A stretch of DNA of 64,000 nucleotides, taken from an uncultured Tenacibaculum sp. Lineage in GTDB: Bacteria > Bacteroidota > Bacteroidia > Flavobacteriales > Flavobacteriaceae. Position numbers and translations under genes: made by a program. The DNA lies in assembly GCA_937922085.1 (NCBI GenBank), contig CAKZVD010000003.1, positions 1 through 64,000 of the forward strand. The letters run 5' to 3'. Shown one piece after another: positions 1 through 64,000 of this stretch; within the stretch, counting starts at the first letter, position 1, and each line of letters begins with the position of its first letter. The notes under the pieces are model-generated. The model had not been told where the DNA came from, made no database searches, and saw only the letters and a program-made list of their open reading frames with translations.

Positions 1-1500
1 AAAAACATAAGTAAATTGATATTCTTTTTTAAGTTGATTCAATAAATTTAAAACTTGTGCTTGAACAGAAACATCTAATGCAGATACAGATTCATCACAA
101 ATAATCAATTTTGGTTGCAATGCAATAGCTCGAGCAATTCCTACTCGTTGTCGTTGACCTCCAGAAAATTCATGAGGATACCTATTAAAGTGTGAGTCAT
201 CTAATCCTACTTTTTTAAGTAAATCATATACATACTGTCTTCTTTCTTTCTCAGTAGATAGAATTTTATGAACCTTCATAGGTTCTAAAATTGCTTTGCC
301 AATCGTTATTCTAGGGTTTAATGAAGAAAAAGGATCTTGAAAGATGATTTGAATTTCTTTTCTAATTTTTTTTAAAGTTGTTTTATCAAGTTTAGTAATA
401 TCATTTCCACGATAGAAAACTTGTCCAGAAGTAGCTTTTTCTAATTGTAAAATTGTTCTTCCTAAAGTTGTTTTTCCACAGCCAGATTCACCAACTAATC
501 CCAATGTTTCACCTTCAAAAATATTAAAAGAAATATCGTCAACAGCTTTAACGATTTTGTTTTTTGAAAATAAAAAAGGTTTAGAAATAAATTCTTTTTT
601 AAGGTTTTTAACTTCAAGTAAAGGCTTGTTTTTGTAAAGTGTTTCATGTAATTCAAACCGTTCCTTGTTTGAGTAAACAGTATTATCTATAGAATTGTGA
701 ATGAAATCGCTTACTGTAGGTAGTTTTTTTAAACGGTTAGAAAGACTTGGCTTTGAATTAATAAGTGCTTTTGTATAATTTTCTTTAGGGTGATGAAAAA
801 CAGTAGCGGTACTTCCTTTTTCTATAATTTCACCCTTATACATGACAATTACCTCATCAGCAATTTCTGAAACTAAGTTTAAGTCATGAGATATAAATAA
901 AACACTCATTTTTGTTTCTTTTTGCAATTCCTTTAAAAGCGCTATTATTTCCTTTTGAACGGTAACATCTAATGCTGTAGTAGGTTCATCAGCAATAAGT
1001 AATTGAGGTTTGCAAGCTATTGCCATGGCAATCATTACACGTTGTTTTTGACCTCCACTAATTTCATGTGGGTATGAATTGTAAATATTTTCAGGCCTAG
1101 GAAGTTTTACTTTTTTAAATAATTGAACTACCTCTTTTTTTATTGTTTTGTTAGGTAAATTAGTATGTTGTTTTAAAATTTCAAAAACTTGAATACCACA
1201 AGTAGCACTTGGATTTAAAGAACTCATTGGTTCTTGAAAAATCATTGAAATTTGATTACCTCTAATAGTGCTAAACTCTTTTTCATTTAAATTTAAAAGA
1301 TTACTATTATTAAATACAATTTCACCATTTATAAAAGCATTATTGGGTAATAATCCCATGATACTTTTTGATGTTATTGATTTTCCACTACCACTTTCAC
1401 CAACTAAGCCCACTATTGTATTTGGTTTTATCTCAAAAGAAACTTCATTTATGATAATACTCTTGTTAAAAGAAATAGAAAGTTTTTTTATTTTTAGCAT
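1..1500 (-). CDS. Peptide/nickel-type ABC transporter, fused double ATP-binding protein (partial)
   Basis: This gene is absent from the ORF track because it runs off the left edge; I translated it from the ATG whose complement ends at 1500, and the frame stays open to base 1. It has two ABC ATPase domains in tandem. The first has Walker A GESGSGKS (about residue 34), signature SGGQKQR and Walker B LLIADEPTTALD. The second has GESGCGKTT, SGGQRQRVGIARAI and LIICDESVSALD. This is the DppD-DppF/OppD-OppF fusion (GsiA/YejF-like) that powers uptake of oligopeptides or related solutes at the inner membrane. The C-terminus and any permease partners lie outside the window. Substrate cannot be read from the ATPase. 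Confidence 0.93.
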   Translation of the reverse strand, partial: MLKIKKLSISFNKSIIINEVSFEIKPNTIVGLVGESGSGKSITSKSIMGLLPNNAFINGEIVFNNSNLLNLNEKEFSTIRGNQISMIFQEPMSSLNPSATCGIQVFEILKQHTNLPNKTIKKEVVQLFKKVKLPRPENIYNSYPHEISGGQKQRVMIAMAIACKPQLLIADEPTTALDVTVQKEIIALLKELQKETKMSVLFISHDLNLVSEIADEVIVMYKGEIIEKGSTATVFHHPKENYTKALINSKPSLSNRLKKLPTVSDFIHNSIDNTVYSNKERFELHETLYKNKPLLEVKNLKKEFISKPFLFSKNKIVKAVDDISFNIFEGETLGLVGESGCGKTTLGRTILQLEKATSGQVFYRGNDITKLDKTTLKKIRKEIQIIFQDPFSSLNPRITIGKAILEPMKVHKILSTEKERRQYVYDLLKKVGLDDSHFNRYPHEFSGGQRQRVGIARAIALQPKLIICDESVSALDVSVQAQVLNLLNQLKKEYQFTYVF

Positions 1501-1600
1501 ATTAAAGGGTTAAATGTATGGGTTATCTTTAAAAAAATGGTTAATGTGTTGTTATTATGAATAAAAGCTTGTTGTTTTTTTCATTTTAAATAAAAAAATC

Positions 1601-1631
1601 TATATTTGGCGAAATATTAACAAAATATTAA
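1601..1631 (+). promoter_or_regulatory. Promoter and shared leader of the T9SS protease gene
   Basis: A Bacteroidota -7 box (TATATTTG) is followed by GCGAA and a TTAACAAAA run. The same block occurs at 5583 ahead of the next T9SS protein with only a few changes. The ATG lies 72 bp after the box. No convincing -33 TTTG is seen at the usual spacing. Confidence 0.6.
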
Positions 1632-1679
1632 GTATTTCGTTAATATTTTTTAACACAAAACCATTTAAAACCCTTCAAA

Positions 1680-4600
1680 ATGAAAAACTATTACATGGGA
1701 AAGTTTTTGTTTTCCGCAGCTTTGATGGCTTCGTGCTTTCAAATAAGTGCGCAAAATAAAAAAGAAGTTCAACAAATTCGTAGTAAATACAATTTGAATA
1801 AACTTCAAAGTATGGAACAAAAATTTTCTAAAAAAGTCTCTAAGGAAAAAGAAGCAGCTAACTTAATAGCAAAACAAAAAGGTTGGAAAACAGAAATTAC
1901 GACAAAGGATGGGCGTTTTTTAGAGCTACAAAAAGTTGTAAACGGTAAGCCAATTTATTATACTACGTTTAATGTAGATGCAGCAAAATCTACAAGAACG
2001 AATCATTTAAATAACGGAGGTTCTTTAGGGTTAAACTTAATGGGACAAAGTATGACAGCCCATGTATGGGATGGTGGTATTGCAAGAGCAACGCATCAAG
2101 AATATGATGGAGCAGGAGGTAATAACCGTTATTCAGTAGGTGATGGTCATACAACATTAAACTTTCATGCTGCTCACGTAACAGGAACAATAATGGCTGC
2201 AGGAATCGATGCAAATGCAAAAGGAATGGCACCTCATGCAAAAGCAGTAGGTCACTTTTGGGATAACGATCAGTCAGAAGCTACTTCTGCTGCTGCTAAT
2301 GGAATGTTAATATCAAACCACTCTTATGGTTTTGCAGCAAGAAATCCAAATACGGGTCAAGTACAATTACCTCAACACTTTTTTGGAGGATATATTGATG
2401 AGTCTCGTGGTTGGGATGAAATTATGTTTAATGCACCAAATTATTTGATGGTAGTTGCTGCAGGTAATGATGGAAACGATAATACAGCAAATAATAACCC
2501 AACTGGTGGTTCTGGATTTGATAAATTAACAGGTCATTCAACTTCAAAAAACAATTTAGTTGTAGCAAATGCTCAAGATGCAAATGTGAATTCAAACGGT
2601 AATTTAGTATCTGTTTCTATCAATAGTTCAAGTAGTGAAGGTCCTACAGATGATTTTCGTATTAAACCAGATATTACAGGTAATGGTACAGGGGTTTATT
2701 CTTCTTACCATAATAGTAATACTGCTTATAACTCTATTACAGGAACTTCTATGGCTTCTCCTAATGTGGCTGGATCTTTATTATTGTTACAACAACACCA
2801 TAATAATGAAAAAGGAAGTTTTATGAGATCTGCTACACTTAAAGGTTTAGCGCTTCATACAGCTGATGATGCTGGTGCTTCTGGACCAGATGCAGTTTTT
2901 GGATGGGGATTATTAAATGCTAAGGCTGCTGCTGAAACAATTACTAAAGAAGGTAATGAAACAAAAATTGAAGAATTAACATTAACAGCAGGACAAACAT
3001 ATACTATTACTGTTGATTCTGATGGAACAAACCCATTATTAGCTTCTATTTCTTGGACAGATAGACCAGGTGTAGCTAATACTACAGTAAATTCTACAAC
3101 ACCAGTTTTAGTAAATGATTTAGATATAAGAGTTTCTAAAGGAGGAACTGAGTTCTTACCATATGAATTAACTGGAGCTACAACTAATGCAAAAAGAGAT
3201 AATAATGTAGATCCTTATGAAAGAATTGATATTAATGGAGCTTCAGGAACATATACAATTACTGTTACTCATAAAGGAACATTAACAGGAGGAAGTCAAA
3301 ACTATTCATTAATAGTTACAGGTTTAACAGGTACACCAGTTGTATGTAATGCAACAACACCAACAGGAGTTTCAGTTTCTGGAGTTTCAGTTTCAGAAGC
3401 TACAGTTTCATGGAATGCAGTTACTGCTGCAACATATGATGTAAGATATCGTGTTGTTGGTTCTTCTTCTTGGACAACAAATGCAGTTGCTAGTACTACT
3501 TCAACATTATCTGGATTAACAGCTTCTACTCAATATCAAGTTCAAGTACGTAGTAAGTGTTCTTCAGGTAATTCATCTTATAGTTCATCAACAAACTTTA
3601 CAACAACAGCTGCACCAGTATTTTGTTCGTCAGGAATTAGTTCTTTTCCATATAGTGAAGGATTTGAATCTAATGCGGGTTGGACTCAAGCAGGAGGAGA
3701 CGATGGAGATTGGGTAAGAAGAAGTGGTAGTACACCTTCAAATACTACAGGTCCAAGTTCAGCAGATGAAGGATCTTCATATTTATTTTTAGAAGCATCT
3801 AGTAATAGTAGTGCTGGACAAATAGGGTCAAATGCTACAGCAATTTTAGAGAGTGGATGTTTTGATTTATCAGGACAATCTGCAGCAACATTTGCATTTA
3901 AAAACCATATGTACGGAACTGATATAGGTTCATTAACTTTACAAGCAACAACCAATGGAAGTACATGGACTAATGTATGGACAGAGTCAGGAAATAAAGG
4001 AAACCAATGGAATTCAATTTCTGTAGATTTAGCTTCTTATGTAGGAAGTAGTGTTAAATTAAGATTTGTTGGAGTAACAGGAAATGGATGGAGAAGTGAT
4101 ATCGCTATTGATGATTTATCAATTTCTGCTACTGCTGCAGGTTCAGATACACAAGCACCATCAGCACCGTCTAATGTACAAGCATCTAGTATTGCTCAAA
4201 CGACAGCTACAATTAGCTGGTCTGCTTCAACAGATAATGTTGCAGTAACAGGATATGATGTTTACCAAGGAGCTACTAGTATAGGTACTGTAACAAATAC
4301 TTCAGCAAATGTTACAGGTTTAACAGCTAATACAAGTTATACTTTTTCTATAAGAGCAAAAGATGCTGCAGGAAATGAATCTTCAGCAGGTTCAGTAACG
4401 TTTACTACAGAAAGTGATACTACAACACCAGTAAATTATTGTGCTTCTAGTGGAAACCGTTCTTCTTTTGAGTGGATTGATAATGTAGAATTAGGGGGTA
4501 TGACAAATAGCTCAGGAAATGACGGAGGTTACGAAGATTATACTGCTAATGTAGCAACTTTATCTAGAGGTAGTTCAAACACAATGATCGTAAGTGCTGG

Positions 4601-5156
4601 ATTTAGCGGTCAGGCATATACAGAATTTTGGGCTGTTTGGATAGATTTTAACCAAAACGGTACATTTGAAGCTAGTGAACAAGTTGTTAATGGATCTTCT
4701 TCTAGTGCAGATAATTTATCTAGTACTGTAGATGTTCCTTCAGGTGCAACTTTAGGTCAAACTAGAATGCGTGTTTCTATGAAATATAATGCAGCACAAA
4801 CTGCTTGTGAAAATTTTGCAGATGGTGAAGTAGAAGATTACACAGTTAATATTACGGCAAGTACTACTAGTGCTAATTTCTATACAACATTTAGTAATTC
4901 AAATCCTTTAGGAAATGAAGATGCATTTAAGGTAGCTACATATCCAAATCCAGCTACTAATTTTGTGCAAATACAATTAGCGAATAGAAGTGAAGGATTA
5001 AATTCGTATAAAATTGTTAATACTATTGGACAAACTGTTCAAGAAGGAAGTTTAACAAGTCAAAGAGTAGACATTTCTAAATTAAACATAGGTATGTATA
5101 TTTTAGAAGTTAATGACGGACAAAAAGCATTTACAACTAAGTTGGTTAAAAGATAA
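1680..5156 (+). CDS. Secreted subtilisin-like (S8) protease, modular, T9SS type A sorting domain
   Basis: A 1158-residue exported serine protease. A signal peptide (about 1-24, ending ...ISAQ) is followed by an S8 domain whose triad is visible as Asp131 (VWDGG), His166 (HAAHVTGT) and Ser357 (GTSMASP). Then come a jelly-roll P-domain-like segment (about 425-550), a fibronectin type III domain (about 557-640), a MAM-like beta-sandwich (about 650-795), a second Fn3 (about 830-910), a GEVEDY module (ends GEVEDYTVNI) and a C-terminal type IX sorting domain (about 1085-1158, ending TTKLVKR). It is therefore sent through the Por system to the surface or medium. The second Fn3 and MAM module are very close to those of the next gene, which suggests module copying. 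It is a single gene with its own terminator. Confidence 0.95.
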   Translation: MKNYYMGKFLFSAALMASCFQISAQNKKEVQQIRSKYNLNKLQSMEQKFSKKVSKEKEAANLIAKQKGWKTEITTKDGRFLELQKVVNGKPIYYTTFNVDAAKSTRTNHLNNGGSLGLNLMGQSMTAHVWDGGIARATHQEYDGAGGNNRYSVGDGHTTLNFHAAHVTGTIMAAGIDANAKGMAPHAKAVGHFWDNDQSEATSAAANGMLISNHSYGFAARNPNTGQVQLPQHFFGGYIDESRGWDEIMFNAPNYLMVVAAGNDGNDNTANNNPTGGSGFDKLTGHSTSKNNLVVANAQDANVNSNGNLVSVSINSSSSEGPTDDFRIKPDITGNGTGVYSSYHNSNTAYNSITGTSMASPNVAGSLLLLQQHHNNEKGSFMRSATLKGLALHTADDAGASGPDAVFGWGLLNAKAAAETITKEGNETKIEELTLTAGQTYTITVDSDGTNPLLASISWTDRPGVANTTVNSTTPVLVNDLDIRVSKGGTEFLPYELTGATTNAKRDNNVDPYERIDINGASGTYTITVTHKGTLTGGSQNYSLIVTGLTGTPVVCNATTPTGVSVSGVSVSEATVSWNAVTAATYDVRYRVVGSSSWTTNAVASTTSTLSGLTASTQYQVQVRSKCSSGNSSYSSSTNFTTTAAPVFCSSGISSFPYSEGFESNAGWTQAGGDDGDWVRRSGSTPSNTTGPSSADEGSSYLFLEASSNSSAGQIGSNATAILESGCFDLSGQSAATFAFKNHMYGTDIGSLTLQATTNGSTWTNVWTESGNKGNQWNSISVDLASYVGSSVKLRFVGVTGNGWRSDIAIDDLSISATAAGSDTQAPSAPSNVQASSIAQTTATISWSASTDNVAVTGYDVYQGATSIGTVTNTSANVTGLTANTSYTFSIRAKDAAGNESSAGSVTFTTESDTTTPVNYCASSGNRSSFEWIDNVELGGMTNSSGNDGGYEDYTANVATLSRGSSNTMIVSAGFSGQAYTEFWAVWIDFNQNGTFEASEQVVNGSSSSADNLSSTVDVPSGATLGQTRMRVSMKYNAAQTACENFADGEVEDYTVNITASTTSANFYTTFSNSNPLGNEDAFKVATYPNPATNFVQIQLANRSEGLNSYKIVNTIGQTVQEGSLTSQRVDISKLNIGMYILEVNDGQKAFTTKLVKR

Positions 5157-5185
5157 AGCCCTTCAATTATTTACAACCAATAATA

Positions 5186-5216
5186 AAGGCTGTCTGAAAA
5201 GACAGTCTTTTTTTTT
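5186..5216 (+). terminator. Rho-independent terminator of the S8 protease gene
   Basis: An imperfect hairpin GGCTGTCT/AGACAGTC with a GAAA-type loop is followed by a run of T, 30 bp after the stop codon. The rest of 5217-5582 contains no ORF or repeat that I can support. Confidence 0.85.
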
Positions 5217-5582
5217 GTTTAAATCAATATATTATAGTGAATCTTAAAAGGTTTTTTTAAAACGATTTCATTTTTGTATAACAGTATTTATCAATCTGAA
5301 TTCAATCAATAATAATAAAATATAGAAATGGTATTTGCTTTTAAGAGGGACGAGAAATTGGGTGTTTTGTAAATAACCTTTTGAGATGTAAATCAAAATC
5401 ATCTACTTTTAAACAAGAGAATATCAGTAGTTTTTCCTTTGTTCTATTTTATTAAAAAAAGTTTTTTTAAATAAAATCCCTAACTATTGTTGGATATAGT
5501 ATGCTTAACAGCATAAAATAATCAAATTCATTAATAATTATAAAAAAAAAACATCTTTTTTTTATTTTGTTTAATAAAAACA

Positions 5583-5613
5583 TATATTTGGCGAATAATT
5601 AACAAAAAATTAA
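5583..5613 (+). promoter_or_regulatory. Promoter and shared leader of the BNR/sortilin T9SS gene
   Basis: TATATTTGGCGAA followed by an AT stretch with TTAACAAAA almost repeats the block at 1601. The start codon is 80 bp after the box. The match extends past the -7 box into the likely transcribed leader, so it may include a shared regulatory or mRNA element as well as the promoter. Confidence 0.6.
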
Positions 5614-5669
5614 TGTTTTAGTTGATTATTTATAATATGAAGTATTAGTTAATCAATAAAATCCTTTCA

Positions 5670-8600
5670 ATGAAAAAAAAGTACTCAAAGAAATCTTTGC
5701 TTGGAGGTTTGTCTTTAGTTGTAGCCTTAACAGTTGGTTATAATGAATATCAATCTTTTAAAGAAAAAAAAGAGATTGAAACAAAAAGACAAGTTCATGC
5801 AGAGTTTTTAAAAAACAGTCCTTATAACGAAACCTTACAATGGGACAAAAAAACTAGAAAAAACAACGGTCTTCCTCCAAATAGATATTTTGAACAAATG
5901 TGGGAGTTAACAATTAACCCAGCCACAGGAAGTTTAGAACAAGAAAATGTTACGAAACTTCGTGAACAATTAATGTCTAATAGAGTTGCTCGAAGAGCTC
6001 CAGGAGATACTGGTAATGCTTGGGTAGAAAGAGGACCTAACAATGTAGGTGGTAGAACAAGAGTTATCATGTTTGACCCTAATGACGCAACAAATAGACG
6101 TGTTTATGCAGGTGGTGTTAGTGGAGGATTATGGAGAAATAATGATATTACTAATGCAAACTCACAATGGCAGAGAGTTCAAAATGTGCCAGGAAATTTA
6201 GCGGTAACTTCTATTACTGTAGACCCAAGAAATTCTAACACTTGGTATGTTGGTACTGGAGAACAGTATACAGCAGGAGATGTTGTTGGTAATGGAGTTT
6301 ATAGAACTACAAATGGGGGTACTACTTGGACAGCTGTTACTATTCCTGCAGCTGGTGGTGGTGACATCAATTTGAATGCGAATAATGTTTTCTTATCAGG
6401 TATTCATTATGTAAACGACATTTTGGCTTGGGATAATGGAACATCTACTGAGTTATTTGTAGCTGTAGGAGCACATGTATATGGAGATGCATCTTCTCCA
6501 GCAAACTGGTTAGGATTACAATCGGCTGGTTTATATCGCTCTACAAATGGAGGTACAACATGGAATAGAATTGAGAGTGCTAACATGAGATTCGATTTTA
6601 GAGGGAGTGATTATTACTACATTCCTAATGACTTAGAAATAGGTGCTGACAATAGAGTTTGGATGGGAACAATTGGTTCTGCCATAGGAGAAGGAGGAAG
6701 AGTATTTAGTTCTACTAATGGAGGTACTTGGACAGAAGCAGCAGCTTCACCTTTAACAGAATCTAATAGAGTAGAAATTGAACCATCTGCTTCTGATGCT
6801 GATAAATTATATGTATTAGCTCAAGGAACAGAACGTGCAACACCTGTACGTATTTTTGAAACTACAAATGCTTTTACAACAGTAAGAACATTGAGTTTAC
6901 CAAATGATGCTGATAGAGGTATACCTGCTAATGACTTTACTAGAGGACAAGCGTTCTATGATTTAGTAATAGAAGCAGATCCAAATGATGATGATATTGT
7001 ATATGTAGGAGGTATAGATTTATTTAGAACTACGAATGGTGGTACTTCTTGGAATCAGTTATCGCAGTGGAATCTTCCGAATGATGTTCATGCCGATCAG
7101 CATTCAATTGCTTTTGCAAATAATTCTTCTACTAGAATGTTATTTGGAAACGATGGAGGTGTTTATTACTCAAATAATTCAGGAGGTACAATTAATGCAA
7201 GAAATAGAGGGTATAATGTTACTCAATTTGTAAAAGCTGCTATTGGTCCTGATGGTCGTGGAGATACGAGTGGTATTTTTACTGCGGGTGCACAAGATAA
7301 CGGAACACAAGCATTTAGAAATGCTTCAGCAGGAGTTAATAGTTCTACTGAATTAAGTGATGGTGACGGTTTTTATACTTTTGTTGATAAAGACGGTCAG
7401 TTTATGATTTCTACTTTTGTTAATAATGTAATTTATCGTTTTAATTTACCTTGGAATGGTAGAGGTAGAAGACAAGGAGGAGCAACTACTTTATCTAGTA
7501 GTCAAACTACTGGAGATTTTGTAAATCAAATGGATTTTGATAGTGATGCAAATCGTTTATTAACGAATAATTCAACTAGAGCAACAGATACAGCTCCTGC
7601 AGTAAATGCTATTTTAAGTATCAATGTTGCTGCTAATTCAAGAGGAACATTAACGAACGATTTATTAACAGCAAAACCAACAGCATTTAGAGCATCTCCA
7701 TTTAGAGCAAACAGATGGTTTGTTGGTTTAGCAGATGGTAATCTTTTAAGACTTTCTAATGTTACTAATTCAAGTGCTACATTTGCAAATATTACAACTC
7801 CTTTTGTAGGGTCTATTTCTTCAGTGAGATTTGGTGCTACTGAAAATGATATTTTTGTAACGATACATAATTACGGTGTTGTAAGTGTATGGGCTACAGA
7901 TGATGGTGGTGCAAATTGGGATAATAAAGAAGGAGATTTACCAAATATTCCTGTAAGAGACTTTTTACAAAATCCTTTAGATAGAAATGAAGCAATTGTA
8001 GCTACTCAATTAGGAGTTTGGTCTACTTCAAACTTTAATGCTGCTGCACCTACATGGACACAATCATATAATGGTATGAGTGATGTTAGTGTAACTTCTT
8101 TTGACTACTGGAATGTTAATGGAAATAATACTGAAAACAGAATTATAGCATCTACATATGGTAGAGGTGTATTTACAGGGACTTTTACAGCCAATACTGT
8201 TGCTGATAATCAAGCACCATCAGTACCTAATAATGTAACTGCTTCAAATGTTGGGTCAACTTCATTAACATTGAGTTGGAATGCATCTACAGATAACGTT
8301 GGTGTTACTGGATATGATGTTTTTAGAGGAACAACTTTAGTTGGAACTTCTACAACAACATCTTTTAATGTTACTGGGTTATCAGCAAGTACAGCCTATA
8401 CTTTTACAGTAAGAGCTAAAGATGCTGCTAATAATGAATCTGCGGCTAGTAGTGCAGTTAATGTAACAACAACAGGAGTTACTCTATCTTGTTCATCAAC
8501 AGTTTCTTCTTTTCCATATAGTCAAGGTTTTGAATCTAATGTAGGTTGGACTCAAGTATCTGGAGATGATGGAAACTGGTTAAGAGATAGTAATGGTACA

Positions 8601-9788
8601 CCTTCTAATAATACAGGACCGAGTTCTGCTACTGAAGGTTCTTTCTACTTATTTTTAGAAGCTTCAAATAATAGTAGTGCAGGACAAATAGGATCAAATG
8701 CAACAGCAATTTTAGAAAGCCCTTGTTTTGATCTTTCAGGAGTATCAACAGCAAACTTTTCTTTTAGTAATCATATGTTTGGAAATAATGTTGGTTCATT
8801 AACTGCTCAAGTATCTACAGATGGAACTACATTTACAAATGTATGGACAGAGTCAGGAAACCAAGGAAATCAATGGAATGATGTTTCTGTAGATTTAAAT
8901 ACTTATGTAGGATCTACAGTAAAAATTAGATTTGTTGGTACAACAGGAAACGGTTGGAGTAGTGATATTGCCATAGATAATGTTTCATTAACATCAGGAG
9001 GAGGAACTACACCTCCAACACCAACATGTGAAGCTATCGATTTTAATGATTTTACAGTAAGTGGGTTTTCTAATCAAGATAATGTTGGTAATTTCTCTGT
9101 AAATGGAAATGGATCTTCATTAACATTAACGAATAATACATGGAAGCACATTTTACTAGATTATACCGTTACAGCTAATACTGTAATTGAGTTTGAATTT
9201 AGTAGTACTTCAGAGGGAGAAATTCATGGAATAGGTTTTGAAAATGATAATACATTAACAGCCAATAATTATTTTAAATTACATGGAACACAAAACTATG
9301 GTATCACTAATTTTGATAATTATTCAAATGGAACAACAACTTATGTAATTGCAGTAGGAAGTTCGTATACAGGAAATATGGATAGATTAGTGTTTATTAA
9401 TGATAATGATGGAGGATCTGGAAACACTTCTACTTTTACTAATGTAAGAATTTATGAAGGTTCTTGTGGAAATTCAGCAAATATTGCTACAGCACAATTA
9501 TCTAGTACCAGAGTAGATGTTTTAGGAGATGAAGATGAAAACTTATTATCTTCTTTAACTTTAGCACCAAACCCTATTGTAAAAGGTAATATGTTAAGAA
9601 TACTATCATCAAATGCTAGTAAATTATCAAATACTTCATATACTTTATACAACACATTCGGACAAGCTGTAGGTAAAGGAAAGTTAGAAAATGGATTAAT
9701 AAATACAGAAAAGTTAGCGACTGGGATGTATATAATTAATTTTAATAATGAATTCACGAATACTTCAAAACGTTTTATCGTTAAGTAA
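5670..9788 (+). CDS. Secreted sortilin/BNR-repeat protein with Fn3, MAM and T9SS sorting domains
   Basis: A 1372-residue exported protein. An N-terminal hydrophobic signal (about 8-27) is followed by a large beta-propeller region (about 100-830) with repeated T..GG.TW Asp-box/BNR-type motifs such as TTNGGTTWTAV and STNGGTTWNRI, as in VPS10/sortilin-type glycosidase-like propellers. Next come an Fn3 domain (about 850-940), a MAM-like sandwich (about 950-1110), a further beta-sandwich (about 1120-1275) and a type IX sorting tail ending KRFIVK. The propeller has no recognisable catalytic set, so binding or adhesion is as likely as hydrolysis. The Fn3-MAM part is nearly the same as in the S8 protease upstream, indicating duplication or conversion between neighbours. 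Confidence 0.9.
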   Translation: MKKKYSKKSLLGGLSLVVALTVGYNEYQSFKEKKEIETKRQVHAEFLKNSPYNETLQWDKKTRKNNGLPPNRYFEQMWELTINPATGSLEQENVTKLREQLMSNRVARRAPGDTGNAWVERGPNNVGGRTRVIMFDPNDATNRRVYAGGVSGGLWRNNDITNANSQWQRVQNVPGNLAVTSITVDPRNSNTWYVGTGEQYTAGDVVGNGVYRTTNGGTTWTAVTIPAAGGGDINLNANNVFLSGIHYVNDILAWDNGTSTELFVAVGAHVYGDASSPANWLGLQSAGLYRSTNGGTTWNRIESANMRFDFRGSDYYYIPNDLEIGADNRVWMGTIGSAIGEGGRVFSSTNGGTWTEAAASPLTESNRVEIEPSASDADKLYVLAQGTERATPVRIFETTNAFTTVRTLSLPNDADRGIPANDFTRGQAFYDLVIEADPNDDDIVYVGGIDLFRTTNGGTSWNQLSQWNLPNDVHADQHSIAFANNSSTRMLFGNDGGVYYSNNSGGTINARNRGYNVTQFVKAAIGPDGRGDTSGIFTAGAQDNGTQAFRNASAGVNSSTELSDGDGFYTFVDKDGQFMISTFVNNVIYRFNLPWNGRGRRQGGATTLSSSQTTGDFVNQMDFDSDANRLLTNNSTRATDTAPAVNAILSINVAANSRGTLTNDLLTAKPTAFRASPFRANRWFVGLADGNLLRLSNVTNSSATFANITTPFVGSISSVRFGATENDIFVTIHNYGVVSVWATDDGGANWDNKEGDLPNIPVRDFLQNPLDRNEAIVATQLGVWSTSNFNAAAPTWTQSYNGMSDVSVTSFDYWNVNGNNTENRIIASTYGRGVFTGTFTANTVADNQAPSVPNNVTASNVGSTSLTLSWNASTDNVGVTGYDVFRGTTLVGTSTTTSFNVTGLSASTAYTFTVRAKDAANNESAASSAVNVTTTGVTLSCSSTVSSFPYSQGFESNVGWTQVSGDDGNWLRDSNGTPSNNTGPSSATEGSFYLFLEASNNSSAGQIGSNATAILESPCFDLSGVSTANFSFSNHMFGNNVGSLTAQVSTDGTTFTNVWTESGNQGNQWNDVSVDLNTYVGSTVKIRFVGTTGNGWSSDIAIDNVSLTSGGGTTPPTPTCEAIDFNDFTVSGFSNQDNVGNFSVNGNGSSLTLTNNTWKHILLDYTVTANTVIEFEFSSTSEGEIHGIGFENDNTLTANNYFKLHGTQNYGITNFDNYSNGTTTYVIAVGSSYTGNMDRLVFINDNDGGSGNTSTFTNVRIYEGSCGNSANIATAQLSSTRVDVLGDEDENLLSSLTLAPNPIVKGNMLRILSSNASKLSNTSYTLYNTFGQAVGKGKLENGLINTEKLATGMYIINFNNEFTNTSKRFIVK

Positions 9789-9812
9789 TAGCAAATTCTA
9801 AATAAAATACAT

Positions 9813-9847
9813 AAAACTGCCTAAAAATTATTTTTTAGGCAGTTTTT
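9813..9847 (+). terminator. Terminator of the BNR/sortilin gene
   Basis: AAAACTGCCTAAAAA pairs with TTTTTTAGGCAGTTTT across a very short loop, starting 25 bp after the stop. The T-rich 3' side fits intrinsic termination. Confidence 0.88.
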
Positions 9848-9903
9848 CTTTTTAATATTTTTCAATTATATAAAGTGATTAGTTTAATAAAACACGTGAT
9901 TTA

Positions 9904-10044
9904 AAAGGAAAGTTTTTAAGTCAGATATTAGATGTATGAAATTTAAAATCAGGTTTATATGCTATATTAAGAACTTGTTTTTTATATAGTTATTCGCAAT
10001 GTCAATAAGATCGAAGAGTTTAAAATTGAGTTAGTTAAAAGACA
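9904..10044 (+). pseudogene. Relic of a T9SS C-terminal sorting domain
   Basis: In one frame the sequence reads KGKFLSQILDV*NLKSGLYAI, the typical end of a type IX sorting domain (DVSNLKSGLYAI) with the Ser codon replaced by TGA. After a frame change, FKIELVKR appears, matching the terminal TTKLVKR of the S8 protease, and the following bases resemble the 3' flank of that gene. It is probably the decayed end of a third T9SS cargo gene that once stood in this tandem. No intact ORF remains, and the rest of the gap up to 10195 holds nothing else I can name. Confidence 0.6.
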
Positions 10045-10195
10045 AAACCTTCAACTGTTTATAAAAACGATTACTTTAATTGTCTTTGATGAAAAAAGAG
10101 CCTATAAAAAGGCAATCTAAATGACTACCTTTGCCTTTAATATTAATACTTAATGTGTCTATTTAATTTTAAAAAAGACATATAAAATTTTGTTG

Positions 10196-12064
10196 ATGAA
10201 TTACCTTACTGTAGAAAATATATCGAAAGCTTATGGAGAAAGAGTGTTGTTTGACAGCCTTTCTTTTGGAATTAATAAAGATCAAAAAATAGCTTTTGTA
10301 GCTAAAAATGGTACAGGTAAAACATCTATCTTAAATATTATTGCAGGTTTAGATGTTGCTGATTCAGGACAGGTTGTTAGTAGAAAGGAAATAGATATTG
10401 CTTATTTAGCACAAAAACAAAGTTTTGACCCGAATTTAACTATTGAAGAAACTATTTTTTCAACAGAAAATAAAATCCTTTCTATAATTAAACAATATGA
10501 AAAAGCATTAGAAAATACAGAGGATGCAGAAGCGTATCAGAAAGCATTTGAATTAATGGATCAATACAATGCTTGGGATTTTGAAACGCAGTACAAACAA
10601 ATTTTATCAAAACTAAAGCTTGATAATTTAGAATTAAAAATAGAAAAACTTTCGGGTGGACAAAAAAAGCGTTTAGGATTAGCTATTGTTTTAATTAAGA
10701 AGCCAGATTTACTAATTTTAGATGAACCTACCAATCATTTAGATTTAGAAATGATTGAATGGTTAGAAGCGTTTTTTGCTAAAGAAAAAATAACGTTGTT
10801 TATGGTTACGCACGATCGTTATTTCTTAGAGCGTGTATGTAATGAAATTATTGAATTAGACGAAGGTAGGTTATATAAATATAAAGGAAACTATTCGTAT
10901 TATCTTCAAAATAAAGAAGAGAGAAGAGCACTTGAAGCAGTAAACCTAGGAAAAGCTAAAAGTTTATATAAAAAAGAATTAGATTGGATGCGTCGTCAAC
11001 CAAAGGCTCGTACTACAAAATCTAAATCTCGTATTGATGATTTTTCTGCAATTAAAGAGAAAGCACATAAAAGACGTAATGAACATGAAGTTCAATTAGA
11101 AATTAACATGGAACGTCTTGGTAATAAAATAGTAGAATTACATAAACTTAAAAAATCTTTTGGAGACAAAGTTATCTTAGATGGATTTGAATATGTATTC
11201 AAAAAAGGAGAAAGAATTGGTATCATAGGTAAAAATGGAACTGGAAAATCTTCTTTTTTAAATATATTAACAGGTACAGCTCCTATAGATGGAGGTAAGG
11301 TAATTGTTGGAGAAACTGTAAAGTTTGGATATTATACTCAAAAAGGGATTCATGTAAAAGAGGGGCAAAAAGTAATTGAGGTTATTAAAGAGTTTGGAGA
11401 AGAAATACCATTAACAAAAGGTAGAAGAATTTCTGCATCTCAGTTATTAGAACGTTTTTTATTCGATAAAAAAAAGCAATATGATTTTGTTGAAAAATTA
11501 AGTGGAGGAGAGCAGAAGCGATTGTATTTGTGTGCTGTATTAATTCAAAACCCTAATTTCTTAATTTTAGATGAGCCTACCAATGATTTAGATGTTGTTA
11601 CTTTAAATGTATTGGAAAACTTTTTATTAGATTATCCAGGAAATTTAATGGTGGTTTCTCACGACCGTTATTTTATGGATAAAATTGTAGATTCTTTATT
11701 TGTTTTTAGAGGAGAAGGAGTTATTGAGAATTTCCCTGGAAACTACTCTGATTTTAGAACTTATGAAGATTCTAAAACGAAAGAGGTTAAAGAGACTACT
11801 ACAGTTTCAAAAGAAGTTGTAGAGGTTGTTAAAACAACGAATAAAGGGACGTTAAGTTATAATGAAAAACGAGAATTTGGAACTTTAGAAAAGGATATTG
11901 AAAATTTACAAAAGAAAAAAGTAATTATAGAAGAACAATTTGCTAATGGTTCTATTTCTCCTGAAGATATTAATGATAAATCAATAGAACTTCAAAAGAT
12001 TATTGATGAAAAGGAAACGAAAGAAGAACGTTGGTTTGAACTTTCAATGAAATTAGAAGGATAA
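10196..12064 (+). CDS. ABC-F family ATPase (Uup-like)
   Basis: A soluble protein with two ABC domains and no membrane segments. Walker A motifs are AKNGTGKTS (about residue 39) and GKNGTGKSS (about 340). Signatures are LSGGQKKR and LSGGEQKR, and Walker B motifs are LLILDEPTNHLD and FLILDEPTNDLD. The linker between domains is charged and Arg-rich, and the C-terminus (from about 550) is a predicted coiled coil (EKDIENLQKKK...). That layout fits Uup, an ABC-F factor linked to ribosomes and DNA branch metabolism; other housekeeping ABC-F members are possible. The ORF track begins at a TTG at 10190, but I prefer the ATG at 10196 (MNYLTVENI). A TACCTTTG -7 box lies at 10126-10133. Confidence 0.9.
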   Translation: MNYLTVENISKAYGERVLFDSLSFGINKDQKIAFVAKNGTGKTSILNIIAGLDVADSGQVVSRKEIDIAYLAQKQSFDPNLTIEETIFSTENKILSIIKQYEKALENTEDAEAYQKAFELMDQYNAWDFETQYKQILSKLKLDNLELKIEKLSGGQKKRLGLAIVLIKKPDLLILDEPTNHLDLEMIEWLEAFFAKEKITLFMVTHDRYFLERVCNEIIELDEGRLYKYKGNYSYYLQNKEERRALEAVNLGKAKSLYKKELDWMRRQPKARTTKSKSRIDDFSAIKEKAHKRRNEHEVQLEINMERLGNKIVELHKLKKSFGDKVILDGFEYVFKKGERIGIIGKNGTGKSSFLNILTGTAPIDGGKVIVGETVKFGYYTQKGIHVKEGQKVIEVIKEFGEEIPLTKGRRISASQLLERFLFDKKKQYDFVEKLSGGEQKRLYLCAVLIQNPNFLILDEPTNDLDVVTLNVLENFLLDYPGNLMVVSHDRYFMDKIVDSLFVFRGEGVIENFPGNYSDFRTYEDSKTKEVKETTTVSKEVVEVVKTTNKGTLSYNEKREFGTLEKDIENLQKKKVIIEEQFANGSISPEDINDKSIELQKIIDEKETKEERWFELSMKLEG

Positions 12065-12098
12065 GATTACAATAAAACAGCCTTAAAGTTATAGTTGA

Positions 12099-12572
12099 TT
12101 ATTGCATGTTTACATCGATTTCTTTTTTTAATGAAGAAAACTTATAATACTTCAACTCTTTTTTGTTGTTGAAATAACTTAAAACTGCTTCATCTTTTTT
12201 TAAGGTAAAAGGAAACTTTTTCGAAGCAGTATCTGTTTTTTGTTTTGGATTATCATCTATAACCAAGTTGTACTTACTAACACCATTTGAAAGAGAAAAT
12301 CTACCTACAATAATTGTATTAGCTCCTTTTTTTTCTATATAAGCTTTTGTTATTTTATTCTGAAAATAAAATTTTTCAACTAAAAAGTTATCTGGAGTAT
12401 TATTAACAAAAACAGTAATGTTAGTGGTACTAGTTCCTTCTAAACCTCCATTTACGTTTTTATAATTAGCTTTATTTATGATTAAAGGAAGTTGTTTTTC
12501 AAACTGAGAACTAGCACATTTAGAGAGCATGAATGATATGATAAAAAGGAATATAAATTTTATTTTATACAT
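12099..12572 (-). CDS. Small putative lipoprotein, function unknown
   Basis: A 157-residue protein with an N-terminal hydrophobic stretch ending in a lipobox-like MLSKC (Cys about 19), so probably lipid-anchored. The remainder is Lys-rich and of mixed alpha/beta composition, and I recognise no family. It converges on the ABC-F gene and stands alone, with 173 bp to the next gene on its 3'-side neighbour strand. It is well above ORF-noise in length and has flavobacterial codon use. Confidence 0.7.
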   Translation of the reverse strand: MYKIKFIFLFIISFMLSKCASSQFEKQLPLIINKANYKNVNGGLEGTSTTNITVFVNNTPDNFLVEKFYFQNKITKAYIEKKGANTIIVGRFSLSNGVSKYNLVIDDNPKQKTDTASKKFPFTLKKDEAVLSYFNNKKELKYYKFSSLKKEIDVNMQ

Positions 12573-12685
12573 AAAACTTGATTTAAAGTTTAAAAGTAAT
12601 ATAAAATAATTTAAAGTTTGTAGTTTACAAAATAAGAATGTTGAGATGAATTTTCTATGAAAATAGAAGAGGTGTTTTAAAAAAT

Positions 12686-12722
12686 AAAAACGAAGGTTGG
12701 ATTTATTCTAACCTTCGTTTTT
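12686..12722 (-). terminator. Terminator of the PSD-family gene
   Basis: AAAAACGAAGGTT pairs with AACCTTCGTTTTT around an 11-nt loop, 24 bp beyond the stop of the minus-strand decarboxylase gene. The A and T tracts on both sides could make it work in both directions. Confidence 0.88.
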
Positions 12723-12745
12723 CACTATTAAGTTTCTAAAGTTTT

Positions 12746-14017
12746 TTATTTGTTAAACAATACAGAAGCTTGTCCGTATTGGAAATGGATAGGAATATGG
12801 CCTGGATCGTTTTTAAACATATAAAGATCTTTAGGAGGCTTTTCGAATAACATGATAATATCTGAACCACCAAATCTAAACTTTCCAAATTCTTGCCCTT
12901 TTACAACTGTTTTTCCTTGAAGATTAGTATACATATCGACTCCCGAAACTTGACACATTCCAATTGGTAAAATAGCTACTTTTCCAACTTCTGAACCTGC
13001 ATCCATTATTACTAAACCTCGCGCTTGATTAAATTCATAACCATTTTCAGCACCGTCAGGAGCATCCCATTGCCCTTCTCCTGTTAATTCTACATTTAAA
13101 AATACGTTTCCTTCTACAGGAATAATTTCTAATATTTCACCACTTACTGGTGTGTGAAAACGATGATAATCAAACGGACTTAAAAAATAATGAATAAAAG
13201 TACCTCCATAAAAACTATCAGCATATTTACTGTGTTGTAATAACTCATCTACAGTACCAATACTATGAGTTCCTTTTAAGGAAACAACTGCTTGTTTCCC
13301 TGTTTCATCTAATACATTTCCATTATTATCAATTGGATAAAACTGTTTGTAAGTACAATCAGCAGGAGAAACAACAGTTTTGTTGTCGTTAGGAGCTGCA
13401 ATTGGACGTAAAGGAGTTATACCAGTTTCTGAATCTGCATTATTAAATTCTCTGTAAAAAAATTGATTGAATGTTTTCCATGATGTTGAATTTTCTTCAT
13501 ATAAATGAAAATTATACATGGTATCAGCTTTAAATGAAGCCAAACTTTCTGATGTTAATGATGCTTCAGTGTCTAAAAAAGTACCCCAAGAATTGGCAGA
13601 ATCTACCAACCAACTAGCAAACTTGTCAAAACTTTGCATAGTTAGATCTGTACCAGGAATTTTTTGATCTATTAGCCAATAGTATTGACATAATAAATCA
13701 TATACTTTTTCATTATATCCGTTTTGTTGACCGTTACTTTTCCAAGCATTCGGATAATTTGGATCATTACTTTCATTAGGAATCATTCGATTATAGGTGT
13801 CTATATAATCAAAATAAGCTTCTATAGTTGTTGGCCAACCATATCCTTTAAGTTCATTGTCTATGGCATTATATAAATTAGAATCTAAGTTCTCCTTAGC
13901 TTTTTTAACAGCTATTTCTAAGGAAGCAGTTAATGCCTCTGCCATTTTTGGGTCTTCAGAAAGAATTGCTTTTAGTTTTTCTACAACAATGATGTGTGCA
14001 TGTGCTTGTATTTCCAT
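12746..14017 (-). CDS. Phosphatidylserine-decarboxylase-family pyruvoyl enzyme with long N-terminal PSDC domain
   Basis: 423 residues. The C-terminal two thirds is a PSD-type domain with HYFLSPFDYHRFHTPVSG, the conserved His region, and a C-terminal FGGSDIIMLFE in which Ser385 would be the self-cleavage site that becomes the pyruvoyl cofactor (LGST in classical Psd). The first ~170 residues match the PSDC-type N-terminal extension seen in non-membrane PSD relatives, including PsiD-like tryptophan decarboxylases. No membrane anchor is visible, and classical Psd of this phylum is about 220 residues. I infer an amino-acid or other non-lipid substrate, but the sequence cannot settle it. It is transcribed alone, with its own terminator. 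Confidence 0.85.
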   Translation of the reverse strand: MEIQAHAHIIVVEKLKAILSEDPKMAEALTASLEIAVKKAKENLDSNLYNAIDNELKGYGWPTTIEAYFDYIDTYNRMIPNESNDPNYPNAWKSNGQQNGYNEKVYDLLCQYYWLIDQKIPGTDLTMQSFDKFASWLVDSANSWGTFLDTEASLTSESLASFKADTMYNFHLYEENSTSWKTFNQFFYREFNNADSETGITPLRPIAAPNDNKTVVSPADCTYKQFYPIDNNGNVLDETGKQAVVSLKGTHSIGTVDELLQHSKYADSFYGGTFIHYFLSPFDYHRFHTPVSGEILEIIPVEGNVFLNVELTGEGQWDAPDGAENGYEFNQARGLVIMDAGSEVGKVAILPIGMCQVSGVDMYTNLQGKTVVKGQEFGKFRFGGSDIIMLFEKPPKDLYMFKNDPGHIPIHFQYGQASVLFNK

Positions 14018-14193
14018 GGTAGTTCTCTGTTTTAATTACAATGTTTAGTATAAGGTTCTAAACCAAAGTTCTTAAAAAGAGTTATTTAATTGATGTTTTA
14101 TGCAATAGAAGTACGTTTTTAGTGTACAGTTGTTTGTATAACTGGTATAGGAGTCATTTTAAAATAATATACTTTAAAAAAAAGAAGTATTTA

Positions 14194-14556
14194 TTAACTA
14201 CGTAGAATTTTCTCCATTTTTCGACCTCTGGCTAGTTCATCTATCAACTTATCTAAATAACGTGCTTGTTGTGTAAGTTTATTTTCTATTTCTTCTACTC
14301 TATATCCACAAACAACTCCTTTAATAAGTTGTGCATTCGGATTGAGTGTTGCGCTTTCAAAAAAGGTTTTGAAAGTAACTTTTTTAGCTATTAATTTTTG
14401 TAATTGTTGTTCATTAAAACCAGTTAACCATTCTATAACCTGATGTAGTTCTTCCTTTGTTCTATCTCTTCTTTCTATTCTGTCAAGATAATGAGGATAT
14501 ACAGAAGCAAATGTCATATTTGCAACACGTTCGTCATGATGGCCTGTGTCTTTCAT
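14194..14556 (-). CDS. DUF2200 family protein
   Basis: 120 residues with the family's hallmark features: HDERVANMTFASVYPHYLDRIER near the N-terminus, an EWLTGF segment, and VCGYRVEEIE with LMQ/LDKLIDELARGRKMEKILR at the C-terminus. The length is usual for DUF2200. The biochemical role is unknown. It is soluble and stands alone between the decarboxylase and the DUF2306 gene. Confidence 0.85.
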   Translation of the reverse strand: MKDTGHHDERVANMTFASVYPHYLDRIERRDRTKEELHQVIEWLTGFNEQQLQKLIAKKVTFKTFFESATLNPNAQLIKGVVCGYRVEEIENKLTQQARYLDKLIDELARGRKMEKILRS

Positions 14557-14643
14557 AAATTTGGTTCTAAATAATCAGATTTACTATAAATTTACGAAAT
14601 TAAGAGAATATAGGAAAAGGAAATAGTTAGCCTTGTTAAGGGG

Positions 14644-15273
14644 TCATCGTTTTTTATTCAAAAAATACAATTCCACTAATAAAATATTAAACCCCCAACC
14701 TAGCCAAGAAACAATTTTATAAGTATCCATTGGAGGAAGTTGAATGGTTGATACAATAATCCATTTAAACAATCTTAAACTGACAGCAGAAAGTGTTAAT
14801 GCATAGCTTCTCATCATAAATTTCTGATGATTAATCCAGTTTTTTTGTTTAATGTATGCATATGCCTTATAGGTAAAGATAAACCAAAGTATGGCTTGAA
14901 TTGAAAATGAAATTTTACTAAAAACCCCTCCATTTGCATAAACAGCCATAATTAACCCTGAAGGACTGGCTATACATAATACTAAAACTATATAAATCTT
15001 CCCTAAATTTTTATGAAGCTTAGGAACGTAATTTCTTACAGATGTTGAAAATTGAGTAATACCAGTAATTAAAACAAATATACTTGTATATACATGACTA
15101 AAGAAAGCAATTTGATAATGCTTGAATTTAATCACGTCTTCTTTAATGTTTAAAAAAGCAACATCAAAACGTATGGGCACATATTGAAGTGTTATTAAAA
15201 CCATTAAGTAGGAAAAGTATACTAACGATAGGTAATAAACTGTTTTTAAGATATAGTTAGATATTTTAAACAT
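14644..15273 (-). CDS. DUF2306-type integral membrane protein
   Basis: 209 residues with about six hydrophobic segments. The conserved features of DUF2306 are present: LHKNLGKIYI followed by a SPSGLIMA membrane segment, and NHQKFMMRSYALTLSAVSLRLF. The function of the family is unknown. It lies 12 bp downstream of the YARHG lipoprotein gene on the same strand, so co-transcription is likely. Confidence 0.82.
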   Translation of the reverse strand: MFKISNYILKTVYYLSLVYFSYLMVLITLQYVPIRFDVAFLNIKEDVIKFKHYQIAFFSHVYTSIFVLITGITQFSTSVRNYVPKLHKNLGKIYIVLVLCIASPSGLIMAVYANGGVFSKISFSIQAILWFIFTYKAYAYIKQKNWINHQKFMMRSYALTLSAVSLRLFKWIIVSTIQLPPMDTYKIVSWLGWGFNILLVELYFLNKKR

Positions 15274-15285
15274 GTTATCTATAAT

Positions 15286-16224
15286 CTAACCCCTTCCAAA
15301 ATAATCGTAATACTCACTCGCATTTTTTTCATACTTTAAAAGCAATTGAATATTCTTTTTTTCAATTTCAGTAAAATCACTTTTTATATCTGAATGCACA
15401 GGTATATACCAACTTTGAGCATCAAAAAAGACACGTAGAGGCCTGTTTTTAAAAGAGTATCCATGTCTCGCATAAATAGAATTTCTAATAATTGTTAAAT
15501 CTCCCTTTTTTAAGTTTTCAACATCTTGTTTTGTAAGTAGTGTATTAGAAGCATTTATTTCATAAATTAAGTTTGTAGCAGTAATAAATTCGCTAGAAAT
15601 CCATCTTTCTATTTCACCATTTCCTCTATCAACTTTTTTGTTTATCCATTTCACATACAAAGTTGATCTATCTAGCATTGTATTGCGATTGTAAGAAAAT
15701 AGTTTCTTTTCTAAAGTATATTTTCTTTTTTTAATATTGATGTTTTTATAAGCTACCCATTTTCCAATAAGTTGGTTGTTTGAAATTGTAAATGTGAATT
15801 CACCATCATATTTATCATCACCTGGTTCTTTCGCCTTAAAAGAAAAAATATTATCTCCTTCATTTTTTATAGATCCATGAAAAGGTCTATCATTTCCAGC
15901 AACAACACTATGACCATAAACTAAACTTTCTTTAATAGAATCGATAGAAATATTTATTTTGTTTTCTCTATTCCATGTAAACCCTCCTGTGATAACAGCT
16001 TTTTTATCATAATCTTTTCCGTCATTTCTTTCAAAGTACCCTACCCAATAACCTAATAAAGGATTGGTTTTTTTAACTAATTTTTCAGTTTTTTGTAATG
16101 ATTCTGATACTTCAATTTCTGTACCTTTTTCTATCTTAACTTTAGAATCAGGGTTTTTAATTTCAGGTTTACAACTTGAAATTAAAAATAAGATAATCGC
16201 TAGGTAAAATACGTTTTTCATCAA
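15286..16224 (-). CDS. Lipoprotein with YARHG domain
   Basis: 312 residues. The signal ends in LISSC (Cys about 18), a lipobox. A middle beta-rich region (about 60-175) resembles an extracellular beta-barrel domain, and the C-terminal ~80 residues contain NSIYARHGYSF...FF.AQSWYIP, which defines the YARHG domain, an extracellular module of unknown function. It is probably anchored in the outer membrane or periplasm and shares a transcript with the DUF2306 gene that follows 12 bp later. Confidence 0.82.
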   Translation of the reverse strand: MMKNVFYLAIILFLISSCKPEIKNPDSKVKIEKGTEIEVSESLQKTEKLVKKTNPLLGYWVGYFERNDGKDYDKKAVITGGFTWNRENKINISIDSIKESLVYGHSVVAGNDRPFHGSIKNEGDNIFSFKAKEPGDDKYDGEFTFTISNNQLIGKWVAYKNINIKKRKYTLEKKLFSYNRNTMLDRSTLYVKWINKKVDRGNGEIERWISSEFITATNLIYEINASNTLLTKQDVENLKKGDLTIIRNSIYARHGYSFKNRPLRVFFDAQSWYIPVHSDIKSDFTEIEKKNIQLLLKYEKNASEYYDYFGRG

Positions 16225-16284
16225 TGGCTAATTTTTAATAGGTTATTATTTTTGTTTTCTTTTTTATCTAAAATAAGTTCTTTA

Positions 16285-17013
16285 TTAATGTTTTACAAAA
16301 TCGAAACCAGTAAAATGTTCGGAAATTCCGAATGTAGGGTAAGATAAAGATTCACAAACTGTATCTCCATACATAAAGTTAAAGATTAGATTATAATCTT
16401 CATTGTTTTTGTTGGAGTTGAAATAAGAGTCTAAAAGGGTTAATGCCTTTGAATTGTTTTTTTTAGCAGAGATAGCAGTGTTTTTTGCTACAAATTGTTC
16501 TTGTTTAACAAAATCATTTAGAGTTCGTAACCTTCCATTTTGTGCCCAATATATTGTTCTGTATATATATTCTTTAATCCGTTGAATGATTATTTCTTGA
16601 GAATAGGTTTCGCTTGTCCAAAAATAAGGAATACAAAAGCCTCTTTCTACATAAGCATTTAATTTAAATTTACTATCGAAATCAGTAGTGTAACGATTAG
16701 TCCAACCTCCTTTTGCATCGTCGGCAACGTTTATAAATATTTTAAAAGTACGACCGTTTTTTGAGTTATTCTTTTGATTAATGTTAGAAATAACGTCTGT
16801 AATTATTTCCTCAGCTCTACTATTTTTTAATTCTTTTATCTTGTCTGTTACGTGGTCTTTTGCCATAGGATTAAAACCTGTAATAGGAATTTCTAAATCA
16901 TTCTTAGTATTCCCTTTTAAAAGTGCTAGATATTCTTTAAATCGATCAGGAGAGCGAGGTTTACTGTAAATTTCTAGCATAGTATCTAATACAGGAATAA
17001 CTTCAAATTTCAT
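16285..17013 (-). CDS. Hypothetical cytoplasmic protein
   Basis: I do not recognise this 242-residue protein. There is no signal peptide or membrane segment. It has a charged helical N-terminal half (SPDRFKEYLALL, IKELKNSRAEEIITDVI) and aromatic-rich stretches (GGWTNRYTTDF, CIPYFWTSETYSQE). It begins 5 bp after the stop of the upstream 242-residue hypothetical gene, so the two are very likely one operon and may act together. Confidence 0.7.
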   Translation of the reverse strand: MKFEVIPVLDTMLEIYSKPRSPDRFKEYLALLKGNTKNDLEIPITGFNPMAKDHVTDKIKELKNSRAEEIITDVISNINQKNNSKNGRTFKIFINVADDAKGGWTNRYTTDFDSKFKLNAYVERGFCIPYFWTSETYSQEIIIQRIKEYIYRTIYWAQNGRLRTLNDFVKQEQFVAKNTAISAKKNNSKALTLLDSYFNSNKNNEDYNLIFNFMYGDTVCESLSYPTFGISEHFTGFDFVKH

Positions 17014-17018
17014 AGGTG

Positions 17019-17747
17019 TTAATTTATTTCTTTTAATTTTTCAGAAAGTTGTTCTAGTCCTAAAACTCCTTCTATTTCTCCATTTTCAACAACAAAAATG
17101 TCTTCACACAAGAATTCTAAATCCTCATTTTCTTGTAATATCATATAAGCATGCATATTTAAAAAATGAGTATAATGTTCTTCTTCCACATTTTTATCAC
17201 AAACAAAAATAAGCCCTTTTCTAGGAATGGAAACTAATAATTCTTTGGTATTTAGCATTTTATGAGCTTCTAACATGTGCTTTTGACTCATGATTTTTTC
17301 TGAGGCAAAAGAATAAATTCTACAAGATAAAACATTGTATTCTAGATCTTCATCAGTTGGATTCCAAAAAGTAAAAGGGATATCAAAATTATCTAAATTT
17401 CGTTTTCCATTTTCTTGAAGCATTTTATAAAAATCTTCTTCATTATTACCGTTTTTTATATGGTATAATTCGTATTTATCCTCTTCAACAGGATTTTCTT
17501 CATCAATCATAAGATAAGCAACAACAACATCAGCATAATTATTTTCTCGTTCATGAAAAGTGACTGCAATTTCATTAACTAAGTCTAATTCTTTCGTTTT
17601 TAAAGAAACTAAAGAAGGAAATATGTTTTCATATTGTAATGTAAGGTTAGCTTCATCTATAGTTTTAACCTGAGTTGGCTTTTTTCTAGGCCTAACATTT
17701 ACAGGTTCTTTTGGTCCTAAACCAAATATTTTTCTAAATAAGTTCAT
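17019..17747 (-). CDS. Hypothetical cytoplasmic protein, first gene of a two-gene unit
   Basis: 242 residues, acidic and soluble, with a short basic N-terminal region (FRKIFGLGPKEP...RPRKKPTQ). The body alternates strands and helices and ends in an acidic segment. I cannot assign a family. The arrangement with the gene at 16285, 5 bp downstream, points to a shared job. Confidence 0.7.
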   Translation of the reverse strand: MNLFRKIFGLGPKEPVNVRPRKKPTQVKTIDEANLTLQYENIFPSLVSLKTKELDLVNEIAVTFHERENNYADVVVAYLMIDEENPVEEDKYELYHIKNGNNEEDFYKMLQENGKRNLDNFDIPFTFWNPTDEDLEYNVLSCRIYSFASEKIMSQKHMLEAHKMLNTKELLVSIPRKGLIFVCDKNVEEEHYTHFLNMHAYMILQENEDLEFLCEDIFVVENGEIEGVLGLEQLSEKLKEIN

Positions 17748-17943
17748 TCTAATTAATTATTGAGTTAACAGTATATATAGTCTATAAATCCTTGTTTTTC
17801 TAATATGGAATAGAGAGACAAGTAAAAATAGTGTAATAGTAGTATGCTTGTTTAATAACAACTTATATCTGTTAGAACTTAATTAATAATTGCAATCGTT
17901 TTTAAGTTGTATTCTATTCTTAGGTTTGGCTATCTTAGAAAAT

Positions 17944-18663
17944 TTATTTTATATTAATTATTTGAGTTGGTTTTAATATAGGTAAATTATTAAACCGCAA
18001 TAATAATTGTGCTATAGCAATAGTATCTTGTTCGCAATAATTTGTAATTCTTGGTAAGTTTTGTTCTTTATAATACACATTGGCAACCTCACTACCATTT
18101 ATATCTTGTTTTGGTGAAGGAACACCTAAAATATGGGTTAATAATTTTAAAGAAGTATAATGCTTATAGTCTCCAAATTTCCATAACTCCATGGTATCTA
18201 TATGAGGTATTTCCCAAGGTTTTTTGCCAAAAAGATTTAATTTTTCGGGAAGTTGTATTTTGTTTACAATCATTCTACGAGCAATATATGGGAAATCGAA
18301 TTCTTTACCATTATGAGCGCATAGAATGTGTTTTTTTAAATTGAAATGAGTATCTAAAAGAGTTTTAAAATCTAATAGTATTTTTTCTTCATCATCATTG
18401 GCAAAAGAAGTGATTCTTAATTCATATGCACCTTCTCGAATAACAAAGTAACCAACAGAAATACAGATGATTTTACCAAATTCAGCCCAAATTCCGGCCT
18501 TATGATAAAACTCTTCAGCAGTAAATTCTTCTTTTCTTTGGTATTGAGTTTTAAGTGTATATAATTCTTGTGTTTCTTCGGCAAGATTGTTCCAATGCTC
18601 GTGTTGAGGTATGGTTTCTATATCTAAAAATAAAATATTCTGTAAATCAACAGTATTAATCAT
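17944..18663 (-). CDS. DnaQ-like 3'-5' exonuclease
   Basis: 239 residues forming a single RNase H-fold exonuclease of the predicted PolB-like type. Exo I is FLDIETIP (about 13-20), Exo II is CAHNGKEFDFPYIARRM (about 115-131) and Exo III is NYCEQDTIAIAQLL near the C-terminus, giving the DEDD metal-binding set with a YCEQD-type third motif. It is a stand-alone exonuclease without polymerase domain, probably in DNA or RNA trimming. The 196-bp gap downstream (17748-17943) shows nothing clear. Confidence 0.85.
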   Translation of the reverse strand: MINTVDLQNILFLDIETIPQHEHWNNLAEETQELYTLKTQYQRKEEFTAEEFYHKAGIWAEFGKIICISVGYFVIREGAYELRITSFANDDEEKILLDFKTLLDTHFNLKKHILCAHNGKEFDFPYIARRMIVNKIQLPEKLNLFGKKPWEIPHIDTMELWKFGDYKHYTSLKLLTHILGVPSPKQDINGSEVANVYYKEQNLPRITNYCEQDTIAIAQLLLRFNNLPILKPTQIINIK

Positions 18664-18700
18664 TTTAAAGCAGCAATTTTTTTATAAATATAAATAAAAA

Positions 18701-18720
18701 AACCAGTCTTATGACTGGTT
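18701..18720 (-). terminator. Terminator overlapping the pepP stop
   Basis: AACCAGTC-TTAT-GACTGGTT with an A run on the plus strand, that is a T run for minus-strand transcription. The hairpin includes the last codons of the aminopeptidase gene. Confidence 0.8.
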
Positions 18721-20004
18721 CATTAAATCTTCTATCTCTTCTGCTTCAATAGGAATATTTCGCATTAAATTAAAAGGTTCTCCTTTTTCTTGAATTACAA
18801 CATCATCTTCTAAACGAATTCCAAATCCTTCTTTAGGAATATAGATTCCTGGTTCAACAGTAAAAATCATGTTCGCTTGCATAGGTTCATGTAATAAACC
18901 ATAATCATGTGTATCTAAACCTATATGATGAGAAGTACCATGCATAAAGTATTTTTTATAGGCAGGCCACTTAGGATCTTCATTTTGAACATCTGCTTTA
19001 TCAATAAGTTTTAAGTCCAGTAACTCAGAAGTCATTAATTTACCTACTTCTATATGATAGTCTGCCCAAATAGTACCAGGAACTAACATTTTTGTTGCTT
19101 CATTTTTAACTCTGTTTACAGCATTATATACTGCTTTTTGACGTTCAGAAAAACGCCCAGAAACAGGAATAGTTCTACTCATGTCACTAGCATAGTTGGC
19201 ATATTCAGCAGCTACATCAAACAAAATTAAATCACCATCTTTACATTGCTGATTGTTTTCAATATAGTGTAAAACATTTGCATTATTACCACTTGCAATT
19301 ATAGGAGTGTAAGCAAATCCTTTAGATCTGTTCATTAGAAATTCGTGTACAAATTCAGCTTCAATTTCATATTCCCAAACATTAGGCTTTACAAAGTTTA
19401 AAATTCTTCGAAACCCTTTTTCAGTAATATCACATGCTTTCTGCATTAAATCAATTTCTATTTGATCCTTTACAGAACGTAAACGTTGTAAAATAGGATT
19501 ACTTTTTGCTACTGAATGTGCAGGGTATTTATTAAATAACCATTTTGTAAAACGTGCTTCTCGTGTTTCTGTTTCTATTTTAGCTCTGTAGTGTTCGTTA
19601 GTATTTATATAAACAGTTTCTGCTAAGGCCATCATTTCTGCTAATACCTTTTCTAAATCTTGTAACCAAAAAACAGTGTTAATTCCACTTGTTTCAAAGG
19701 CACTTTCTTTGTTTAGTTTTTCACCTTCCCAAACAGCGATATGTGCATTGGTTTCTTTTAAAAATAAGACTTCACGTAAATTTTCTTTCGGGCAATTTGG
19801 AAAAACAACCAAAATACTTTCTTCTTGATCTACACCACTTAAAAAAAAGATATCTCTATGTTGTTCAAAAGGTAAAGTACTATCTGCACTTACAGGGTAA
19901 ATATCATTTGAATTAAAAATAGCTAAACTATTTGGCTTCATTTGTGCCATAAAGTTTTTCCTGTTTTTAATAAATAAATCCTTCTTAATTGGTAAGTATT
20001 TCAT
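18709..20004 (-). CDS. pepP: Xaa-Pro aminopeptidase (M24B)
   Basis: 431 residues. An N-terminal aminopeptidase P domain (about 1-135) is followed by a pita-bread M24 fold. Metal ligands appear in order as Asp of LILFDVAAEY, Asp of YASDMSRTIPV, His of MHGTSHHIGLDTHD, Glu of FTVEPGIYIP and Glu of GIRLEDDVV. It removes N-terminal residues preceding proline and needs two metal ions, usually Mn. It is cytoplasmic, of normal length, with a terminator fused to the 3' end and a TATTTTTG -7 box 32 bp before the start. Confidence 0.93.
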   Translation of the reverse strand: MKYLPIKKDLFIKNRKNFMAQMKPNSLAIFNSNDIYPVSADSTLPFEQHRDIFFLSGVDQEESILVVFPNCPKENLREVLFLKETNAHIAVWEGEKLNKESAFETSGINTVFWLQDLEKVLAEMMALAETVYINTNEHYRAKIETETREARFTKWLFNKYPAHSVAKSNPILQRLRSVKDQIEIDLMQKACDITEKGFRRILNFVKPNVWEYEIEAEFVHEFLMNRSKGFAYTPIIASGNNANVLHYIENNQQCKDGDLILFDVAAEYANYASDMSRTIPVSGRFSERQKAVYNAVNRVKNEATKMLVPGTIWADYHIEVGKLMTSELLDLKLIDKADVQNEDPKWPAYKKYFMHGTSHHIGLDTHDYGLLHEPMQANMIFTVEPGIYIPKEGFGIRLEDDVVIQEKGEPFNLMRNIPIEAEEIEDLMNQS

Positions 20005-20035
20005 TTTTAATTTGATTTTAAAATTAAGCTGAAAT

Positions 20036-20043
20036 CAAAAATA
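20036..20043 (-). promoter_or_regulatory. -7 box of the pepP promoter
   Basis: The minus strand reads TATTTTTG, a match to TAnnTTTG, ending 32 bp upstream of the ATG. Confidence 0.45.
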
Positions 20044-20078
20044 AAAAAAGACTTGTTTATCAACGAAGCCAAATGGCA

Positions 20079-20663
20079 TTATTTTATGTTTTTACGTATT
20101 CTACTTACATGTCGTTTAGAAATTCCTAAAAAAGAAGCTAAATAATGCAATGGAATGGTTTGTAATAATTCAGGGTCGTTAGCCAATAATTTTAAATAAC
20201 GTTCTTCTGGTGATAAGGTGAGTAAATCAATACGATAATCATCAATTAAAAAAATTTGATTTTCAATAAGATTATAATAAAAACGATTAAAAGCCTTGTT
20301 TGTAGTAATAAGATGTTTAAAATCAATTGAATTTATAATAAGTAAATTACAATTACTTAAAGCTTTGATACTTTTTCTAGAGGCTTTTTGTTGTAAAAAA
20401 CTTTTTAAAGCAGCAGTACAGGTGTTTTTTAATGCTAAGTAGGTGGTTTTTTCTTCTTCTAAAACAGAAATTGAATGTTGCAAAACACCACTTTCTATAA
20501 AACAGAAATAAAGACAAATTTTATTCTCTAATACGAAATAAGCGTTTTTTTTGATTTTTAGAGGTTTAAAATAACTTAAAATTTCAGGAATATGAATAAA
20601 TAGATTTTCATCTATAATAATCGATTGTAAATAAATTTCGAATTGCTGATGTGTTGCACTCAT
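20079..20663 (-). CDS. Crp/Fnr-family transcriptional regulator
   Basis: About 194 residues. A cupin-like cyclic-nucleotide-binding fold (about 20-130) leads to a C-terminal helix-turn-helix (SPEERYLKLLANDPELLQTIPLHYLASFLGISKRHVSRIRK). The effector is unlikely to be cAMP, since the phosphate-binding cassette is not conserved, as is usual in flavobacterial members. The ORF track starts at 20675, but a TATATTTG -7 box at 20680-20687 would put the transcript start next to that codon, so I prefer the ATG at 20663 (MSATHQQ). Confidence 0.85.
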   Translation of the reverse strand: MSATHQQFEIYLQSIIIDENLFIHIPEILSYFKPLKIKKNAYFVLENKICLYFCFIESGVLQHSISVLEEEKTTYLALKNTCTAALKSFLQQKASRKSIKALSNCNLLIINSIDFKHLITTNKAFNRFYYNLIENQIFLIDDYRIDLLTLSPEERYLKLLANDPELLQTIPLHYLASFLGISKRHVSRIRKNIK

Positions 20664-20759
20664 ATGAAATAGCATTATACAAATATAAATGAATACACTG
20701 CGAATATTAATATATCGTCTTTTATAGCTAGCGCAGACACTATTTTTAATGTAAAATTT

Positions 20760-21718
20760 TAGAGGTCAGTAGTTATTTACTTATTAATTCTGCTTGATAA
20801 ATTTTATTTCCTACAACCATTTTCGTAATCAAGTTGTTGAATATTGTTGCCTTGCTCTGTGATCGATTTATTCTAAAACAGAATTCGTTAAAATATCTAT
20901 TAAGATTATCATCACTAACCCAAGAATAGGTAGTTCTTATCCAAGATTTAACTTGATGTATCATTGTGTGTAGCGCTTTGAAGTTTAATCCTTTATTGCT
21001 TTCTATTTGAGTTATATTAAATGCTTTTGCAATTGGCCTATAACCTCTCCATTTGTCTGTTGTTACTTTAGCTTCTCGGCTGATGTGATTTACAAAGATG
21101 TACTGTAGTGATTGAGCTGAAAAATCCTCTATTTTCATAGCGTACATCCTTTTAACTTTTCCGTTCTTACTAAGCTGAATGGCTGTTACTGCTTTCTTTT
21201 TCTTGCTATGATAACTTCTACCTGTCTTACCTGCATCTTTACCGCCAAGAACAAATTCATCAACGTGTACCTCTCCATCCATAGGGTTATTTCCACTGGA
21301 AGACATCGCTTCTCTTACTTTGAGCATAAATAATCTAGCTGTTTTTTCGGTTACCCCATAACGAACTCCCATATAACTTGCTGACAAGCTTTTTGTAGAT
21401 GTAGCCATTTCGAAACAAATAAAAAATGCTTTTCGAACACCAAATTTAACCTTATGAAAAAGCGTTTCTGCTGTGGCTGATTCTGTGTGCCTACAAATAT
21501 TACATTGTCTAGAAAAATCAGCACGAGATTGACAAGCTGTATGATTACATCTAGTGCATTTAAACTCTGTTGCTGATTTTATTTGAGCTAAATATTCCTT
21601 ACAATCTTCATCTGTTTTGAACCGATCAGAGAACTCTAGAAGATTTTGACCCTTGAAAACATCCATATTTTAATATCTTTATTAGTCATTAAGATACGCA
21701 TTTAAATACTGACCTCTA
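20760..21718. mobile_element. IS1595-type insertion sequence
   Basis: Terminal inverted repeats of 12 bp (TAGAGGTCAGTA on the left, its complement on the right) bracket a single transposase gene, total about 959 bp. No 8-bp target duplication is visible (left flank GTAAAATTT, right flank TCTATTTAA), which suggests a deletion next to the element or recombination between copies. Confidence 0.85.
20773..21666 (-). CDS. IS1595-family (ISXO2-like) transposase
   Basis: 297 residues, intact. An N-terminal zinc ribbon (CTRCNHTAC...CNICRHTES) precedes the DDE-type catalytic domain: DEFVLGGK carries the first Asp, TDKWRGY the second, and the last acidic or Asn residue lies in the RYFNEFCFRINR region, as is normal for ISXO2-like enzymes. 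The intact frame and inverted repeats suggest a recent or active element. It is read away from the metallophosphoesterase that it has truncated. Confidence 0.93.
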   Translation of the reverse strand: MDVFKGQNLLEFSDRFKTDEDCKEYLAQIKSATEFKCTRCNHTACQSRADFSRQCNICRHTESATAETLFHKVKFGVRKAFFICFEMATSTKSLSASYMGVRYGVTEKTARLFMLKVREAMSSSGNNPMDGEVHVDEFVLGGKDAGKTGRSYHSKKKKAVTAIQLSKNGKVKRMYAMKIEDFSAQSLQYIFVNHISREAKVTTDKWRGYRPIAKAFNITQIESNKGLNFKALHTMIHQVKSWIRTTYSWVSDDNLNRYFNEFCFRINRSQSKATIFNNLITKMVVGNKIYQAELISK

Positions 21719-22059
21719 TCTATTTAATTAAAGGAAATCATGAAAATGCAGCTTTACAAAATACTCGAAGATTCGAATGGATTAAAGATTATTTTGAATT
21801 AGGAATAAAGGATAAAGATGCGCCTAATGGAAAACGAAAAATTACATTATTACATTATGCTATGAAAGTTTGGCGTTCTTCTTTTAGAGGAACTTGGCAT
21901 TTATATGGACATTCTCACGGACATTTACCTGATGATATACATTCATTATCATTTGATGTAGGTGTAGATTGTCATGATTTTTATCCGTTATCATATGAAG
22001 AAGTTAAAAATAGAATGAAACAGAAACAATGGACATCTCCGTTTGCTAATGAAAAATAA
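21719..22059 (+). pseudogene. Metallophosphoesterase, 5' end lost at the IS junction
   Basis: The frame of the track ORF at 21862 is open all the way back to the IS boundary and reads YLIKGNHEN...FEWIKDYFEL before it. GNHE is the metal-binding motif of calcineurin-like phosphoesterases. LLHYAM and YGHSHG, two more metal-binding blocks, follow in order, so the C-terminal half is intact. The missing N-terminal ~75 residues would hold the SDTHF and GDF motifs. A clean copy is not found on the other side of the element; the 85 bp there only vaguely resembles an SDTHFNH start. The remnant is probably inactive. Confidence 0.88.
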
Positions 22060-22077
22060 ATTTAAGATTAAATTAAT

Positions 22078-22605
22078 ATGAAAAAGAGCACTTTTAATGA
22101 CTTTACTCTGTTTTACAATAATAGAAATTCTGATAATTGGAATTTTGCGAAGCATTATATACCAAAACAATTTGAATCAAAATATATAATTCATTGGAGC
22201 GTAGGAATAATTAATGATTTTCCTTTTGATAGATATCCTTTGAATAATATAACATTTAAAGATATGAATGAGCGAGTAAAAATAGAACAAGAATTTAATA
22301 TTTTATTAAAAGAAGAAAAAAGGTATAAATCTATTTCAATTATTGATTTGGCGAGCAGATTTAATATACCATGTTCGCATAAGACAGTAGATCTTATTCC
22401 AGAAACACCTGGAGTTACTTTATTAGAAGATTTAACTTTATTAAAACTTAAACAATCATTAAAAAGACTTTCTGAAAATTCAAAATTAAATTTACTTATT
22501 TATAATTTTGAAGATTATCAGCATTATACCAACTTAAAAGAAGAATATATAAATATTGCTTTAGAAAAATATTTTAAAATTGAAGATAATGAAGAAATGT
22601 ATTAA
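22078..22605 (+). CDS. Hypothetical protein downstream of the truncated phosphoesterase
   Basis: 175 residues, not recognised. No signal peptide or membrane segment. It is rich in Asn, Lys and aromatic residues, with a helical C-terminal half (LKLKQSLKRLSENSKL). It begins 18 bp after the phosphoesterase remnant, so it was probably the second gene of that operon and may have lost its promoter through the IS event. Confidence 0.6.
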   Translation: MKKSTFNDFTLFYNNRNSDNWNFAKHYIPKQFESKYIIHWSVGIINDFPFDRYPLNNITFKDMNERVKIEQEFNILLKEEKRYKSISIIDLASRFNIPCSHKTVDLIPETPGVTLLEDLTLLKLKQSLKRLSENSKLNLLIYNFEDYQHYTNLKEEYINIALEKYFKIEDNEEMY

Positions 22606-22718
22606 AATTAGAAAAAGAATTTTAGGACTTTATATTACTTAAGTATTTAAAATCAAAATATAAGAAGAGTAAGTAAAATAATAAATTGTAATTATATAAA
22701 ATTAAGCTGCACAAAAAT

Positions 22719-22756
22719 CACGGTAAACAGGGAATCAAAATCCCCTGTTTACCGTG
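22719..22756. other. Long perfect hairpin without a T tract
   Basis: CACGGTAAACAGGG pairs perfectly over 14 bp with CCCTGTTTACCGTG around a 10-nt loop. This is more GC-rich than its surroundings. No U-run follows on either strand, so it is not an ordinary terminator. It lies between the hypothetical gene and a GG-leader peptide gene. Confidence 0.8.
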
Positions 22757-22818
22757 TAAAGATGTAGTATCTATTTAAGTAATTTAGCATCAAATTAATT
22801 AAATAAAACCTCAAAATT

Positions 22819-23010
22819 ATGTTTAAAAACATTTCAAAATTAGGTAAAAACCTAAACAAATCTCAACAGCAAGAAATCAATGGAGGATTTAAGAAGGGAC
22901 CTATAGGAACTGAATGTGGAGGAGATGGTTCATTTATATTTCAAGATGAAATAAAAGTGTGTTGTTTCCAACCAGGTAAATTTTTAGGACAAGGAACTTA
23001 TATTTGTTAA
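22819..23010 (+). CDS. GG-leader peptide precursor, Cys-containing core
   Basis: 63 residues. The leader MFKNISKLGKNLNKSQQQEINGG ends in a double glycine, the cleavage mark of C39-type peptidase exporters, and is followed by a 40-residue core with four Cys, two adjacent (VCCF). The leader is nearly the same as those of the five peptides at 31.3-32.6 kb, so it belongs to the same family. These peptides are handled as bacteriocin-like or modified peptides in this phylum. No exporter or modifying enzyme is in the window. A terminator follows. Confidence 0.82.
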   Translation: MFKNISKLGKNLNKSQQQEINGGFKKGPIGTECGGDGSFIFQDEIKVCCFQPGKFLGQGTYIC

Positions 23011-23033
23011 TATAATTTTCCTCCTTTATCATT

Positions 23034-23079
23034 ACCCTTTGTATATTTAAAAAACCTCTTTTTTATATACAAAGGGTTT
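23034..23079 (+). terminator. Terminator-like hairpin after the peptide gene
   Basis: ACCCTTTGTATAT pairs with ATATACAAAGGGT over 13 bp around an 18-nt loop, followed by TTTATTG. Confidence 0.65.
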
Positions 23080-23209
23080 ATTGTATTTATATTTTTCAAT
23101 AGAATAAAATAAAAACACTATCATAAATAAACTCCTCAAATTTAATATTTAGAATTTGAAGTAATATTTTAATCAAGTCACATTTCTTAGTATATTTGAA
23201 TGATAATCG

Positions 23210-23626
23210 TTAATTTTTTGTTTTAGAGTAATTGCTTATACCTTCTTTTTCTAATTCAATTATAAAGTCTTCTAAATTTTCACAATATTTATTGAGGCAA
23301 TTAAATTTAAAACTTTTTTTATTTTTAAAAATTAACTTGAAACTAGGGTGATTTTTAAAAGAATTTCTATAATTATACCCTATAATATTTTTTAAAAGAA
23401 TTCTTTCATATTTAGTTTTTTCTAAAAAAATAGATTCATTACTTAAAGTTATTTTAATTTCTTTAATGTAAAATCTTTTTACTATTTCTAAAATAATAAA
23501 ACTAAACAAAAAATTAAAACAAATGAAAGTAACATAATCATTTTTTAAATAGCTAGTTATCATTAAAGATATTACAATACTTACACTATAATAAAATAGA
23601 TTAATCGTCTTAATTCTATATTTCAT
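23210..23626 (-). CDS. Small membrane protein, function unknown
   Basis: 138 residues. Two N-terminal membrane segments (about 11-27 and 33-50) are followed by a soluble beta-rich domain of about 85 residues (IKITLSNESIFLEKTKYERILLKNIIGYNYRN). The arrangement is like small membrane-anchored PH-type proteins, but I cannot name the family. It is monocistronic. Confidence 0.6.
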   Translation of the reverse strand: MKYRIKTINLFYYSVSIVISLMITSYLKNDYVTFICFNFLFSFIILEIVKRFYIKEIKITLSNESIFLEKTKYERILLKNIIGYNYRNSFKNHPSFKLIFKNKKSFKFNCLNKYCENLEDFIIELEKEGISNYSKTKN

Positions 23627-23705
23627 TCATTAAAAATTTTAAATATGAGACCAAAATATTTAATATTTTGTAGAAAATAAGTAATATTGCAGTATTAATT
23701 AAGAA

Positions 23706-23813
23706 ATGAAATTACAAAACATACATAGAAACACACAATTCGAACTTTGTTCGTATGATTTTCGCCCGAGTATTTTGCGAAAAGGAGGCTATGTATATCT
23801 AATTCAACGATGA
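23706..23813 (+). CDS. Leader peptide 1: codon roll-call of the tRNA array
   Basis: A 35-codon ORF missed by the track. Codons 11-22 (23736-23771) encode QFELCSYDFRPS: CAA, TTC, GAA, CTT, TGT, TCG, TAT, GAT, TTT, CGC, CCG, AGT. These call every one of the 11 tRNA species of the downstream array (Gln, Phe, Glu, Leu-TAG, Cys, Ser-TGA, Tyr, Asp, Arg-ACG, Pro-TGG, Ser-GCT), with only Phe used twice. CTT, CGC, CCG and TCG are unusual choices here, where Leu is mostly TTA and Arg mostly AGA. Twelve nt later, GGAGGCT (23784-23790) can pair with AGCGTCC of the next terminator with one mismatch. I infer an attenuation leader; the peptide itself probably has no other task. Confidence 0.75.
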   Translation: MKLQNIHRNTQFELCSYDFRPSILRKGGYVYLIQR

Positions 23814-23847
23814 TTTAAGTAAATTATAATAAGAAATAATACAGTAT

Positions 23848-23880
23848 AAGCGTCCAATTTAAAAATTGGACGCTTTTTTT
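23848..23880 (+). terminator. Terminator 1 (attenuator) after leader peptide 1
   Basis: AAGCGTCCAATT pairs with AATTGGACGCTT, followed by a T run. It starts 34 nt after the leader stop. Its 5' arm can alternatively pair with GGAGGCT inside the leader ORF. Confidence 0.9.
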
Positions 23881-24199
23881 ATGAAAAAAAATAAAAAATG
23901 TTTAGTTAAGAAAAGTAAATAAATAAAGAAGTAAAAAACAAGAAACAATTGAGAGACAGCCTTTTGTATAAAATGTTTATAATCTGTAAAATACGGACAG
24001 GGAGCCTAATGCTTTTATTTTAGTTAAACAATTGATTGTCAGTAAATTAATATTTATTTTTTCTTGTGTAATTAAAAAAGGTGTCCCATCTTTGCATCGT
24101 CGAAACGTAACAAAATTATTGTTTTGATATTCTGAAAAATAAATATGTATAAATTCAGAAACATTTAAAAAAGTAAAATAATCATAATTAGTAAATAAA
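23881..24199. other. Spacer between the two leader modules
   Basis: AT-rich, with no tRNA and no plus-strand ORF I can support. The 84-aa minus-strand track ORF here has no recognisable features and overlaps the second leader. A weak -7-like CATCTTTG occurs near 24089. Whether the second leader has its own promoter cannot be told. Confidence 0.5.
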
Positions 24200-24328
24200 A
24201 TGAAACAGTATTCACAACATATAACACCCAACTATTTTGAGTTTCGCTCGCCGAGTAGCCTTTATGTACTATGTAGTGATGAAGATTTTAAATATAATAA
24301 GGAGATATACTATGATGATATAAGTTAA
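24200..24328 (+). CDS. Leader peptide 2: codon roll-call directly before the tRNA array
   Basis: A 42-codon ORF missed by the track. Codons 12-30 (24233-24289) read YFEFRSPSSLYVLCSDEDF; every one except Val is decoded by an array tRNA, and ten of the eleven species occur (TAT, TTT, GAG, CGC, TCG, CCG, AGT/AGC, CTT/CTA, TGT, GAT). Gln appears at codons 3 and 6. The rare codons CGC, TCG and CCG are used as in leader 1. Eleven nt after the block, AAGGAGAT (24299-24306) matches the 3' arm of the terminator and can pair with its 5' arm (ATCTCC). So a ribosome stalled in the block would leave the antiterminator free. The first tRNA starts 75 nt after the stop. Confidence 0.78.
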   Translation: MKQYSQHITPNYFEFRSPSSLYVLCSDEDFKYNKEIYYDDIS

Positions 24329-24351
24329 TTATATACAATATAATAAAAATG

Positions 24352-24388
24352 AAAAGCATCTCCATACAAAAAAGGAGATGCTTTTTTT
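24352..24388 (+). terminator. Terminator 2 (attenuator) immediately before the tRNA array
   Basis: AAAAGCATCTCC pairs with GGAGATGCTTTT around a 10-nt loop, followed by seven T. It sits 15 bp ahead of the first tRNA gene, so array transcription must read through it. An identical GGAGAT upstream in the leader ORF offers a competing antiterminator pairing. Confidence 0.92.
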
Positions 24389-24403
24389 ATGGAATAAAAT
24401 TAA

Positions 24404-24491
24404 GGAAGAACAAGCCAATTTGGTGGTGGCCACGGTTTTGAAAACCGTTCGGAGTTAACGACTCGTGTGGGTTCGAATCCCACTTCTTCCG
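24404..24491 (+). tRNA. tRNA-Ser (TGA)
   Basis: Acceptor GGAAGAA/TTCTTCC, anticodon loop TTTGAAA between ACGGT/ACCGT, long variable arm, T-arm GTGGG-TTCGAAT-CCCAC, discriminator G followed by CA. First gene of the array. Confidence 0.95.
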
Positions 24492-24496
24492 CAATA

Positions 24497-24584
24497 GGAG
24501 AATAGGTAAAATATTGGTTTGTTACGCTTAACTGCTAATTAAGTCCATGTAAAAATGGTGAAGGTTCGATTCCTTTGTTCTCCG
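24497..24584 (+). tRNA. tRNA-Ser (GCT)
   Basis: Acceptor GGAGAAT/GTTCTCC, anticodon loop CTGCTAA between CTTAA/TTAAG, class II variable arm, discriminator G then CA. Confidence 0.93.
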
Positions 24585-24589
24585 CAAAA

Positions 24590-24662
24590 GACAAGATGGC
24601 TGAAAGGTTAAGGCAACGGACTGCAAATCCGTTTTTTATGAGTTCGAATCTCATTCTTGTCT
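24590..24662 (+). tRNA. tRNA-Cys (GCA)
   Basis: Acceptor GACAAGA/TCTTGTC, anticodon loop CTGCAAA between ACGGA/TCCGT, discriminator T (usual for Cys), then CA. Confidence 0.95.
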
Positions 24663-24720
24663 CAATGATTGATATAATTTCAAATGAATTTGAAAATTAT
24701 GTAAATCCAATTTGTGATTA

Positions 24721-24754
24721 AATGAGAAGGCGTAGCAATCTCATTCTTGTTTCA
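24721..24754 (+). repeat. Fragment of a tRNA-Cys 3' end
   Basis: AATCTCATTCTTGTTTCA repeats the T-arm and acceptor end of the preceding tRNA-Cys with one change. It lacks the rest of the molecule and is probably the scar of a lost tRNA copy. Confidence 0.6.
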
Positions 24755-24794
24755 AGAAAATAAGATCATTGACATACTGGAAAATTTAAAAAAT

Positions 24795-24866
24795 GCGCTG
24801 TTCGTATAATGGTTAGTACATCTGACTTTCTATCAGAAAATACGAGTTCAATTCTCTTACAGCGTA
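24795..24866 (+). tRNA. tRNA-Glu (TTC), copy 1
   Basis: Acceptor GCGCTGT/ACAGCGT with G1-T72, anticodon loop CTTTCTA between TCTGA/TCAGA, discriminator A then CA. The T-stem has one C-T mismatch (TACGAG/CTCTTA) that the two later copies lack, so this copy may be weakened. Confidence 0.85.
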
Positions 24867-24885
24867 CAAATTTATAATTAAAAAT

Positions 24886-24968
24886 GGAAGTGTTGAGCAA
24901 TTGGTTGGCTCGACAGACTGTAAATCTGTTCTCTTCGGAGCTTGTAGGTTCAAATCCTACCACTTCCA
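24886..24968 (+). tRNA. tRNA-Tyr (GTA), copy 1
   Basis: Acceptor GGAAGTG/CACTTCC, anticodon loop CTGTAAA, class II variable arm with a TTCG loop, T-loop TTCAAAT, discriminator A then CA. Confidence 0.95.
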
Positions 24969-24973
24969 CAAAA

Positions 24974-25046
24974 AGTACTGTAGCACAATGGCTAGTGTAT
25001 CCGACTGTCTCTCGGAAAGTTGCGGGTTCGAATCCCGTCAGTACTG
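24974..25046 (+). tRNA. tRNA-Asp (GTC), copy 1
   Basis: Acceptor AGTACTG/CAGTACT, anticodon loop CTGTCTC between TCCGA/TCGGA, T-arm GCGGG-TTCGAAT-CCCGT, discriminator G then CA. Starting with A instead of the usual G1 is unusual for Asp. Confidence 0.92.
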
Positions 25047-25052
25047 CAAAGA

Positions 25053-25112
25053 AGTACTGATGGAATGAGAAGTTTATCTCGAGCAAAGTCGAGAGGAATC
25101 CCGTCAGTACTG
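25053..25112 (+). pseudogene. 60-nt Asp-derived tRNA-like gene, copy 1
   Basis: It keeps the acceptor AGTACTG/CAGTACT, the ATCCCGT end and the G-CA terminus of tRNA-Asp, but the D and anticodon arms are replaced by a segment containing CTCGA-GCAAAG-TCGAG, a small hairpin. No anticodon is present. An identical copy exists at 25678. It is either a decayed tRNA or a tRNA mimic. Confidence 0.7.
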
Positions 25113-25117
25113 CAAAA

Positions 25118-25190
25118 CTGGGAAGATAACGATTGGGTGTTTACCTGCTTTGGATGCAGGAGGTTGTAGGTTCGAGTCCTACTTCTCAGA
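25118..25190 (+). tRNA. tRNA-Pro (TGG), copy 1
   Basis: Acceptor CTGGGAA/TTCTCAG, anticodon loop TTTGGAT between CCTGC/GCAGG, T-loop TTCGAGT, discriminator A then CA. Confidence 0.93.
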
Positions 25191-25197
25191 CAAAAAT

Positions 25198-25267
25198 GCG
25201 CTGTTAGTAACGGTTAGTACATCTGACTTTCTATCAGAAAATAGGAGTTCGATTCTCCTACAGAGTA
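25198..25267 (+). tRNA. tRNA-Glu (TTC), copy 2
   Basis: Same anticodon arm as copy 1, regular T-stem TAGGAG/CTCCTA. The D-loop is 2 nt shorter (GTTAGTAACGG against GTTAGTATAACGG in copy 3) and the acceptor has a G-A mismatch, so function is doubtful. Confidence 0.78.
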
Positions 25268-25277
25268 CAAATAAAAT

Positions 25278-25351
25278 GCAGGAATGGCGGAATTGGCATA
25301 CGCGTCTGATTTAGAATCAGAATTTTGAGAGTTCGAGTCTCTCTTCCTGTA
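25278..25351 (+). tRNA. tRNA-Leu (TAG) with short variable loop, copy 1
   Basis: Acceptor GCAGGAA/TTCCTGT, anticodon loop TTTAGAA between TCTGA/TCAGA, D-arm GGCGGAATTGGCATACGC typical of Leu. The variable region is only about 5 nt instead of the long class II arm, giving 74 nt in all. Discriminator A then CA. Confidence 0.88.
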
Positions 25352-25391
25352 CAAGTAAAAGATTTAGAATTTATTTCTTTCTCTAGAAGAT

Positions 25392-25463
25392 AGACCTGTG
25401 ATGTAATGGTTAGCATACAAGATTTTGATTCTTGTTGTATAGGTTCAAATCCTGTCAGGTTTA
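25392..25463 (+). tRNA. tRNA-Gln (TTG), copy 1
   Basis: Acceptor AGACCTG/CAGGTTT, anticodon loop TTTTGAT between CAAGA/TCTTG, T-loop TTCAAAT, discriminator A then CA. Confidence 0.92.
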
Positions 25464-25510
25464 CAAATGATGATTTTAGTTTATTTAAAATAAAAGGAAG
25501 TCATTTAAAT

Positions 25511-25593
25511 GGAAGTGTTGAGCAATTGGTTGGCTCGACAGACTGTAAATCTGTTCTCTTCGGAGCTTGTAGGTTCGAATCCTACCACTTCCA
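25511..25593 (+). tRNA. tRNA-Tyr (GTA), copy 2
   Basis: Same as copy 1 except T-loop TTCGAAT. Discriminator A then CA. Confidence 0.95.
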
Positions 25594-25598
25594 CAAAA

Positions 25599-25671
25599 AG
25601 TACTGTAGCACAATGGCTAGTGTATCCGACTGTCTATCGGAAAGTTGCGGGTTCGAATCCCGTCAGTACTG
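25599..25671 (+). tRNA. tRNA-Asp (GTC), copy 2
   Basis: Same as copy 1 with anticodon loop CTGTCTA. Discriminator G then CA. Confidence 0.92.
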
Positions 25672-25677
25672 CAAAGA

Positions 25678-25737
25678 AGTACTGATGGAATGAGAAGTTT
25701 ATCTCGAGCAAAGTCGAGAGGAATCCCGTCAGTACTG
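25678..25737 (+). pseudogene. 60-nt Asp-derived tRNA-like gene, copy 2
   Basis: Identical to the copy at 25053: intact Asp acceptor stem and G-CA end, no anticodon arm, internal CTCGA/TCGAG hairpin. Confidence 0.7.
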
Positions 25738-25742
25738 CAAAA

Positions 25743-25815
25743 CTGGGAAGATAACGATTGGATGTTTACCTGCTTTGGATGCAGGAGGTTGTAGGTTCAA
25801 GTCCTACTTCTCAGA
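25743..25815 (+). tRNA. tRNA-Pro (TGG), copy 2
   Basis: Differs from copy 1 in the D-loop (GGATG for GGGTG) and T-loop (TTCAAGT). Discriminator A then CA. Confidence 0.93.
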
Positions 25816-25822
25816 CAAAAAT

Positions 25823-25894
25823 GCGCTGTTAGTATAACGGTTAGTACATCTGACTTTCTATCAGAAAATAGGAGCTCGATTCTCCTATAGAGTA
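25823..25894 (+). tRNA. tRNA-Glu (TTC), copy 3
   Basis: Full-length D-loop, anticodon loop CTTTCTA, T-loop CTCGATT, acceptor GCGCTGT/ATAGAGT with one G-A mismatch. Discriminator A then CA. Confidence 0.82.
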
Positions 25895-25905
25895 CAAAAT
25901 TAAAT

Positions 25906-25979
25906 GCGGGAATGGCGGAATTGGCATACGCGTCTGATTTAGAATCAGAATTTTGAGAGTTCAAATCTCTCTTCCCGTA
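25906..25979 (+). tRNA. tRNA-Leu (TAG) with short variable loop, copy 2
   Basis: Acceptor GCGGGAA/TTCCCGT. Against copy 1 the third pair is G-C instead of A-T, a compensated change that shows the stem is kept by selection. The same ~5-nt variable loop is present. Confidence 0.88.
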
Positions 25980-26018
25980 CAAATAAAGAATTAGAATTTA
26001 TTTCTTTCTCTAGAAGAT

Positions 26019-26090
26019 AGACCTGTGATGTAATGGTTAGCATACAAGATTTTGATTCTTGTTGTATAGGTTCGAATCCTGTCAGGTTTA
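26019..26090 (+). tRNA. tRNA-Gln (TTG), copy 2
   Basis: As copy 1 with T-loop TTCGAAT. Discriminator A then CA. Confidence 0.92.
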
Positions 26091-26138
26091 CAAAATGTTG
26101 ATTTTAATTTATTTAAAATAAAAGGAAGTTATCTAAAC

Positions 26139-26211
26139 GGAACAATAGCAAAGTTGGTCAATGCATCGGATTGAAGCTCCGAAGATACAGGTTCAATTCC
26201 TGTTTGTTCCA
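26139..26211 (+). tRNA. tRNA-Phe (GAA)
   Basis: Acceptor GGAACAA/TTGTTCC, anticodon loop TTGAAGC between TCGGA/TCCGA, T-arm ACAGG-TTCAATT-CCTGT, discriminator A then CA. It lies 27 bp before the ykuK-like gene. Confidence 0.93.
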
Positions 26212-26238
26212 CAAAAAAAATGTTAAAAAGAATGAATT

Positions 26239-26718
26239 ATGAAAAAAGAAAAATGGAAAAGTTTTAGTGGTAAAGTATTTGAAAAACCTATAATTAATGT
26301 TATTGAAAATGCAATTATAAAAGAACAAAAGGCAGGATACCGTTTAAAAATTTATGTGGGTTCAGATTCACAAGCTTATAAAACCCATGTAGAATATGCT
26401 ACAGTTATTGTAGTATTAAGAGAAGGAAAAGGAGGATTTATGTTTGTTAGAAATGATAAAGGCACAAAACAAATAGGTATTAAAGAACGTATGCTTAAAG
26501 AAGTAACGATGTCTGTTGAAGTTGCCTATGAAATTTGTAACGTATTAGATAAATATGATGTTGATTTAGAGGTACACGCAGATATTAATACAGATCCTAA
26601 ATTTGAATCTAATATAGCACTGAAAGATGCTATGGGATATATTTTAGGTATGGGATTTAAATTTAAAGCGAAGCCTTATGCATTTGCAAGTTCTTCTTGT
26701 GCAGATAGTATGGTTTAA
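26239..26718 (+). CDS. RNase H-like YkuK family protein (DUF458)
   Basis: 159 residues, the usual family length. The conserved acidic and other residues of this RNase H-fold family are visible: YVGSDSQAY (about 39-47), LEVHADINTDPKFESN (about 110-125) and a C-terminal KPYAFASSSCADSMV. The fold predicts a metal-dependent nuclease or nucleic-acid binder; no activity is established that I can cite. It is embedded in the tRNA array, 27 bp after tRNA-Phe and 49 bp before tRNA-Arg, so it is almost certainly part of the same transcription unit and likely acts on these RNAs. Confidence 0.88.
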   Translation: MKKEKWKSFSGKVFEKPIINVIENAIIKEQKAGYRLKIYVGSDSQAYKTHVEYATVIVVLREGKGGFMFVRNDKGTKQIGIKERMLKEVTMSVEVAYEICNVLDKYDVDLEVHADINTDPKFESNIALKDAMGYILGMGFKFKAKPYAFASSSCADSMV

Positions 26719-26735
26719 TAACAGTATAATATTAA

Positions 26736-26763
26736 AAAATGAATTTCCCTGGAGATTCATTTT
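26736..26763 (+). terminator. Hairpin after the ykuK-like gene
   Basis: AAAATGAATTTC pairs with GAGATTCATTTT around CCTG. It could be a terminator or an RNA-processing site, since tRNA-Arg follows 4 bp later. Confidence 0.6.
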
Positions 26764-26767
26764 AAAA

Positions 26768-26840
26768 AGGAATATAGTTTAATTGGATAAAATTTTAGAG
26801 TACGATTCTAAAGATGCGGGTTCGAGTCTTGCTATTCCTA
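26768..26840 (+). tRNA. tRNA-Arg (ACG)
   Basis: Acceptor AGGAATA/TATTCCT, anticodon loop GTACGAT between TTAGA/TCTAA, T-arm GCGGG-TTCGAGT-CTTGC, discriminator A then CA. The G at position 32 is unusual. It reads CGT/CGC/CGA if A34 is deaminated, including the CGC used in both leader peptides. Confidence 0.85.
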
Positions 26841-27065
26841 CAAAATTTAAAATATTTTTTATTACGCAAAAAGAATGCGTAATACCATAGAACATTTGTA
26901 GTGTTATTATGAAAAAGAAATAACGTCGAAGGGAGAATTGCAAAGAAAAAGAGAAAGTGGCCTCATCATAACGGGGAGTATGGTGAGGTAAATTAAAAAA
27001 GTTCATAAACATATTAAGGAGTAATAGTTTTATAATAAAAGACTATCTCTCTATAATTAAAAATA

Positions 27066-27226
27066 TCAAGCGAGTCTTGTTGCGTGTTTCTGTATAACAC
27101 CATTGTATACAGCTCTACAGTTTTTGTATGGAGTTTGTATATGCAACTTGACTTGAAGGTTTCGATTATTCACCAAAAAATAATCACACTCTAAGGGTTG
27201 TAGGTTCGAGTCCTACCATGATTAAA
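27066..27226 (+). ncRNA. Candidate structured RNA with tRNA-like 3' end
   Basis: A long hairpin is closed by CAAG..AGTC..GTTGC pairing with GCAAC..GACT.. across symmetric internal loops (27066-27155). It is followed by a tRNA-like fold: acceptor TAATCA/TGATTA, a small ACTC-TAA-GGGT hairpin and a perfect T-arm GTAGG-TTCGAGT-CCTAC. This has neither a D nor an anticodon arm. A stem joined to a tRNA-like module is the general plan of bacterial Y RNAs, but no Ro60 gene is in the window, so the link is only a suggestion. Confidence 0.35.
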
Positions 27227-27227
27227 A

Positions 27228-27327
27228 ATCATGTAGTTCAATTGGTAGAACATTAGATTATCTAGACTGAAAATCTAGACTTAGGTTACACCTTTATGGT
27301 AAGTTGGTTCGAATCCAATATTAACTC
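27228..27327 (+). pseudogene. Degenerate tRNA-like sequence
   Basis: It has a regular D-arm (GTTCAATTGGTAGAAC), a hairpin TCTAGA-CTGAAAA-TCTAGA that would give anticodon GAA, and a T-arm GTTGG-TTCGAAT-CCAAT ending ...AACTCA. No 5' strand pairs with the 3' acceptor, and an extra ~23-nt variable region is present, so I take it as a decayed tRNA. Confidence 0.5.
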
Positions 27328-27623
27328 AAGCTCATCATCTTATAAAACTGATGAATTAGGAAAAAACAATACGTTTTAAATTCGTTCTGCAAAAGAACAC
27401 TCTTAAACGTACTTTGAGATTCTTATTTTTAGTATAAGTAAATACTGCTTTTTTAATAATCAGTTGTTACTATTTATAGTTACAATCCATTTTTAATAAT
27501 AAAGTATAAACTAGTAGTAAACATAAATATTTCCGTTAGCTTAAAAGTATTTAAGCGTATTGTTTTTATTAAATACAAAAAAGAAAATTTCTATATAAGA
27601 GATTATTATAAATAAAAAATAAA

Positions 27624-28724
27624 ATGAAAAAAGTAAGAATTAACACAGGAAAAGTTGGATTAGTTTTCAAAAAGGGAGAATATCAAAAAGTACTAAATAA
27701 GGGAACTTATTGGTTAGGTTTTAATCAAGAGGTGGTTATCTATGATATTACACAAGAATTTCATTCTAATGTAGCTATTGAAATTTTATTGGAAGATAAA
27801 GAGTTAGTAGAGATGCTAGAAATTGTTCAAGTAAAAGATAATGAATTGGTTTTAGTATATGAAAATGAAAACTTTAAAAGAGTATTACAAGCAGGAAGGT
27901 ATATCTTTTGGAAAGGTTTAATAAACAGAACATTTCAAAATATAGATACTAGTAAAATTTACATTACAGAAAATTTAGATAAATCATTGTTTAGTAACTA
28001 CGAATTAAATAAATACATACGTTTATTTGAAGTTGCTACTTATGAAAAAGCGATTTTATTAGTAGATGATGTACATACAAAAACTTTAACAGGAGGAACC
28101 TATCGTTTTTGGAGAAATGACACGTCTATTAAAATATCAAAAGCAGATACAAGACAGTTACAATTAGAAATTGGAGGTCAAGAATTATTAACAAAAGATA
28201 AAGCAACAGTAAGAATCAATTTTTATACACAATATAAAGTTGTTAATATAGAAAAAGCTTTATTAGATAATAAAGAGTATGAAAAACAATTATACCTTTT
28301 AATGCAACTTGCTTTAAGAACGTATGTTGGAGGGTATAGTTTAGATGAATTGTTAGAAAAGAAAGAAGATATTGCAATTGCTGTATTTGATGAAGTATCT
28401 AAAAAGACAGAAAATTTAGGAGTAACTGTTCTTAATTGTGGGATTAGAGATGTAATTTTAACTGGTGATATGAAAGAAATTATGAACCAGGTTTTGATTG
28501 CACAAAAAAAAGCACAAGCAAATATTATTACTAGGCGAGAGGAAACGGCTTCTACTAGAAGTTTATTAAATACAGCTAAACTAATGGAAGGTAATGAAAT
28601 GTTGTTCAAACTAAAAGAAATGGAATATGTAGAAAAAATTGCAGATAAAATTGGAGAAATCACCCTTTCAGGAAATGGAAATATGGTGAAAGAGTTAAAA
28701 GGAATTTTTACTGTTAATAAATAA
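27624..28724 (+). CDS. Slipin family (SPFH/band 7) protein
   Basis: 366 residues. An N-terminal part of about 125 residues with two repeats of a K.G.YW/RYIFWKG pattern precedes an SPFH/band-7 domain (about 135-300; TLTGGTYRFWRN, KDKATVRINFYTQYKV, GGYSLDELL) and a helical C-terminus (AQKKAQANIITRREETASTRSLLNTAKLMEGNEMLFKLKEMEYVEKIA). There is no transmembrane helix, so it is a soluble or peripheral oligomer. Slipins of this type often sit beside RNA-repair genes such as rtcB in bacteria (from general knowledge). Here it follows the tRNA array on the same strand, which agrees with a role in RNA stress. Confidence 0.88.
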   Translation: MKKVRINTGKVGLVFKKGEYQKVLNKGTYWLGFNQEVVIYDITQEFHSNVAIEILLEDKELVEMLEIVQVKDNELVLVYENENFKRVLQAGRYIFWKGLINRTFQNIDTSKIYITENLDKSLFSNYELNKYIRLFEVATYEKAILLVDDVHTKTLTGGTYRFWRNDTSIKISKADTRQLQLEIGGQELLTKDKATVRINFYTQYKVVNIEKALLDNKEYEKQLYLLMQLALRTYVGGYSLDELLEKKEDIAIAVFDEVSKKTENLGVTVLNCGIRDVILTGDMKEIMNQVLIAQKKAQANIITRREETASTRSLLNTAKLMEGNEMLFKLKEMEYVEKIADKIGEITLSGNGNMVKELKGIFTVNK

Positions 28725-28776
28725 AAATTGTTTAAAAAATGATAATAGGGAGAGTAATAATCTTAATTAAAATAAA

Positions 28777-28810
28777 AAATCAACGATGATAAGGATATCA
28801 TCGTTGATTT
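28777..28810. terminator. Bidirectional terminator between slipin and yidC
   Basis: AAATCAACGATGAT pairs perfectly with ATCATCGTTGATTT around AAGGAT, with A and T tracts on either side. It serves the convergent slipin and yidC genes. Confidence 0.9.
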
Positions 28811-28843
28811 TAATATATTTAAATCTCTATTCTGTTAAAACAA

Positions 28844-30727
28844 TTATTTTTTCTTCTTTTGTCCGGCTCTTTTTTGAGCTTCTTGTTGTTCTTGAGCTTG
28901 TTTCATAGCATTATCTAAACGCTCTCTAAACTTACTCTTCTTTATTGGTTTCTTCTTGTTTTCTTCAATTTTAGCATGAATTTTAGCTTCATCTATTACA
29001 TAATTCTTAATAATAAGCATAATTGCTATCGTTAATAAATTAGAAACAAAGTAGTATAAACTTAATCCACTAGCATAGTTATTAAAGAAGAATAACATCA
29101 TAATAGGAGAGAAGTAAATCATATACTTCATCATCTTACTCATATCTGGCATACCTTCTTGTGCAGGTGCCTGCATATTTGCTTGTTGACTTTGATTCAT
29201 TTTCATATAAAAGAAAATAGCAACAGAAGCTAAAATTGGAAATAAACTAATATGATCTCCATAAAAAGGAATCTTAAAAGGTAGTTTAGCTACAATATCA
29301 TAAGAAGATAAATCATTTGTCCATAAAAAAGCTTTTTGACGAAAATCTATATTTGTAGGGAAAAATTTAAATAGAGCAAAGAATACTGGCATTTGTAATA
29401 ATGCAGGTATACAACCAGACATCATACTAACTCCTGCTTTCCGTTGAACAGCCATTACTTCTTGTTGACGTTTCATTGCATTTTCTTTACCAGGAAGTCT
29501 TTTGTTAATTTCTTCCATTTCTGGACGAATAACTTTCATCTTAGCACTAGATAAATAAGATTTATATAAAACAGGTGATAAAATAATTCGAACAACTATA
29601 GTCATCAAAATAATAATCAATCCATAGTTTCCAATAAATCCCTTAAGAAGATTAAATACAGGGTAAAATACAGTTCTATTTAAAAAACCGAAAATTCCCC
29701 AACCTAAATCGTTTATTTCAACTAAATCAGTTCCTTCATATGTCTTTAATAAATTATAATCAGTAGGTCCGTAATACCATTGCATATTATAATTTAATTC
29801 TCCTCCTTTTAAAACTAAAGGTGTATTTAAAGAAAATGTTTTTGTAAAAACACTATCTTTCTCTTCACCAAGATAATCTACTAGTTTTAACTTTGAGTCA
29901 GAAAAAGGAGTATCTGTTAGTAATGCAGTAGAAAAGAAATGTTGTTTGTATGCTACCCAGTCTACATTATTACCTACTTCATCTCCCTTACTTTGTATAT
30001 AATCTACATCACCATCTTCTTTATAATAATAATAAGTATACGTATTTTCTGTACGTAAACTTTTTTCATTACGAAAAGCTTTTAAGTCCCAGTTTAAATT
30101 CATTTTTTGTGAAGTATTTATAACAGAACCTAAACCTTGAGAACGAACAGCAAAATCTATTCTATAGTCATTTGGTTTAATTTCATAACGATATTCTAAA
30201 AATTTACTATCAGATACTTTTAACTTCATAGAAAGAATAGTATTCTCCCCATTTTTTGTTTCTGTAGGAATAAATAATAAATCCTTTGTATTTAAAATTC
30301 GATTGTCAGTAGTACCAAAATTAAGATTAAAAGAAGCATTCTTATCTTTAATAATGTGTAATGGTAACGAATCGTATGTTTTATAATTTTTTAATAGAAC
30401 TTTTGTAATCTCTCCACCTTTATTGTTTATAGTAAGTTGTACTAACTCATTTTCAAGAACAGTTTCGCCTTCTTTTCCATTAATAGCACTATAAGCAAAA
30501 GCACCTAATTGATTTTTTAATTCAATTTGTTTCAAAGAATCATTTACAACACCATTAGCACCTAATGAACCTTGTATTACTTCATTTTGTATAGTTTGTT
30601 CTGTTTGATCCTTTTTAGGTTGATCTTGTTCAACTTCTTTTTTACCTGTGTTCATCCACCATAATAGGATACCACCAAGTAAAAGCATTCCTATAAAGGA
30701 GTTAAAATCAAATTTTTTTTCTTCCAT
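28844..30727 (-). CDS. yidC: Membrane protein insertase YidC
   Basis: 627 residues. A first transmembrane helix (FIGMLLLGGILLWWMNT) is followed by a large periplasmic beta-sandwich domain (about 80-350), then the five-helix insertase core from about 365 (GNYGLIIILMTIVVRIILSPV with the conserved Arg of the groove, PALLQMPVFFALF, LSLYYFVSNLLTI) and a basic Lys-rich tail. It inserts proteins into the inner membrane with or without SecYEG. The length and domain order are those of Gram-negative YidC. The gene is monocistronic here. Confidence 0.96.
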   Translation of the reverse strand: MEEKKFDFNSFIGMLLLGGILLWWMNTGKKEVEQDQPKKDQTEQTIQNEVIQGSLGANGVVNDSLKQIELKNQLGAFAYSAINGKEGETVLENELVQLTINNKGGEITKVLLKNYKTYDSLPLHIIKDKNASFNLNFGTTDNRILNTKDLLFIPTETKNGENTILSMKLKVSDSKFLEYRYEIKPNDYRIDFAVRSQGLGSVINTSQKMNLNWDLKAFRNEKSLRTENTYTYYYYKEDGDVDYIQSKGDEVGNNVDWVAYKQHFFSTALLTDTPFSDSKLKLVDYLGEEKDSVFTKTFSLNTPLVLKGGELNYNMQWYYGPTDYNLLKTYEGTDLVEINDLGWGIFGFLNRTVFYPVFNLLKGFIGNYGLIIILMTIVVRIILSPVLYKSYLSSAKMKVIRPEMEEINKRLPGKENAMKRQQEVMAVQRKAGVSMMSGCIPALLQMPVFFALFKFFPTNIDFRQKAFLWTNDLSSYDIVAKLPFKIPFYGDHISLFPILASVAIFFYMKMNQSQQANMQAPAQEGMPDMSKMMKYMIYFSPIMMLFFFNNYASGLSLYYFVSNLLTIAIMLIIKNYVIDEAKIHAKIEENKKKPIKKSKFRERLDNAMKQAQEQQEAQKRAGQKKKK

Positions 30728-30872
30728 TGATATATTTTAAGTGTCAACTTGTCATTCTCTCAAAAATTGTCTGAGAAAATCGCGACAAATGTAGCAAAAC
30801 TACACCTCTTTTTTGTTGTTTAATTAGATTTAATTTATAGTTTATATATAACGCAAATGGTATTCCATTTTA

Positions 30873-30880
30873 TAAATTTG
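30873..30880 (+). promoter_or_regulatory. -7 box of the cupin gene
   Basis: TAAATTTG, matching TAnnTTTG, 20 bp before the ATG; this leaves a short leader. Confidence 0.45.
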
Positions 30881-30900
30881 TTATTATTAAATTAAAAACG

Positions 30901-31269
30901 ATGAATAAAAAATATACTATTCAAAAAAGCCCCTTTAAAGTACCTACAACTGATGGGAAAATAATAGAAGAACATTTTGGAAATGCTACTGATGGAAATT
31001 CAAAATTAAGTATTGCGCATATGATAGCGCCAGTAGGATGGAGTGAGCCTTTTCAAGTACCTGAATTTGAAGAATACACTTATATAATTAAAGGTAAAAA
31101 ACAATTTATAGTAGATGGTGAAATTGTAATTCTTAAAGCTGGGGAATCTATTAAAATAGAGAAGGGGGTAAGAGTTCAATATTCTAATCCGTTTGAAGAG
31201 GAGTGTGAATATTTGGCTGTATGTTTGCCTGCCTTTTCTATAGATTTAGTAAACAGAGAAAATGTATAA
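30901..31269 (+). CDS. Cupin domain protein
   Basis: 122 residues forming a single cupin barrel: PEFEEYTYIIKGKKQFIVDGEIVILKAGESIKIEKGVRVQYSNP covers the two cupin motifs. In motif 1 the usual two His are replaced (EFEEYTY), so metal binding is uncertain. The substrate is unknown. It is monocistronic between yidC and the peptide cluster, and shares a terminator with the latter. Confidence 0.85.
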   Translation: MNKKYTIQKSPFKVPTTDGKIIEEHFGNATDGNSKLSIAHMIAPVGWSEPFQVPEFEEYTYIIKGKKQFIVDGEIVILKAGESIKIEKGVRVQYSNPFEEECEYLAVCLPAFSIDLVNRENV

Positions 31270-31288
31270 AAAACTATATGTATTAAAA

Positions 31289-31331
31289 CAATAAAGCCTA
31301 AATGAGATAAAAATTCATTTAGGCTTTATTG
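31289..31331. terminator. Bidirectional terminator between cupin and peptide cluster
   Basis: CAATAAAGCCTAAATGA pairs perfectly over 17 bp with TCATTTAGGCTTTATTG. It ends both the cupin gene and the minus-strand peptide cluster. Confidence 0.92.
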
Positions 31332-31351
31332 TTTCTTTTGTATTAATTTTA

Positions 31352-31600
31352 CTACGAACAAATAGGTTGAGAACCATCTGGACAAGTTGAATTACAAGGT
31401 ACATTAATAATACCAAAAGAAGTAAAACAAACCCCAGTAGAACCACCTGTTCCACCACCACCGTTTAAACAAGGGTGACCTGGACGTACATGACAAGGAC
31501 AACCTGGAGGAGCGATATCACAGTCCCCAAAACCACCATTAATTTTTTTCTGTTCTGATTTATTAATAGTTTTTCCTAATTTTAAAATTGTTTTTTTCAT
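31352..31600 (-). CDS. GG-leader peptide precursor, Cys/Gly/Pro-rich core
   Basis: 82 residues. Leader MKKTILKLGKTINKSEQKKINGG, then a core of about 59 residues with seven Cys and many Gly and Pro (DCDIAPPGCPCHVRPGHPC, GGGGTGGS). It is the last and longest member of the minus-strand cluster. Such cores may be crosslinked by disulfides or thioethers; no modifying enzyme is nearby. Confidence 0.82.
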   Translation of the reverse strand: MKKTILKLGKTINKSEQKKINGGFGDCDIAPPGCPCHVRPGHPCLNGGGGTGGSTGVCFTSFGIINVPCNSTCPDGSQPICS

Positions 31601-31632
31601 AATTTATAGATTTTAAAAATTTATTTTATTTA

Positions 31633-31806
31633 TTAATGAACAACTGAAAAACAAGCACAATTAAAAATATTATAATTGTCTAACCCGCTACACCAAGGAA
31701 GAATTTTACATTCTTTAGTAGATCTATTTCTACCAAAACTTCCTTTTATTGTTTTCAATTCTTTTTTATTTAATATGATTCCTAATTTTAAAATTGATTT
31801 TTTCAT
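31633..31806 (-). CDS. GG-leader-like peptide precursor (57 aa, not in ORF track)
   Basis: Translation gives MKKSILKLGIILNKKELKTIKGSFG followed by a core with four Cys (KECKILPWCSG, FNCACF). The cleavage motif is KGS instead of NGG, so processing may differ or the copy may be drifting. The 58-codon frame is below the track cut-off but clearly belongs to the family. Confidence 0.72.
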   Translation of the reverse strand: MKKSILKLGIILNKKELKTIKGSFGRNRSTKECKILPWCSGLDNYNIFNCACFSVVH

Positions 31807-31852
31807 GATTTTAATGGAGGTTAATTAATATTATTTTTGCATTCAAGTAATT

Positions 31853-32014
31853 TTACCAAGCAACATAACAAGTTCCAGTACCAACTACAATGCAATATTT
31901 ATCATCTATCCTAGGGCATATTGCAATATTGCTACATATTCCAATGCCACCATTTATTTCCTTTTGTTGATTTCTATTTAATACTTTCCCTAAGTTTGAA
32001 ATTGATTTTTTCAT
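31853..32014 (-). CDS. GG-leader peptide precursor (53 aa, not in ORF track)
   Basis: Translation gives the leader MKKSISNLGKVLNRNQQKEINGG and a 30-residue core (IGICSNIAICPRIDDKYCIV.., TCYVAW) with four Cys. The leader matches the family consensus almost fully. Confidence 0.78.
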   Translation of the reverse strand: MKKSISNLGKVLNRNQQKEINGGIGICSNIAICPRIDDKYCIVVGTGTCYVAW

Positions 32015-32172
32015 GATAACTAAATTATTTTAAATAAAAGTAAAGTGAACCAAAGTCCACTTTACTTGATTGATTAGTTCAAAGACAACTGGTAATTACA
32101 TTTTTGAATTCCCTGAAAATCTCCCTTCTATAAACTAATGTGATTAATTGAATTGAATTATACGTTTCTTTT

Positions 32173-32367
32173 TTAAGCAATATGATATCCTCCGTTACCA
32201 TCACAAAAATAAATACAATGAGGTCTTACACAAGTTGTTGGTGAAGTAGCTGCTCTACAAACATCTCGACAACTACGTGTGTCAATACGAATAAGTTCTC
32301 TTCCTCCTGTAATTTCTTGTTGTTTACTTTTGCTTAAGGTTTTTCCTATTGATAATAAATTTTTCAT
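32173..32367 (-). CDS. GG-leader peptide precursor, Cys/Arg-rich core
   Basis: 64 residues: leader MKKNL-type (MKNLLSIGKTLSKSKQQEITGG), then a core with five Cys and six Arg in spaced pairs (SCRDVCRAATSPTTCVRPHC, YFCDGNGGYHIA). The positive charge and paired Cys are what one expects of an antimicrobial or signalling peptide, but this is inference. Confidence 0.82.
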   Translation of the reverse strand: MKNLLSIGKTLSKSKQQEITGGRELIRIDTRSCRDVCRAATSPTTCVRPHCIYFCDGNGGYHIA

Positions 32368-32463
32368 GATTATTATTTTAAATATGGTTAATTATCTCGA
32401 TAGTTTAAGACCTTCAAGATTTATGTCCTTATATAAAGTTGGTAGTTGATTTTTAAATTAAAT

Positions 32464-32646
32464 TTAATCACGACAACAAATACAATGACCTTGTGGGTGT
32501 AAATGGTATCCTATAGCACAAGTTTCTTCTGCTTGAATAAAATAACCTGCGGTACACACAAAAGGTTGTATTATTTTTCTTCCACCAGTGATTTCTTGCT
32601 GTTCATTTTTGTTTAATGCTTTACCTATGATTAATAATTTTTTCAT
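32464..32646 (-). CDS. GG-leader peptide precursor, Cys-rich C-terminus
   Basis: 60 residues from the internal ATG at 32646 (MKKLLIIGKALNKNEQQEITGG), which matches the family leader; the 107-aa track ORF merely extends upstream. The core has five Cys, ending GHCICCRD. It is the first peptide gene after the lipoprotein gene in the direction of transcription. A TTCATATTCG element like those upstream of the lipoprotein lies 124 bp ahead. Confidence 0.82.
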   Translation of the reverse strand: MKKLLIIGKALNKNEQQEITGGRKIIQPFVCTAGYFIQAEETCAIGYHLHPQGHCICCRD

Positions 32647-32851
32647 AATATATGTTTTTAACTTTTGATTAAATGTGATTTTTAACAGGAGATTAGGTTG
32701 TATTTCACAATAAAAGTGTGTTTTTTTTATAAATAACACAATGTCTTTTGTATAGATGTTGTTATTTATTTCATATTCGTTAATCATTCTAAATAAAAAA
32801 CTCTTTAGATTAAAATCTAAAGAGTTTAATTATATTATTTTATTTAAAAAT

Positions 32852-33739
32852 TTAATTACCCAAGAATGTGGTGAAATCTATAAGATAATTAGAATATGAA
32901 CAATTACTAGGAAAAGGAATATCAGTATCTCTATAAGGTCTAGCAACAATAATATTATGATACAATTTATTAGATAAAAAATTTGAATTTACTAAAAAAG
33001 TATTATTGAATTCTCCTAAAAGGACATCTATTTCATCTTCTAATGTAAGTTGCTTAAATTGTAAATATCCTGTATTAAACCCATCATTATTTAAAGGGTG
33101 AGCTGTAGATATTATTGAATTAAGACTACCACTTAGAGATAATCTTAGACCTTTAGGGAAATATAATTCAACACAATTATGAATGGTTACTTGATTTATG
33201 AATGAATTCACTAATGCTTCAACTGTAATAGTAGGATTAGGTTTAGGGAAAGGAGATGGAAAAACAGATGTTCCTGAAGGGAAGTCTGAATCTATTATAA
33301 TTTGAGCAGCAACAGTAATAGGTCGTGGTGGAGATTGATTACCATGAACAGGCCCTGGTGCTCTAGGATTTAAATCTACTCTAATATAACCAGAAAGAAT
33401 ATTTATAAAAGCAAGTTTAAAAGGAGAGTTATTTGGCACTTGAGAACCTAATAATTCTTTTAAAGAAATTTTATTTCTACCATTTAACTTATTTTGTAAT
33501 TCATTTAAAGCTGCTTGGTTATTTCCTCCAATTACTTGAGCAGAAATATAAGATACCCATTCTAATTTCTTTTTAAAAGAGCTATTATAACTAGTTTTAT
33601 TAGTTATAATTATTTCTTTTTTTACTTTTTTATTTATTTGTTTACTTTCATCTAAATTCGTTACTAAATCATCTACATTATCATTGCATGAAAGAAAAAA
33701 CAAACAAAATACTATTAAAATACTTTTTAAAAAGTTCAT
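32852..33739 (-). CDS. Putative lipoprotein ahead of the peptide cluster
   Basis: 295 residues with a type II signal (CLFFLSC, Cys about 18). The N-terminal 90 residues are Asn/Lys-rich. The middle is Pro/Gly-rich with PGPVHGNQSPPRP and FPSPFPKPNPT. I recognise no domain. It lies between the LytTR regulator gene and the peptide genes on the same strand and may be the first target gene of that regulator. An immunity or binding function is possible but not shown. Confidence 0.68.
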   Translation of the reverse strand: MNFLKSILIVFCLFFLSCNDNVDDLVTNLDESKQINKKVKKEIIITNKTSYNSSFKKKLEWVSYISAQVIGGNNQAALNELQNKLNGRNKISLKELLGSQVPNNSPFKLAFINILSGYIRVDLNPRAPGPVHGNQSPPRPITVAAQIIIDSDFPSGTSVFPSPFPKPNPTITVEALVNSFINQVTIHNCVELYFPKGLRLSLSGSLNSIISTAHPLNNDGFNTGYLQFKQLTLEDEIDVLLGEFNNTFLVNSNFLSNKLYHNIIVARPYRDTDIPFPSNCSYSNYLIDFTTFLGN

Positions 33740-33826
33740 AACTATTAATTTTAAAAGATTAAAAACTATAATATTAAATTATTTTTTTTGAATATTTTGT
33801 ATTTTTATCCAAGTGCTGTTGTTATT

Positions 33827-33859
33827 TTCATATTTGGAACTAAAATATTCATATTCGAT
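33827..33859 (-). promoter_or_regulatory. Candidate LytTR-regulator binding site (direct repeat)
   Basis: TTCATATTTGGA and TTCATATTCGAT stand exactly 21 bp apart. Two direct repeats at two-turn spacing is the known layout for AgrA/ComE-type LytTR regulators. The site lies between the stop of the LytTR gene and the lipoprotein start, 88-120 bp upstream of the latter. Confidence 0.5.
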
Positions 33860-33868
33860 ATTTAAGAT

Positions 33869-34606
33869 TTAAAAAATTTTTTTTAAAGTATATTCTTTTC
33901 TTCTACTTGATACAGGAACTTTAATATCTGAATTTAAAATTAGATAACCTTGCTTACTATATTTAACTACTTGTTTTTTATTAACAATGTATGATTGGTG
34001 ACAACGTATAAAAATAGTTTCTGTAAGAATTTCCTCTATTTTTTTAATAGGTTTAGAAACTACAATTTTATCTTGCTGAGTGGTAAAAAAAGTGGTGTAA
34101 TTACCATCTGATTTACAATAAAAAATATCATCTTCATAAATAGCATATACACTATCTGTCGTTTTTAAGATAACTCTTTTATTTTTTGTTCCACTAAAAT
34201 ATTCACTAGAAATTTCAATTAGTTTTTCTAAATGACTTTCTTTATTTTTATTTTCAATAGCTTTATTTACAGCTTCTACAAATTCTATTTCATCTATAGG
34301 TTTTAAAATATAATCTAAAGCCCCCACTTTTATTGCTTTTAAAGCATGTTTATCATAACCTGTTATAAAAATGACTTCAAAGTCTTTATACAGTGTGTTT
34401 TTTAAAACATCAAACCCAGTACCATCTCCAAGATCAACATCTAAAAATATTAAATCGGGTTTTTTTTCTTCTATTGTTTTTTTTGCAGTAGCAACACTAT
34501 TTGCTTCGGCTATGATTGTTATTTTGTCGTTAAAATTAGTTGCAATTTTTTTAGCCACATCTGATCTTACATGAGCTTCATCATCTATTAATATTGCTTT
34601 AATCAT
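33869..34606 (-). CDS. LytTR-family response regulator
   Basis: 245 residues. Receiver domain (1-120) with acidic pair DDE near residue 8, phospho-acceptor Asp in FLDVDLGDG (about 56), Thr/Lys in FITGYDK and YILKPI. The C-terminal LytTR DNA-binding domain (about 145-245) has the typical CKSDGNYTTFFT and FIRCHQSYIVNKKQV. Its start overlaps the upstream kinase gene by 8 bp, so the two form a translationally coupled pair. Confidence 0.93.
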   Translation of the reverse strand: MIKAILIDDEAHVRSDVAKKIATNFNDKITIIAEANSVATAKKTIEEKKPDLIFLDVDLGDGTGFDVLKNTLYKDFEVIFITGYDKHALKAIKVGALDYILKPIDEIEFVEAVNKAIENKNKESHLEKLIEISSEYFSGTKNKRVILKTTDSVYAIYEDDIFYCKSDGNYTTFFTTQQDKIVVSKPIKKIEEILTETIFIRCHQSYIVNKKQVVKYSKQGYLILNSDIKVPVSSRRKEYTLKKIF

Positions 34607-36443
34607 TTTCTGTTAATTTATAAGGGATATTTAGTTTAACGACAACGCCAGATTGCTGGTTGTTATTATTTGTTTTATTAATTATTTCAATTCCTTTTTT
34701 TGTGGAATTTTTTAAATATTTATCTATGAGTAGAGTAGAAGTAGACCTTTCTTTATTTTTATTTGTTGAATTTATCCCAACTCCATTATCTTCAATTATA
34801 CATTTTAAAAAGTTATCCTTTAACTCTAAGGTTAATTTTATTTTTCCTAAATAATTTATTCCAGAGAAACCATGTTCAATACTATTCTCTATCATAGGTT
34901 GTATTAACATTGGAGGAATAAAAATAAAATCTTCTTCTTCAACATTTAATAAGTTAATTTCAAATTCAAACTTATTTGGAAACCGAAATTTTTGTAATTG
35001 AATATATTTTTTCAACGCTTCTAACTCTTCATTTAATAACACAAAATTTTGTGTAGAATTTTCTAAGATTAATCTTAGTAATCTAGAAAATTTTAACAAG
35101 TAGCTAGTCGCTTTATCTGGATTTTCTTGTATCTCATTTTGTATAGCATATAATGTGTTAAATGTGAAATGCGGATTCATTTGTGACCTTAACAAACGTT
35201 GTTGCATTTGAATGTTACGTTTTTCAAAACGATATTGCCTTTGTTTGTACAGTAAAATACTAATAACAACAATGAGTATTAATAAAGCTGATAGAAAAAA
35301 GAGTCTTTTTAAATTTTTTATTTCTAAATCTTTTTTTTCTGCTAAGGTTCTTTTTTCATTATCAATTGATTTTTTAAGAGCAACAAGTTCTTTGGTGTAT
35401 TTATTTGTGTATTTACTTTCTTGATAGTTATATATAGAGTCTAAATAATTATATACTTTAGAAAAATCTTTGTTTGTTAACGAAGCGAACTCAAATTGCT
35501 GTTTTAAAATATTTCTTTGATTATCCCCTCTAATTTTAGATAGATTTATAGTAGTGGCAGAATCTAAATAAATTGAAGATTTTTTTAGATTTCCAAGTTT
35601 TAAATAAGCATCAGAAATATTCACATAAGTTCCAGATAATTCATTGTTTTTGTAGTCACTAGGCTCCATATTCTGTAGGTTTCCCAAACCTTTCAAATAG
35701 CTTTTTAAAGCTTTAGCATATTCTTTTTCATAATAAGAATGGATTCCTACTTCATTATATAAATTATACTTTGTACTTAAATTTAACTGATTTTCAATAT
35801 TAATTAGGCTATCTAATATTTTACCAGATTCTTTTATCTCCCCATTTTTATACTTGTATTGTGCTTGAACAATTAAAGCCTCTCTAACGTCTTCTTCAGT
35901 ATTTTCTGATTTCTTAAGAGCATCTATTTGTAGTATATTAATTTCTAATGCTTTTTTATAATCTTGATTTGCTTTATATGTGTTTTCATACATATAATAA
36001 ACTAAAGGTAAATTATCTGAGTTTTCACTTTTCAACTTTGACTTTAGTTTATCTATTATAGAAAAACAATCACCATATTTATCTTGAATTATGTAGGCAT
36101 CCCAACTATAATAAAAATAATTAGTTTCTCTATCATGTTTAATTGAATCAGTTATAAAATCGGTAGCTTTATGAAAATAAATAGCAGCACTGTCAATCTT
36201 TCCTTTCGATTTAAAGTAGTGTCCCAATAAATAATTGTTTTCTGCTTTTAAAGAATCTTTTATATCACTTTCTTTAATTAAATTATTAGATTGATTTAAA
36301 TAGATATATGTAGAATCAGGGTTTAAAGAAGATTTCTTTTGAAATTTTGTAACTTTTTCATTAGAATCATTTTCTGATTTTTTTAAATGACAAGCATTTA
36401 TGAAATAGCATAAAATAATGCATAAAAAAGCATGTTTTAACAT
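34599..36443 (-). CDS. LytS-like sensor histidine kinase with TPR sensor region
   Basis: 614 residues. A lipobox-like N-terminus (FINAC), then about eight helical TPR-type repeats (about 60-360), a single transmembrane helix (FFLSALLILIVVISILLY, about 385-402), and a His_kinase domain with MNPHFTFNTLYAIQNEI, where His is the phosphorylation site, followed by an HATPase_c region (IEDNGVGI). The TPR part lies outside the inner membrane and would sense a protein or peptide ligand. It works with the overlapping LytTR regulator gene. Confidence 0.92.
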   Translation of the reverse strand: MLKHAFLCIILCYFINACHLKKSENDSNEKVTKFQKKSSLNPDSTYIYLNQSNNLIKESDIKDSLKAENNYLLGHYFKSKGKIDSAAIYFHKATDFITDSIKHDRETNYFYYSWDAYIIQDKYGDCFSIIDKLKSKLKSENSDNLPLVYYMYENTYKANQDYKKALEINILQIDALKKSENTEEDVREALIVQAQYKYKNGEIKESGKILDSLINIENQLNLSTKYNLYNEVGIHSYYEKEYAKALKSYLKGLGNLQNMEPSDYKNNELSGTYVNISDAYLKLGNLKKSSIYLDSATTINLSKIRGDNQRNILKQQFEFASLTNKDFSKVYNYLDSIYNYQESKYTNKYTKELVALKKSIDNEKRTLAEKKDLEIKNLKRLFFLSALLILIVVISILLYKQRQYRFEKRNIQMQQRLLRSQMNPHFTFNTLYAIQNEIQENPDKATSYLLKFSRLLRLILENSTQNFVLLNEELEALKKYIQLQKFRFPNKFEFEINLLNVEEEDFIFIPPMLIQPMIENSIEHGFSGINYLGKIKLTLELKDNFLKCIIEDNGVGINSTNKNKERSTSTLLIDKYLKNSTKKGIEIINKTNNNNQQSGVVVKLNIPYKLTEND

Positions 36444-36653
36444 AATAATAGTCCCCCAATTTTAGCCTACTAAAATATAAAATAATTTTTCAATGCAGTT
36501 TTTAACTTTTTTAAAGAGGTAAATAGCTAATAAAGAATAGTTATTACATTAAATAAGTAGATATAAATGGTATTCTATAATTTTTTTTATAAATTTTCTA
36601 AAAAACATTGAATTTTCCTTATCATATTAAATAATTAAGTAGATTAGAAAGAC

Positions 36654-37295
36654 TTAAAATTGATATTTCTTATCTATAGCATACCTAACCAGCTCATTAC
36701 CATTGTTTAAGTTTAGTTTTCGAATCATGTTCTTTTTATGTGTATCAACTGTAGTTTTTGCTATAAAAAGATTTTCTGCAATTTCTTTGGAAGTAATACC
36801 ATTTGCAATTAATTGCAAGATTTCTTTTTCTCTATTAGATAAAATTACTTTTTCAGATTTCCCTATAGTTACTTTAGTATCTATATAATCATTCATAAAA
36901 TTAAAAGCAACATTAGGGTCGAAAAAAGTTTCTCCATTAGCAATTGTTACAATTGCTTTAGAAAGCATTTTAATACCTGAGTTTTTTAATAAATACCCTG
37001 AAGCACCAGCATCTAACATTTGTTTTATCGCGTCTGGTTGATCGAACATTGTTAAAGCAAGTACTTTAATATGTGGAAACTTTGTTTTAATTATTTTGGT
37101 AGCTTGAATCCCATCCATTTTAGGCATTCGAATATCAGTAATTACTAATTTAGGTTGCTTTAAACTTACTAATTTTATAAGGTCTTCACCATTATTTACA
37201 GTTCCAATAATTTTAATATTCTCATCATATTCAAAGAAAGATTTCACTCCGTCTATTAACATTTGATGATCTTCTGCCATTGCAATAGTAATCAT
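36654..37295 (-). CDS. NarL/FixJ-type response regulator
   Basis: About 213 residues from the internal ATG (MITIAMAEDHQ); the track start 21 bp earlier gives a less typical N-terminus. Receiver domain with EDH (about 8), phospho-acceptor Asp in LVITDIRMP (about 55) and YLLKNSG. LuxR-type HTH at the C-terminus (LSNREKEILQLIANGITSKEIAENLFIAKTTVDTHKKNM). It lies 36-57 bp after the kinase gene on the same strand and is its partner. Confidence 0.92.
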   Translation of the reverse strand: MITIAMAEDHQMLIDGVKSFFEYDENIKIIGTVNNGEDLIKLVSLKQPKLVITDIRMPKMDGIQATKIIKTKFPHIKVLALTMFDQPDAIKQMLDAGASGYLLKNSGIKMLSKAIVTIANGETFFDPNVAFNFMNDYIDTKVTIGKSEKVILSNREKEILQLIANGITSKEIAENLFIAKTTVDTHKKNMIRKLNLNNGNELVRYAIDKKYQF

Positions 37296-37352
37296 AATAA
37301 GATGTCTTTTAATCAAATATACAAATACAAATTATTGATTGCATACTTACCT

Positions 37353-39263
37353 TTAGGTATTATAAAACAGAGGAATATTAATAAGAATAGAAGTCCCTTT
37401 ATTAAGTGTAGAATCTATTTGAAAAGTCCCTTTTAAATGTGTTACTCTTTTTTTTATAGAGCCTAAGCCCATTCCTTCATTAAATTTAACGTTTTTTGAA
37501 TTAAAACCTTTTCCATTATCTTCTATGATAATATTTAAAGTAGTAGTATCAAATAGTGAAATATTAATAGTCGCTTCTGAAGCTTCCGCATGTTTTATAA
37601 TATTTGTTATCAACTCTTGAATAATTCTAAAAACCGTTATTTCAATATTATTTTCTAATCGATTATCTAAGCCATAATCTACAACATGAATTTTTATTTT
37701 ATTAGCAGAAGATATTTTTTCTGCCATCATCTTAATCGCAACTAACAATCCTTGATTAGCTATTACTCCTGCATTTTTAGCATGAGCTATACTACGAACT
37801 TTATAATAAGTCTCATCTATTAGTTTTTCTGTTTTATTGTAGAGTTTTTCCTGATTAAAATGTTTTTTCTCTCTATTCAGTTTTAAGTTTTCGAAATGCA
37901 GTTTTAAAGTTGCTAATACACTACCAATATTATCATGTAAGTCTTCTGCAATACGAATGCGTTCCTTTTCTTGTCCGTCTATCATTGCATTAATAGTGGT
38001 AATTTCTTGTTCTTTAATTAAGGTTAAATTCTTTTGTTTTTCTAGTTCTTTTTGTTGTTCTGCTAATAGACGTTTTTTACGTGAATTTTTGAGGTTTAGA
38101 TAAGCAATTATAGCCCCTGACAGTAAAACTAATAAAGCCCCATAAAAAAGATTCTGATTTTGTTTTCTTTTTGTTTCACTTACTAAGTTTTTTTGTTTTT
38201 GTTCTACTAATTCTTTTTCGTTTTTTTCATTTTGATATTTTTCTTCTATTTCAGCTATTCTAATATTTGATTTTTTTTGATTTATTTCATCATCTATTCT
38301 TTTTTTTATTAAAAGGTTCTTATAAGCTTTTTCATAATTCCCAATCGAATCATTTAATTTTCTTAACCACTCATATAAAAGTGACTTATGTGTTTTTTTT
38401 CCAATTAATTTAAACCTCTTTATTTCGTTGAAATAAAAAATACTTTTTTTATATTTTTTTTCTGAGAAATAGATAGCTCCAATACTTAAAAAATAATTAT
38501 GAATTCTAGATTTAATATATTGAAAATTATTGTTTTTTTTATATGTATCATAAGATTTATTATAATACTTTATTGCATTTTTAGGAATTTTATCTATTAA
38601 AATTTTCTTTAAACCAAGTTGATAATAGGTGTTAGCCTCAATGATATCACAACCTAATTTTTTAGCTTGATTTATAACTTTAAAGTATTCACTGTCATTA
38701 TTACTAGTATTATTCTGAAATGCTTTTTTATTTTTATATATTAAACTATAATAAGAGTAAAGTAATTTTTGAATCTCATTTTTATTAGAATATTTTTTAT
38801 ATTCCAATAAGTATTTTTTTAATGATTCATTATTTTTATTGAAATCTATATTGTAATTAATAAGTTTTTGTAGGCTTTGACAAATTAAAGTATAATTTCC
38901 TGAGATGATAGATTTTCTTAATGCAATATCATAGTTTGTTATAGCAATTGTGTCCTTATTAATATAGGAGTGTAAGTAATAATCTCCTAAGTTTAAATGC
39001 AATAAGACAGATTCTTTTAAATTAACTGGTTTAATTAGTTTAAGATGATTTAACTCTTTCTTGCTTAATTTTCCTTTTTTTATTATTAAAACTTGAAACT
39101 TTAATAATTCTTTTAAATTAAAAGATGTTATATTGGTGTTTATATAGTTTTCAGAAGATTTAATTTTGAAACTATTAATTAATTCAAAACTCTCAAGGAT
39201 TTCTTGTTTGAAATCTTGAGAGTGTAAGTTTATATAAAAAATAAAAAAGAATAAATATTTCAC
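37353..39263 (-). CDS. NarX/DesK-type sensor histidine kinase with TPR region
   Basis: 636 residues starting at GTG, sharing one base with the previous stop (TAGTG). A signal sequence (about 1-16), an all-helical TPR-like region (about 50-345), one transmembrane helix (NLFYGALLVLLSGAIIAYLNL), a coiled coil, then HisKA_3 (ERIRIAEDLHDNIGSVLATLKLH, His as phospho-acceptor) and HATPase_c (IEDNGKGF, GMGLGSIKKRV). The gene is unusually Asn/Lys-rich. It is co-transcribed with the protease and unknown gene upstream and the NarL regulator downstream. Confidence 0.9.
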   Translation of the reverse strand: MKYLFFFIFYINLHSQDFKQEILESFELINSFKIKSSENYINTNITSFNLKELLKFQVLIIKKGKLSKKELNHLKLIKPVNLKESVLLHLNLGDYYLHSYINKDTIAITNYDIALRKSIISGNYTLICQSLQKLINYNIDFNKNNESLKKYLLEYKKYSNKNEIQKLLYSYYSLIYKNKKAFQNNTSNNDSEYFKVINQAKKLGCDIIEANTYYQLGLKKILIDKIPKNAIKYYNKSYDTYKKNNNFQYIKSRIHNYFLSIGAIYFSEKKYKKSIFYFNEIKRFKLIGKKTHKSLLYEWLRKLNDSIGNYEKAYKNLLIKKRIDDEINQKKSNIRIAEIEEKYQNEKNEKELVEQKQKNLVSETKRKQNQNLFYGALLVLLSGAIIAYLNLKNSRKKRLLAEQQKELEKQKNLTLIKEQEITTINAMIDGQEKERIRIAEDLHDNIGSVLATLKLHFENLKLNREKKHFNQEKLYNKTEKLIDETYYKVRSIAHAKNAGVIANQGLLVAIKMMAEKISSANKIKIHVVDYGLDNRLENNIEITVFRIIQELITNIIKHAEASEATINISLFDTTTLNIIIEDNGKGFNSKNVKFNEGMGLGSIKKRVTHLKGTFQIDSTLNKGTSILINIPLFYNT

Positions 39264-39709
39264 TATAATGTTTTATTTGTAAAACAAGGCCAATCTCCTA
39301 CAGTTATTGGTGCATTTGAACAGTTTTCAGAAAAATCTATATGAATCCTTAATATTCCATTATTAGTTTTTATCTCATGATTAGGACCATTATTAGTCGT
39401 AATAGTAAATGAATCAAACATAGGGTTATTTTCAACTCTTAAGCATAATTTAAATGAAGGAAAACCTTTATTATCTTCTTTAATAAATTCAGCATCTTTT
39501 ATAACAACATATTTAATATCGTTATTAAGATAATCTAGAGTAAACTTCACACTTTCTATTTTAATATAGCCTGGTCTAATTTTTTTAGTTTCAAATTCGG
39601 CCATTATTAAAAAAGCATTTTTGGCAATTGAATGAGCTCCAACAGGTTGAAACTCTCTTTTGTTTTTAGGTTTTTCTCTTAAATCTAGGTTGAAAGTAAT
39701 GAATTCCAT
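39263..39709 (-). CDS. Unknown protein between trypsin-like protease and sensor kinase
   Basis: 148 residues with no signal peptide and a beta-rich pattern (IKIESVKFTLDYLNNDIKYVVIKDAEFI; GILRIHIDFSENC). I cannot assign a family. It lies 13 bp after the protease gene and overlaps the kinase start by one base, so it is firmly part of this operon. Confidence 0.75.
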   Translation of the reverse strand: MEFITFNLDLREKPKNKREFQPVGAHSIAKNAFLIMAEFETKKIRPGYIKIESVKFTLDYLNNDIKYVVIKDAEFIKEDNKGFPSFKLCLRVENNPMFDSFTITTNNGPNHEIKTNNGILRIHIDFSENCSNAPITVGDWPCFTNKTL

Positions 39710-39722
39710 ATATATATAATTA

Positions 39723-40583
39723 TTAAATGTTTAATATTTTGATTTCATTTTCATTTATGTTAAAAGTATGACTGATATATTTTATTACTTCTGAAATTCG
39801 GTTTATCACTGAAAAATTTGAGTTTTTAGCAAATAAAATCCCTACTATTTTATCTGAATGATCGACTACCATAGAACCTGAATCTCCAGAAGACATTTTT
39901 ATATTGGAAAGTATTTGATTTTTCATGATCTTACTAGTTCTAAAAAAGTAATTATCCTTTACTTTTATATATGCGTTAGTAGAAAGAATAACCTGTCTTG
40001 TATCTTTAATAATTATTGGTTGAAATGAAACTATATCATTCATAAATATTTTAAAACCATGGTTTTCTACTGTAATAAAATTATCATCTATTTTTGCTAT
40101 ACACAAATCAGTATTTTCGGAAATATAACCAGTAATTATAGTTGCAAACTGTTTAAATCTGTTTTTTACACGTATGGCAACTCTATCTTTTTTAAGACCT
40201 AACCTACCTATAACATGTAGGTTAGATATAATGTAATAGTTGTTTTTTATTTTAAAAATAAAACTTAATTTACCCTGAGCATCTCTTTCTACATTTTTAA
40301 TAGTATCACCTGAATTAATTTTAAAGTTACTACTAGTAGAGTTTATTGTGGTAAAAACCTCACCATAATCAAGTATAATATTATGTTTTAAATTTTCTCT
40401 AATATTATCTTCCAAATCAAAAATGGTTGATTTATTCTCAATAGATACATTTCCTCTCAAAGAATATTTTCCATTAGGTTCTTTGAAAGAATAAAGAGCT
40501 GTTAATTCTTTAAATCTATCAAAATAAATTGAATATTTATTTTCTAAAATTCTATTAGCATTTGATTTTGTATAATACTCCAT
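39723..40583 (-). CDS. Cytoplasmic trypsin-like serine protease
   Basis: 286 residues. The chymotrypsin-fold triad can be read in order: His in IISNLHVIG (about 122), Asp in NTDLCIAKID (about 161) and Ser in KMSSGDSGSMVVD (about 236), where GDSGS is the classic nucleophile motif. There is no signal peptide or PDZ domain, so it is not a DegP-type periplasmic enzyme. The N-terminal ~90 residues are unassigned. As first gene of an operon with a TPR histidine kinase and a NarL regulator, it could act as sensor output, regulator or effector. Confidence 0.82.
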   Translation of the reverse strand: MEYYTKSNANRILENKYSIYFDRFKELTALYSFKEPNGKYSLRGNVSIENKSTIFDLEDNIRENLKHNIILDYGEVFTTINSTSSNFKINSGDTIKNVERDAQGKLSFIFKIKNNYYIISNLHVIGRLGLKKDRVAIRVKNRFKQFATIITGYISENTDLCIAKIDDNFITVENHGFKIFMNDIVSFQPIIIKDTRQVILSTNAYIKVKDNYFFRTSKIMKNQILSNIKMSSGDSGSMVVDHSDKIVGILFAKNSNFSVINRISEVIKYISHTFNINENEIKILNI

Positions 40584-40621
40584 TATTAATTTTCTTGAAA
40601 GCTAAGTTCCTTTTTTTTAAA

Positions 40622-40652
40622 CAAATTTAAATACCTACAAGTAGGTATTTAA
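40622..40652 (-). promoter_or_regulatory. Palindrome overlapping the protease-operon -7 box
   Basis: TTTAAATACCTA-CAAG-TAGGTATTTAAA is a perfect 12-bp inverted repeat. On the minus strand its end forms TAAATTTG, a -7 box 39 bp before the protease ATG. It can be an operator, the terminator of the ZIP gene just upstream, or both. Confidence 0.55.
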
Positions 40653-40675
40653 AACTCCCTAAATATAGAAATAAA

Positions 40676-41377
40676 TTAATGTAACGTAAAAATGGTCAAT
40701 AAAATACCTAATAGGATAACCATAAATTTTTGAAGATTAAATTTATGATTTTCAGAACTCTCAAATAAAATAACGGTAGAAATATGTAAAAAGATACCAA
40801 TAGTAATAGCGGTAATTTTATCGTGATGCTTTAAAAACCAACCAATATTATTTCCTAAATAATATCCTAACGGACTCATTAAACTAAATATAAACAGAAA
40901 AATAAAAGCATTTCTTTTAGAATATTTAGAAAGAATAAAAAACGAAGTAAGCACTATAGCTATAGGTATTTTATGTACAATAATTGCCCATAACAATTTT
41001 TGATCAGTATCATGTATCGGTAAGCCTTCAGAAAAAGCATGAATACATAGGCTTACAAATAATAACCAGGCAGATTTCCTTGAATCAGAGTGAAGATGTA
41101 CATGTCCATGTTCTGCACCTTTTGAAAAAGACTCTAAAATTGATTGAATTAAAATTCCAACTAAAATTAAAATTCCCAGTGTATGATTTTGTCCATGTGA
41201 ATGCCCATGATCACTATGTGAATATACTTCTGGTAATAAATGTAATACAGTAACAGACAATAAGTAAGAACCACTAAAGGCAAGTAATAATTGGGTATAT
41301 AATTTATTTTTAGGTTTTGCTATTAAAACAAATAAAGCTCCAATTAAAACAGATAAAATTAAGAGTATATAACTCAT
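40676..41377 (-). CDS. ZIP family divalent metal transporter
   Basis: 233 residues with about seven to eight membrane helices and His-rich loops (HSDHGHSHGQNH, HGHVHLHSD), plus the conserved HAFSEGLPI and VHKIPIAIVLTSF motifs that form the metal path in ZIP proteins. It imports Zn or a related ion into the cytoplasm. Its start overlaps the stop of the methyltransferase gene by 4 bp (ATGA), so the two are one operon. Confidence 0.9.
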   Translation of the reverse strand: MSYILLILSVLIGALFVLIAKPKNKLYTQLLLAFSGSYLLSVTVLHLLPEVYSHSDHGHSHGQNHTLGILILVGILIQSILESFSKGAEHGHVHLHSDSRKSAWLLFVSLCIHAFSEGLPIHDTDQKLLWAIIVHKIPIAIVLTSFFILSKYSKRNAFIFLFIFSLMSPLGYYLGNNIGWFLKHHDKITAITIGIFLHISTVILFESSENHKFNLQKFMVILLGILLTIFTLH

Positions 41378-42099
41378 TTAGCAACTAAAATTAAACGATT
41401 TGAATTTTGTTCGTTAAAGGAATTTAAATTATAATCCCCGAAAGTATCTATAATTGTTAAACCAGCCATTTCAAAATAGCCTTTCATTTTATCAAAATCT
41501 ATAAACTTTACTTTTTCAGTATAAGAGTGATGTTCATTATCAGCAAAGAAAGAAATTTGTTTTAAAATGAATCCATTTTTTATTTGACGCTGTATATTAA
41601 ATTCAATACCATCAATTTCTTTTGTTTCTTCAACAACTAAATTATTTTTAGTTTTTATAACATTTAAAAAATCAACTACTAAAAAAGCACCTTCCTTTAA
41701 ACCACTTTTCATTCCTTTTAAAACTAAAAGATCTTCATTATCATCTTCAAAGTACCCAAAGCTTGTAAATAAATTAAAAACAGCGTCATATTTATTTTGA
41801 AGTGATTCTCGCATGTCCCAAACTTCAAAATGCAGCTTATCATTTTCAAATTTTTGAGCATGAGTAATACTGTTTTTACTTAAATCACCACCTGTAACGG
41901 TATATCCTAATGAATTTAGATAAATTGAATGTCTTCCTTTACCACAAGGTAAATCTGCTATATGTGCAGTTTTATCTAGCTGTAAATGAGTGGTTATATT
42001 TTGCATAAATAACTGAGCATCTGCATCATTTCTATGCTTATATAATATGTGATAATATGGTGTGTCAAACCAAGAACTGAACCAATCTTTTGTTTTCAT
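41374..42099 (-). CDS. Class I SAM-dependent methyltransferase
   Basis: 241 residues. SAM-binding motif I is IADLPCGKGRHSIYLNSLGYTVTGGDLS and motif II-like YDAVFNLFTSFGYF. The N-terminus DWFSSWFDTPYYHILYKHRN is typical of a flavobacterial methyltransferase family of unknown substrate. It overlaps the ZIP transporter gene by 4 bp. Confidence 0.88.
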   Translation of the reverse strand: MKTKDWFSSWFDTPYYHILYKHRNDADAQLFMQNITTHLQLDKTAHIADLPCGKGRHSIYLNSLGYTVTGGDLSKNSITHAQKFENDKLHFEVWDMRESLQNKYDAVFNLFTSFGYFEDDNEDLLVLKGMKSGLKEGAFLVVDFLNVIKTKNNLVVEETKEIDGIEFNIQRQIKNGFILKQISFFADNEHHSYTEKVKFIDFDKMKGYFEMAGLTIIDTFGDYNLNSFNEQNSNRLILVAK

Positions 42100-42155
42100 A
42101 AGTAATGTGGACGCAAAAATAATGAAAACTTACAGCTTAAAAAACCTAAAAAGAG

Positions 42156-42194
42156 AAAGAATTAAAGATTTAATTCTTCAATCTTTAATTCTTT
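42156..42194. promoter_or_regulatory. 15-bp inverted repeat in the divergent intergenic region
   Basis: AAAGAATTAAAGATT pairs perfectly with AATCTTTAATTCTTT around a 9-nt loop. It sits between two divergent genes, where no transcript should end, and just upstream of a TATTTTTG -7 box (42201-42208) of the rightward gene. An operator is more likely than a terminator. Confidence 0.55.
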
Positions 42195-42226
42195 AAAATG
42201 TATTTTTGCATAAAATAGAGGAGTAG

Positions 42227-43393
42227 ATGGATAAAGATTTTAAAATGGTGGCTACTACCATAGCTGGTTTAGAAGGAGTTCTAGCAGATGAATTAAGGAA
42301 GCTAGGTGCTATGGAGGTTAAAGAAGGCATTAGAAGTGTCTATTTTAAAGGAGATAAAGGTTTTATGTATAAAGCTAATATCGCTTTAAGAACAGCTATA
42401 AGAATATTAAAACCAATTAAGAGAAGTAAAATATTTGATGAAGAAGATTTATATGAGGCGATACAAAGAGTTAGATGGGAACGAATCATTGATGTAGATG
42501 GTACTTTTGCCATTGATGCGGTTGTACATTCTAGGAATTTCACGACAAATTCTCATTATATTTCATTAAAATCAAAAGATGCTATCGCAGATTATTTTGT
42601 TCATAAATATAAAAAACGTCCTAATGTAGATATTAAGCATCCAGATATTAAAGTTCACATTCACATTCATAAAGAATGGTTAACTATTTCTTTAGATAGT
42701 TCTGGAGATTCATTGCATAAAAGAGGATATAGGAGTGCCACTAATATTGCTCCAATTAATGAAGTATTAGCTGCTGGTTTAGTATTGTTATCAGGTTATA
42801 AAGGAGAAGAGAACTTTATAGATCCTATGTGTGGTTCTGGTACCATATTAATAGAAGCTACGATGATTGCTAATAATATTCCTGCAAATATTAATAGAAA
42901 GCGTTTTGCCTTTGAAAATTGGAAAGAGTATGATGAAGATTTGTATTTCGTTATACAAGATTCTTTATTAAAAAAGATTCGAAGTTCTCATTTTAAGATA
43001 ATGGGATTTGATAAAGCTCCTTCCGCAGTAAATAAAGCAAAGCAAAATATTATAAATGCAAATTTAGAAGAGTTTATTGGGGTACATCATGTAAATTTCT
43101 TTAATTCTAAAAAAGAAGTTTTTGGTAAAACTACTATTTTATTTAATCCTCCATACGGAGAACGTTTAAACATAGACGTAGAGGAATTTTATGGTAAAAT
43201 AGGAGATACACTTAAGCATGGTTATCCAGATTCAACAGCTTGGGTAATAACCTCAGATATGAGTGCACTTAAATCTGTTGGTTTAAAAACCTCTAAAAGA
43301 ATACCTATTAAAAATGGTGATTTAGATTGTAGGTTTGTAAAATATGAATTATATGAAGGAAGTAAAAAAATAAAAAAAGAAGATGCTATATAA
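42227..43393 (+). CDS. THUMP-domain 23S rRNA-type guanine methyltransferase (RlmL-like)
   Basis: 388 residues. N-terminal ferredoxin-like and THUMP RNA-binding part (about 1-160), then a Rossmann methyltransferase with motif I FIDPMCGSGTILIEA (about 199) and the catalytic NPPYGERL (about 303) that marks amino-N2-guanine methylation of RNA. It corresponds to the first half of E. coli RlmKL. The leader is short: the -7 box ends 19 bp before the start. The gene ends in its own terminator. Confidence 0.92.
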   Translation: MDKDFKMVATTIAGLEGVLADELRKLGAMEVKEGIRSVYFKGDKGFMYKANIALRTAIRILKPIKRSKIFDEEDLYEAIQRVRWERIIDVDGTFAIDAVVHSRNFTTNSHYISLKSKDAIADYFVHKYKKRPNVDIKHPDIKVHIHIHKEWLTISLDSSGDSLHKRGYRSATNIAPINEVLAAGLVLLSGYKGEENFIDPMCGSGTILIEATMIANNIPANINRKRFAFENWKEYDEDLYFVIQDSLLKKIRSSHFKIMGFDKAPSAVNKAKQNIINANLEEFIGVHHVNFFNSKKEVFGKTTILFNPPYGERLNIDVEEFYGKIGDTLKHGYPDSTAWVITSDMSALKSVGLKTSKRIPIKNGDLDCRFVKYELYEGSKKIKKEDAI

Positions 43394-43411
43394 TATAGAG
43401 CATCTTCTTTT
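43375..43411 (+). terminator. Terminator overlapping the end of the RNA methyltransferase gene
   Basis: AAAAGAAGATGCT pairs with AGCATCTTCTTTT around an AT-rich loop; the stop codon lies inside the hairpin. The gap that follows to 43668 holds no feature I can support. Confidence 0.85.
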
Positions 43412-43668
43412 CGATAAAAATTCCTTGTTTCTATAAGGCAAAGACTTTATTTTTTCTAGATGTTAAGGTTGTTTTGTGTTTTTTATAACCAACTTATTAA
43501 CAGTGTTATGTAGTTAAATGATTGATTACCTGAGACCTGCCTTGAAATAGAAGAGTAAAATTCTTATAGATACCTTGTACTCTTGAGTTGAGGGAATTCA
43601 TCTTCTTAACTTTCTTTTAAGCAAGTAATCTTTTGGTGAAATCTAATATTCTAATAAGTGATTGTTAT

Positions 43669-44439
43669 TTAGTTGTTTAAAGTATACTTACTAAAGCTCT
43701 TCCCATTTATTTGAGTGTATTTAGAATCAATTTCGTAGTTTACTTTCATATTTTTAATATCAAAATCTCCATTAACTTTTGTGTATTTGATATTTAAATC
43801 TTCTTCAAATTTCACATTATTAAAAGAAACTCCATTCTTAAATTCTGTATACTTATAAGTTGCAGTTTCTTTAAAAATAGAGTTAGAGAAACTTACAAAC
43901 TGTTTAAATTCAGCATATTTAAAAGTAGCAGGCTCCTCAAAATGTACATTTTCAAAAGAAATATTTTTCATGAATTTAGCATATTTAAAAGTACTATCTT
44001 CTAAAAATTTAGTTCCACTAAAATCAGTGTTTTTTGAAAAATCAGAATATTTGAACATTGCCTTTCTCTTAAAGGTACAGTCTTTTATAATTACATCACT
44101 TTCAAAGTTAGCTACAAAAGTATATCCGCTATCTTCATCTGGTATATAAGCTAAAACATCATCATTAAAAGTACAATCAACAAATGAAATTCTTCCAGTT
44201 ATTTGTTTTTCAATAGTATTTGAGCCTCCTTTATTCCACCAACGACTTTTCCTTTTAGGTAAATTAGGTAAAGCGTCATTCATATACGTTAAATCTAACA
44301 CACCATCTATAATAGCATTACTAACAGTAATATCTTTTCCTGCTTTTATCTCTTTTAAAAGATCTGAAGCAGATACTTTATTTTGACTTTGGATGTTTGT
44401 TGTTACTATGAATGTAAATAATATTAATAAGTATCTCAT
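43669..44439 (-). CDS. Exported pentapeptide-repeat-like protein
   Basis: 256 residues with a cleavable signal (about 1-18, IQSQ). From about residue 110 the chain is a regular series of ~20-residue double coils with Phe at fixed places (FKYSDF, FKYAKF, FKYAEF, YKYTEF), as in the pentapeptide right-handed beta-helix. The function of exported members is unknown; protein binding or structural roles are likely. It is monocistronic. Confidence 0.82.
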   Translation of the reverse strand: MRYLLILFTFIVTTNIQSQNKVSASDLLKEIKAGKDITVSNAIIDGVLDLTYMNDALPNLPKRKSRWWNKGGSNTIEKQITGRISFVDCTFNDDVLAYIPDEDSGYTFVANFESDVIIKDCTFKRKAMFKYSDFSKNTDFSGTKFLEDSTFKYAKFMKNISFENVHFEEPATFKYAEFKQFVSFSNSIFKETATYKYTEFKNGVSFNNVKFEEDLNIKYTKVNGDFDIKNMKVNYEIDSKYTQINGKSFSKYTLNN

Positions 44440-44501
44440 GGTATGTGGTTTTACTGGTTTATTATAAAGACATTATTTTTTTTGAAATGTTACAGTAAAA
44501 A

Positions 44502-44526
44502 AAAACACCCAAATTTTGGGTGTTTT
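44502..44526 (-). terminator. Terminator of the HU gene
   Basis: AAAACACCCAAA and TTTTGGGTGTTTT form a tight hairpin 22 bp after the stop of the minus-strand HU gene. Confidence 0.85.
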
Positions 44527-44547
44527 ATATAGAATTAATTGTGATTT

Positions 44548-44820
44548 CTAGTTTACAGAGTCACTTAAACCAGCTCCAGCTTTAAACTTTACTACATTTT
44601 TAGCAGCAATTTGAATTTCTTTACCAGTTTGAGGGTTTCTTCCTGTTCTTGCAGCTCTTTCAGATACAGACCAAGTTCCCCAACCTACTAAAGCAACTTT
44701 ATCTCCTTTTTTAAGAGCTCCAGTTACATTGTTAGTTAAAGAATCTAATGCAGCCTTAGCAGCAGCTTTAGAAATTCCTGCGTCAGCAGCCATTGCGTCG
44801 ATTAACTCAGACTTGTTCAT
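44548..44820 (-). CDS. hup: HU family nucleoid DNA-binding protein
   Basis: 90 residues, the full HU length. [52 protein letters not shown] is the helical dimerisation body, and [28 protein letters not shown] the DNA-binding arm and final strand. It bends and packs DNA as a dimer. The codon use is more biased than in neighbours, as expected for a highly expressed gene, and the promoter has both consensus boxes. Confidence 0.95.
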
Positions 44821-44868
44821 AATTATAGATTTTAAAATTAATTAATAAATATTGCATAAAATGCGTAA

Positions 44869-44899
44869 CAAATATAGATTTAATGCGGTATTGCGCAAA
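44869..44899 (-). promoter_or_regulatory. Consensus Bacteroidota promoter of the HU gene
   Basis: On the minus strand TTTG is followed after 19 bp by TATATTTG, the full -33/-7 consensus. The leader is about 45 nt. This is the best promoter in the window and fits strong expression. Confidence 0.75.
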
Positions 44900-45002
44900 T
44901 TTGAACCCTAAAAAACAGGCATTTTGTTAATAAGTCGTACATATTTGTTAATAACGTTAAAGAAAATACCTTAAAAATCTTTAATCCCTCATTAATAAAG
45001 GG

Positions 45003-45947
45003 CTAGAGAACTTTTGCTTCTTTATCAAATGAAAAACCATTTAATAAACTTTGTGCATCTAGTTTTTTCTTTCCAGAAAGTTTAATTTCTTGCATTAATA
45101 AGAATCCGTCACTAACTGCTACTTTTAACTCTTTTTTAGTTGTTATAATATTTCCTATAGTATAATTGTGTGCTACTTCTTCTTTATCTACTTTATAAAT
45201 TTTTGCAGCAATTTCATCCTCTCCATTTTTAATGGTTGTCCACGCGGCAGGATATGGGTTTAAACCTCTTATATGATTATAGATATCATTTAATGATTTT
45301 ATCCAATCTATTTTACAATTATGAGGGTACAATTTTGGAGCAGATTTTTCTTCTAAATCGGGCTGTTTTACAGTTACTACATCACCTTTAGCTATTAAAT
45401 CAACAGTTTCTGTAACTAAATCAGCCCCTAAATACATTAATCTATCATGTAATTCACCAACAATTTCGCTTTCTTCTATAGCGATAGCCTTTTGTAAAAT
45501 AATTTCTCCTGTATCTATTTTATCATCAATAAAGAAGGTTGTAACACCTGTTTTCTTTTCACCATTTATAATAGCCCAATTAATAGGAGCGGCTCCTCTA
45601 TATTCAGGTAATAAAGAAGCATGTAAATTAAAAGTACCATATTCAGGCATTTTCCAAACCATAGTTGGTAACATTCTAAAAGCAACTACAATTTGTAAAT
45701 TGGCTTTTAAAGCTTTTAATTCTTCTAAAAAAGAAGGAGCTTTTAAATTTTTAGGCTGTAAAACAGGAAGGTTTTCCGATACAGCATATTTCTTAACGGC
45801 AGATTCGTTTAATTTTCTTCCTCTACCTGCTGGTTTATCAGTTGCCGTAATTACACCAACTATATTATATTTTTGGTCAACTAATTTTTTTAAAATGGTA
45901 ACTGCAAAATCGGGAGTTCCCATAAAAACAATTCGTATGTCTTTCAT
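45003..45947 (-). CDS. fmt: Methionyl-tRNA formyltransferase
   Basis: 314 residues. The N-terminal hydrolase-like domain has RIVFMGTPDFAV and the catalytic block NLHASLLPEYRGAAPINWAIINGE (His of HASLLP), followed by GVTTFFIDDKIDTGEI. The C-terminal OB-type domain (about 210-310) binds tRNA. It formylates initiator Met-tRNA. It follows recQ directly (the ATG is at the recQ stop), indicating an operon. Confidence 0.96.
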   Translation of the reverse strand: MKDIRIVFMGTPDFAVTILKKLVDQKYNIVGVITATDKPAGRGRKLNESAVKKYAVSENLPVLQPKNLKAPSFLEELKALKANLQIVVAFRMLPTMVWKMPEYGTFNLHASLLPEYRGAAPINWAIINGEKKTGVTTFFIDDKIDTGEIILQKAIAIEESEIVGELHDRLMYLGADLVTETVDLIAKGDVVTVKQPDLEEKSAPKLYPHNCKIDWIKSLNDIYNHIRGLNPYPAAWTTIKNGEDEIAAKIYKVDKEEVAHNYTIGNIITTKKELKVAVSDGFLLMQEIKLSGKKKLDAQSLLNGFSFDKEAKVL

Positions 45948-47831
45948 CTACTTTAAAAAATAAGTGTTATAATCTGTTATGTTAATTTTCTCTTCTGCAA
46001 GTAATTTTTGCAAATGTATTAAAATGTCTTTTTCTATATAGGGTATTTGATCTCCTATTTCTTTAGGAGTAAGTTCTTTATTAATTTGTAAGAGTGCTAG
46101 TATTTTAGAAGATATATCGGAATCTATCTTTCTATTTTGTAAACAAACATCACAAATTCCGCATTTTTTAACTTTCTTTTCATTAAAATAATCTAAAATT
46201 TGAATGTTTCTACAAATGCGATCATTTTTAACGAATTGAATTAAAGATCTAAATTTTTCATTTTTATATTTTAAATAACTTTGAATACTTTTAGATATGC
46301 GATTAACTGTTTTATCATCCTCTCGAGGTTGTAAAAAAAACAACTCACTATTTTTAGTTGATTTAGCATATTTAATAAGTTCTAAATCATTTAATTTTTC
46401 TAGATTAGAAATTACTTTATAAGAAGTTATGCCTAGTTTTTTTGCTATTTTAAATTCATCAATTTTTACTGCTTTTTCAAATATACCTCCATATATTCTT
46501 AAAATAGCATCGATAAAAAAGGATTGATCTTTTATTGATCTTTTATAATTTATAATTTGAGAATGCGTAGCTATAAATTGCAAAGTAGATTTTTGTACTC
46601 CATAATTATTCAACTCAATAATACCATAGTTATTTAAAATTTGTAGTGCATTAAATGTTCTATTAGGAATCAGTTGATATTTATTACAATATTCTAAAAG
46701 GTTAAATTCGTAGCTATCCTCAATCAATTCACCTTTAGAAATTTGAAAATGTTGATACAACTTATTATGCACAATTTTTATCTCTTTAATAGAAGGCAGT
46801 GTTTTTTTATGTAAATCGATAGCTAATTGTATATCGCTATTATTTGTTAAAGTTACTCCGAATGACTTTTTTCCGTTTCTACCAGCTCTACCAGCTTCTT
46901 GTATATAGTTTTCTATAGATTTAGGTAAATCATAATGAATCACGATTTTCACATTCGATTTATCTATTCCCATTCCAAAAGCATTGGTAGCAACCATTAT
47001 CGGAGTTTCTTCATTCATCCAATTCGTATAAGCTGCTTTTTTTTCAATAGGAGTAAGTCCACCATGATAAAAGCTGCTTTTAAAACTACGTGCATTTAAA
47101 TAATTAGAAAGTTCTTTTGTTTTTGCTCTTGAATTTACATAAATAATAGAAGGGGAGTGGTTCTTTTTAAAAATCTGTTGTAGTTTAGATAACTTATCTT
47201 CTGTATAAAAAATTTGATATGCTAAGTTTTTTCTAAAGAATGATTTTTTAAAGATTAACGGATCTTTTAAATCTAAGCTAGTATGAATATCATTAATTAC
47301 ATTATTAGTTGCAGTTGCTGTTAAAGCAATGATATTTGTGTTGTTTAATTCTTTTAAAACATTTAATTTTAGATAAGAAGATCTAAAATCATGACCCCAT
47401 TCAGAAATACAATGTGCTTCATCTACGACAAAAAAAGAAATTGTTAATTCTTTTATTTTTTGCTGAATAAATCTAGACTGTATCCTTTCTGGTGATATGT
47501 ATAGAAATTTACAAGGACTGTATTTTAGGTTGTCAAACAATGTGATCATCTCATCTTGAGAAGTTCCAGATGGAATGTGCAAGGCTTTAATTCCTTTATT
47601 ATCTAATTGTTTTATTTGATCTTCTATTAAAGCAACTAACGGAGAAATTACAACACAAACCCCTTTTAATAGTAATGCTGGTATTTGAAAACAAATTGAT
47701 TTTCCTCCTCCTGTAGGTAATAAAGCAATGGTATCATTACCATTTAAAACAGCTTTGATTATTTCTAATTGTTTGGGTCTAAAAGAATCAAAACCCCAGT
47801 ATTCTGATAAAACTGTTTCAGGAGTATTCAC
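45948..47831 (-). CDS. recQ: RecQ-family ATP-dependent DNA helicase
   Basis: 627 residues. Helicase motifs: LLPTGGGKSICFQ (Walker A), VVDEAHCISEWGHDFR (DEAH), LTATAT, and QEAGRAGRNGKK (motif VI). A zinc-binding part (CRNIQILDYFNEKKVKKCGICDVC) and a winged-helix region follow. No HRDC domain is evident, so this is the shorter flavobacterial RecQ. It unwinds forked DNA 3'-5' in repair. It lies between an AAA_28 NTPase gene (2 bp) and fmt. Confidence 0.93.
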   Translation of the reverse strand: MNTPETVLSEYWGFDSFRPKQLEIIKAVLNGNDTIALLPTGGGKSICFQIPALLLKGVCVVISPLVALIEDQIKQLDNKGIKALHIPSGTSQDEMITLFDNLKYSPCKFLYISPERIQSRFIQQKIKELTISFFVVDEAHCISEWGHDFRSSYLKLNVLKELNNTNIIALTATATNNVINDIHTSLDLKDPLIFKKSFFRKNLAYQIFYTEDKLSKLQQIFKKNHSPSIIYVNSRAKTKELSNYLNARSFKSSFYHGGLTPIEKKAAYTNWMNEETPIMVATNAFGMGIDKSNVKIVIHYDLPKSIENYIQEAGRAGRNGKKSFGVTLTNNSDIQLAIDLHKKTLPSIKEIKIVHNKLYQHFQISKGELIEDSYEFNLLEYCNKYQLIPNRTFNALQILNNYGIIELNNYGVQKSTLQFIATHSQIINYKRSIKDQSFFIDAILRIYGGIFEKAVKIDEFKIAKKLGITSYKVISNLEKLNDLELIKYAKSTKNSELFFLQPREDDKTVNRISKSIQSYLKYKNEKFRSLIQFVKNDRICRNIQILDYFNEKKVKKCGICDVCLQNRKIDSDISSKILALLQINKELTPKEIGDQIPYIEKDILIHLQKLLAEEKINITDYNTYFLK

Positions 47832-47833
47832 TA

Positions 47834-48364
47834 TTATAAAGAATTCAAAATAAACTCACATCTATTTTTTACAGCACCAAAAGGAACATTTATAATTTCA
47901 TATCCTAACTCATTATATGCATCAAATAGAAATTTACTTATTAATTCAGATTGTTCAAAAGTTTCATAACGTTCGTTATCTGACTTATAAATTTCTTTCC
48001 AAGGAAGAAATTGAAATATTTTAGTGTACCTATATTCTTCACTTTTTTCAATAAAAACATCCGGAAATTCCGTTTTAAAATACCTCATGTAAGCATGAAT
48101 ACTTGGAATTCCTCTATCAAAAAAAACGATTTGATCAATTACATTATTCGCTTCTAAAAACTGTTTTTCTCTACCTTCTAACAGTTTGTTACTAAACAAA
48201 ATAGGTTCTGTTAAAAACAATTGATCTATGCCTTCTTTTTTAGCTTGTTTTGTTACCTCTCTAGATATTTCTGGCATGCATTTATACCCTTGTTTGTTTA
48301 ACTGTCTTAAAACAGATGTTTTTCCTGTACCAGGTCCTCCTATGAAAACAATTTTTTGTTGCAT
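47834..48364 (-). CDS. AAA_28-type ATPase/kinase-like NTPase
   Basis: 176 residues with Walker A GGPGTGKTSVLRQL at the N-terminus and a Walker B-like IVFFDRGIPSIHAYMRYF. The pattern EISREVTKQAKKEG is typical of the AAA_28 family, often compared to nicotinamide-riboside-kinase-like NTPases. The substrate is unknown. It is first in an operon with recQ and fmt. Confidence 0.87.
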   Translation of the reverse strand: MQQKIVFIGGPGTGKTSVLRQLNKQGYKCMPEISREVTKQAKKEGIDQLFLTEPILFSNKLLEGREKQFLEANNVIDQIVFFDRGIPSIHAYMRYFKTEFPDVFIEKSEEYRYTKIFQFLPWKEIYKSDNERYETFEQSELISKFLFDAYNELGYEIINVPFGAVKNRCEFILNSL

Positions 48365-48408
48365 ACAGCAAAAATACTAGATTAGATGATTATATATGAT
48401 AAATAACG

Positions 48409-48416
48409 TAATTTTG
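48409..48416 (+). promoter_or_regulatory. -7 box ahead of the DUF493-parvulin operon
   Basis: TAATTTTG matches TAnnTTTG, 64 bp before the DUF493 start. No clear -33 element. Confidence 0.4.
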
Positions 48417-48480
48417 TCTTCAATTTTTTTAGAAAAAAAAAGTTTAAATTTTAAAACTTATTTAAGTAAAAGTCGTTTTT

Positions 48481-48762
48481 ATGTCAGATAGAGAAGCATT
48501 TTATGTAAATTTAAAGCAGAAATTAATAGAAACAACAACGTTTCCTTCAGCATATTTATATAAATTTATAGTGCCTACTACTAAAGATCAAGTAAAAGAG
48601 GTTCAAGATATATTTAATAAAGGAGGAGCTGTTATAAACACAAGAAAATCTCGAACAGGAAAATACACGAGTGTTTCTATCCATTTAAATGTTTCGAGTG
48701 CAGATGAAGTAATTACATATTACAAACAAGCAGACAAAATAGAAGGTATAATTTCATTATAA
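48481..48762 (+). CDS. DUF493 family protein (YbeD-like)
   Basis: 93 residues with a ferredoxin-like fold pattern: FPSAYLYKFIVPTTKDQVKEVQDIF and KYTSVSIHLNVSSADEVITYY. This matches YbeD/DUF493, small ACT-like proteins thought to be regulatory. It starts an operon of five genes with three parvulin-type chaperones and a MoxR ATPase, 6 bp before the next. Confidence 0.88.
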   Translation: MSDREAFYVNLKQKLIETTTFPSAYLYKFIVPTTKDQVKEVQDIFNKGGAVINTRKSRTGKYTSVSIHLNVSSADEVITYYKQADKIEGIISL

Positions 48763-48768
48763 ATATAA

Positions 48769-50391
48769 ATGAGAAGTAAATTAATTTTAATTGTTTTTTT
48801 AGGGTTTAAAATCATTGGTTTAGCACAACAAGATAAAGTGTTGTTAACCATTAATAAAAAACCAGTGTATGTATCTGAATTTAAAACAGTATACGAGAAA
48901 AATTTAGATCAAATAAAAGAGGAAGAAAAAGATATTGATAAAAATTTAGATCTATTTATCAATTATAAATTAAAATTATTAGATGCCTATAGTTTAAAAT
49001 TAGATACTAATAAAACTTACTTAAATGAATTAAACTCGTACAAAAACCAGTTAATGGTTCCGTATTTGTACGACAAGGATTTTAAAGAAAAGTTACTAAA
49101 ACAATCTTATGATAGAACTATAGAAGAAGTAAAAGCTAGTCATATTTTAATTAGTTTTTCGAATACTAAAAAGGTAGATTCTTTAGCTATTAAACAAAAA
49201 TTAAATACGATAAGAGATCGAGTTACAAAAGGGGAATCTTTTGAAAAATTGGCAAAAGAATTTTCAAATGATCCTTCTGCAAAAGTAAATGGGGGTGATT
49301 TAGGATATTTTTCAGCATTTAGAATGGTATATCAATTTGAAGAAGCTGCTTACAATACTAAAATAGGCGCTGTATCTAAACCTTTTAAAACACGTTTTGG
49401 ATACCATATTTTAAAAGTTACAGACAAAAGAAAATCTAAAGGAGAATTTGAAGTAGCACATATTTTAATTAGAAACAACGAAGAGAATAAAAATAAGCAA
49501 GACATAGAATCAGTATATTCTGAATTACAAAAAGGAATCTCATTTGCTGAATTAGCAAAAAAGAATTCACATGATAAAGGATCTGCAGCAAATGGAGGGA
49601 AATTACCAAAATTTGGTTCAGGAAGAATGGTTTTACCATTTGAAAACGAAGTATTAAAGTTGAAAAATGAAGGAGATTTCTCAAAACCGTTTAAAACTCA
49701 ATTTGGATGGCATATTGTTAAATTAATTAAAAAGCATCCTATCAAACCTTTTTCTGAAATGAAAGAGGAACTTCAACGTAGAATAAGATCTAGTAATAGA
49801 GGTAATTTATCTACACAAAAGTTGATCAATGATTTAAAAAATAAATACACTATAAAAGAAAATAAAAGTTTTATCAGTTTACTAAATAGTAATAAGGATA
49901 CAGAATTTACCGAAAAACAAAGAGAGGAAGCCGTTTTTACTGTTGAAAATAAAGCAATTAAATTAAATTCGTTTTTAGATTATATAAAAAACAAAGGGTA
50001 TTTAAAGGTAAATGATTTATGGTTAAAATTTAAAAATGAAGAAGTTTTAAATTATTATAAAGAGACTTTAAGTACTATTTATCCTGAGTATAAAAGTACT
50101 TTACAGGAGTATAAAGATGGGTTGTTATTGTTTGATTTAATGAAATTAAAAATTTGGGATCATTCACAGAAAGATTCTTCTGAATTGGAACAATTTTTTG
50201 AAGAAAACAAAAACAAATATAAAACTAAAACATTAAAAGAGATTAAGTTAGAAGACGTTAAAGGGAATGTAATTAGTGATTACCAGCAATATTTAGAAAA
50301 AAATTGGATAGACAATTTAAGAGCTAAAAATAAAATAAAAGTAAAAAAAGGAGCTTTAAAAGAATTAAAAAAACATTACACCAAAATTTAA
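48769..50391 (+). CDS. Periplasmic parvulin-type peptidyl-prolyl isomerase, two PPIase domains
   Basis: 540 residues. Signal peptide (about 1-20, LAQQ), N-terminal chaperone helices (about 25-115), two tandem rotamase domains (about 120-220: ASHILISF...FSNDPSAKVNGGDLGYF; about 225-320: AHILIR...NSHDKGSAANGGKLPKF) and a long Lys-rich C-terminal region. It resembles SurA/PpiD in function, folding outer-membrane proteins in the periplasm. It is the first of three related genes in a row. Confidence 0.92.
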   Translation: MRSKLILIVFLGFKIIGLAQQDKVLLTINKKPVYVSEFKTVYEKNLDQIKEEEKDIDKNLDLFINYKLKLLDAYSLKLDTNKTYLNELNSYKNQLMVPYLYDKDFKEKLLKQSYDRTIEEVKASHILISFSNTKKVDSLAIKQKLNTIRDRVTKGESFEKLAKEFSNDPSAKVNGGDLGYFSAFRMVYQFEEAAYNTKIGAVSKPFKTRFGYHILKVTDKRKSKGEFEVAHILIRNNEENKNKQDIESVYSELQKGISFAELAKKNSHDKGSAANGGKLPKFGSGRMVLPFENEVLKLKNEGDFSKPFKTQFGWHIVKLIKKHPIKPFSEMKEELQRRIRSSNRGNLSTQKLINDLKNKYTIKENKSFISLLNSNKDTEFTEKQREEAVFTVENKAIKLNSFLDYIKNKGYLKVNDLWLKFKNEEVLNYYKETLSTIYPEYKSTLQEYKDGLLLFDLMKLKIWDHSQKDSSELEQFFEENKNKYKTKTLKEIKLEDVKGNVISDYQQYLEKNWIDNLRAKNKIKVKKGALKELKKHYTKI

Positions 50392-50395
50392 TTAA

Positions 50396-51265
50396 TTGAA
50401 AAAATTAATTTTCTACATATTATTCATCTTGTTTTTTTCTTCATGTGATAAGTTAGATTTTTTGAAATCTAAGAAAACAGAAGTAAGAAATGAACCTGTA
50501 ATAGCTTCTGTAGGAAATATTAATCTTTATTTATCAGATATAGAAGGAGTAGTACCTAGAGATATACCAAGTAAAGACAGTATTATACTTGTTAAAAGTT
50601 TTATTAACTCTTGGGCTAAACAACAATTATTATTGCAAAAAGCAGAGAAAAATGTTTCTGATGTTAATAATAAAGAGATAGATCTTTTGGTTAAAAATTA
50701 CAGAGAAAGTCTTTACATAAATGGATATAAAGAAAATTTAATTAATCAACAATTAGATACTGTAGTTTCTGATAGAGAAATCTTAGGATATTATTCCTCT
50801 AATAAAGATAATTTTAGATTGAATGAAGAGTTACTTCAGATGAAGTTTATTTATTTCGGAAAAGATTTTATAGATAAAAAAGAAGCTATCGAAAAATTTA
50901 AATCAAATACGGTAGAAGATTTAGAAATGCTAGAAAATTTAACAATTAATTTTAAAGATTATAAATTGAGAGATTCTACTTGGGTTACCTACGATAAGTT
51001 TCTCTTAAAAATCCCTCCTTTTAGGTATACTTCTAGGGAGAAACTGTTAAAAAAATCAAAATTCATTCAAAAAGAAGATAGTTTAGGAGTATATTTGGTC
51101 GCTGTGAATAAGATTTTAAAAAGAAATGATGTAGCACCATTAAGTTACATTAGAAACAATATTAAACAACTTATTTTACATAAACGTAAGATAGAATTAG
51201 TAAGAGAGATAGAAAAAACGTTGATTAATGATGCAATTAAAAACAATGAATTTAAAGAGTATTAG
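50396..51265 (+). CDS. SurA-N-like lipoprotein, chaperone-type, without clear PPIase domain
   Basis: 289 residues from a TTG start 4 bp after the previous stop. A type II signal (LFFSSC) anchors it. The helical region AKQQLLLQKAEKNV resembles the SurA N-terminal chaperone part, but the rotamase motif (SHILI...GG.LG) is absent. It probably works in the same outer-membrane assembly route as its two neighbours. Its end overlaps the first codons of the next track ORF. Confidence 0.8.
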   Translation: MKKLIFYILFILFFSSCDKLDFLKSKKTEVRNEPVIASVGNINLYLSDIEGVVPRDIPSKDSIILVKSFINSWAKQQLLLQKAEKNVSDVNNKEIDLLVKNYRESLYINGYKENLINQQLDTVVSDREILGYYSSNKDNFRLNEELLQMKFIYFGKDFIDKKEAIEKFKSNTVEDLEMLENLTINFKDYKLRDSTWVTYDKFLLKIPPFRYTSREKLLKKSKFIQKEDSLGVYLVAVNKILKRNDVAPLSYIRNNIKQLILHKRKIELVREIEKTLINDAIKNNEFKEY

Positions 51266-52607
51266 TTTAACAGTAATTTTTGGCTTGTTAACCATATCTA
51301 TGGTAGCACAAAAAAATAAGATAGATGGAGTAGCGGTGGTTGTTGGTAAAAATATCGTGTTAGACTCTGATATTGATAAATTTAAGCAAGAAGTTGAATC
51401 GAGAAGTGAAGGAAAAGTAACTATTTCAGATTGTGAAATGCTAGAAGAGTTAATGCAACAAAAGTTATTAGCGCATCATGCAGTTATTGATAGTGTTACG
51501 GTTACTAAATCTGAAGTAGATTCTAGAGTAGATAGAAGTGTTAAGTTTTTTATTCAAGAATATGGTACAGAAGAAAAAGCAGTAGCTGCTTATGGTTTTA
51601 ATGATATCAACGATTTAAAAAAAGAACTAGGTAAAGTTCAAAAAGAGAATCTTTTAATAGAAAAAGAGCAACAAAAAATTACAGAAAATGTAGATGTAAC
51701 ACCAGAAGAAGTTCGTTTATATTTTAATGGTTTAAAAGAAGCAAAAGAATTACCAGAATTTCCTGCTGAAGTAGAATTAGCTCAAATAGTATTACTTTCT
51801 GAGGCTACAGAAGAAGAAAATAAAAGAGTTGTTGATAAACTGAATAAAATAAAACACGAGGTAGAAAAAGAAGATGCTAGTTTTAAGTTAAAAGCAATTA
51901 TAAATTCAGATGATCCATCTGTAGCTCAAAACGGAGGTTTATTAGGGGCTATTACAAAGGATACTAATTTTATTAAAGAATTTAAAGAAGTTGCTTTTTC
52001 ATTAGACGAAGGACAAATTTCTGAGCCTTTTAAAACAGCTTTTGGATACCATATTATACTTCTTCATAAAATTAAAGGAAATTCAAGAGAAGTATCTCAT
52101 ATTCTTATTGAGCCTGAAATTACAGACGATAACTTAAAAGAAACTAAAGAGAAATTAGAAAATTTAAAAAAAGATTTAGAAGCTGGAAAAATTCTTTTTG
52201 GTGAAACAGTAAAGAAGTACTCTGAAGATAAAGAAACAAAAAATAGTGGAGGAGTTATTGTAAATCCATATACAGGAGAAACAGCTTTTGATTTAACCAG
52301 AATGGATCCTGCTTTATATGGTAGAATTAATGAATTACAAAAAGGAAATTATTCAGATGTTTTCTATGATGAAGTTAGAGGCGGTGGAAAAATGTATAAA
52401 TTGATTTTAATGAAAAATAGAACGAATACACATACTGCTGATTTAGTTGGTGATTACGTAAAAGTTCAACAATTAGCTTTGGCTAAGAAAAAGGAAGAAA
52501 CAGTTGCAAAATGGTCTAAAGAAAAAATAGAGGAAACGTACATAAAACTTAGTGATAATCGTAAGAAATGTACTTTTAAAGCCAACTGGAAAAAAGAAAA
52601 TCAATAA
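51246..52607 (+). CDS. SurA-type periplasmic chaperone / peptidyl-prolyl isomerase
   Basis: About 453 residues from the ATG at 51246 (MNLKSISLTVIF, a good signal peptide); the track starts six codons earlier inside the previous gene. SurA N-domain (about 25-170), parvulin domain 1 (about 170-275; SDDPSVAQNGGLLGAI) and domain 2 (about 280-385; VSHILIEPE, KYSEDKETKNSGG). It escorts outer-membrane proteins. It still overlaps the upstream gene by 20 bp and shares one base with the moxR start. Confidence 0.92.
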   Translation: MNLKSISLTVIFGLLTISMVAQKNKIDGVAVVVGKNIVLDSDIDKFKQEVESRSEGKVTISDCEMLEELMQQKLLAHHAVIDSVTVTKSEVDSRVDRSVKFFIQEYGTEEKAVAAYGFNDINDLKKELGKVQKENLLIEKEQQKITENVDVTPEEVRLYFNGLKEAKELPEFPAEVELAQIVLLSEATEEENKRVVDKLNKIKHEVEKEDASFKLKAIINSDDPSVAQNGGLLGAITKDTNFIKEFKEVAFSLDEGQISEPFKTAFGYHIILLHKIKGNSREVSHILIEPEITDDNLKETKEKLENLKKDLEAGKILFGETVKKYSEDKETKNSGGVIVNPYTGETAFDLTRMDPALYGRINELQKGNYSDVFYDEVRGGGKMYKLILMKNRTNTHTADLVGDYVKVQQLALAKKKEETVAKWSKEKIEETYIKLSDNRKKCTFKANWKKENQ

Positions 52608-53560
52608 TGTCAGACGTTACAGCAGTTAACAATTTAGTAAATAAATATACACAACTACAACAAGAAATAGGTAAAGTTATAATAGGACAAAATGAAGCTG
52701 TAAATTTTACACTTCTGTCTATTTTTTGTGGTGGACATTCCTTATTAATTGGAGTACCTGGTTTAGCAAAAACATTATTAGTGAATACGATATCTGATGC
52801 TTTAGGTCTTCAATTTAATAGAATTCAATTTACGCCAGATTTAATGCCTTCCGATATTTTAGGAAGTGAAATTTTAGATGAATCTCGTAAATTTAAATTC
52901 ATAAAAGGACCTATATTTTCTAATATTATATTAGCTGATGAAATTAATAGAACACCACCTAAAACGCAAGCTGCATTATTAGAAGCAATGCAAGAACGAT
53001 CAGTTACTATTGCAGGTAATCATTATAAATTAGAATTACCTTTTTATGTATTAGCAACTCAAAACCCTATAGAGCAAGAAGGAACCTATCCTTTACCAGA
53101 AGCTCAATTAGACCGTTTTATGTTTTCAATTAATTTAGACTATCCAACTTTTGAAGAAGAAGTACAGGTAGTAAAAAGCACAACAACGGCTCAAAGCAAT
53201 ACAGTTAATCCGTTATTTAGTGCTGCAGAAATTATTGAAATTCAAAAATTGATTCGAAAAATACCAGTAGCAGATAATGTTATTGAGTATGCAGTATCTT
53301 TAGTAAGTAAAACGAGACCTAATTCAGAGTACGCTGCTGATTTGGTTAAAAAATATATCGATTGGGGTGCAGGACCTAGGGCTTCACAAAATTTAATTTT
53401 AGCAGCAAAAGCACATGCCGCTGTAAATGGTAAATATTCGCCAGATATTGAAGATGTTCAAGCTGTTGCTATTCCTATTTTATCGCACAGAATTGTTAAA
53501 AATTATAAAGCAGAAGCAGAAGGAATATCTCATAAAGACATTATTACTTCTTTATTTTAA
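52607..53560 (+). CDS. MoxR-family AAA+ ATPase
   Basis: 317 residues. Walker A GVPGLAKTLL (about 47), Walker B and sensor region IILADEINRTPPKTQAALLEAMQE, sensor 1 VLATQNPIEQEGTYPLPEAQLDRF. MoxR proteins act as chaperone ATPases, usually for VWA-domain partners, but none is adjacent; instead it ends the periplasmic chaperone operon (TAATG overlap with the surA-like stop). Confidence 0.93.
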   Translation: MSDVTAVNNLVNKYTQLQQEIGKVIIGQNEAVNFTLLSIFCGGHSLLIGVPGLAKTLLVNTISDALGLQFNRIQFTPDLMPSDILGSEILDESRKFKFIKGPIFSNIILADEINRTPPKTQAALLEAMQERSVTIAGNHYKLELPFYVLATQNPIEQEGTYPLPEAQLDRFMFSINLDYPTFEEEVQVVKSTTTAQSNTVNPLFSAAEIIEIQKLIRKIPVADNVIEYAVSLVSKTRPNSEYAADLVKKYIDWGAGPRASQNLILAAKAHAAVNGKYSPDIEDVQAVAIPILSHRIVKNYKAEAEGISHKDIITSLF

Positions 53561-53584
53561 TCGCATTATAAAATATCATTATTT

Positions 53585-53619
53585 AAAAGCTTCTTGGTAA
53601 ATTCAAAGAAGCTTTTTTT
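53585..53619 (+). terminator. Terminator of the chaperone-moxR operon
   Basis: AAAAGCTTCTT pairs with AAGAAGCTTTT around a 10-nt loop, followed by more T. Confidence 0.9.
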
Positions 53620-53682
53620 ATATAAAATATTGATATTCAATTATTTTTTATTCATTTATTTAAAAATCCGTAAATTTGGAGT

Positions 53683-54231
53683 ATGAGAAATATTCTAAGT
53701 TTATGTATGATATTACTATTATTTTTTAGCTGTGCTTCTACGAAAACGGAACTTTCTAAAGAAGAATTAAAAAAAGTAACAGATTTAATTGCGAATAAAT
53801 CTTTTGAAATTAAATCTAGCTGGGCATATCCAAGAGTTACAAACTCTTTAGTAAGCCTTCAAAATGCAGGTCTTTTTGTTAATGGAAGTTCTGCTGGTAG
53901 TATTGATATATCTGGTCATTCAAATTATTTTATTATGAAGAATGATTCTGTGAATGTAAGCTTACCTTATTACGGAGAAAGACAAATGGGAGGGAACTAT
54001 GGATCCACTGATAACGGTATTGTTTTTAAAGGAATAGCAACTAAAATTAAAACCACAAAAAGAGAAAAAGGAGGATACAAAATTCGTTTTTCTATTAATG
54101 ATAAAAATTTCACCTCAGAAAATTATAATCTGACAGTACTTATTTATCCGAATTTATCTACCAATATTACGGTATATAGTTCGCATAGGAATTCTATTCA
54201 ATATAGAGGGAAAATTAAAAATAAAAGTTAA
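53683..54231 (+). CDS. DUF4251 family lipoprotein
   Basis: 182 residues. Lipobox LLFFSC (Cys about 17). The body has the DUF4251 pattern: NKSFEIKSSWAYP at the start, DSVNVSLPYYGERQMGGNYGSTDNGIVFKG in the middle and NLTVLIYPNLSTNITVYSSHRNSIQYRGKI at the end. Its function is unknown. The -7 box TAAATTTG (53671-53678) ends 4 bp before the ATG, so the mRNA may be leaderless. The 3' end overlaps the convergent HIT gene by 4 bp. Confidence 0.88.
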   Translation: MRNILSLCMILLLFFSCASTKTELSKEELKKVTDLIANKSFEIKSSWAYPRVTNSLVSLQNAGLFVNGSSAGSIDISGHSNYFIMKNDSVNVSLPYYGERQMGGNYGSTDNGIVFKGIATKIKTTKREKGGYKIRFSINDKNFTSENYNLTVLIYPNLSTNITVYSSHRNSIQYRGKIKNKS

Positions 54232-54680
54232 TTTTTCTTCTTTTTAGAAGAAGTCATATTACCTAGTTTTTTTCCAGCTAATAAATGCATATGTATATGA
54301 AAAACTGATTGCCCAGAATCTTCATTAACATTAATGGTTAACCTATAACCAGATTCTGAAACTCCATATTCTTTAGCTAACTTTTTAGCAACTAAAAACA
54401 ACTTTCCTAGTACATTCGTATCTGCCTCAGTAATATCATTAATAGTATATATTTCTTTTTTAGGAACAATTAATAAATGAGTAGGAGCTTGTAATTTTAA
54501 AGGTAGAAAAGAAATAACGTCATCATCTTCATAAACAATTTTAGCTGGTAATTCTCTCTTAATTATTTTTGTAAAAACAGAACCTTCGTTTATTTTTTTC
54601 TCTTTTTTATAATCAGAGCTTTGACTATAGATTTTTATGTTAGACATACTTAAAATTAAAAATATGATAATTCGATGCAT
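54228..54680 (-). CDS. HIT family protein with signal peptide
   Basis: About 150 residues from the ATG at 54680 (MHRIIIFLILSMSNIKIYSQ, a clear signal peptide); the track start eight codons earlier is less likely. The HIT domain has VFTKIIKRELPAKIVYEDDDVISFLPL and the catalytic triad FHIHMHLLAGK (HxHxH). HIT proteins are nucleotide hydrolases of the cytoplasm as a rule, so a secretion signal is odd and suggests a periplasmic nucleotide substrate. Confidence 0.85.
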   Translation of the reverse strand: MHRIIIFLILSMSNIKIYSQSSDYKKEKKINEGSVFTKIIKRELPAKIVYEDDDVISFLPLKLQAPTHLLIVPKKEIYTINDITEADTNVLGKLFLVAKKLAKEYGVSESGYRLTINVNEDSGQSVFHIHMHLLAGKKLGNMTSSKKKKN

Positions 54681-54755
54681 TGTATAAGCTTTTATGCTAC
54701 ACAATATCTTAAAATAACAAAGAACTATTTATAGATTCATGTTAAAAAAACTAAT

Positions 54756-54910
54756 CTAATTTTTCCCATATAAGTCCGAGTCTAAATAAAAACTACCTAT
54801 ACATTTAAAACTACATTCATTAGGAGCTATTAGAGATAAGAAATTCTCTTCTTTACTATTTATATATAAGTGATATTTTTCACCTATAACAGGTTCAAAA
54901 AAAAACTTAG
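54756..54910 (-). pseudogene. DUF2452 3'-end fragment
   Basis: About 155 bp nearly identical to the 3' end of the DUF2452 gene at 59814 (CCATATAAGTCC, CTACCTATACATTTAAAA and GATATTTTTCACCTATAA occur in both). A missing G (GTCCGAGTC for GTCCGGAGTC) shifts the frame, and similarity stops abruptly at CTTAG. It is a decaying partial duplicate. Confidence 0.88.
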
Positions 54911-54962
54911 TTTACTTAATTTTTAAAGTAATAATGTTCAATTTTTTAATAAAAAAAAAGAT

Positions 54963-55161
54963 TACATTTATCGCATCTTATTAGATAGGTCAAATGTTAT
55001 ATTTAGCTTATTTCGTGGACAATTTTTTTAGGAAGATAAAAAATTGTTTTGTGTTTAAGAAACATAACGAAAAAATTAAGGTTTCTTCCTCTTCAAATAC
55101 ATATTTATTATCATTTATTTTTCTCAACCAATTTAATCGTTATTTAATTTTAAGAGTTTAA
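54963..55161 (+). other. Duplicated leader element 1 with 55-codon ORF, upstream of the rimK-like gene
   Basis: A -7-like TACATTTA is followed 24 bp later by an ATG opening a 55-codon frame (54994-55161: MLYLAYFVDNFFRKIKNCFV...LILRV). A copy at 62068-62266 has the same box-to-ATG distance, the same ORF length without gaps, and the same last residues LRV. Base changes show no clear third-position bias, so coding is not proved; a conserved RNA leader is an alternative. The next gene starts 157 bp after the ORF. Confidence 0.55.
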
Positions 55162-55318
55162 AACATTTATACATTTTGTTGTTTAACAAATGAACTACAA
55201 TAAATGAAGTTGTTTGTTATAAAATCTATTATACTAAAAACTTAAATATCCTTTTTAATTATAAATTAAGATGTACTTGTTTATAATTAATTATAAATGC
55301 AAAAAAAATTAAAATAAA

Positions 55319-56698
55319 ATGCTAAATAAATTAAAAACTTTAGGTAGTGAAGAATGGTGTTCATTTGAATCTTTCAATATTCCAGCTATAAAAGCACGTG
55401 TAGATTCTGGGGCTAAAACATCATCAATACAAGCAAATAATATTACTGTTTTTTTTAAAGGAACAGAAGAATGGGTTCGTTTTGATGTAAATCCTATTCA
55501 AGAAAATAGAAGTATAATGATTACTTGCGAATCAAAGATTTATACAAAACGCTCTATTAAAAGTTCTATGGGAATTTCTGAAGAACGTATTGTAATAATA
55601 TCAGCAATAACTTTAGATGACAATACATTTGATATTGAGCTTACATTAGCTAATAGAGATTCTATGGAGTTTAGAATGTTATTAGGTCGTGAAGCAATGA
55701 TTGATCGTTATTTAGTAAATCCTTCTGAAGTCTTTCTTTTAACTGAATACACACAAGAAGATATAGATGAAAAGTATGTAGCTTTTAGAAAAGAAAAAAC
55801 AGGTTTAAAAATAGCATTATTGGCAAGTAATTCAGAATTGTTTAGTAATAAGCGTATAATTGAAGCGGGTAGATCTAGAGGTCATGAAATGGTGTTTCTT
55901 AATGTACAGCAAGCTTATATGAAGTTTGATGCTAAAGAACCTCAAATTCGTTATAGAGGAGGAAATGTAATAGATGAATTTGACGCTATAATACCGCGTA
56001 TTAAACCTTCTGTTACTTTTTATGCTTGTGCTTTAATTAGACAGTTTGATGCTATGGGAACTTATTGCTTAAATTCTGCTGAAGCAATTACACAATCTAG
56101 AGATAAATTACAGGCTACACAGTTATTTGCTAAAAATGATATTCATGTTCCTATTACAGGGTTTGCAAATTCTCCTTTAGATACAAAAGATTTAATAAAA
56201 ATGGTTAACGGAGCTCCATTAATTATTAAACTATTAGAAAGTACACAAGGAAAAGGTGTTGTACTAGCAGAAACAACTAAAGCTGCAGAAAGTGTTATTA
56301 ATGCTTTTAAAAGTGTTAAAACAAATATACTTGTTCAAGAATTTATTAAAGAAGCTAATGGTCAAGATATACGTTGTTTTGTTGTAAATGGAAAAGTTGT
56401 TGCTTCCATGCAAAGACAAGCTGAAAAAGGCGAATTTAGAGCTAATATACATCAAGGTGGAAAAGCATCTAAAATAAAAATAACAACTGAAGAACGTAAA
56501 TTGGCTATAAAAGCTGCAAAAATTCTTGATCTCCCTGTTGCTGGAGTAGATATAATTAGATCTAACAAAGGTCCTTTATTACTTGAAGTAAATTCTTCTC
56601 CTGGATTAGAAGGTATTGAAAGTGCTACTGGTTTAGATATTGCTAATATTATGATAGAAGCAATTGAAAAGAAATTAAAATTTAAAAACAAATATTAA
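55319..56698 (+). CDS. rimK: RimK-type ATP-grasp ligase fused to an N-terminal RimB-like domain
   Basis: 459 residues. Residues 1-150 are a RimB/ATP-dependent zinc-protease-like aspartic fold ([23 protein letters not shown]), which in other bacteria is a separate gene. From about 160 it is Rim[64 protein letters not shown] and the ATP/Mg motif [15 protein letters not shown]. RimK adds glutamates to ribosomal protein S6 or makes poly-glutamate. The fusion joins ligase and predicted protease in one chain. Confidence 0.93.
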
Positions 56699-56766
56699 AA
56701 TAAGTTATTATGAATTCTTTAGATTTATAATGGTTATAAGTGAATTTTGAATTTAATTTAAAAAAA

Positions 56767-56790
56767 ACTCTCATTATGATTAATGGGAGT
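56767..56790. terminator. Bidirectional terminator between rimK and the VOC gene
   Basis: ACTCTCATTA pairs with TAATGGGAGT (one G-T pair) around a tight loop, flanked by A and T runs. Confidence 0.88.
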
Positions 56791-56823
56791 TTTTTTTAAA
56801 GATTATTTTAATGAATTATATTC

Positions 56824-57234
56824 TTACATAAAAATTTCATTATACTCTTTAAAAGTTTTAAATTCTACATAGTATCCATTAGGATCTTGTACAAAGAAAG
56901 AATTATGTTCTCCGTTTTTTTCTTCAAAAAATGTCTTTTTTATAATTGCATCTACTGACCATCTATTTATGGCATCATATATTTCATCCCAAGATTCATT
57001 ATCTAAAACAAGTCCAAAATGAAAAGTAGGTAATGTCTCATTTTCTAAAGAATAATTAGGGTATTCAAAATTAAAATCTTCAACTAAAACAAAAGTTAAT
57101 TGATTTTTATGTATGTTTATATCTATCCATTTGTCTGTTTCTCTTCCTATTTCAAAACCTAAATCTTGACTGTAAAATTCTTTTGTTTTTTTTATGTTTT
57201 TACATGGTAAAGACATATGGAATACAGTATTCAT
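56824..57234 (-). CDS. VOC/glyoxalase-bleomycin-resistance family protein
   Basis: 136 residues with the paired beta-alpha-beta-beta-beta motifs of the vicinal-oxygen-chelate fold: FHMSLPCKNIKKTKEFYSQDLGFEIG in the first half and NSFFVQDPNGYYVEFKTF in the second. Metal-ligand candidates are His6, His in TFHFGLV and the final Glu. The substrate is unknown. Confidence 0.88.
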   Translation of the reverse strand: MNTVFHMSLPCKNIKKTKEFYSQDLGFEIGRETDKWIDINIHKNQLTFVLVEDFNFEYPNYSLENETLPTFHFGLVLDNESWDEIYDAINRWSVDAIIKKTFFEEKNGEHNSFFVQDPNGYYVEFKTFKEYNEIFM

Positions 57235-57283
57235 AATAATAATAATAATTTTGTTTAGTTTATAATGTAATTATTTATTCTTT

Positions 57284-57787
57284 TTATCTCCTTTTAACCA
57301 ATTCTATTCCTTTATATAATATAGTTGTATTTGGAATTGTAATTTCTCTATTTCCTTCTTCAATATATAAAAAAACATAAAGTCCAGTAATGTTTTTTAT
57401 TTCACCAATAAAGTCATATTCTTTATCCATAATTCGAATTGTATCTCCAATTCTCATAGGATGATAAAAGAATAATATAACACTTGCTGTTAAATTAGAA
57501 AGAATAGACCATTGAGCAAAAAAACCAACACCTAATACAGCTAAAATAGAAGAAGCAAACACTCCAATTTCTTTTAACTCATACCCTAATATAATAAAAA
57601 TAAAAAAAGAAGAAATGAAATAATAAAATATATAACTTAAATTTAAAATTAATTTTCGTCTATGCGGTTCAATTGAATTTTTAATAACGTATGACTTTAT
57701 AATCTTTTTAGTTATGTATATTACAATCATCAGTATTACAAGGATTGATAACACTAAAAATGATTTTTGTAAAAATAATTTATTCAT
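57284..57787 (-). CDS. Small MscS-family mechanosensitive channel
   Basis: 167 residues. Two N-terminal hydrophobic helices (about 10-30 and 48-67), a pore-lining TM3-like helix (ASSILAVLGVGFFAQWSILSNLTASVILFF) and a short beta domain (IGDTIRIMDKEYDFIGEIKNITGLYVFL) typical of MscS. It lacks the C-terminal vestibule, as do the smallest members. It is the emergency valve type that opens on osmotic downshift. Confidence 0.88.
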   Translation of the reverse strand: MNKLFLQKSFLVLSILVILMIVIYITKKIIKSYVIKNSIEPHRRKLILNLSYIFYYFISSFFIFIILGYELKEIGVFASSILAVLGVGFFAQWSILSNLTASVILFFYHPMRIGDTIRIMDKEYDFIGEIKNITGLYVFLYIEEGNREITIPNTTILYKGIELVKRR

Positions 57788-57851
57788 TTTTTTAATACAA
57801 AATTACTATTATTTAGTTTAATTACTAAAATAATCATAGTCTTAAATAAGT

Positions 57852-57859
57852 TATATTTG
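57852..57859 (+). promoter_or_regulatory. -7 box of the usp-corA unit
   Basis: TATATTTG, a full match to TAnnTTTG, 20 bp before the USP start. Confidence 0.5.
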
Positions 57860-57879
57860 AATTAATATATACATTACTC

Positions 57880-58716
57880 ATGAAAAATATTTTAATACCC
57901 TACGATTTTTCTGAAGCAGCTATAAATGCTTTGAATTACACTAAAAAAATGTTTGCAGGAACATCTATAAATATATATTTACTAGGTGTCTATGTAAGTA
58001 ATACATCTAAGTTATTAAGTCAAGAAAAAAATGATGCTTGGTTTAATGTGATAGATGATGATATTGAAGAAGAATTGAATTTTTTAATTACAATTTTGAA
58101 GAATGAAAATAAAGGTTTTAAATACTCTGGTTTAGTGGTTGCAGATTCTTTAACTAAAGCTATTGAAAAGGAAATTGTAAGAAATGAAATAGATATTGTA
58201 ATATCAGGTACTAAAGGAATTAAAAATGTACATGAAAATTATATTGGAACAAACACAATTAAAATAATAAATTCAGTAAAAAATACTCCTGTTCTTGTAA
58301 TACCAACTGATTATAAATATGATCTAATGAAAACAGTTGTATTTTCTACTAATTATAAAAGGCATTTTATAAAAGAAGAATTAAATTTTTTTTTAAAAAT
58401 AATAAGTATTAAAAATGCGAATATTGAAGTTCTAAATCTCTCGAATGAAAAAACATTTACAGATAAACAGCGTAAACATAAAGTTCAATTAAGAGAAACT
58501 TTACAAGATTTTTCAGTAGTATATAAAAAATTAGATTCTAATTATTCCGAGGTTGAAACAATAGAACAGTACATAAGAGAAAAAGAACATGCATTATTAG
58601 TTTTAGTAAATCATAAAGCAAACTTTTTTTCTAGATTAATAGAAGAAAATGTTGTTAAAAAATCAGTTTTTCATAGTAAAATTCCTTTGTTAATTTTACC
58701 AGAGAGAAACGAATAA
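57880..58716 (+). CDS. Universal stress protein, two tandem USP domains
   Basis: 278 residues. The first USP domain (1-145) has NILIPYDFSEAAINALNY at the start and SGTKGIKN...GTNTIKIINSVKNTPVLVIP, a degenerate nucleotide-binding loop. The second (150-278) ends in RLIEENVVKKSVFHSKIPLLILP. Tandem USPs of this kind are common in the phylum and respond to stress. The corA gene follows 30 bp later, so the two are likely one transcript. Confidence 0.9.
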   Translation: MKNILIPYDFSEAAINALNYTKKMFAGTSINIYLLGVYVSNTSKLLSQEKNDAWFNVIDDDIEEELNFLITILKNENKGFKYSGLVVADSLTKAIEKEIVRNEIDIVISGTKGIKNVHENYIGTNTIKIINSVKNTPVLVIPTDYKYDLMKTVVFSTNYKRHFIKEELNFFLKIISIKNANIEVLNLSNEKTFTDKQRKHKVQLRETLQDFSVVYKKLDSNYSEVETIEQYIREKEHALLVLVNHKANFFSRLIEENVVKKSVFHSKIPLLILPERNE

Positions 58717-58746
58717 TCATCAATTATAAAAAAAAATATTTTTGTT

Positions 58747-59805
58747 TTGAAAAAAAAATCTAAAATTAAAGAAAGTCTAGGTCTTGCACCAGGAACTATA
58801 GTTTATACTGGTTATAAAGAAAAAGAGGAAACTTTTATAGATACTTTTGATTTTACAAAATCAAGTTTTGAAGAAAAAAAACTCAATGATATTGAAACAT
58901 GTTATAATTATAAATCTACAAATACAACAACGTGGATAAATATTAATGGATTGAGTAATGTTAAAACTATTCAAAAAATAGGAGCGCACTATAATCTTCA
59001 CCCTCTTATATTAGAAGATATAGCAAATACAAGTCAACGTCCAAAAATAGATGAATATGAAGAATATCTCTTTGTAGTATTCAAAATGCTTTATTACGAT
59101 TCAAATCAAAATTTAAAAGTAGAACACATTAGTTTAATACTTGGTGATAAATATGTTCTTTCATTTCAAGAATCTGATGGAGATGTATTTAATCCCGTAA
59201 GAGAAAGAATAAGAAGAGCTAAAGGTATTATAAGAAATAGTGGACCTGATTATTTACTATATGCGCTTATGGATGCAGTAGTTGATCATTATTTTTTAAT
59301 CATTGAAACCATGGGTGAAAAAATAGAAAATTTAGAAGAACTTCTTTTCTCTAACCCAAAAGAAAGTACTGTACAAGAAATACAAAACTTAAAAAGAGAA
59401 GCTTTAAAAATAAGACGTTCTATTTTTCCTTTACGAGAAGTTGTTAGTAAGTTAGAAAAGGCAGAAAATAGTTTAATACAATTAAAAACTAAGAATTATT
59501 TTAGAGATTTATACGATCATACAATTCAAGTAATTGAAACCATTGAGATTTATAGAGATATGTTATGGGGATTAATGGATATGTATATGTCTAGTATAAG
59601 TAACAAGATGAATGAAGTAATGAAAGTATTAACTATAATTGCAACTATATTTATACCACTTACTTTTATAGCAGGTATTTATGGGATGAATTTTGATAAT
59701 ATTCCAGAACTTCATTTTAAATATGGATATCACATTTTATGGGGGGTGATGCTATTTATTTTTTTTGGTTTACTATATTATTTTAAACGTAAAAAATGGT
59801 TATAA
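58747..59805 (+). CDS. corA: CorA-family Mg/Co transporter
   Basis: 352 residues from a TTG start. A cytoplasmic funnel domain with long helices is followed by two C-terminal membrane helices; the first ends in the signature YGMNF (GMN) that forms the selectivity ring (IFIPLTFIAGIYGMNFDNIPEL). The last residues are KRKKW, as is usual for CorA. It imports Mg as a pentamer. Confidence 0.95.
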   Translation: MKKKSKIKESLGLAPGTIVYTGYKEKEETFIDTFDFTKSSFEEKKLNDIETCYNYKSTNTTTWININGLSNVKTIQKIGAHYNLHPLILEDIANTSQRPKIDEYEEYLFVVFKMLYYDSNQNLKVEHISLILGDKYVLSFQESDGDVFNPVRERIRRAKGIIRNSGPDYLLYALMDAVVDHYFLIIETMGEKIENLEELLFSNPKESTVQEIQNLKREALKIRRSIFPLREVVSKLEKAENSLIQLKTKNYFRDLYDHTIQVIETIEIYRDMLWGLMDMYMSSISNKMNEVMKVLTIIATIFIPLTFIAGIYGMNFDNIPELHFKYGYHILWGVMLFIFFGLLYYFKRKKWL

Positions 59806-59813
59806 ATAATCGC

Positions 59814-60212
59814 TTAAATTTTTTTCCATATAAGTCCGGAGTCTAAATAAAAACTACCTATACATTTAAAATTACATTCGTTAGGAGCTATTAGAGATAA
59901 GAAATTCTCTTCTTTACTATTTATATATAAGTGATATTTTTCACCTATAATAGGTTCAAAAGAAAACTTAGAAGACAAAATTAATTTATTGTATTCATAT
60001 TCTTCAAGCATCTTATCATATTCAACCTTTAATTCTAGAAATTTACTTTTTATTTTATGATTTACTTTGTTTACACTTCTATTTTTCCAAGCAACTGTAT
60101 CTTCAACTGTAATTACAGGGGCTCCAACAGAAGTAGCATAAGGCTTTAAATGTGCATCATAAGTATTGTTTTCTTCATTAAAAACAACATTATCAGGTTT
60201 TTTATCAGACAT
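59814..60212 (-). CDS. DUF2452 family protein
   Basis: About 132 residues from the ATG at 60212 (MSDKKPDNVVFNEENNTYDAHLKPYATSVGAPVI), the usual start of this family; the track start 33 bp earlier overlaps the next gene. Conserved blocks include WKNRSVNKVNHKIKSKFLELKVEYDKMLEEYEYNKL, a helical part, and FSFEPIIGEKYHLYINSKEENFLSLIAPNECNF. The function is unknown. A decayed copy of the 3' end is at 54756. Confidence 0.88.
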   Translation of the reverse strand: MSDKKPDNVVFNEENNTYDAHLKPYATSVGAPVITVEDTVAWKNRSVNKVNHKIKSKFLELKVEYDKMLEEYEYNKLILSSKFSFEPIIGEKYHLYINSKEENFLSLIAPNECNFKCIGSFYLDSGLIWKKI

Positions 60213-60231
60213 ATCTATATTTTTAGTGTTA

Positions 60232-60393
60232 TTATAAACGTTCAATTTCTTTCATTAACTCTTCTGCCTCAAATACTTTTTGATCGCTTAATTTTCTATT
60301 AGAAGTAGAAAGAGTATGCGCTTCTTTCATAAGTTTCTTGTATTTTGCATGCAGTTTTTCTTTATTAGATTTTTTCTTAAATAAATTGAACAT
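60232..60393 (-). CDS. Lacal_2735 family small protein (53 aa, not in ORF track)
   Basis: Translation gives MFNLFKKKSNKEKLHAKYKKL...STSNRKLSDQKVFEAEELMKEIERL, a short, charged, helical protein that matches the Lacal_2735 family of Flavobacteriia. Its function is unknown. It lies 19 bp upstream of the DUF2452 gene on the same strand and probably shares its transcript. Confidence 0.88.
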   Translation of the reverse strand: MFNLFKKKSNKEKLHAKYKKLMKEAHTLSTSNRKLSDQKVFEAEELMKEIERL

Positions 60394-60436
60394 AAAATTA
60401 AATTTCTATAAAAATACAAAATGTTTAAAGATTAAC

Positions 60437-60444
60437 TATTTTTG
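60437..60444 (+). promoter_or_regulatory. -7 box of the exonuclease-GIY-YIG gene
   Basis: TATTTTTG, matching TAnnTTTG, 23 bp before the start codon. Confidence 0.45.
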
Positions 60445-60467
60445 TTAAACAAAATATTTTTAATTAC

Positions 60468-61895
60468 ATGAAAAAATATGCTATAATTGATATAGAAACG
60501 AATGGAGGCGTTAAAATAACAGAAATAAGTATTTTTATTTATGATGGAGCATCAATTGTAGATGAGTTTACAACTTTAATTAATCCGGAATGTAATATTC
60601 CTCCACGTATTACAAGCCTAACAGGGATTGATAATTTTATGGTTAAAGATTCTCCAAAGTTTTATGAAGTAGCTAAGAGTATCTATGAAATAACTAAGGA
60701 GTGTATTTTTGTTGCTCATAATGTGAATTTCGATTACGGTATTATTAGTAAGGAATTCAAGTCTTTAGGATTAGATTATAGAAGAAAAAAATTGTGTACC
60801 ATACGATTATCTAGAAAATTATTACCCAACAAACAATCGTATAGTTTAGGTAAATTATGTTTATCTGACGGTATTGAATTAAGAGACAGACATAGAGCTA
60901 GGGGAGATGCTGAAGCTACTGTTACTTTATTTTCTAAGTTACTAAACCTTAATGAGAAAAGTGAAGTAAATATTTTTGAATCTTTCTTAAATCCAAAATC
61001 TAGAGAAGCAACATTACCGCCATTATTACCTAAAACTGTTTTTGATAATTTATCTGAGAAACATGGTGTTTATTATTTTTGGAATGAAGCAAAAGAAATA
61101 ATTTACGTTGGTAAAGCTAATAATATAAAACAAAGAGTACTAAGTCATTTCTATGATAAAAAGAAGAAAGAGATTAGTATGTGTATGGCTACTGCAAATA
61201 TTACCTACAAAGAAACAGGTAATGAATTGATTGCTTTATTATTAGAATCTTCTGAAATAAAACATATTTATCCTAAGTTTAATAGAGCACAAAGGCGTTC
61301 TAATGAAAGTTACGGGCTTTTTAGTTATAAGGACAGAAAAGGAATCACACATTTAGCTTGGAATGCATTAAAATTAATTAAAGATCCAATTGTAAAGTTT
61401 TATTCCAATTCTGAAGCACGCAGTTTTGTAGAAAAATTGTGTAAAGAGCATGAATTATGTCTGAAATATTGTCATTTGCAAACAAATGTAAGTAGTTGTT
61501 TTCATTATCAATTAAAAGAGTGTAAAGGTATTTGTCGTAATGAAGAAGATAATACTACTTATAATAAAAGAGTTGAAAAAGCAATAGCTTCTGTGAGTTT
61601 TAATACAGAAAACTTTGTAATTCTTGAAGACGGATTAAAAGAAAATGAAATTTCTTTTGTATTGGTTTTAAACAATATATATAAAGGTTTTGGTTACATA
61701 AAAGATGCTTATGATTTAACTACACAAGATTATTTAAATGCTGTTATTTCAAAAAAAGATAATAGAGATATTCAAAGAATACTACAAAGCTATATTAAAA
61801 AGAATAACGATTGCATAACTGTTATTAATTCTGATTTTAACGATAAAGAAGAGATTACTACAAAATCTGATATTTTAGATTTATTTAGTAATTAA
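60468..61895 (+). CDS. DnaQ-type exonuclease fused to a GIY-YIG (UvrC-N-like) nuclease
   Basis: 475 residues. DEDDh exonuclease domain (1-165): AIIDIETNG, AHNVNFDYGII and HRARGDAEAT are ExoI-III. Then a GIY-YIG endonuclease domain (about 190-275): HGVYYFWNEAKEIIYVGKANNIKQRVLSHF with the catalytic Tyr/Arg set and the later NELIALLLESSEIKHIYPKFN. The tail is Cys-containing (CLKYCHL, CKGICR). This is the Cho/DNA-polymerase-III-epsilon fusion known in Bacteroidota, probably for excision repair. Confidence 0.92.
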   Translation: MKKYAIIDIETNGGVKITEISIFIYDGASIVDEFTTLINPECNIPPRITSLTGIDNFMVKDSPKFYEVAKSIYEITKECIFVAHNVNFDYGIISKEFKSLGLDYRRKKLCTIRLSRKLLPNKQSYSLGKLCLSDGIELRDRHRARGDAEATVTLFSKLLNLNEKSEVNIFESFLNPKSREATLPPLLPKTVFDNLSEKHGVYYFWNEAKEIIYVGKANNIKQRVLSHFYDKKKKEISMCMATANITYKETGNELIALLLESSEIKHIYPKFNRAQRRSNESYGLFSYKDRKGITHLAWNALKLIKDPIVKFYSNSEARSFVEKLCKEHELCLKYCHLQTNVSSCFHYQLKECKGICRNEEDNTTYNKRVEKAIASVSFNTENFVILEDGLKENEISFVLVLNNIYKGFGYIKDAYDLTTQDYLNAVISKKDNRDIQRILQSYIKKNNDCITVINSDFNDKEEITTKSDILDLFSN

Positions 61896-62067
61896 AAGAG
61901 GTATAACAGTTTCTTAAATATTCTATTTGACAAGTATTTAATGTTGTTTATTCATAAATAGCTTTTATATACTATGATATATATGAAAAAAATAAAAAGG
62001 GAAAAAAAAAGTTCATAATTTATGTTCATATTTTTTTTAAAAAACTTTTTTATATCAAAAAATAGTT

Positions 62068-62266
62068 TATATTTATCAAATCTTATTAGATAAGTTAAAT
62101 GAAACGTTTTGCTTATTTCGCGAACAATTTTTCTTGGAAGATTAAAAATTGTTTAGTGTTTTGGAAACACAACGGAAAAATTAAGGTATCTTCCTATTTT
62201 CATAAATATTCTTTACCACTGAATTTTTACAGACAGTGCGGTGATTGTTTGGCTTTACGAGTCTAA
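62068..62266 (+). other. Duplicated leader element 2 with 55-codon ORF, upstream of speA
   Basis: A -7-like TATATTTA precedes an ATG by 24 bp; the frame (62099-62266: MKRFAYFANNFSWKIKNCLV...LALRV) is 55 codons, like its partner at 54963. Conserved parts include KIKNC-VF-KHN-KIKVSS and the final LRV. speA begins 165 bp after the ORF. Either a small protein or a leader/regulatory RNA. A hairpin AAGCTAT/ATAGCTT lies at 62302-62320. The rest of the 61896-62431 gap shows nothing else. Confidence 0.55.
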
Positions 62267-62431
62267 CTTACTATTCATTTTATTTTAATAAAAACAAATT
62301 GAAGCTATTTTACATAGCTTAATATCCTTGTTTTTAATTCGTTTAAAAAGTTCTAGCATTAAGATAATGTTATAACTTCTTTTTGAATAATTTCTCTGTA
62401 CACTAAATACAGATATAATATAACTTATAAA

Positions 62432-63823
62432 ATGAATACTAAGTATATAGATTTAATAGAACAAACTTTTGATTTTCCTCAGAAGGAATTTCACACGAAA
62501 AATAATCAGTTATTTTTCCATAATATAAATATGATGGAGTTAGTGAAACAATATGGAACTCCCTTAAAATTTACTTATTTACCAAAAATATCTGAAAACA
62601 TTAATAGAGCCAAATATTGGTTTAATAAGGCTATAGAAAAGAATGATTATAAAGGAACTTATAATTATAGTTATTGTACAAAAAGTTCACATTTTAAACA
62701 TGTCTTAAAAGAGGCATTAAAAAATGATATTCATATAGAAACTTCTTCTGCTTTTGATATAGATATTATTAAATCTCTAAAACAAGAAGGAAAATTAAGT
62801 AATGATACTTACGTCTTATGTAATGGTTTTAAGAGAGATCAATATATTGCAAATATTGCAAGTTTAATTGATAGTGGACATACGAACTGCATTCCTATTA
62901 TCGATAATTATGAAGAATTAAATTTAATTTTAGAAGAAACTAAAAGTAAATTTAAAATTGGTATTCGTATAGCTTCTGAGGAAGAGCCTAAGTTTGAGTT
63001 TTATACGAGTCGTTTAGGAATAGGCTATAAAAACATTGTCTCGTTTTATGAACGTGAAATCTCAAATAACCCTCAAGCAGAACTGAAAATGCTACACTTT
63101 TTTATAAACACAGGTATAAAAGACAATGCATACTATTGGAATGAATTATTAAAATGCTTGAATGTATATATTGAACTTAAAAAGGTATGCCCAACATTAG
63201 ACAGCTTAAATATAGGAGGTGGATTTCCTATAAAAAATTCATTAGGATTTGATTATGATTATGAATACATAGTTGATGAAATTATTAATCAAATAAATGT
63301 AGCATGTAAAGAAGCAGAAGTAGATGTACCTAATATTTTTACTGAATTTGGAAGTTTCACTGTAGGTGAAGCTGGTGGTGCTGTATATGAAGTTTTATAC
63401 CAAAAGAAACAAAATGATCGTGAAAAATGGAATATGATTAACTCATCATTCATAACTACTTTACCTGATGCTTGGGCAATAAATAAGCGCTTTATAATGC
63501 TTCCTTTAAATAAGTGGAATGAGAAGTATGAACGTGTTTTATTAGGGGGGTTAACATGTGACAGTGATGATTATTATAATTCAGAACAACACGTAAATGG
63601 TATCTATTTACCTATTTATGAAAAAGAAAGACCTTTATATGTGGGCTTTTTTAACACAGGAGCTTATCAAGAAACCATAGGTGGTTTTGGAGGTCTTCAA
63701 CATTGCCTTATTCCAAATCCAAAACATATTTTAATTGATAAAAGTGAAAAAGGATATTTAACTACAAAATTATTTAAAGAACAACAAAAAAGTGAAGAAC
63801 TATTATCAATCTTAGGATACTAG
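62432..63823 (+). CDS. speA: Arginine decarboxylase, PLP fold type III (alanine-racemase-like)
   Basis: 463 residues, the compact form found in Bacteroidota. TIM-barrel features: YNYSYCTKSSHFKHVLKEAL with the PLP Lys, GHTNCIPIIDNYEEL, LNIGGGFPIKN binding the phosphate, and TEFGSFTVGEAGGAVYEV. C-terminal beta domain with the catalytic Cys-Asp motif LLGGLTCDSDDYY. It turns arginine to agmatine. The agmatinase gene 17 bp downstream makes an operon for putrescine synthesis. Confidence 0.93.
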   Translation: MNTKYIDLIEQTFDFPQKEFHTKNNQLFFHNINMMELVKQYGTPLKFTYLPKISENINRAKYWFNKAIEKNDYKGTYNYSYCTKSSHFKHVLKEALKNDIHIETSSAFDIDIIKSLKQEGKLSNDTYVLCNGFKRDQYIANIASLIDSGHTNCIPIIDNYEELNLILEETKSKFKIGIRIASEEEPKFEFYTSRLGIGYKNIVSFYEREISNNPQAELKMLHFFINTGIKDNAYYWNELLKCLNVYIELKKVCPTLDSLNIGGGFPIKNSLGFDYDYEYIVDEIINQINVACKEAEVDVPNIFTEFGSFTVGEAGGAVYEVLYQKKQNDREKWNMINSSFITTLPDAWAINKRFIMLPLNKWNEKYERVLLGGLTCDSDDYYNSEQHVNGIYLPIYEKERPLYVGFFNTGAYQETIGGFGGLQHCLIPNPKHILIDKSEKGYLTTKLFKEQQKSEELLSILGY

Positions 63824-63840
63824 TTATAAAAGATAAAATC

Positions 63841-64000
63841 ATGACAACAAAAAATTATGCAGGTATTCCTGATAAATATGGGAAATTAGAAAATGCAAAA
63901 ATTGTATTAATTCCTGTCCCTTATGACGGAACAAGCACTTGGCAAAAAGGGGCTGATAAAGGACCAAAAGCATTCTTAGAAGCTTCAGAAAACATGGAGT
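63841..64000 (+). CDS. speB: Agmatinase (partial, runs off the right edge)
   Basis: The 53 codons visible (MTTKNYAGIPDKYGKLENAKIVLIPVPYDGTSTWQKGADKGPKAF) match the N-terminus of the agmatinase/arginase family, with the typical PYDGTSTW and KGP motifs. The metal-binding motifs lie outside the window. It follows speA by 17 bp, giving the agmatine-to-putrescine step after arginine decarboxylation. Confidence 0.9.
   Translation, partial: MTTKNYAGIPDKYGKLENAKIVLIPVPYDGTSTWQKGADKGPKAFLEASENME

What the first reader, a model, noticed from the sequence alone, without database searches (positions are those of the whole stretch)
23706..24491. Leader ORFs that call the roll of the downstream tRNA array: candidate tRNA-depletion attenuator
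Directly seen: codons 11-22 of a 35-codon ORF (QFELCSYDFRPS) use every one of the 11 tRNA species of the array that follows, with only Phe repeated. The codon choice also matches: CTT, CGC, CCG and TCG, uncommon in this genome, are those read by the array's Leu-TAG, Arg-ACG, Pro-TGG and Ser-TGA. A second ORF just before the array does the same in 18 of 19 codons. Each ORF is followed by an intrinsic terminator. By analogy with amino-acid operon attenuation, lack of any one array tRNA would stall the ribosome and allow read-through into the array. The inference is a reserve-tRNA operon switched on by tRNA damage, such as anticodon nucleases from rivals, phages or defence systems.
Basis: partly seen in the sequence, partly recalled or inferred. 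Interest (0 to 1): 0.96.

Follow-up and report, generated by a model that had tools for sequence, protein, structure and literature searches.

The report
Roll-call leader peptides controlling reserve tRNAs
Upstream of a cluster of spare tRNA genes in Flavobacteriales sit two tiny reading frames that use almost every kind of codon once, each followed by an RNA switch, so that loss of nearly any tRNA should stall the ribosome and turn on the spare tRNAs; related switches also stand before RNA-repair genes.

Summary
In the 64 kb window only one stop-free 12-codon frame of 55,833 contains all 11 codon boxes of the array, and it is this one. Its codons CGC, CCG and TCG are rare here (2-5% of their amino acid).

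Comparison turns this single case into a family. More than 100 loci in Tenacibaculum (the window's genus), the Winogradskyella/Psychroserpens/Bizionia group, Flavobacterium-like and Chryseobacterium-like genera share one plan: short ORF, terminator, RNA hairpin, promoter, second short ORF, terminator, tRNA array. The end of each ORF can pair with the 5' arm of its terminator; the pairing changes sequence between clades but is kept, the anatomy of a ribosome-controlled attenuator.

The leaders are near-pangrams: about 17-21 of 23 codon boxes, against 14-16 in random gene windows. They cover 91-98% of array boxes. Between sister loci, array and leader change together (34 same direction, 6 opposite). 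Array tRNAs are redundant and only 45-63% identical to the core ones.

The same dual leader precedes rtcB-prfH, an Rnl2-like RNA ligase and a two-component system: apparently a tRNA/RNA-damage regulon. Trigger and function are inferred, not tested.

The parts
23682..23695 (+). first promoter, -7 element-like TAATATTG and start region (P1)
   Evidence: read from sequence; the same position in relatives carries TAnnTTTG-like elements, e.g. L042 CATATCTTTGCG. Consensus for Bacteroidota promoters from general knowledge; start site not mapped
23706..23813 (+). leader ORF1, 35 codons MKLQNIHRNTQFELCSYDFRPSILRKGGYVYLIQR
   Evidence: homologues in other Tenacibaculum array loci
23736..23771 (+). roll-call block of ORF1: 12 codons, all 11 array codon boxes
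   Evidence: the only such frame among 55,833 in the window
23784..23790 (+). antiterminator strand 1 (GGAGGCT; pairs with AGCGTCC of T1 with one G.G mismatch; GGATGCT in most relatives)
23848..23882 (+). intrinsic terminator T1
   Evidence: 12-bp stem, T run
23984..24001 (+). conserved RNA hairpin followed by ACAGG (CTGT AAAAT ACGG ACAGG)
   Evidence: perfect stem in 153 of 193 sites, all four Watson-Crick types at the fourth pair; function unknown
24064..24096 (+). second promoter-like site P2 (TTG ... CATCTTTGCA)
   Evidence: alignment: TTG and TTTGCA invariant in 14 loci; not mapped experimentally
24200..24328 (+). leader ORF2, 42 codons MKQYSQHITPNYFEFRSPSSLYVLCSDEDFKYNKEIYYDDIS
   Evidence: corresponding ORFs in about 107 array loci
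24233..24289 (+). roll-call block of ORF2: 18 of 19 codons in array boxes
   Evidence: best of 39,197 frames
24299..24306 (+). antiterminator strand 2 (AAGGAGAT; its GGAGAT pairs with ATCTCC of T2)
24351..24392 (+). intrinsic terminator T2
24404..26212 (+). tRNA array, 17 genes: Ser-TGA, Ser-GCT, Cys, Glu, [Tyr, Asp, Pro, Glu, Leu-TAG, Gln] x2, Phe
   Evidence: where a core counterpart was found, 54-65% identical to it
26239..26718 (+). RNaseH_like protein (PF04308), the usual neighbour of such arrays
   Evidence: E=1.8e-34; used to find arrays in other genera
26768..26841 (+). tRNA-Arg (ACG), last member of the array
27624..28724 (+). Band_7/SPFH protein, frequent downstream neighbour

Best explanation
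This is a pair of ribosome-controlled transcription attenuators in front of a set of reserve tRNA genes. Each leader ORF is read while RNA polymerase is still close ahead. If the ribosome passes freely to the stop codon it breaks up the antiterminator hairpin, the terminator forms and the array stays off. If it stalls anywhere in the codon block for want of a charged tRNA, the end of the ORF pairs with the 5' arm of the terminator and transcription runs on into the array. Because the block uses nearly every codon box once, including rare synonymous codons, the leader polls the whole tRNA pool, with emphasis on the tRNAs that the array can replace. The output is a set of divergent, redundant tRNAs. 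In paralogous loci the output is RtcB with PrfH, an Rnl2-like RNA ligase and a two-component system. The most likely cue is destruction of tRNAs, and perhaps of rRNA, by anticodon nucleases or other ribotoxins from rivals, phages or defence systems. Shown by sequence: the anatomy, its conservation, covarying pairing, codon-box coverage, co-variation with arrays, divergence of the tRNAs, shared leaders on repair genes. Inferred: the stalling, the read-through, and the cue.
For: Two leaders and terminators at more than 100 loci in several genera. Antiterminator strand about 17-40 nt before the end of the stop codon, different in sequence by clade but complementary to its own terminator arm: AAGGAGAT/ATCTCCTT, AGGTGCTT/AAGCGCCT, TGAGGCG/CGCCTCG, GGACGCT/AGCGTCC, GCTTCG/CGAAGC. 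It folds in the intermediate with mean pairing probability 0.86-0.97 in the tRNA and rtcB classes. Codon-box diversity above random gene windows in six clades. Array boxes covered 0.91 and 0.97 (ORF1, ORF2) in Tenacibaculum against 0.52 and 0.60 at random, while non-array boxes are not enriched. Sister contrasts 34:6, p<2e-4 under two nulls. Array tRNAs duplicate core species but are 45-63% identical to them in a complete genome and 54-65% in the window's genome. Same leaders before rtcB, prfH and the RNA ligase.
Against: No expression or read-through data. In Chryseobacterium- and Winogradskyella-like clades the leader calls nearly all tRNAs, so box frequency does not correlate with array frequency there. 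Most array changes between sisters (374) have no leader change. The rtcB ORF1 has only about 8 codons before its antiterminator and is not a pangram, so not every member polls many tRNAs. The purpose of P2 and of the hairpin between T1 and P2 is unexplained. In the window's ORF1 the antiterminator has one mismatch.
Confidence: 0.72

Rival explanations
1. A general sensor of slowed translation. Any ribosome stall (antibiotics, damaged ribosomes, starvation) on the leader releases the terminator; the diverse codons are incidental or only make the leader evenly sensitive.
For: rtcB-prfH carry the same leader type and RtcB2-PrfH protects against ribosome cleavage (PMC9223846); rtcB ORF1 has no pangram zone; HK-class ORF1 leaders are also diverse.
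Against: Coverage is selective for array boxes in Tenacibaculum and leader and array co-vary between sisters, which a generic sensor does not need.
Confidence: 0.18
2. An amino-acid starvation attenuator of the trp/his type that happens to list many amino acids.
For: Same anatomy as amino-acid operon leaders; stalled ribosomes cannot tell uncharged from destroyed tRNA.
Against: The controlled genes make no amino acid: they are tRNAs, RNA ligases, PrfH. The leaders list amino acids without metabolic theme, and rare synonymous boxes are used.
Confidence: 0.05
3. Coincidence plus descent: the leader is conserved for RNA structure or as a nascent peptide, and the codon match is a by-product.
For: The block contains local hairpins (TTTTCGC...GCGAAAA in ORF1); third codon positions vary only slightly more than first and second.
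Against: 11/11 is unique in the window; leaders of different clades share few block residues yet all are box-rich; no conserved C-terminal arrest motif.
Confidence: 0.05

Closest known systems
Leader-peptide transcription attenuators of amino-acid operons (trp, his, thr, ilv; textbook knowledge)
   Same: Short translated ORF, codons for the sensed tRNAs before a strand that can pair with the terminator's 5' arm, intrinsic terminator, output genes behind it
   Different: One to three amino acids there, about 11-21 codon boxes here; output is tRNA genes and RNA-repair genes, not biosynthesis; two attenuators with two promoters
T-box leaders of tRNA/synthetase genes in Gram-positives (textbook knowledge)
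   Same: Sense tRNA state and control translation-related genes by attenuation
   Different: T-boxes bind one uncharged tRNA directly and have an Rfam model; none matches here
Phage-borne tRNAs proposed to withstand anticodon nucleases (PMC10264068)
   Same: Divergent tRNAs redundant with the host's, proposed to replace cleaved tRNAs
   Different: Chromosomal and conserved across genera here; under leader-ORF attenuators; linked by shared leaders to cellular repair ligases
RtcB2-PrfH RNA-repair modules (PMC9223846) and RtcR control of rtcBA in Proteobacteria (general knowledge)
   Same: RtcB and PrfH genes, presumed response to RNA damage
   Different: Control here by leader ORFs rather than by a sigma-54 activator; joined with tRNA arrays in one regulon

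Membership tests
leader-peptide transcription attenuator | short ORF close behind a promoter, preserved across relatives | tested here: met
   ORF1 and ORF2 in >100 loci
leader-peptide transcription attenuator | intrinsic terminator between ORF and structural genes | tested here: met
   T1 and T2 at nearly all loci
leader-peptide transcription attenuator | antiterminator exclusive with the terminator, kept by compensatory change | tested here: met
   clade-specific complementary pairs at fixed distance, folding
leader-peptide transcription attenuator | control codons upstream of the antiterminator strand matched to the regulated function | tested here: met
   loose outside Tenacibaculum
leader-peptide transcription attenuator | translation-dependent read-through in vivo | not testable with these tools
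   needs reporter or term-seq
T-box riboswitch | match to the T-box covariance model | tested here: not met
   Rfam gives only tRNAs at 22500-27500 and in seven relatives
reserve (damage-resistant) tRNA set | redundant with core tRNAs yet divergent | tested here: met
   12 of 12 array species have a core copy, 45-63% identical; 54-65% in the window's genome for those found
reserve (damage-resistant) tRNA set | resists the nuclease that destroys core tRNAs | not testable with these tools
   needs biochemistry

The most novel reading that the evidence does not exclude
Flavobacteriales own a tRNA-damage regulon with no protein sensor: near-pangram leader peptides poll the whole tRNA pool, and a stall at any codon switches on reserve tRNAs, RtcB-PrfH and an Rnl2-like ligase. 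The leaders evolve with the tRNA content of the array they control.
Probability: 0.6. Interest if true: 0.96.

Novelty: new variant of a known kind. Interest (0 to 1): 0.92.

Why it matters
Attenuators known so far read one to three amino acids. A leader that reads nearly all codon boxes would be a sensor of the integrity of the tRNA pool itself, and would explain why bacteria keep chromosomal arrays of divergent redundant tRNAs, an open question also for phage tRNAs. It would give RNA repair in Bacteroidota a control logic and a predicted regulon that can be tested with simple reporter fusions.

Tried and rejected
A strict one-to-one roll call for every array: rejected. Outside Tenacibaculum the leaders call nearly all tRNAs, box frequency does not correlate with array frequency, and arrays often change alone.

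Simple frequency comparison between clades gave no significant signal. Presence and coverage, and sister contrasts, did.

A pooled synonymous test for Arg codons (CGN against AGR; 33:16 against 23:67, p=2e-6) is confounded by clade. Within the Chryseobacterium-like clade alone it is not significant (p=0.16), so only the sister contrasts are relied on. The first version of that test used the wrong amino-acid letter for Arg and is void.

Known RNA families: none but tRNA.

First comparison of array with core tRNAs was contaminated by the array itself and was redone.

The protein before rtcB looked like a TROVE/Ro protein by eye; Pfam gives PcfJ-like instead.

The element model found no consensus base pair because clades are offset by two columns; the hairpin is clear when sites are anchored on the GGA-AG motif.

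Literature searches for leader peptides with tRNA arrays or operons, RtcB leaders and tRNA-cleavage attenuation found no prior description. The library lacks most subscription papers and preprints.

Full report
What is there. The window lies in a Tenacibaculum genome: a 159-aa protein of it is 99% identical to one in an uncultured Tenacibaculum record, and other genomes of its genus carry that name. At 24404-26841 stand 18 tRNA genes of 11 species. Before them lie, in order: a promoter-like site, ORF1 (23706-23813), terminator T1 (23848-23875), a short RNA hairpin (23984-24001), a second promoter-like site P2 (24064-24096), ORF2 (24200-24328) and terminator T2 (24351-24386).

The observation. 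Codons 11-22 of ORF1 contain all 11 codon boxes of the array with only Phe repeated, and 18 of 19 codons of a block in ORF2 belong to array boxes. Among 55,833 stop-free 12-codon frames of the window, only this one contains all 11 boxes; the ORF2 block is the single best of 39,197. CGC, CCG, TCG and CTT make up 2, 5, 3 and 13% of their amino acids in the window's genes.

A family. A model of the stretch from the hairpin to P2 found matches in 114 of 166 genomes of the genus at E <= 0.01, about 110 of the listed matches with E below 1e-5; in 142 of 148 genomes of a Chryseobacterium-like genus (the genus name is my inference, the records are unnamed); and in scattered other genera of the order. 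A search with the neighbouring RNaseH_like protein added named loci from Winogradskyella, Psychroserpens, Lacinutrix, Bizionia, Dokdonia and Flavivirga. In almost every case there is a terminator with a short ORF before it on both sides of the element.

A regulon. In Tenacibaculum the dual leader stands before four kinds of genes: tRNA arrays followed by an RNaseH_like protein and often a Band_7 protein; rtcB with prfH (Pfam RtcB and RF-1; NCBIfam peptide chain release factor H above its cut-off); an RNA ligase with a T4 Rnl2 C-terminal domain; and a TPR histidine kinase with a response regulator. The window's own genome holds one of each: contigs C3, C82, C119 and C41.

Mechanism, anatomy. 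In each class the end of the ORF carries a strand, about 17-40 nt before the end of the stop codon, that is complementary to the 5' arm of the following terminator. The pairs differ by class and clade but match each other: AAGGAGAT with ATCTCCTT (Tenacibaculum arrays, ORF2), AGGTGCTT with AAGCGCCT and TGAGGCG with CGCCTCG (Chryseobacterium-like, ORF2 and ORF1), GGACGCT with AGCGTCC and GCTTCG with CGAAGC (rtcB, ORF1 and ORF2). Before the 3' arm of the terminator is made, the RNA folds into a long antiterminator hairpin that includes the stop codon region, with mean pairing probability 0.86-0.97 for the tRNA and rtcB classes; for the window -12.2 and -8.6 kcal/mol for ORF1 and ORF2. A ribosome that reaches the stop codon would open this hairpin; one stalled in the block would not. 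That is the logic of classical attenuation (established knowledge); the stalling itself is inferred.

What is sensed. The part of each leader upstream of the antiterminator strand contains many more codon boxes than random gene windows of equal length: in ORF1, 17.5 against 13.7 (Tenacibaculum), 21.2 against 15.2 (Winogradskyella group) and 21.2 against 15.0 (Chryseobacterium-like), out of 23. Array boxes are covered to 0.91 and 0.97 (ORF1, ORF2) in Tenacibaculum against 0.52 and 0.60 at random, while boxes not in the array are at or below random. Across boxes, enrichment in Tenacibaculum leaders correlates with frequency in arrays (Spearman 0.72 and 0.81). Val and Met are absent from Tenacibaculum arrays and uncommon in the leaders, but frequent in both in the Winogradskyella group. 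In 48 independent nearest-neighbour pairs, when a box changed in both array and leader it changed in the same direction 34 times and in the opposite direction 6 times; two permutation nulls expect 21.9:15.8 and 20.8:11.7 (p<2e-4). Arg CGN codons contribute most (10:1).

Limits of the tracking. In the other clades the leaders call almost everything, so box frequency does not follow array frequency, and 374 array changes had no leader change. The leaders are better described as near-pangrams weighted toward the array than as exact copies of its list. Array content is also undercounted where tRNAs are degenerate, and related loci are not independent in the coverage tests.

The tRNAs. In the complete genome G127 all 12 array species also exist elsewhere in the genome, and the array versions are only 45-63% identical to them, with the same anticodon but mostly different anticodon stems. 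In the window's incomplete genome the figures are 54-65% for the species found. Redundant, divergent tRNAs fit a reserve that could withstand nucleases, as proposed for phage tRNAs (PMC10264068); resistance is not shown. RtcB2-PrfH protects E. coli from colicin E3 but, by a section heading of the same paper, not from tRNA-targeting toxins (PMC9223846), so the regulon may answer to more than tRNA cleavage.

What is not explained. A hairpin between T1 and P2 is conserved with compensatory changes, all four Watson-Crick pairs at its fourth position, and frequent U.G pairs that point to an RNA rather than a DNA signal. It would lie only in transcripts that start at the first promoter and pass T1. 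Why there are two promoters is open. The rtcB ORF1 has only about eight codons before its antiterminator, so it may sense initiation or a few tRNAs rather than the whole pool.

Rivals. A generic sensor of slowed translation explains the rtcB members but not the co-variation of leader and array. Amino-acid starvation explains the anatomy but not the outputs. Descent or RNA structure alone explains some codons of ORF1 (a local hairpin spans CGC-CCG) but not the uniqueness of the match or the diversity in unrelated leaders.

Verdict. The mechanism is a new variant of leader-peptide attenuation. The physiological cue is the main open step. Literature searches in the held library found no earlier description.

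Noticed in passing
L043 (window's own genome, contig C119) 4600-5500; L116; L180 1700-2120 (minus strand): tRNA-like genes near the RNA ligase are interrupted in the anticodon loop by roughly 40-90 nt, and inserts and spacers carry a 21-nt motif AGGTCA-N9-TACTTC (5 copies within 700 bases in C119; 4 copies in a Flavobacterium-like locus, again inside a tRNA-like gene). Decaying tRNAs, bait or a new kind of insert.
   Followed up: partly
window 24664-24760; L037 and L038 after tRNA-Cys: After tRNA-Cys a conserved extra hairpin plus acceptor strand repeats the 3' end of the tRNA (ATGAGA...TCTCATTCTTGTTTC), like a spare tRNA 3' half; a similar piece follows tRNA-Asp (25048-25110).
   Followed up: no
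window 23984-24001 and 153 of 193 related sites: Covarying RNA hairpin (often CTGAA-GAAA-TTCGG) followed by ACAGGA between T1 and P2 in all four gene classes; function unknown.
   Followed up: partly
L144, L150, L159, about 450-800 bases after the element: In the histidine-kinase class a third leader-like ORF (NEKGRLLI...) and a conserved stretch (GTAGAATTTCCTGAAGTCTGTTGTACTCAATAGGCC) lie between T2 and the kinase; no Rfam match.
   Followed up: no
window 24885-26135: Tandem duplication of a 630-bp block of six tRNAs (Tyr-Asp-Pro-Glu-Leu-Gln), 95.7% identical.
   Followed up: yes
window 22819-23010: 63-aa peptide MFKNISKLGKNLNKSQQQEINGG... with a double-glycine leader-like start, perhaps a bacteriocin-like precursor; no NCBIfam match.
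   Followed up: no
window 20773-21666, minus strand: IS1595 family transposase upstream of the locus.
   Followed up: no

Follow-up and report, generated by a model that had tools for sequence, protein, structure and literature searches.

We found that the segment AAGGAGAT, located at 24299–24306 within a short open reading frame (leader 2), is quite likely the antiterminator (region 2) through which ribosome-mediated transcription attenuation would control an accessory tRNA array, with the RNaseH-like and slipin genes beyond it probably under the control of leader 2 as well. Positions are those of the window, by which we mean the whole 64,000-nt stretch at its full length. Judged by its relatives, the window very likely comes from a Tenacibaculum. 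The locus contains a leader ORF, an intrinsic terminator, a leader segment that competes for the 5′ arm of this terminator, sensor codons spaced from that segment by a ribosome footprint, and codons related to the product of the operon, all of which suggest an attenuator. The comparisons that carry this reading concern the specificity of the pairing, the coding constraint on the leader, the match between leader residues and tRNA isotypes, and the accessory nature of the array.

Two units stand in series 5′ of the array, each comprising a short ORF and, behind it, an intrinsic terminator, and the features of both units, like the genes they precede, lie on the + strand. Immediately 5′ of leader 1 is a putative promoter, recognized from the sequence by its −7 element TAATATTG (23682–23689; Bacteroidota TAnnTTTG type), which is also found shortly 5′ of other leader-1 ORFs. 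Leader 1, MKLQNIHRNTQFELCSYDFRPSILRKGGYVYLIQR (23706–23813), has homologues in L048 and L049, and contains a candidate antiterminator (23784–23789) in which GGAGGC faces GCGTCC, a weak pairing with one mismatch; terminator 1, formed by AAGCGTCCAATT and AATTGGACGCTT with a U run, follows at 23848–23880. A second putative promoter (TTG ... CATCTTTG; 24064–24094) was assigned from the sequence, with the consensus judged by eye, in the interval between terminator 1 and leader 2. A conserved block at 23940–24095, between terminator 1 and promoter 2 (TTGATTNTCAGTAAAATAA ... TTGTGTAATT), is common to the window, L047, L048, L049, and L050, occurs at tRNA loci and rtcB loci alike, and may be a site for a regulator or part of a promoter. 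Leader 2, MKQYSQHITPNYFEFRSPSSLYVLCSDEDFKYNKEIYYDDIS (24200–24328; 129 nt), likewise has homologues in L048 and L049, and its codons 2–30 (24203–24289) form a "roll-call" zone that includes the array isotypes S, C, E, Y, D, P, L, Q, F, and R. Terminator 2 occupies 24351–24388, with the 5′ arm ATCTCC at 24358–24363.

The array (24404–26212) holds about 17 tRNA genes in the order Ser, (degenerate tRNA), Cys, Glu, Tyr, Asp, Pro, Glu, Leu, Gln, Tyr, Asp, Pro, Glu, Leu, Gln, and Phe. It is followed by an RNaseH-like (PF04308) ORF (26239–26718), by an additional tRNA-Arg(acg) that is the final tRNA of the array (26768–26841), and by a slipin/SPFH (Band_7) protein (27624–28724), which serves as the locus marker in relatives. 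The first tRNA (24404–24490) scores above the tRNA-Sec model threshold and is called Ser(TGA) by ARAGORN; it is likely a long-arm tRNA-Ser. The degenerate tRNA-like gene (24497–24584) reaches 40 bits with the Rfam tRNA model and is missed by ARAGORN, and the Tyr-Asp-Pro-Glu-Leu-Gln block is duplicated in tandem at 24886–26091. Elsewhere, a short ORF at 22819–23010 with a double-glycine leader (MFKNISKLGKNLNKSQQQEINGG...) resembles a bacteriocin-type peptide, and an ORF at 20773–21666 resembles, by eye, an IS1595-type transposase.

At leader 2, AAGGAGAT exactly matches 8 bases of the terminator 3′ arm AAGGAGATGC (24372–24381); the preliminary description had placed it correctly and understated the likeness by calling the two almost the same. 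Its observation that GGAGAT (24301–24306) can pair with ATCTCC was confirmed, as these form a 6-bp helix of about −9 kcal/mol. This helix is among the weaker ones of the compared units, and when leader 2 was dinucleotide-shuffled, equally good pairing arose in 11% of trials (p about 0.11), so that the single site in the window does not beat chance and proves nothing alone. That a purine-rich terminator 3′ arm simply happens to recur in a 129-nt leader would agree with this single-locus figure, but we consider it extremely unlikely given the behavior of related units, which we describe below.

A slipin profile search yielded 80 loci, at which ARAGORN was used to find tRNA arrays upstream of slipin. 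Array and slipin occur together in about 40 Bacteroidota loci, mostly from Flavobacteriaceae, with a few from deeper Bacteroidota (L136, L137). Most arrays with sufficient flanking DNA have a leader ORF and a terminator on their 5′ side, the intrinsic terminator lying between the leader and the regulated genes. We then compared the pairing of each leader with its own and with swapped terminator arms in 40 tabulated units, which are not all independent and comprise about a dozen distinct pairing cores. In the leader-by-arm matrix, pairing with the own arm was favored by 3.86 kcal/mol after row and column effects were removed (diagonal interaction −3.86), while permuted arms gave 0.00 (SD 0.39), an excess of 10 SD (p ≤ 0.0002, the lowest value attainable with 5000 permutations). 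For 36 of the 40 units, the own 5′ arm was a better partner of the leader than were at least three quarters of the other arms; the remaining four (rnl_1, Aq_t1b, Aq_t1c, and 136_t1) showed no clear own-arm preference. Both partners vary between families, as in GGAGAT/ATCTCC, GGGTGTCT/AGACGCCC, GCTTCG/CGAAGC, and ACTTCG/CGAAGT (leader segment/terminator 5′ arm), and further in GTTTCG/CGAAAC, GGATGT/GCATCC, GGAAGG/CCTTCC, and GCGGGGC/GCCCCGC. The leader segments keep complementarity to their own terminator arm, with clear compensatory changes among them.

Similar leader–terminator units precede rtcB-prfH operons (RtcB and PrfH being identified) and operons of Rnl2-family ligases. As a fresh test, we examined newly sampled rtcB loci in 16 genomes that represent different genera, nearly all of them outside the genera compared above. 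Ten of these loci held 17 units, of which 15 paired at p < 0.05, and such a unit was absent from six of the 16 sampled loci. Compensatory variants were again seen, namely AGACGCT/AGCGTCT (L140), GAACGCT/AGCGTTC (L144), ACTTCG/CGAAGT (L140), and TCTTCG/CGAAGA (L148), and the variant pairs lie at a near-constant distance from the ORF end. In the window's own genome, both units accompany a copy of rtcB (L142). The own-arm specificity in 40 units, together with 15 of 17 newly sampled units, indicates that the pairing beats chance, unlike the single site in the window, and coincidence is thereby disfavored for the family.

Several further features of these loci were observed. Tandem attenuators appear 5′ of rtcB-prfH operons in Flavobacteriaceae (L046–L051, L055, L138–L148, and L153), and their antiterminators are stronger, for example GGACGC with GCGTCC and GCTTCG with CGAAGC. 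On contig C119 of the window genome (L056:7574–9297), the gene for an Rnl2-family RNA ligase is preceded by a leader pair, and a remnant resembling a tRNA T-arm separates this gene from the second terminator.

The same variation bears on another possible role for AAGGAGAT, as the Shine-Dalgarno sequence of an out-of-frame mini-ORF (AAGGAGATATACT-ATG ATG ATA TAA) acting via reinitiation or ribosome holding. A purine-rich, Shine-Dalgarno-like core followed by ATG is indeed present in Tenacibaculum-type units, in Kordia (L092), and in the second Rnl2 leader; however, Aquimarina leader 2, Winogradskyella, rtcB, and several other units have GGTGTCT, GCTTCG, or GGACGC at this position, which are not Shine-Dalgarno sites, and complementarity to the terminator arm persists in units that lack such a core. 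We therefore regard this role as quite unlikely.

Folding with the downstream edge of the ribosome placed 15 nt from the P-site predicted that, before the 3′ arm is made, the antiterminator helix forms with a probability of about 0.95 (lowest 0.8) when the P-site is at or before codon 29, and with a probability of 0 from codon 30 onward. This agrees with the earlier suggestion that a ribosome stalled in most of the roll-call block would leave AAGGAGAT free. The gap between this block and AAGGAGAT, previously given as 11 nt, is in fact 9 nt when counted from the last codon, TTT (24287–24289). Sensor codons 2–30 thus sit 5′ of the antiterminator at ribosome-footprint distance, with the cut-off between P-site codons 29 and 30, and the stall zone expected to induce shares its end with the roll-call block. 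At equilibrium, the terminator hairpin (−17.9) outcompetes the antiterminator (about −8.6), its advantage with the 3′ arm in place being about 9–13 kcal/mol, so antitermination would have to be kinetic. In folds of the untranslated window leader 2, the antiterminator was also free, and no "1:2" helix protecting it was seen. It follows that an untranslated leader should read through as well, and that the off state would depend on translation. The geometry of a classical attenuator, which the preliminary description had proposed, is thus borne out in its own-arm pairing, which is kept in relatives, and in its stall geometry, but not in a protecting "1:2" hairpin. Overall, the related leaders and the folding support interpreting AAGGAGAT as an antiterminator. 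By eye, GAAG(C/T) directly 5′ of the ATG could provide a 1:2 helix in Winogradskyella and in the rtcB-2 class.

We found that ORF lengths are constant within leader families, except for one codon in Kordia, and that dN/dS is 0.2–0.5 in the larger families, the small families consisting of two or three close sequences. For leader 2, all 42 codons are kept in L048 and L049, with a dN/dS of about 0.5. The kept lengths and these ratios suggest that the leaders are probably translated. As for the array, every isotype is also encoded elsewhere in the genome of a complete relative (G002), where the array tRNAs are 55–72% identical to the other copies and the anticodon stems have changed too. They look like an accessory, divergent tRNA set.

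We next asked how the residues of the leader adjoining the array relate to the array isotypes, using the 35 loci that have five or more tRNAs. Of 340 array isotypes, just 10 were missing from the leader, compared with 81 expected for random peptides matched in length and protein composition (minimum 60 over 2000 simulations), and other reading frames of the leader DNA missed 96–98. Leaders were complete at 27 of the 35 loci, against 3.2 expected. When each of the 13 leader families was reduced to a single representative, 6 of 135 isotypes were missing vs. 33.7 expected (minimum 19 in 20000), and a test in which amino acids were relabeled with array relatedness preserved gave p = 0.0003. In the window, all ten isotypes occur within codons 2–30 of leader 2 (chance 0.011) and within codons 2–22 of leader 1 (chance 0.0011). 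Ala, Gly, and Thr tRNAs are carried by 1, 2, and 2 of 37 arrays, and Val is uncommon (7); in array leaders, Ala/Gly/Thr/Val residues stand at 0.24–0.43 of background and Cys is 4.8-fold enriched. Asp shows no enrichment in leaders, though arrays commonly carry Asp tRNA. Matching at the level of isoacceptors (Leu CTN/TTR, Arg CGN/AGR, Ser TCN/AGY) was rejected: only Leu CTN was raised (55% vs. 36%), and this did not track which isoacceptor is present. A [QLIK]HI-like motif around codons 6–8 (CAT at about codon 7) recurs in most leaders, across very different families.

Direct sensing of tRNA by a protein or a T-box-like RNA, with the ORF incidental, would have parallels in TrcR and RtcR, the protein regulators that run other tRNA-damage operons. 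Against this stand the coding constraint on the ORF and its isotype content, and the leader matches no Rfam family, T-box included, which also disposes of a known riboswitch as a candidate. We deem direct sensing very unlikely. Somewhat harder to set aside, though still doubtful, is that the leader acts as a general sensor of translation stress (antibiotic, damaged ribosome, or starvation), in which the roll-call only maximizes the chance of stalling and carries no isotype logic. Tandem units of the same design lie 5′ of rtcB-prfH and Rnl2-ligase operons that have no tRNA array, and the Anabaena tRNA operon reacts to translation inhibitors generally (PMC10272220). However, array leaders avoid Ala/Gly/Thr/Val, the isotypes that arrays lack, and rtcB leaders do so less: with rows pooled, these residues make up 8% of array leaders (50/599), 16% of rtcB leaders (83/535), and 24% of proteins, the two leader classes differing at p = 0.0002 in a Fisher test uncorrected for relatedness. 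The amino-acid-relabeling result likewise speaks against a sensor blind to isotype.

We propose, in favor of isotype-linked attenuation, that a ribosome would translate leader 2 while RNA polymerase transcribes it. If all roll-call codons are read promptly, the ribosome would cover AAGGAGAT as the 5′ arm emerges, the terminator would form, and the tRNA genes would remain off. Scarcity of any tRNA listed in codons 2–30, be it from cleavage by an anticodon nuclease, from damage, or from a lack of charging, would stall the ribosome upstream; AAGGAGAT would then capture ATCTCC before the 3′ arm exists, and polymerase would enter the array, which carries a divergent copy of each isotype named in the roll-call zone. 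Leader 1 and terminator 1 may apply the same logic further upstream. In this scheme we infer the cotranscriptional kinetics, the physiological trigger, and the use of array tRNAs as replacements; a role in replacing tRNAs cleaved by anticodon nucleases would fit the presence of RNA-repair genes under like control. With a stall on any named codon turning on the spare tRNAs, the cell would replace those tRNAs it has run short of.

More broadly, we are inclined, with modest confidence, to see here a Bacteroidota family of "roll-call" attenuators, in which the leader names the array isotypes and the loss of any one tRNA so named turns on replacement copies of all, and which, through the same tandem design on rtcB-prfH and Rnl2-ligase operons, would form an attenuation-controlled RNA-damage regulon. 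Attenuators of amino-acid operons sense one or few amino acids. One leader here appears to poll many tRNAs together and to control spare copies of them, which would explain how a silent tRNA array is controlled without a protein regulator. Bacteria may in this way sense tRNA-cutting toxins via stalled ribosomes and respond by making replacement tRNAs and RNA ligases. The code is testable, in that the leader peptide would predict the tRNAs a cell expects to lose.

With trp/his-type attenuators, these units share a short leader ORF, an intrinsic terminator, an antiterminator that pairs with the terminator 5′ arm, and control by stall position. They differ in that the regulated genes are tRNAs rather than genes of amino-acid biosynthesis, that the sensor block covers roughly ten to fifteen isotypes rather than repeating one codon, and that the window leader has no protecting 1:2 helix; since the antiterminator is free without a ribosome, the leader would work like an attenuator, but not a trp-type one in the narrow sense. 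Leader-peptide attenuators have been reported for amino-acid operons of Flavobacterium psychrophilum, and the same taxonomic group and mechanism class make transcription–translation attenuation plausible here; in the part of that report we draw on, the operons are biosynthetic and a tRNA array is not mentioned (PMC9723704). In Anabaena, the trn operon comprises an accessory array of 26 tRNAs that is silent until translation stress induces it, and its regulon also includes rtcB and a slipin gene, but control there lies with the DNA-binding repressor TrcR, reported as essentially restricted to cyanobacteria, rather than with a leader peptide (PMC10272220). The rtcBA operon, whose RtcR control responds to damaged tRNAs, and the RtcB2-PrfH operon (PMC7790460, PMC9223846) are likewise sets of RNA-repair genes, and the rtcB-prfH operons of the bacteria studied here bear tandem attenuators of the same kind; RtcR, however, is a transcriptional activator, and attenuation is unmentioned in these two papers. 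Our search of the literature, which covered open-licence papers, turned up no description of a tRNA array under a leader-peptide attenuator. As read from these sequences, the mechanism would be classical attenuation, applied to an accessory tRNA array.
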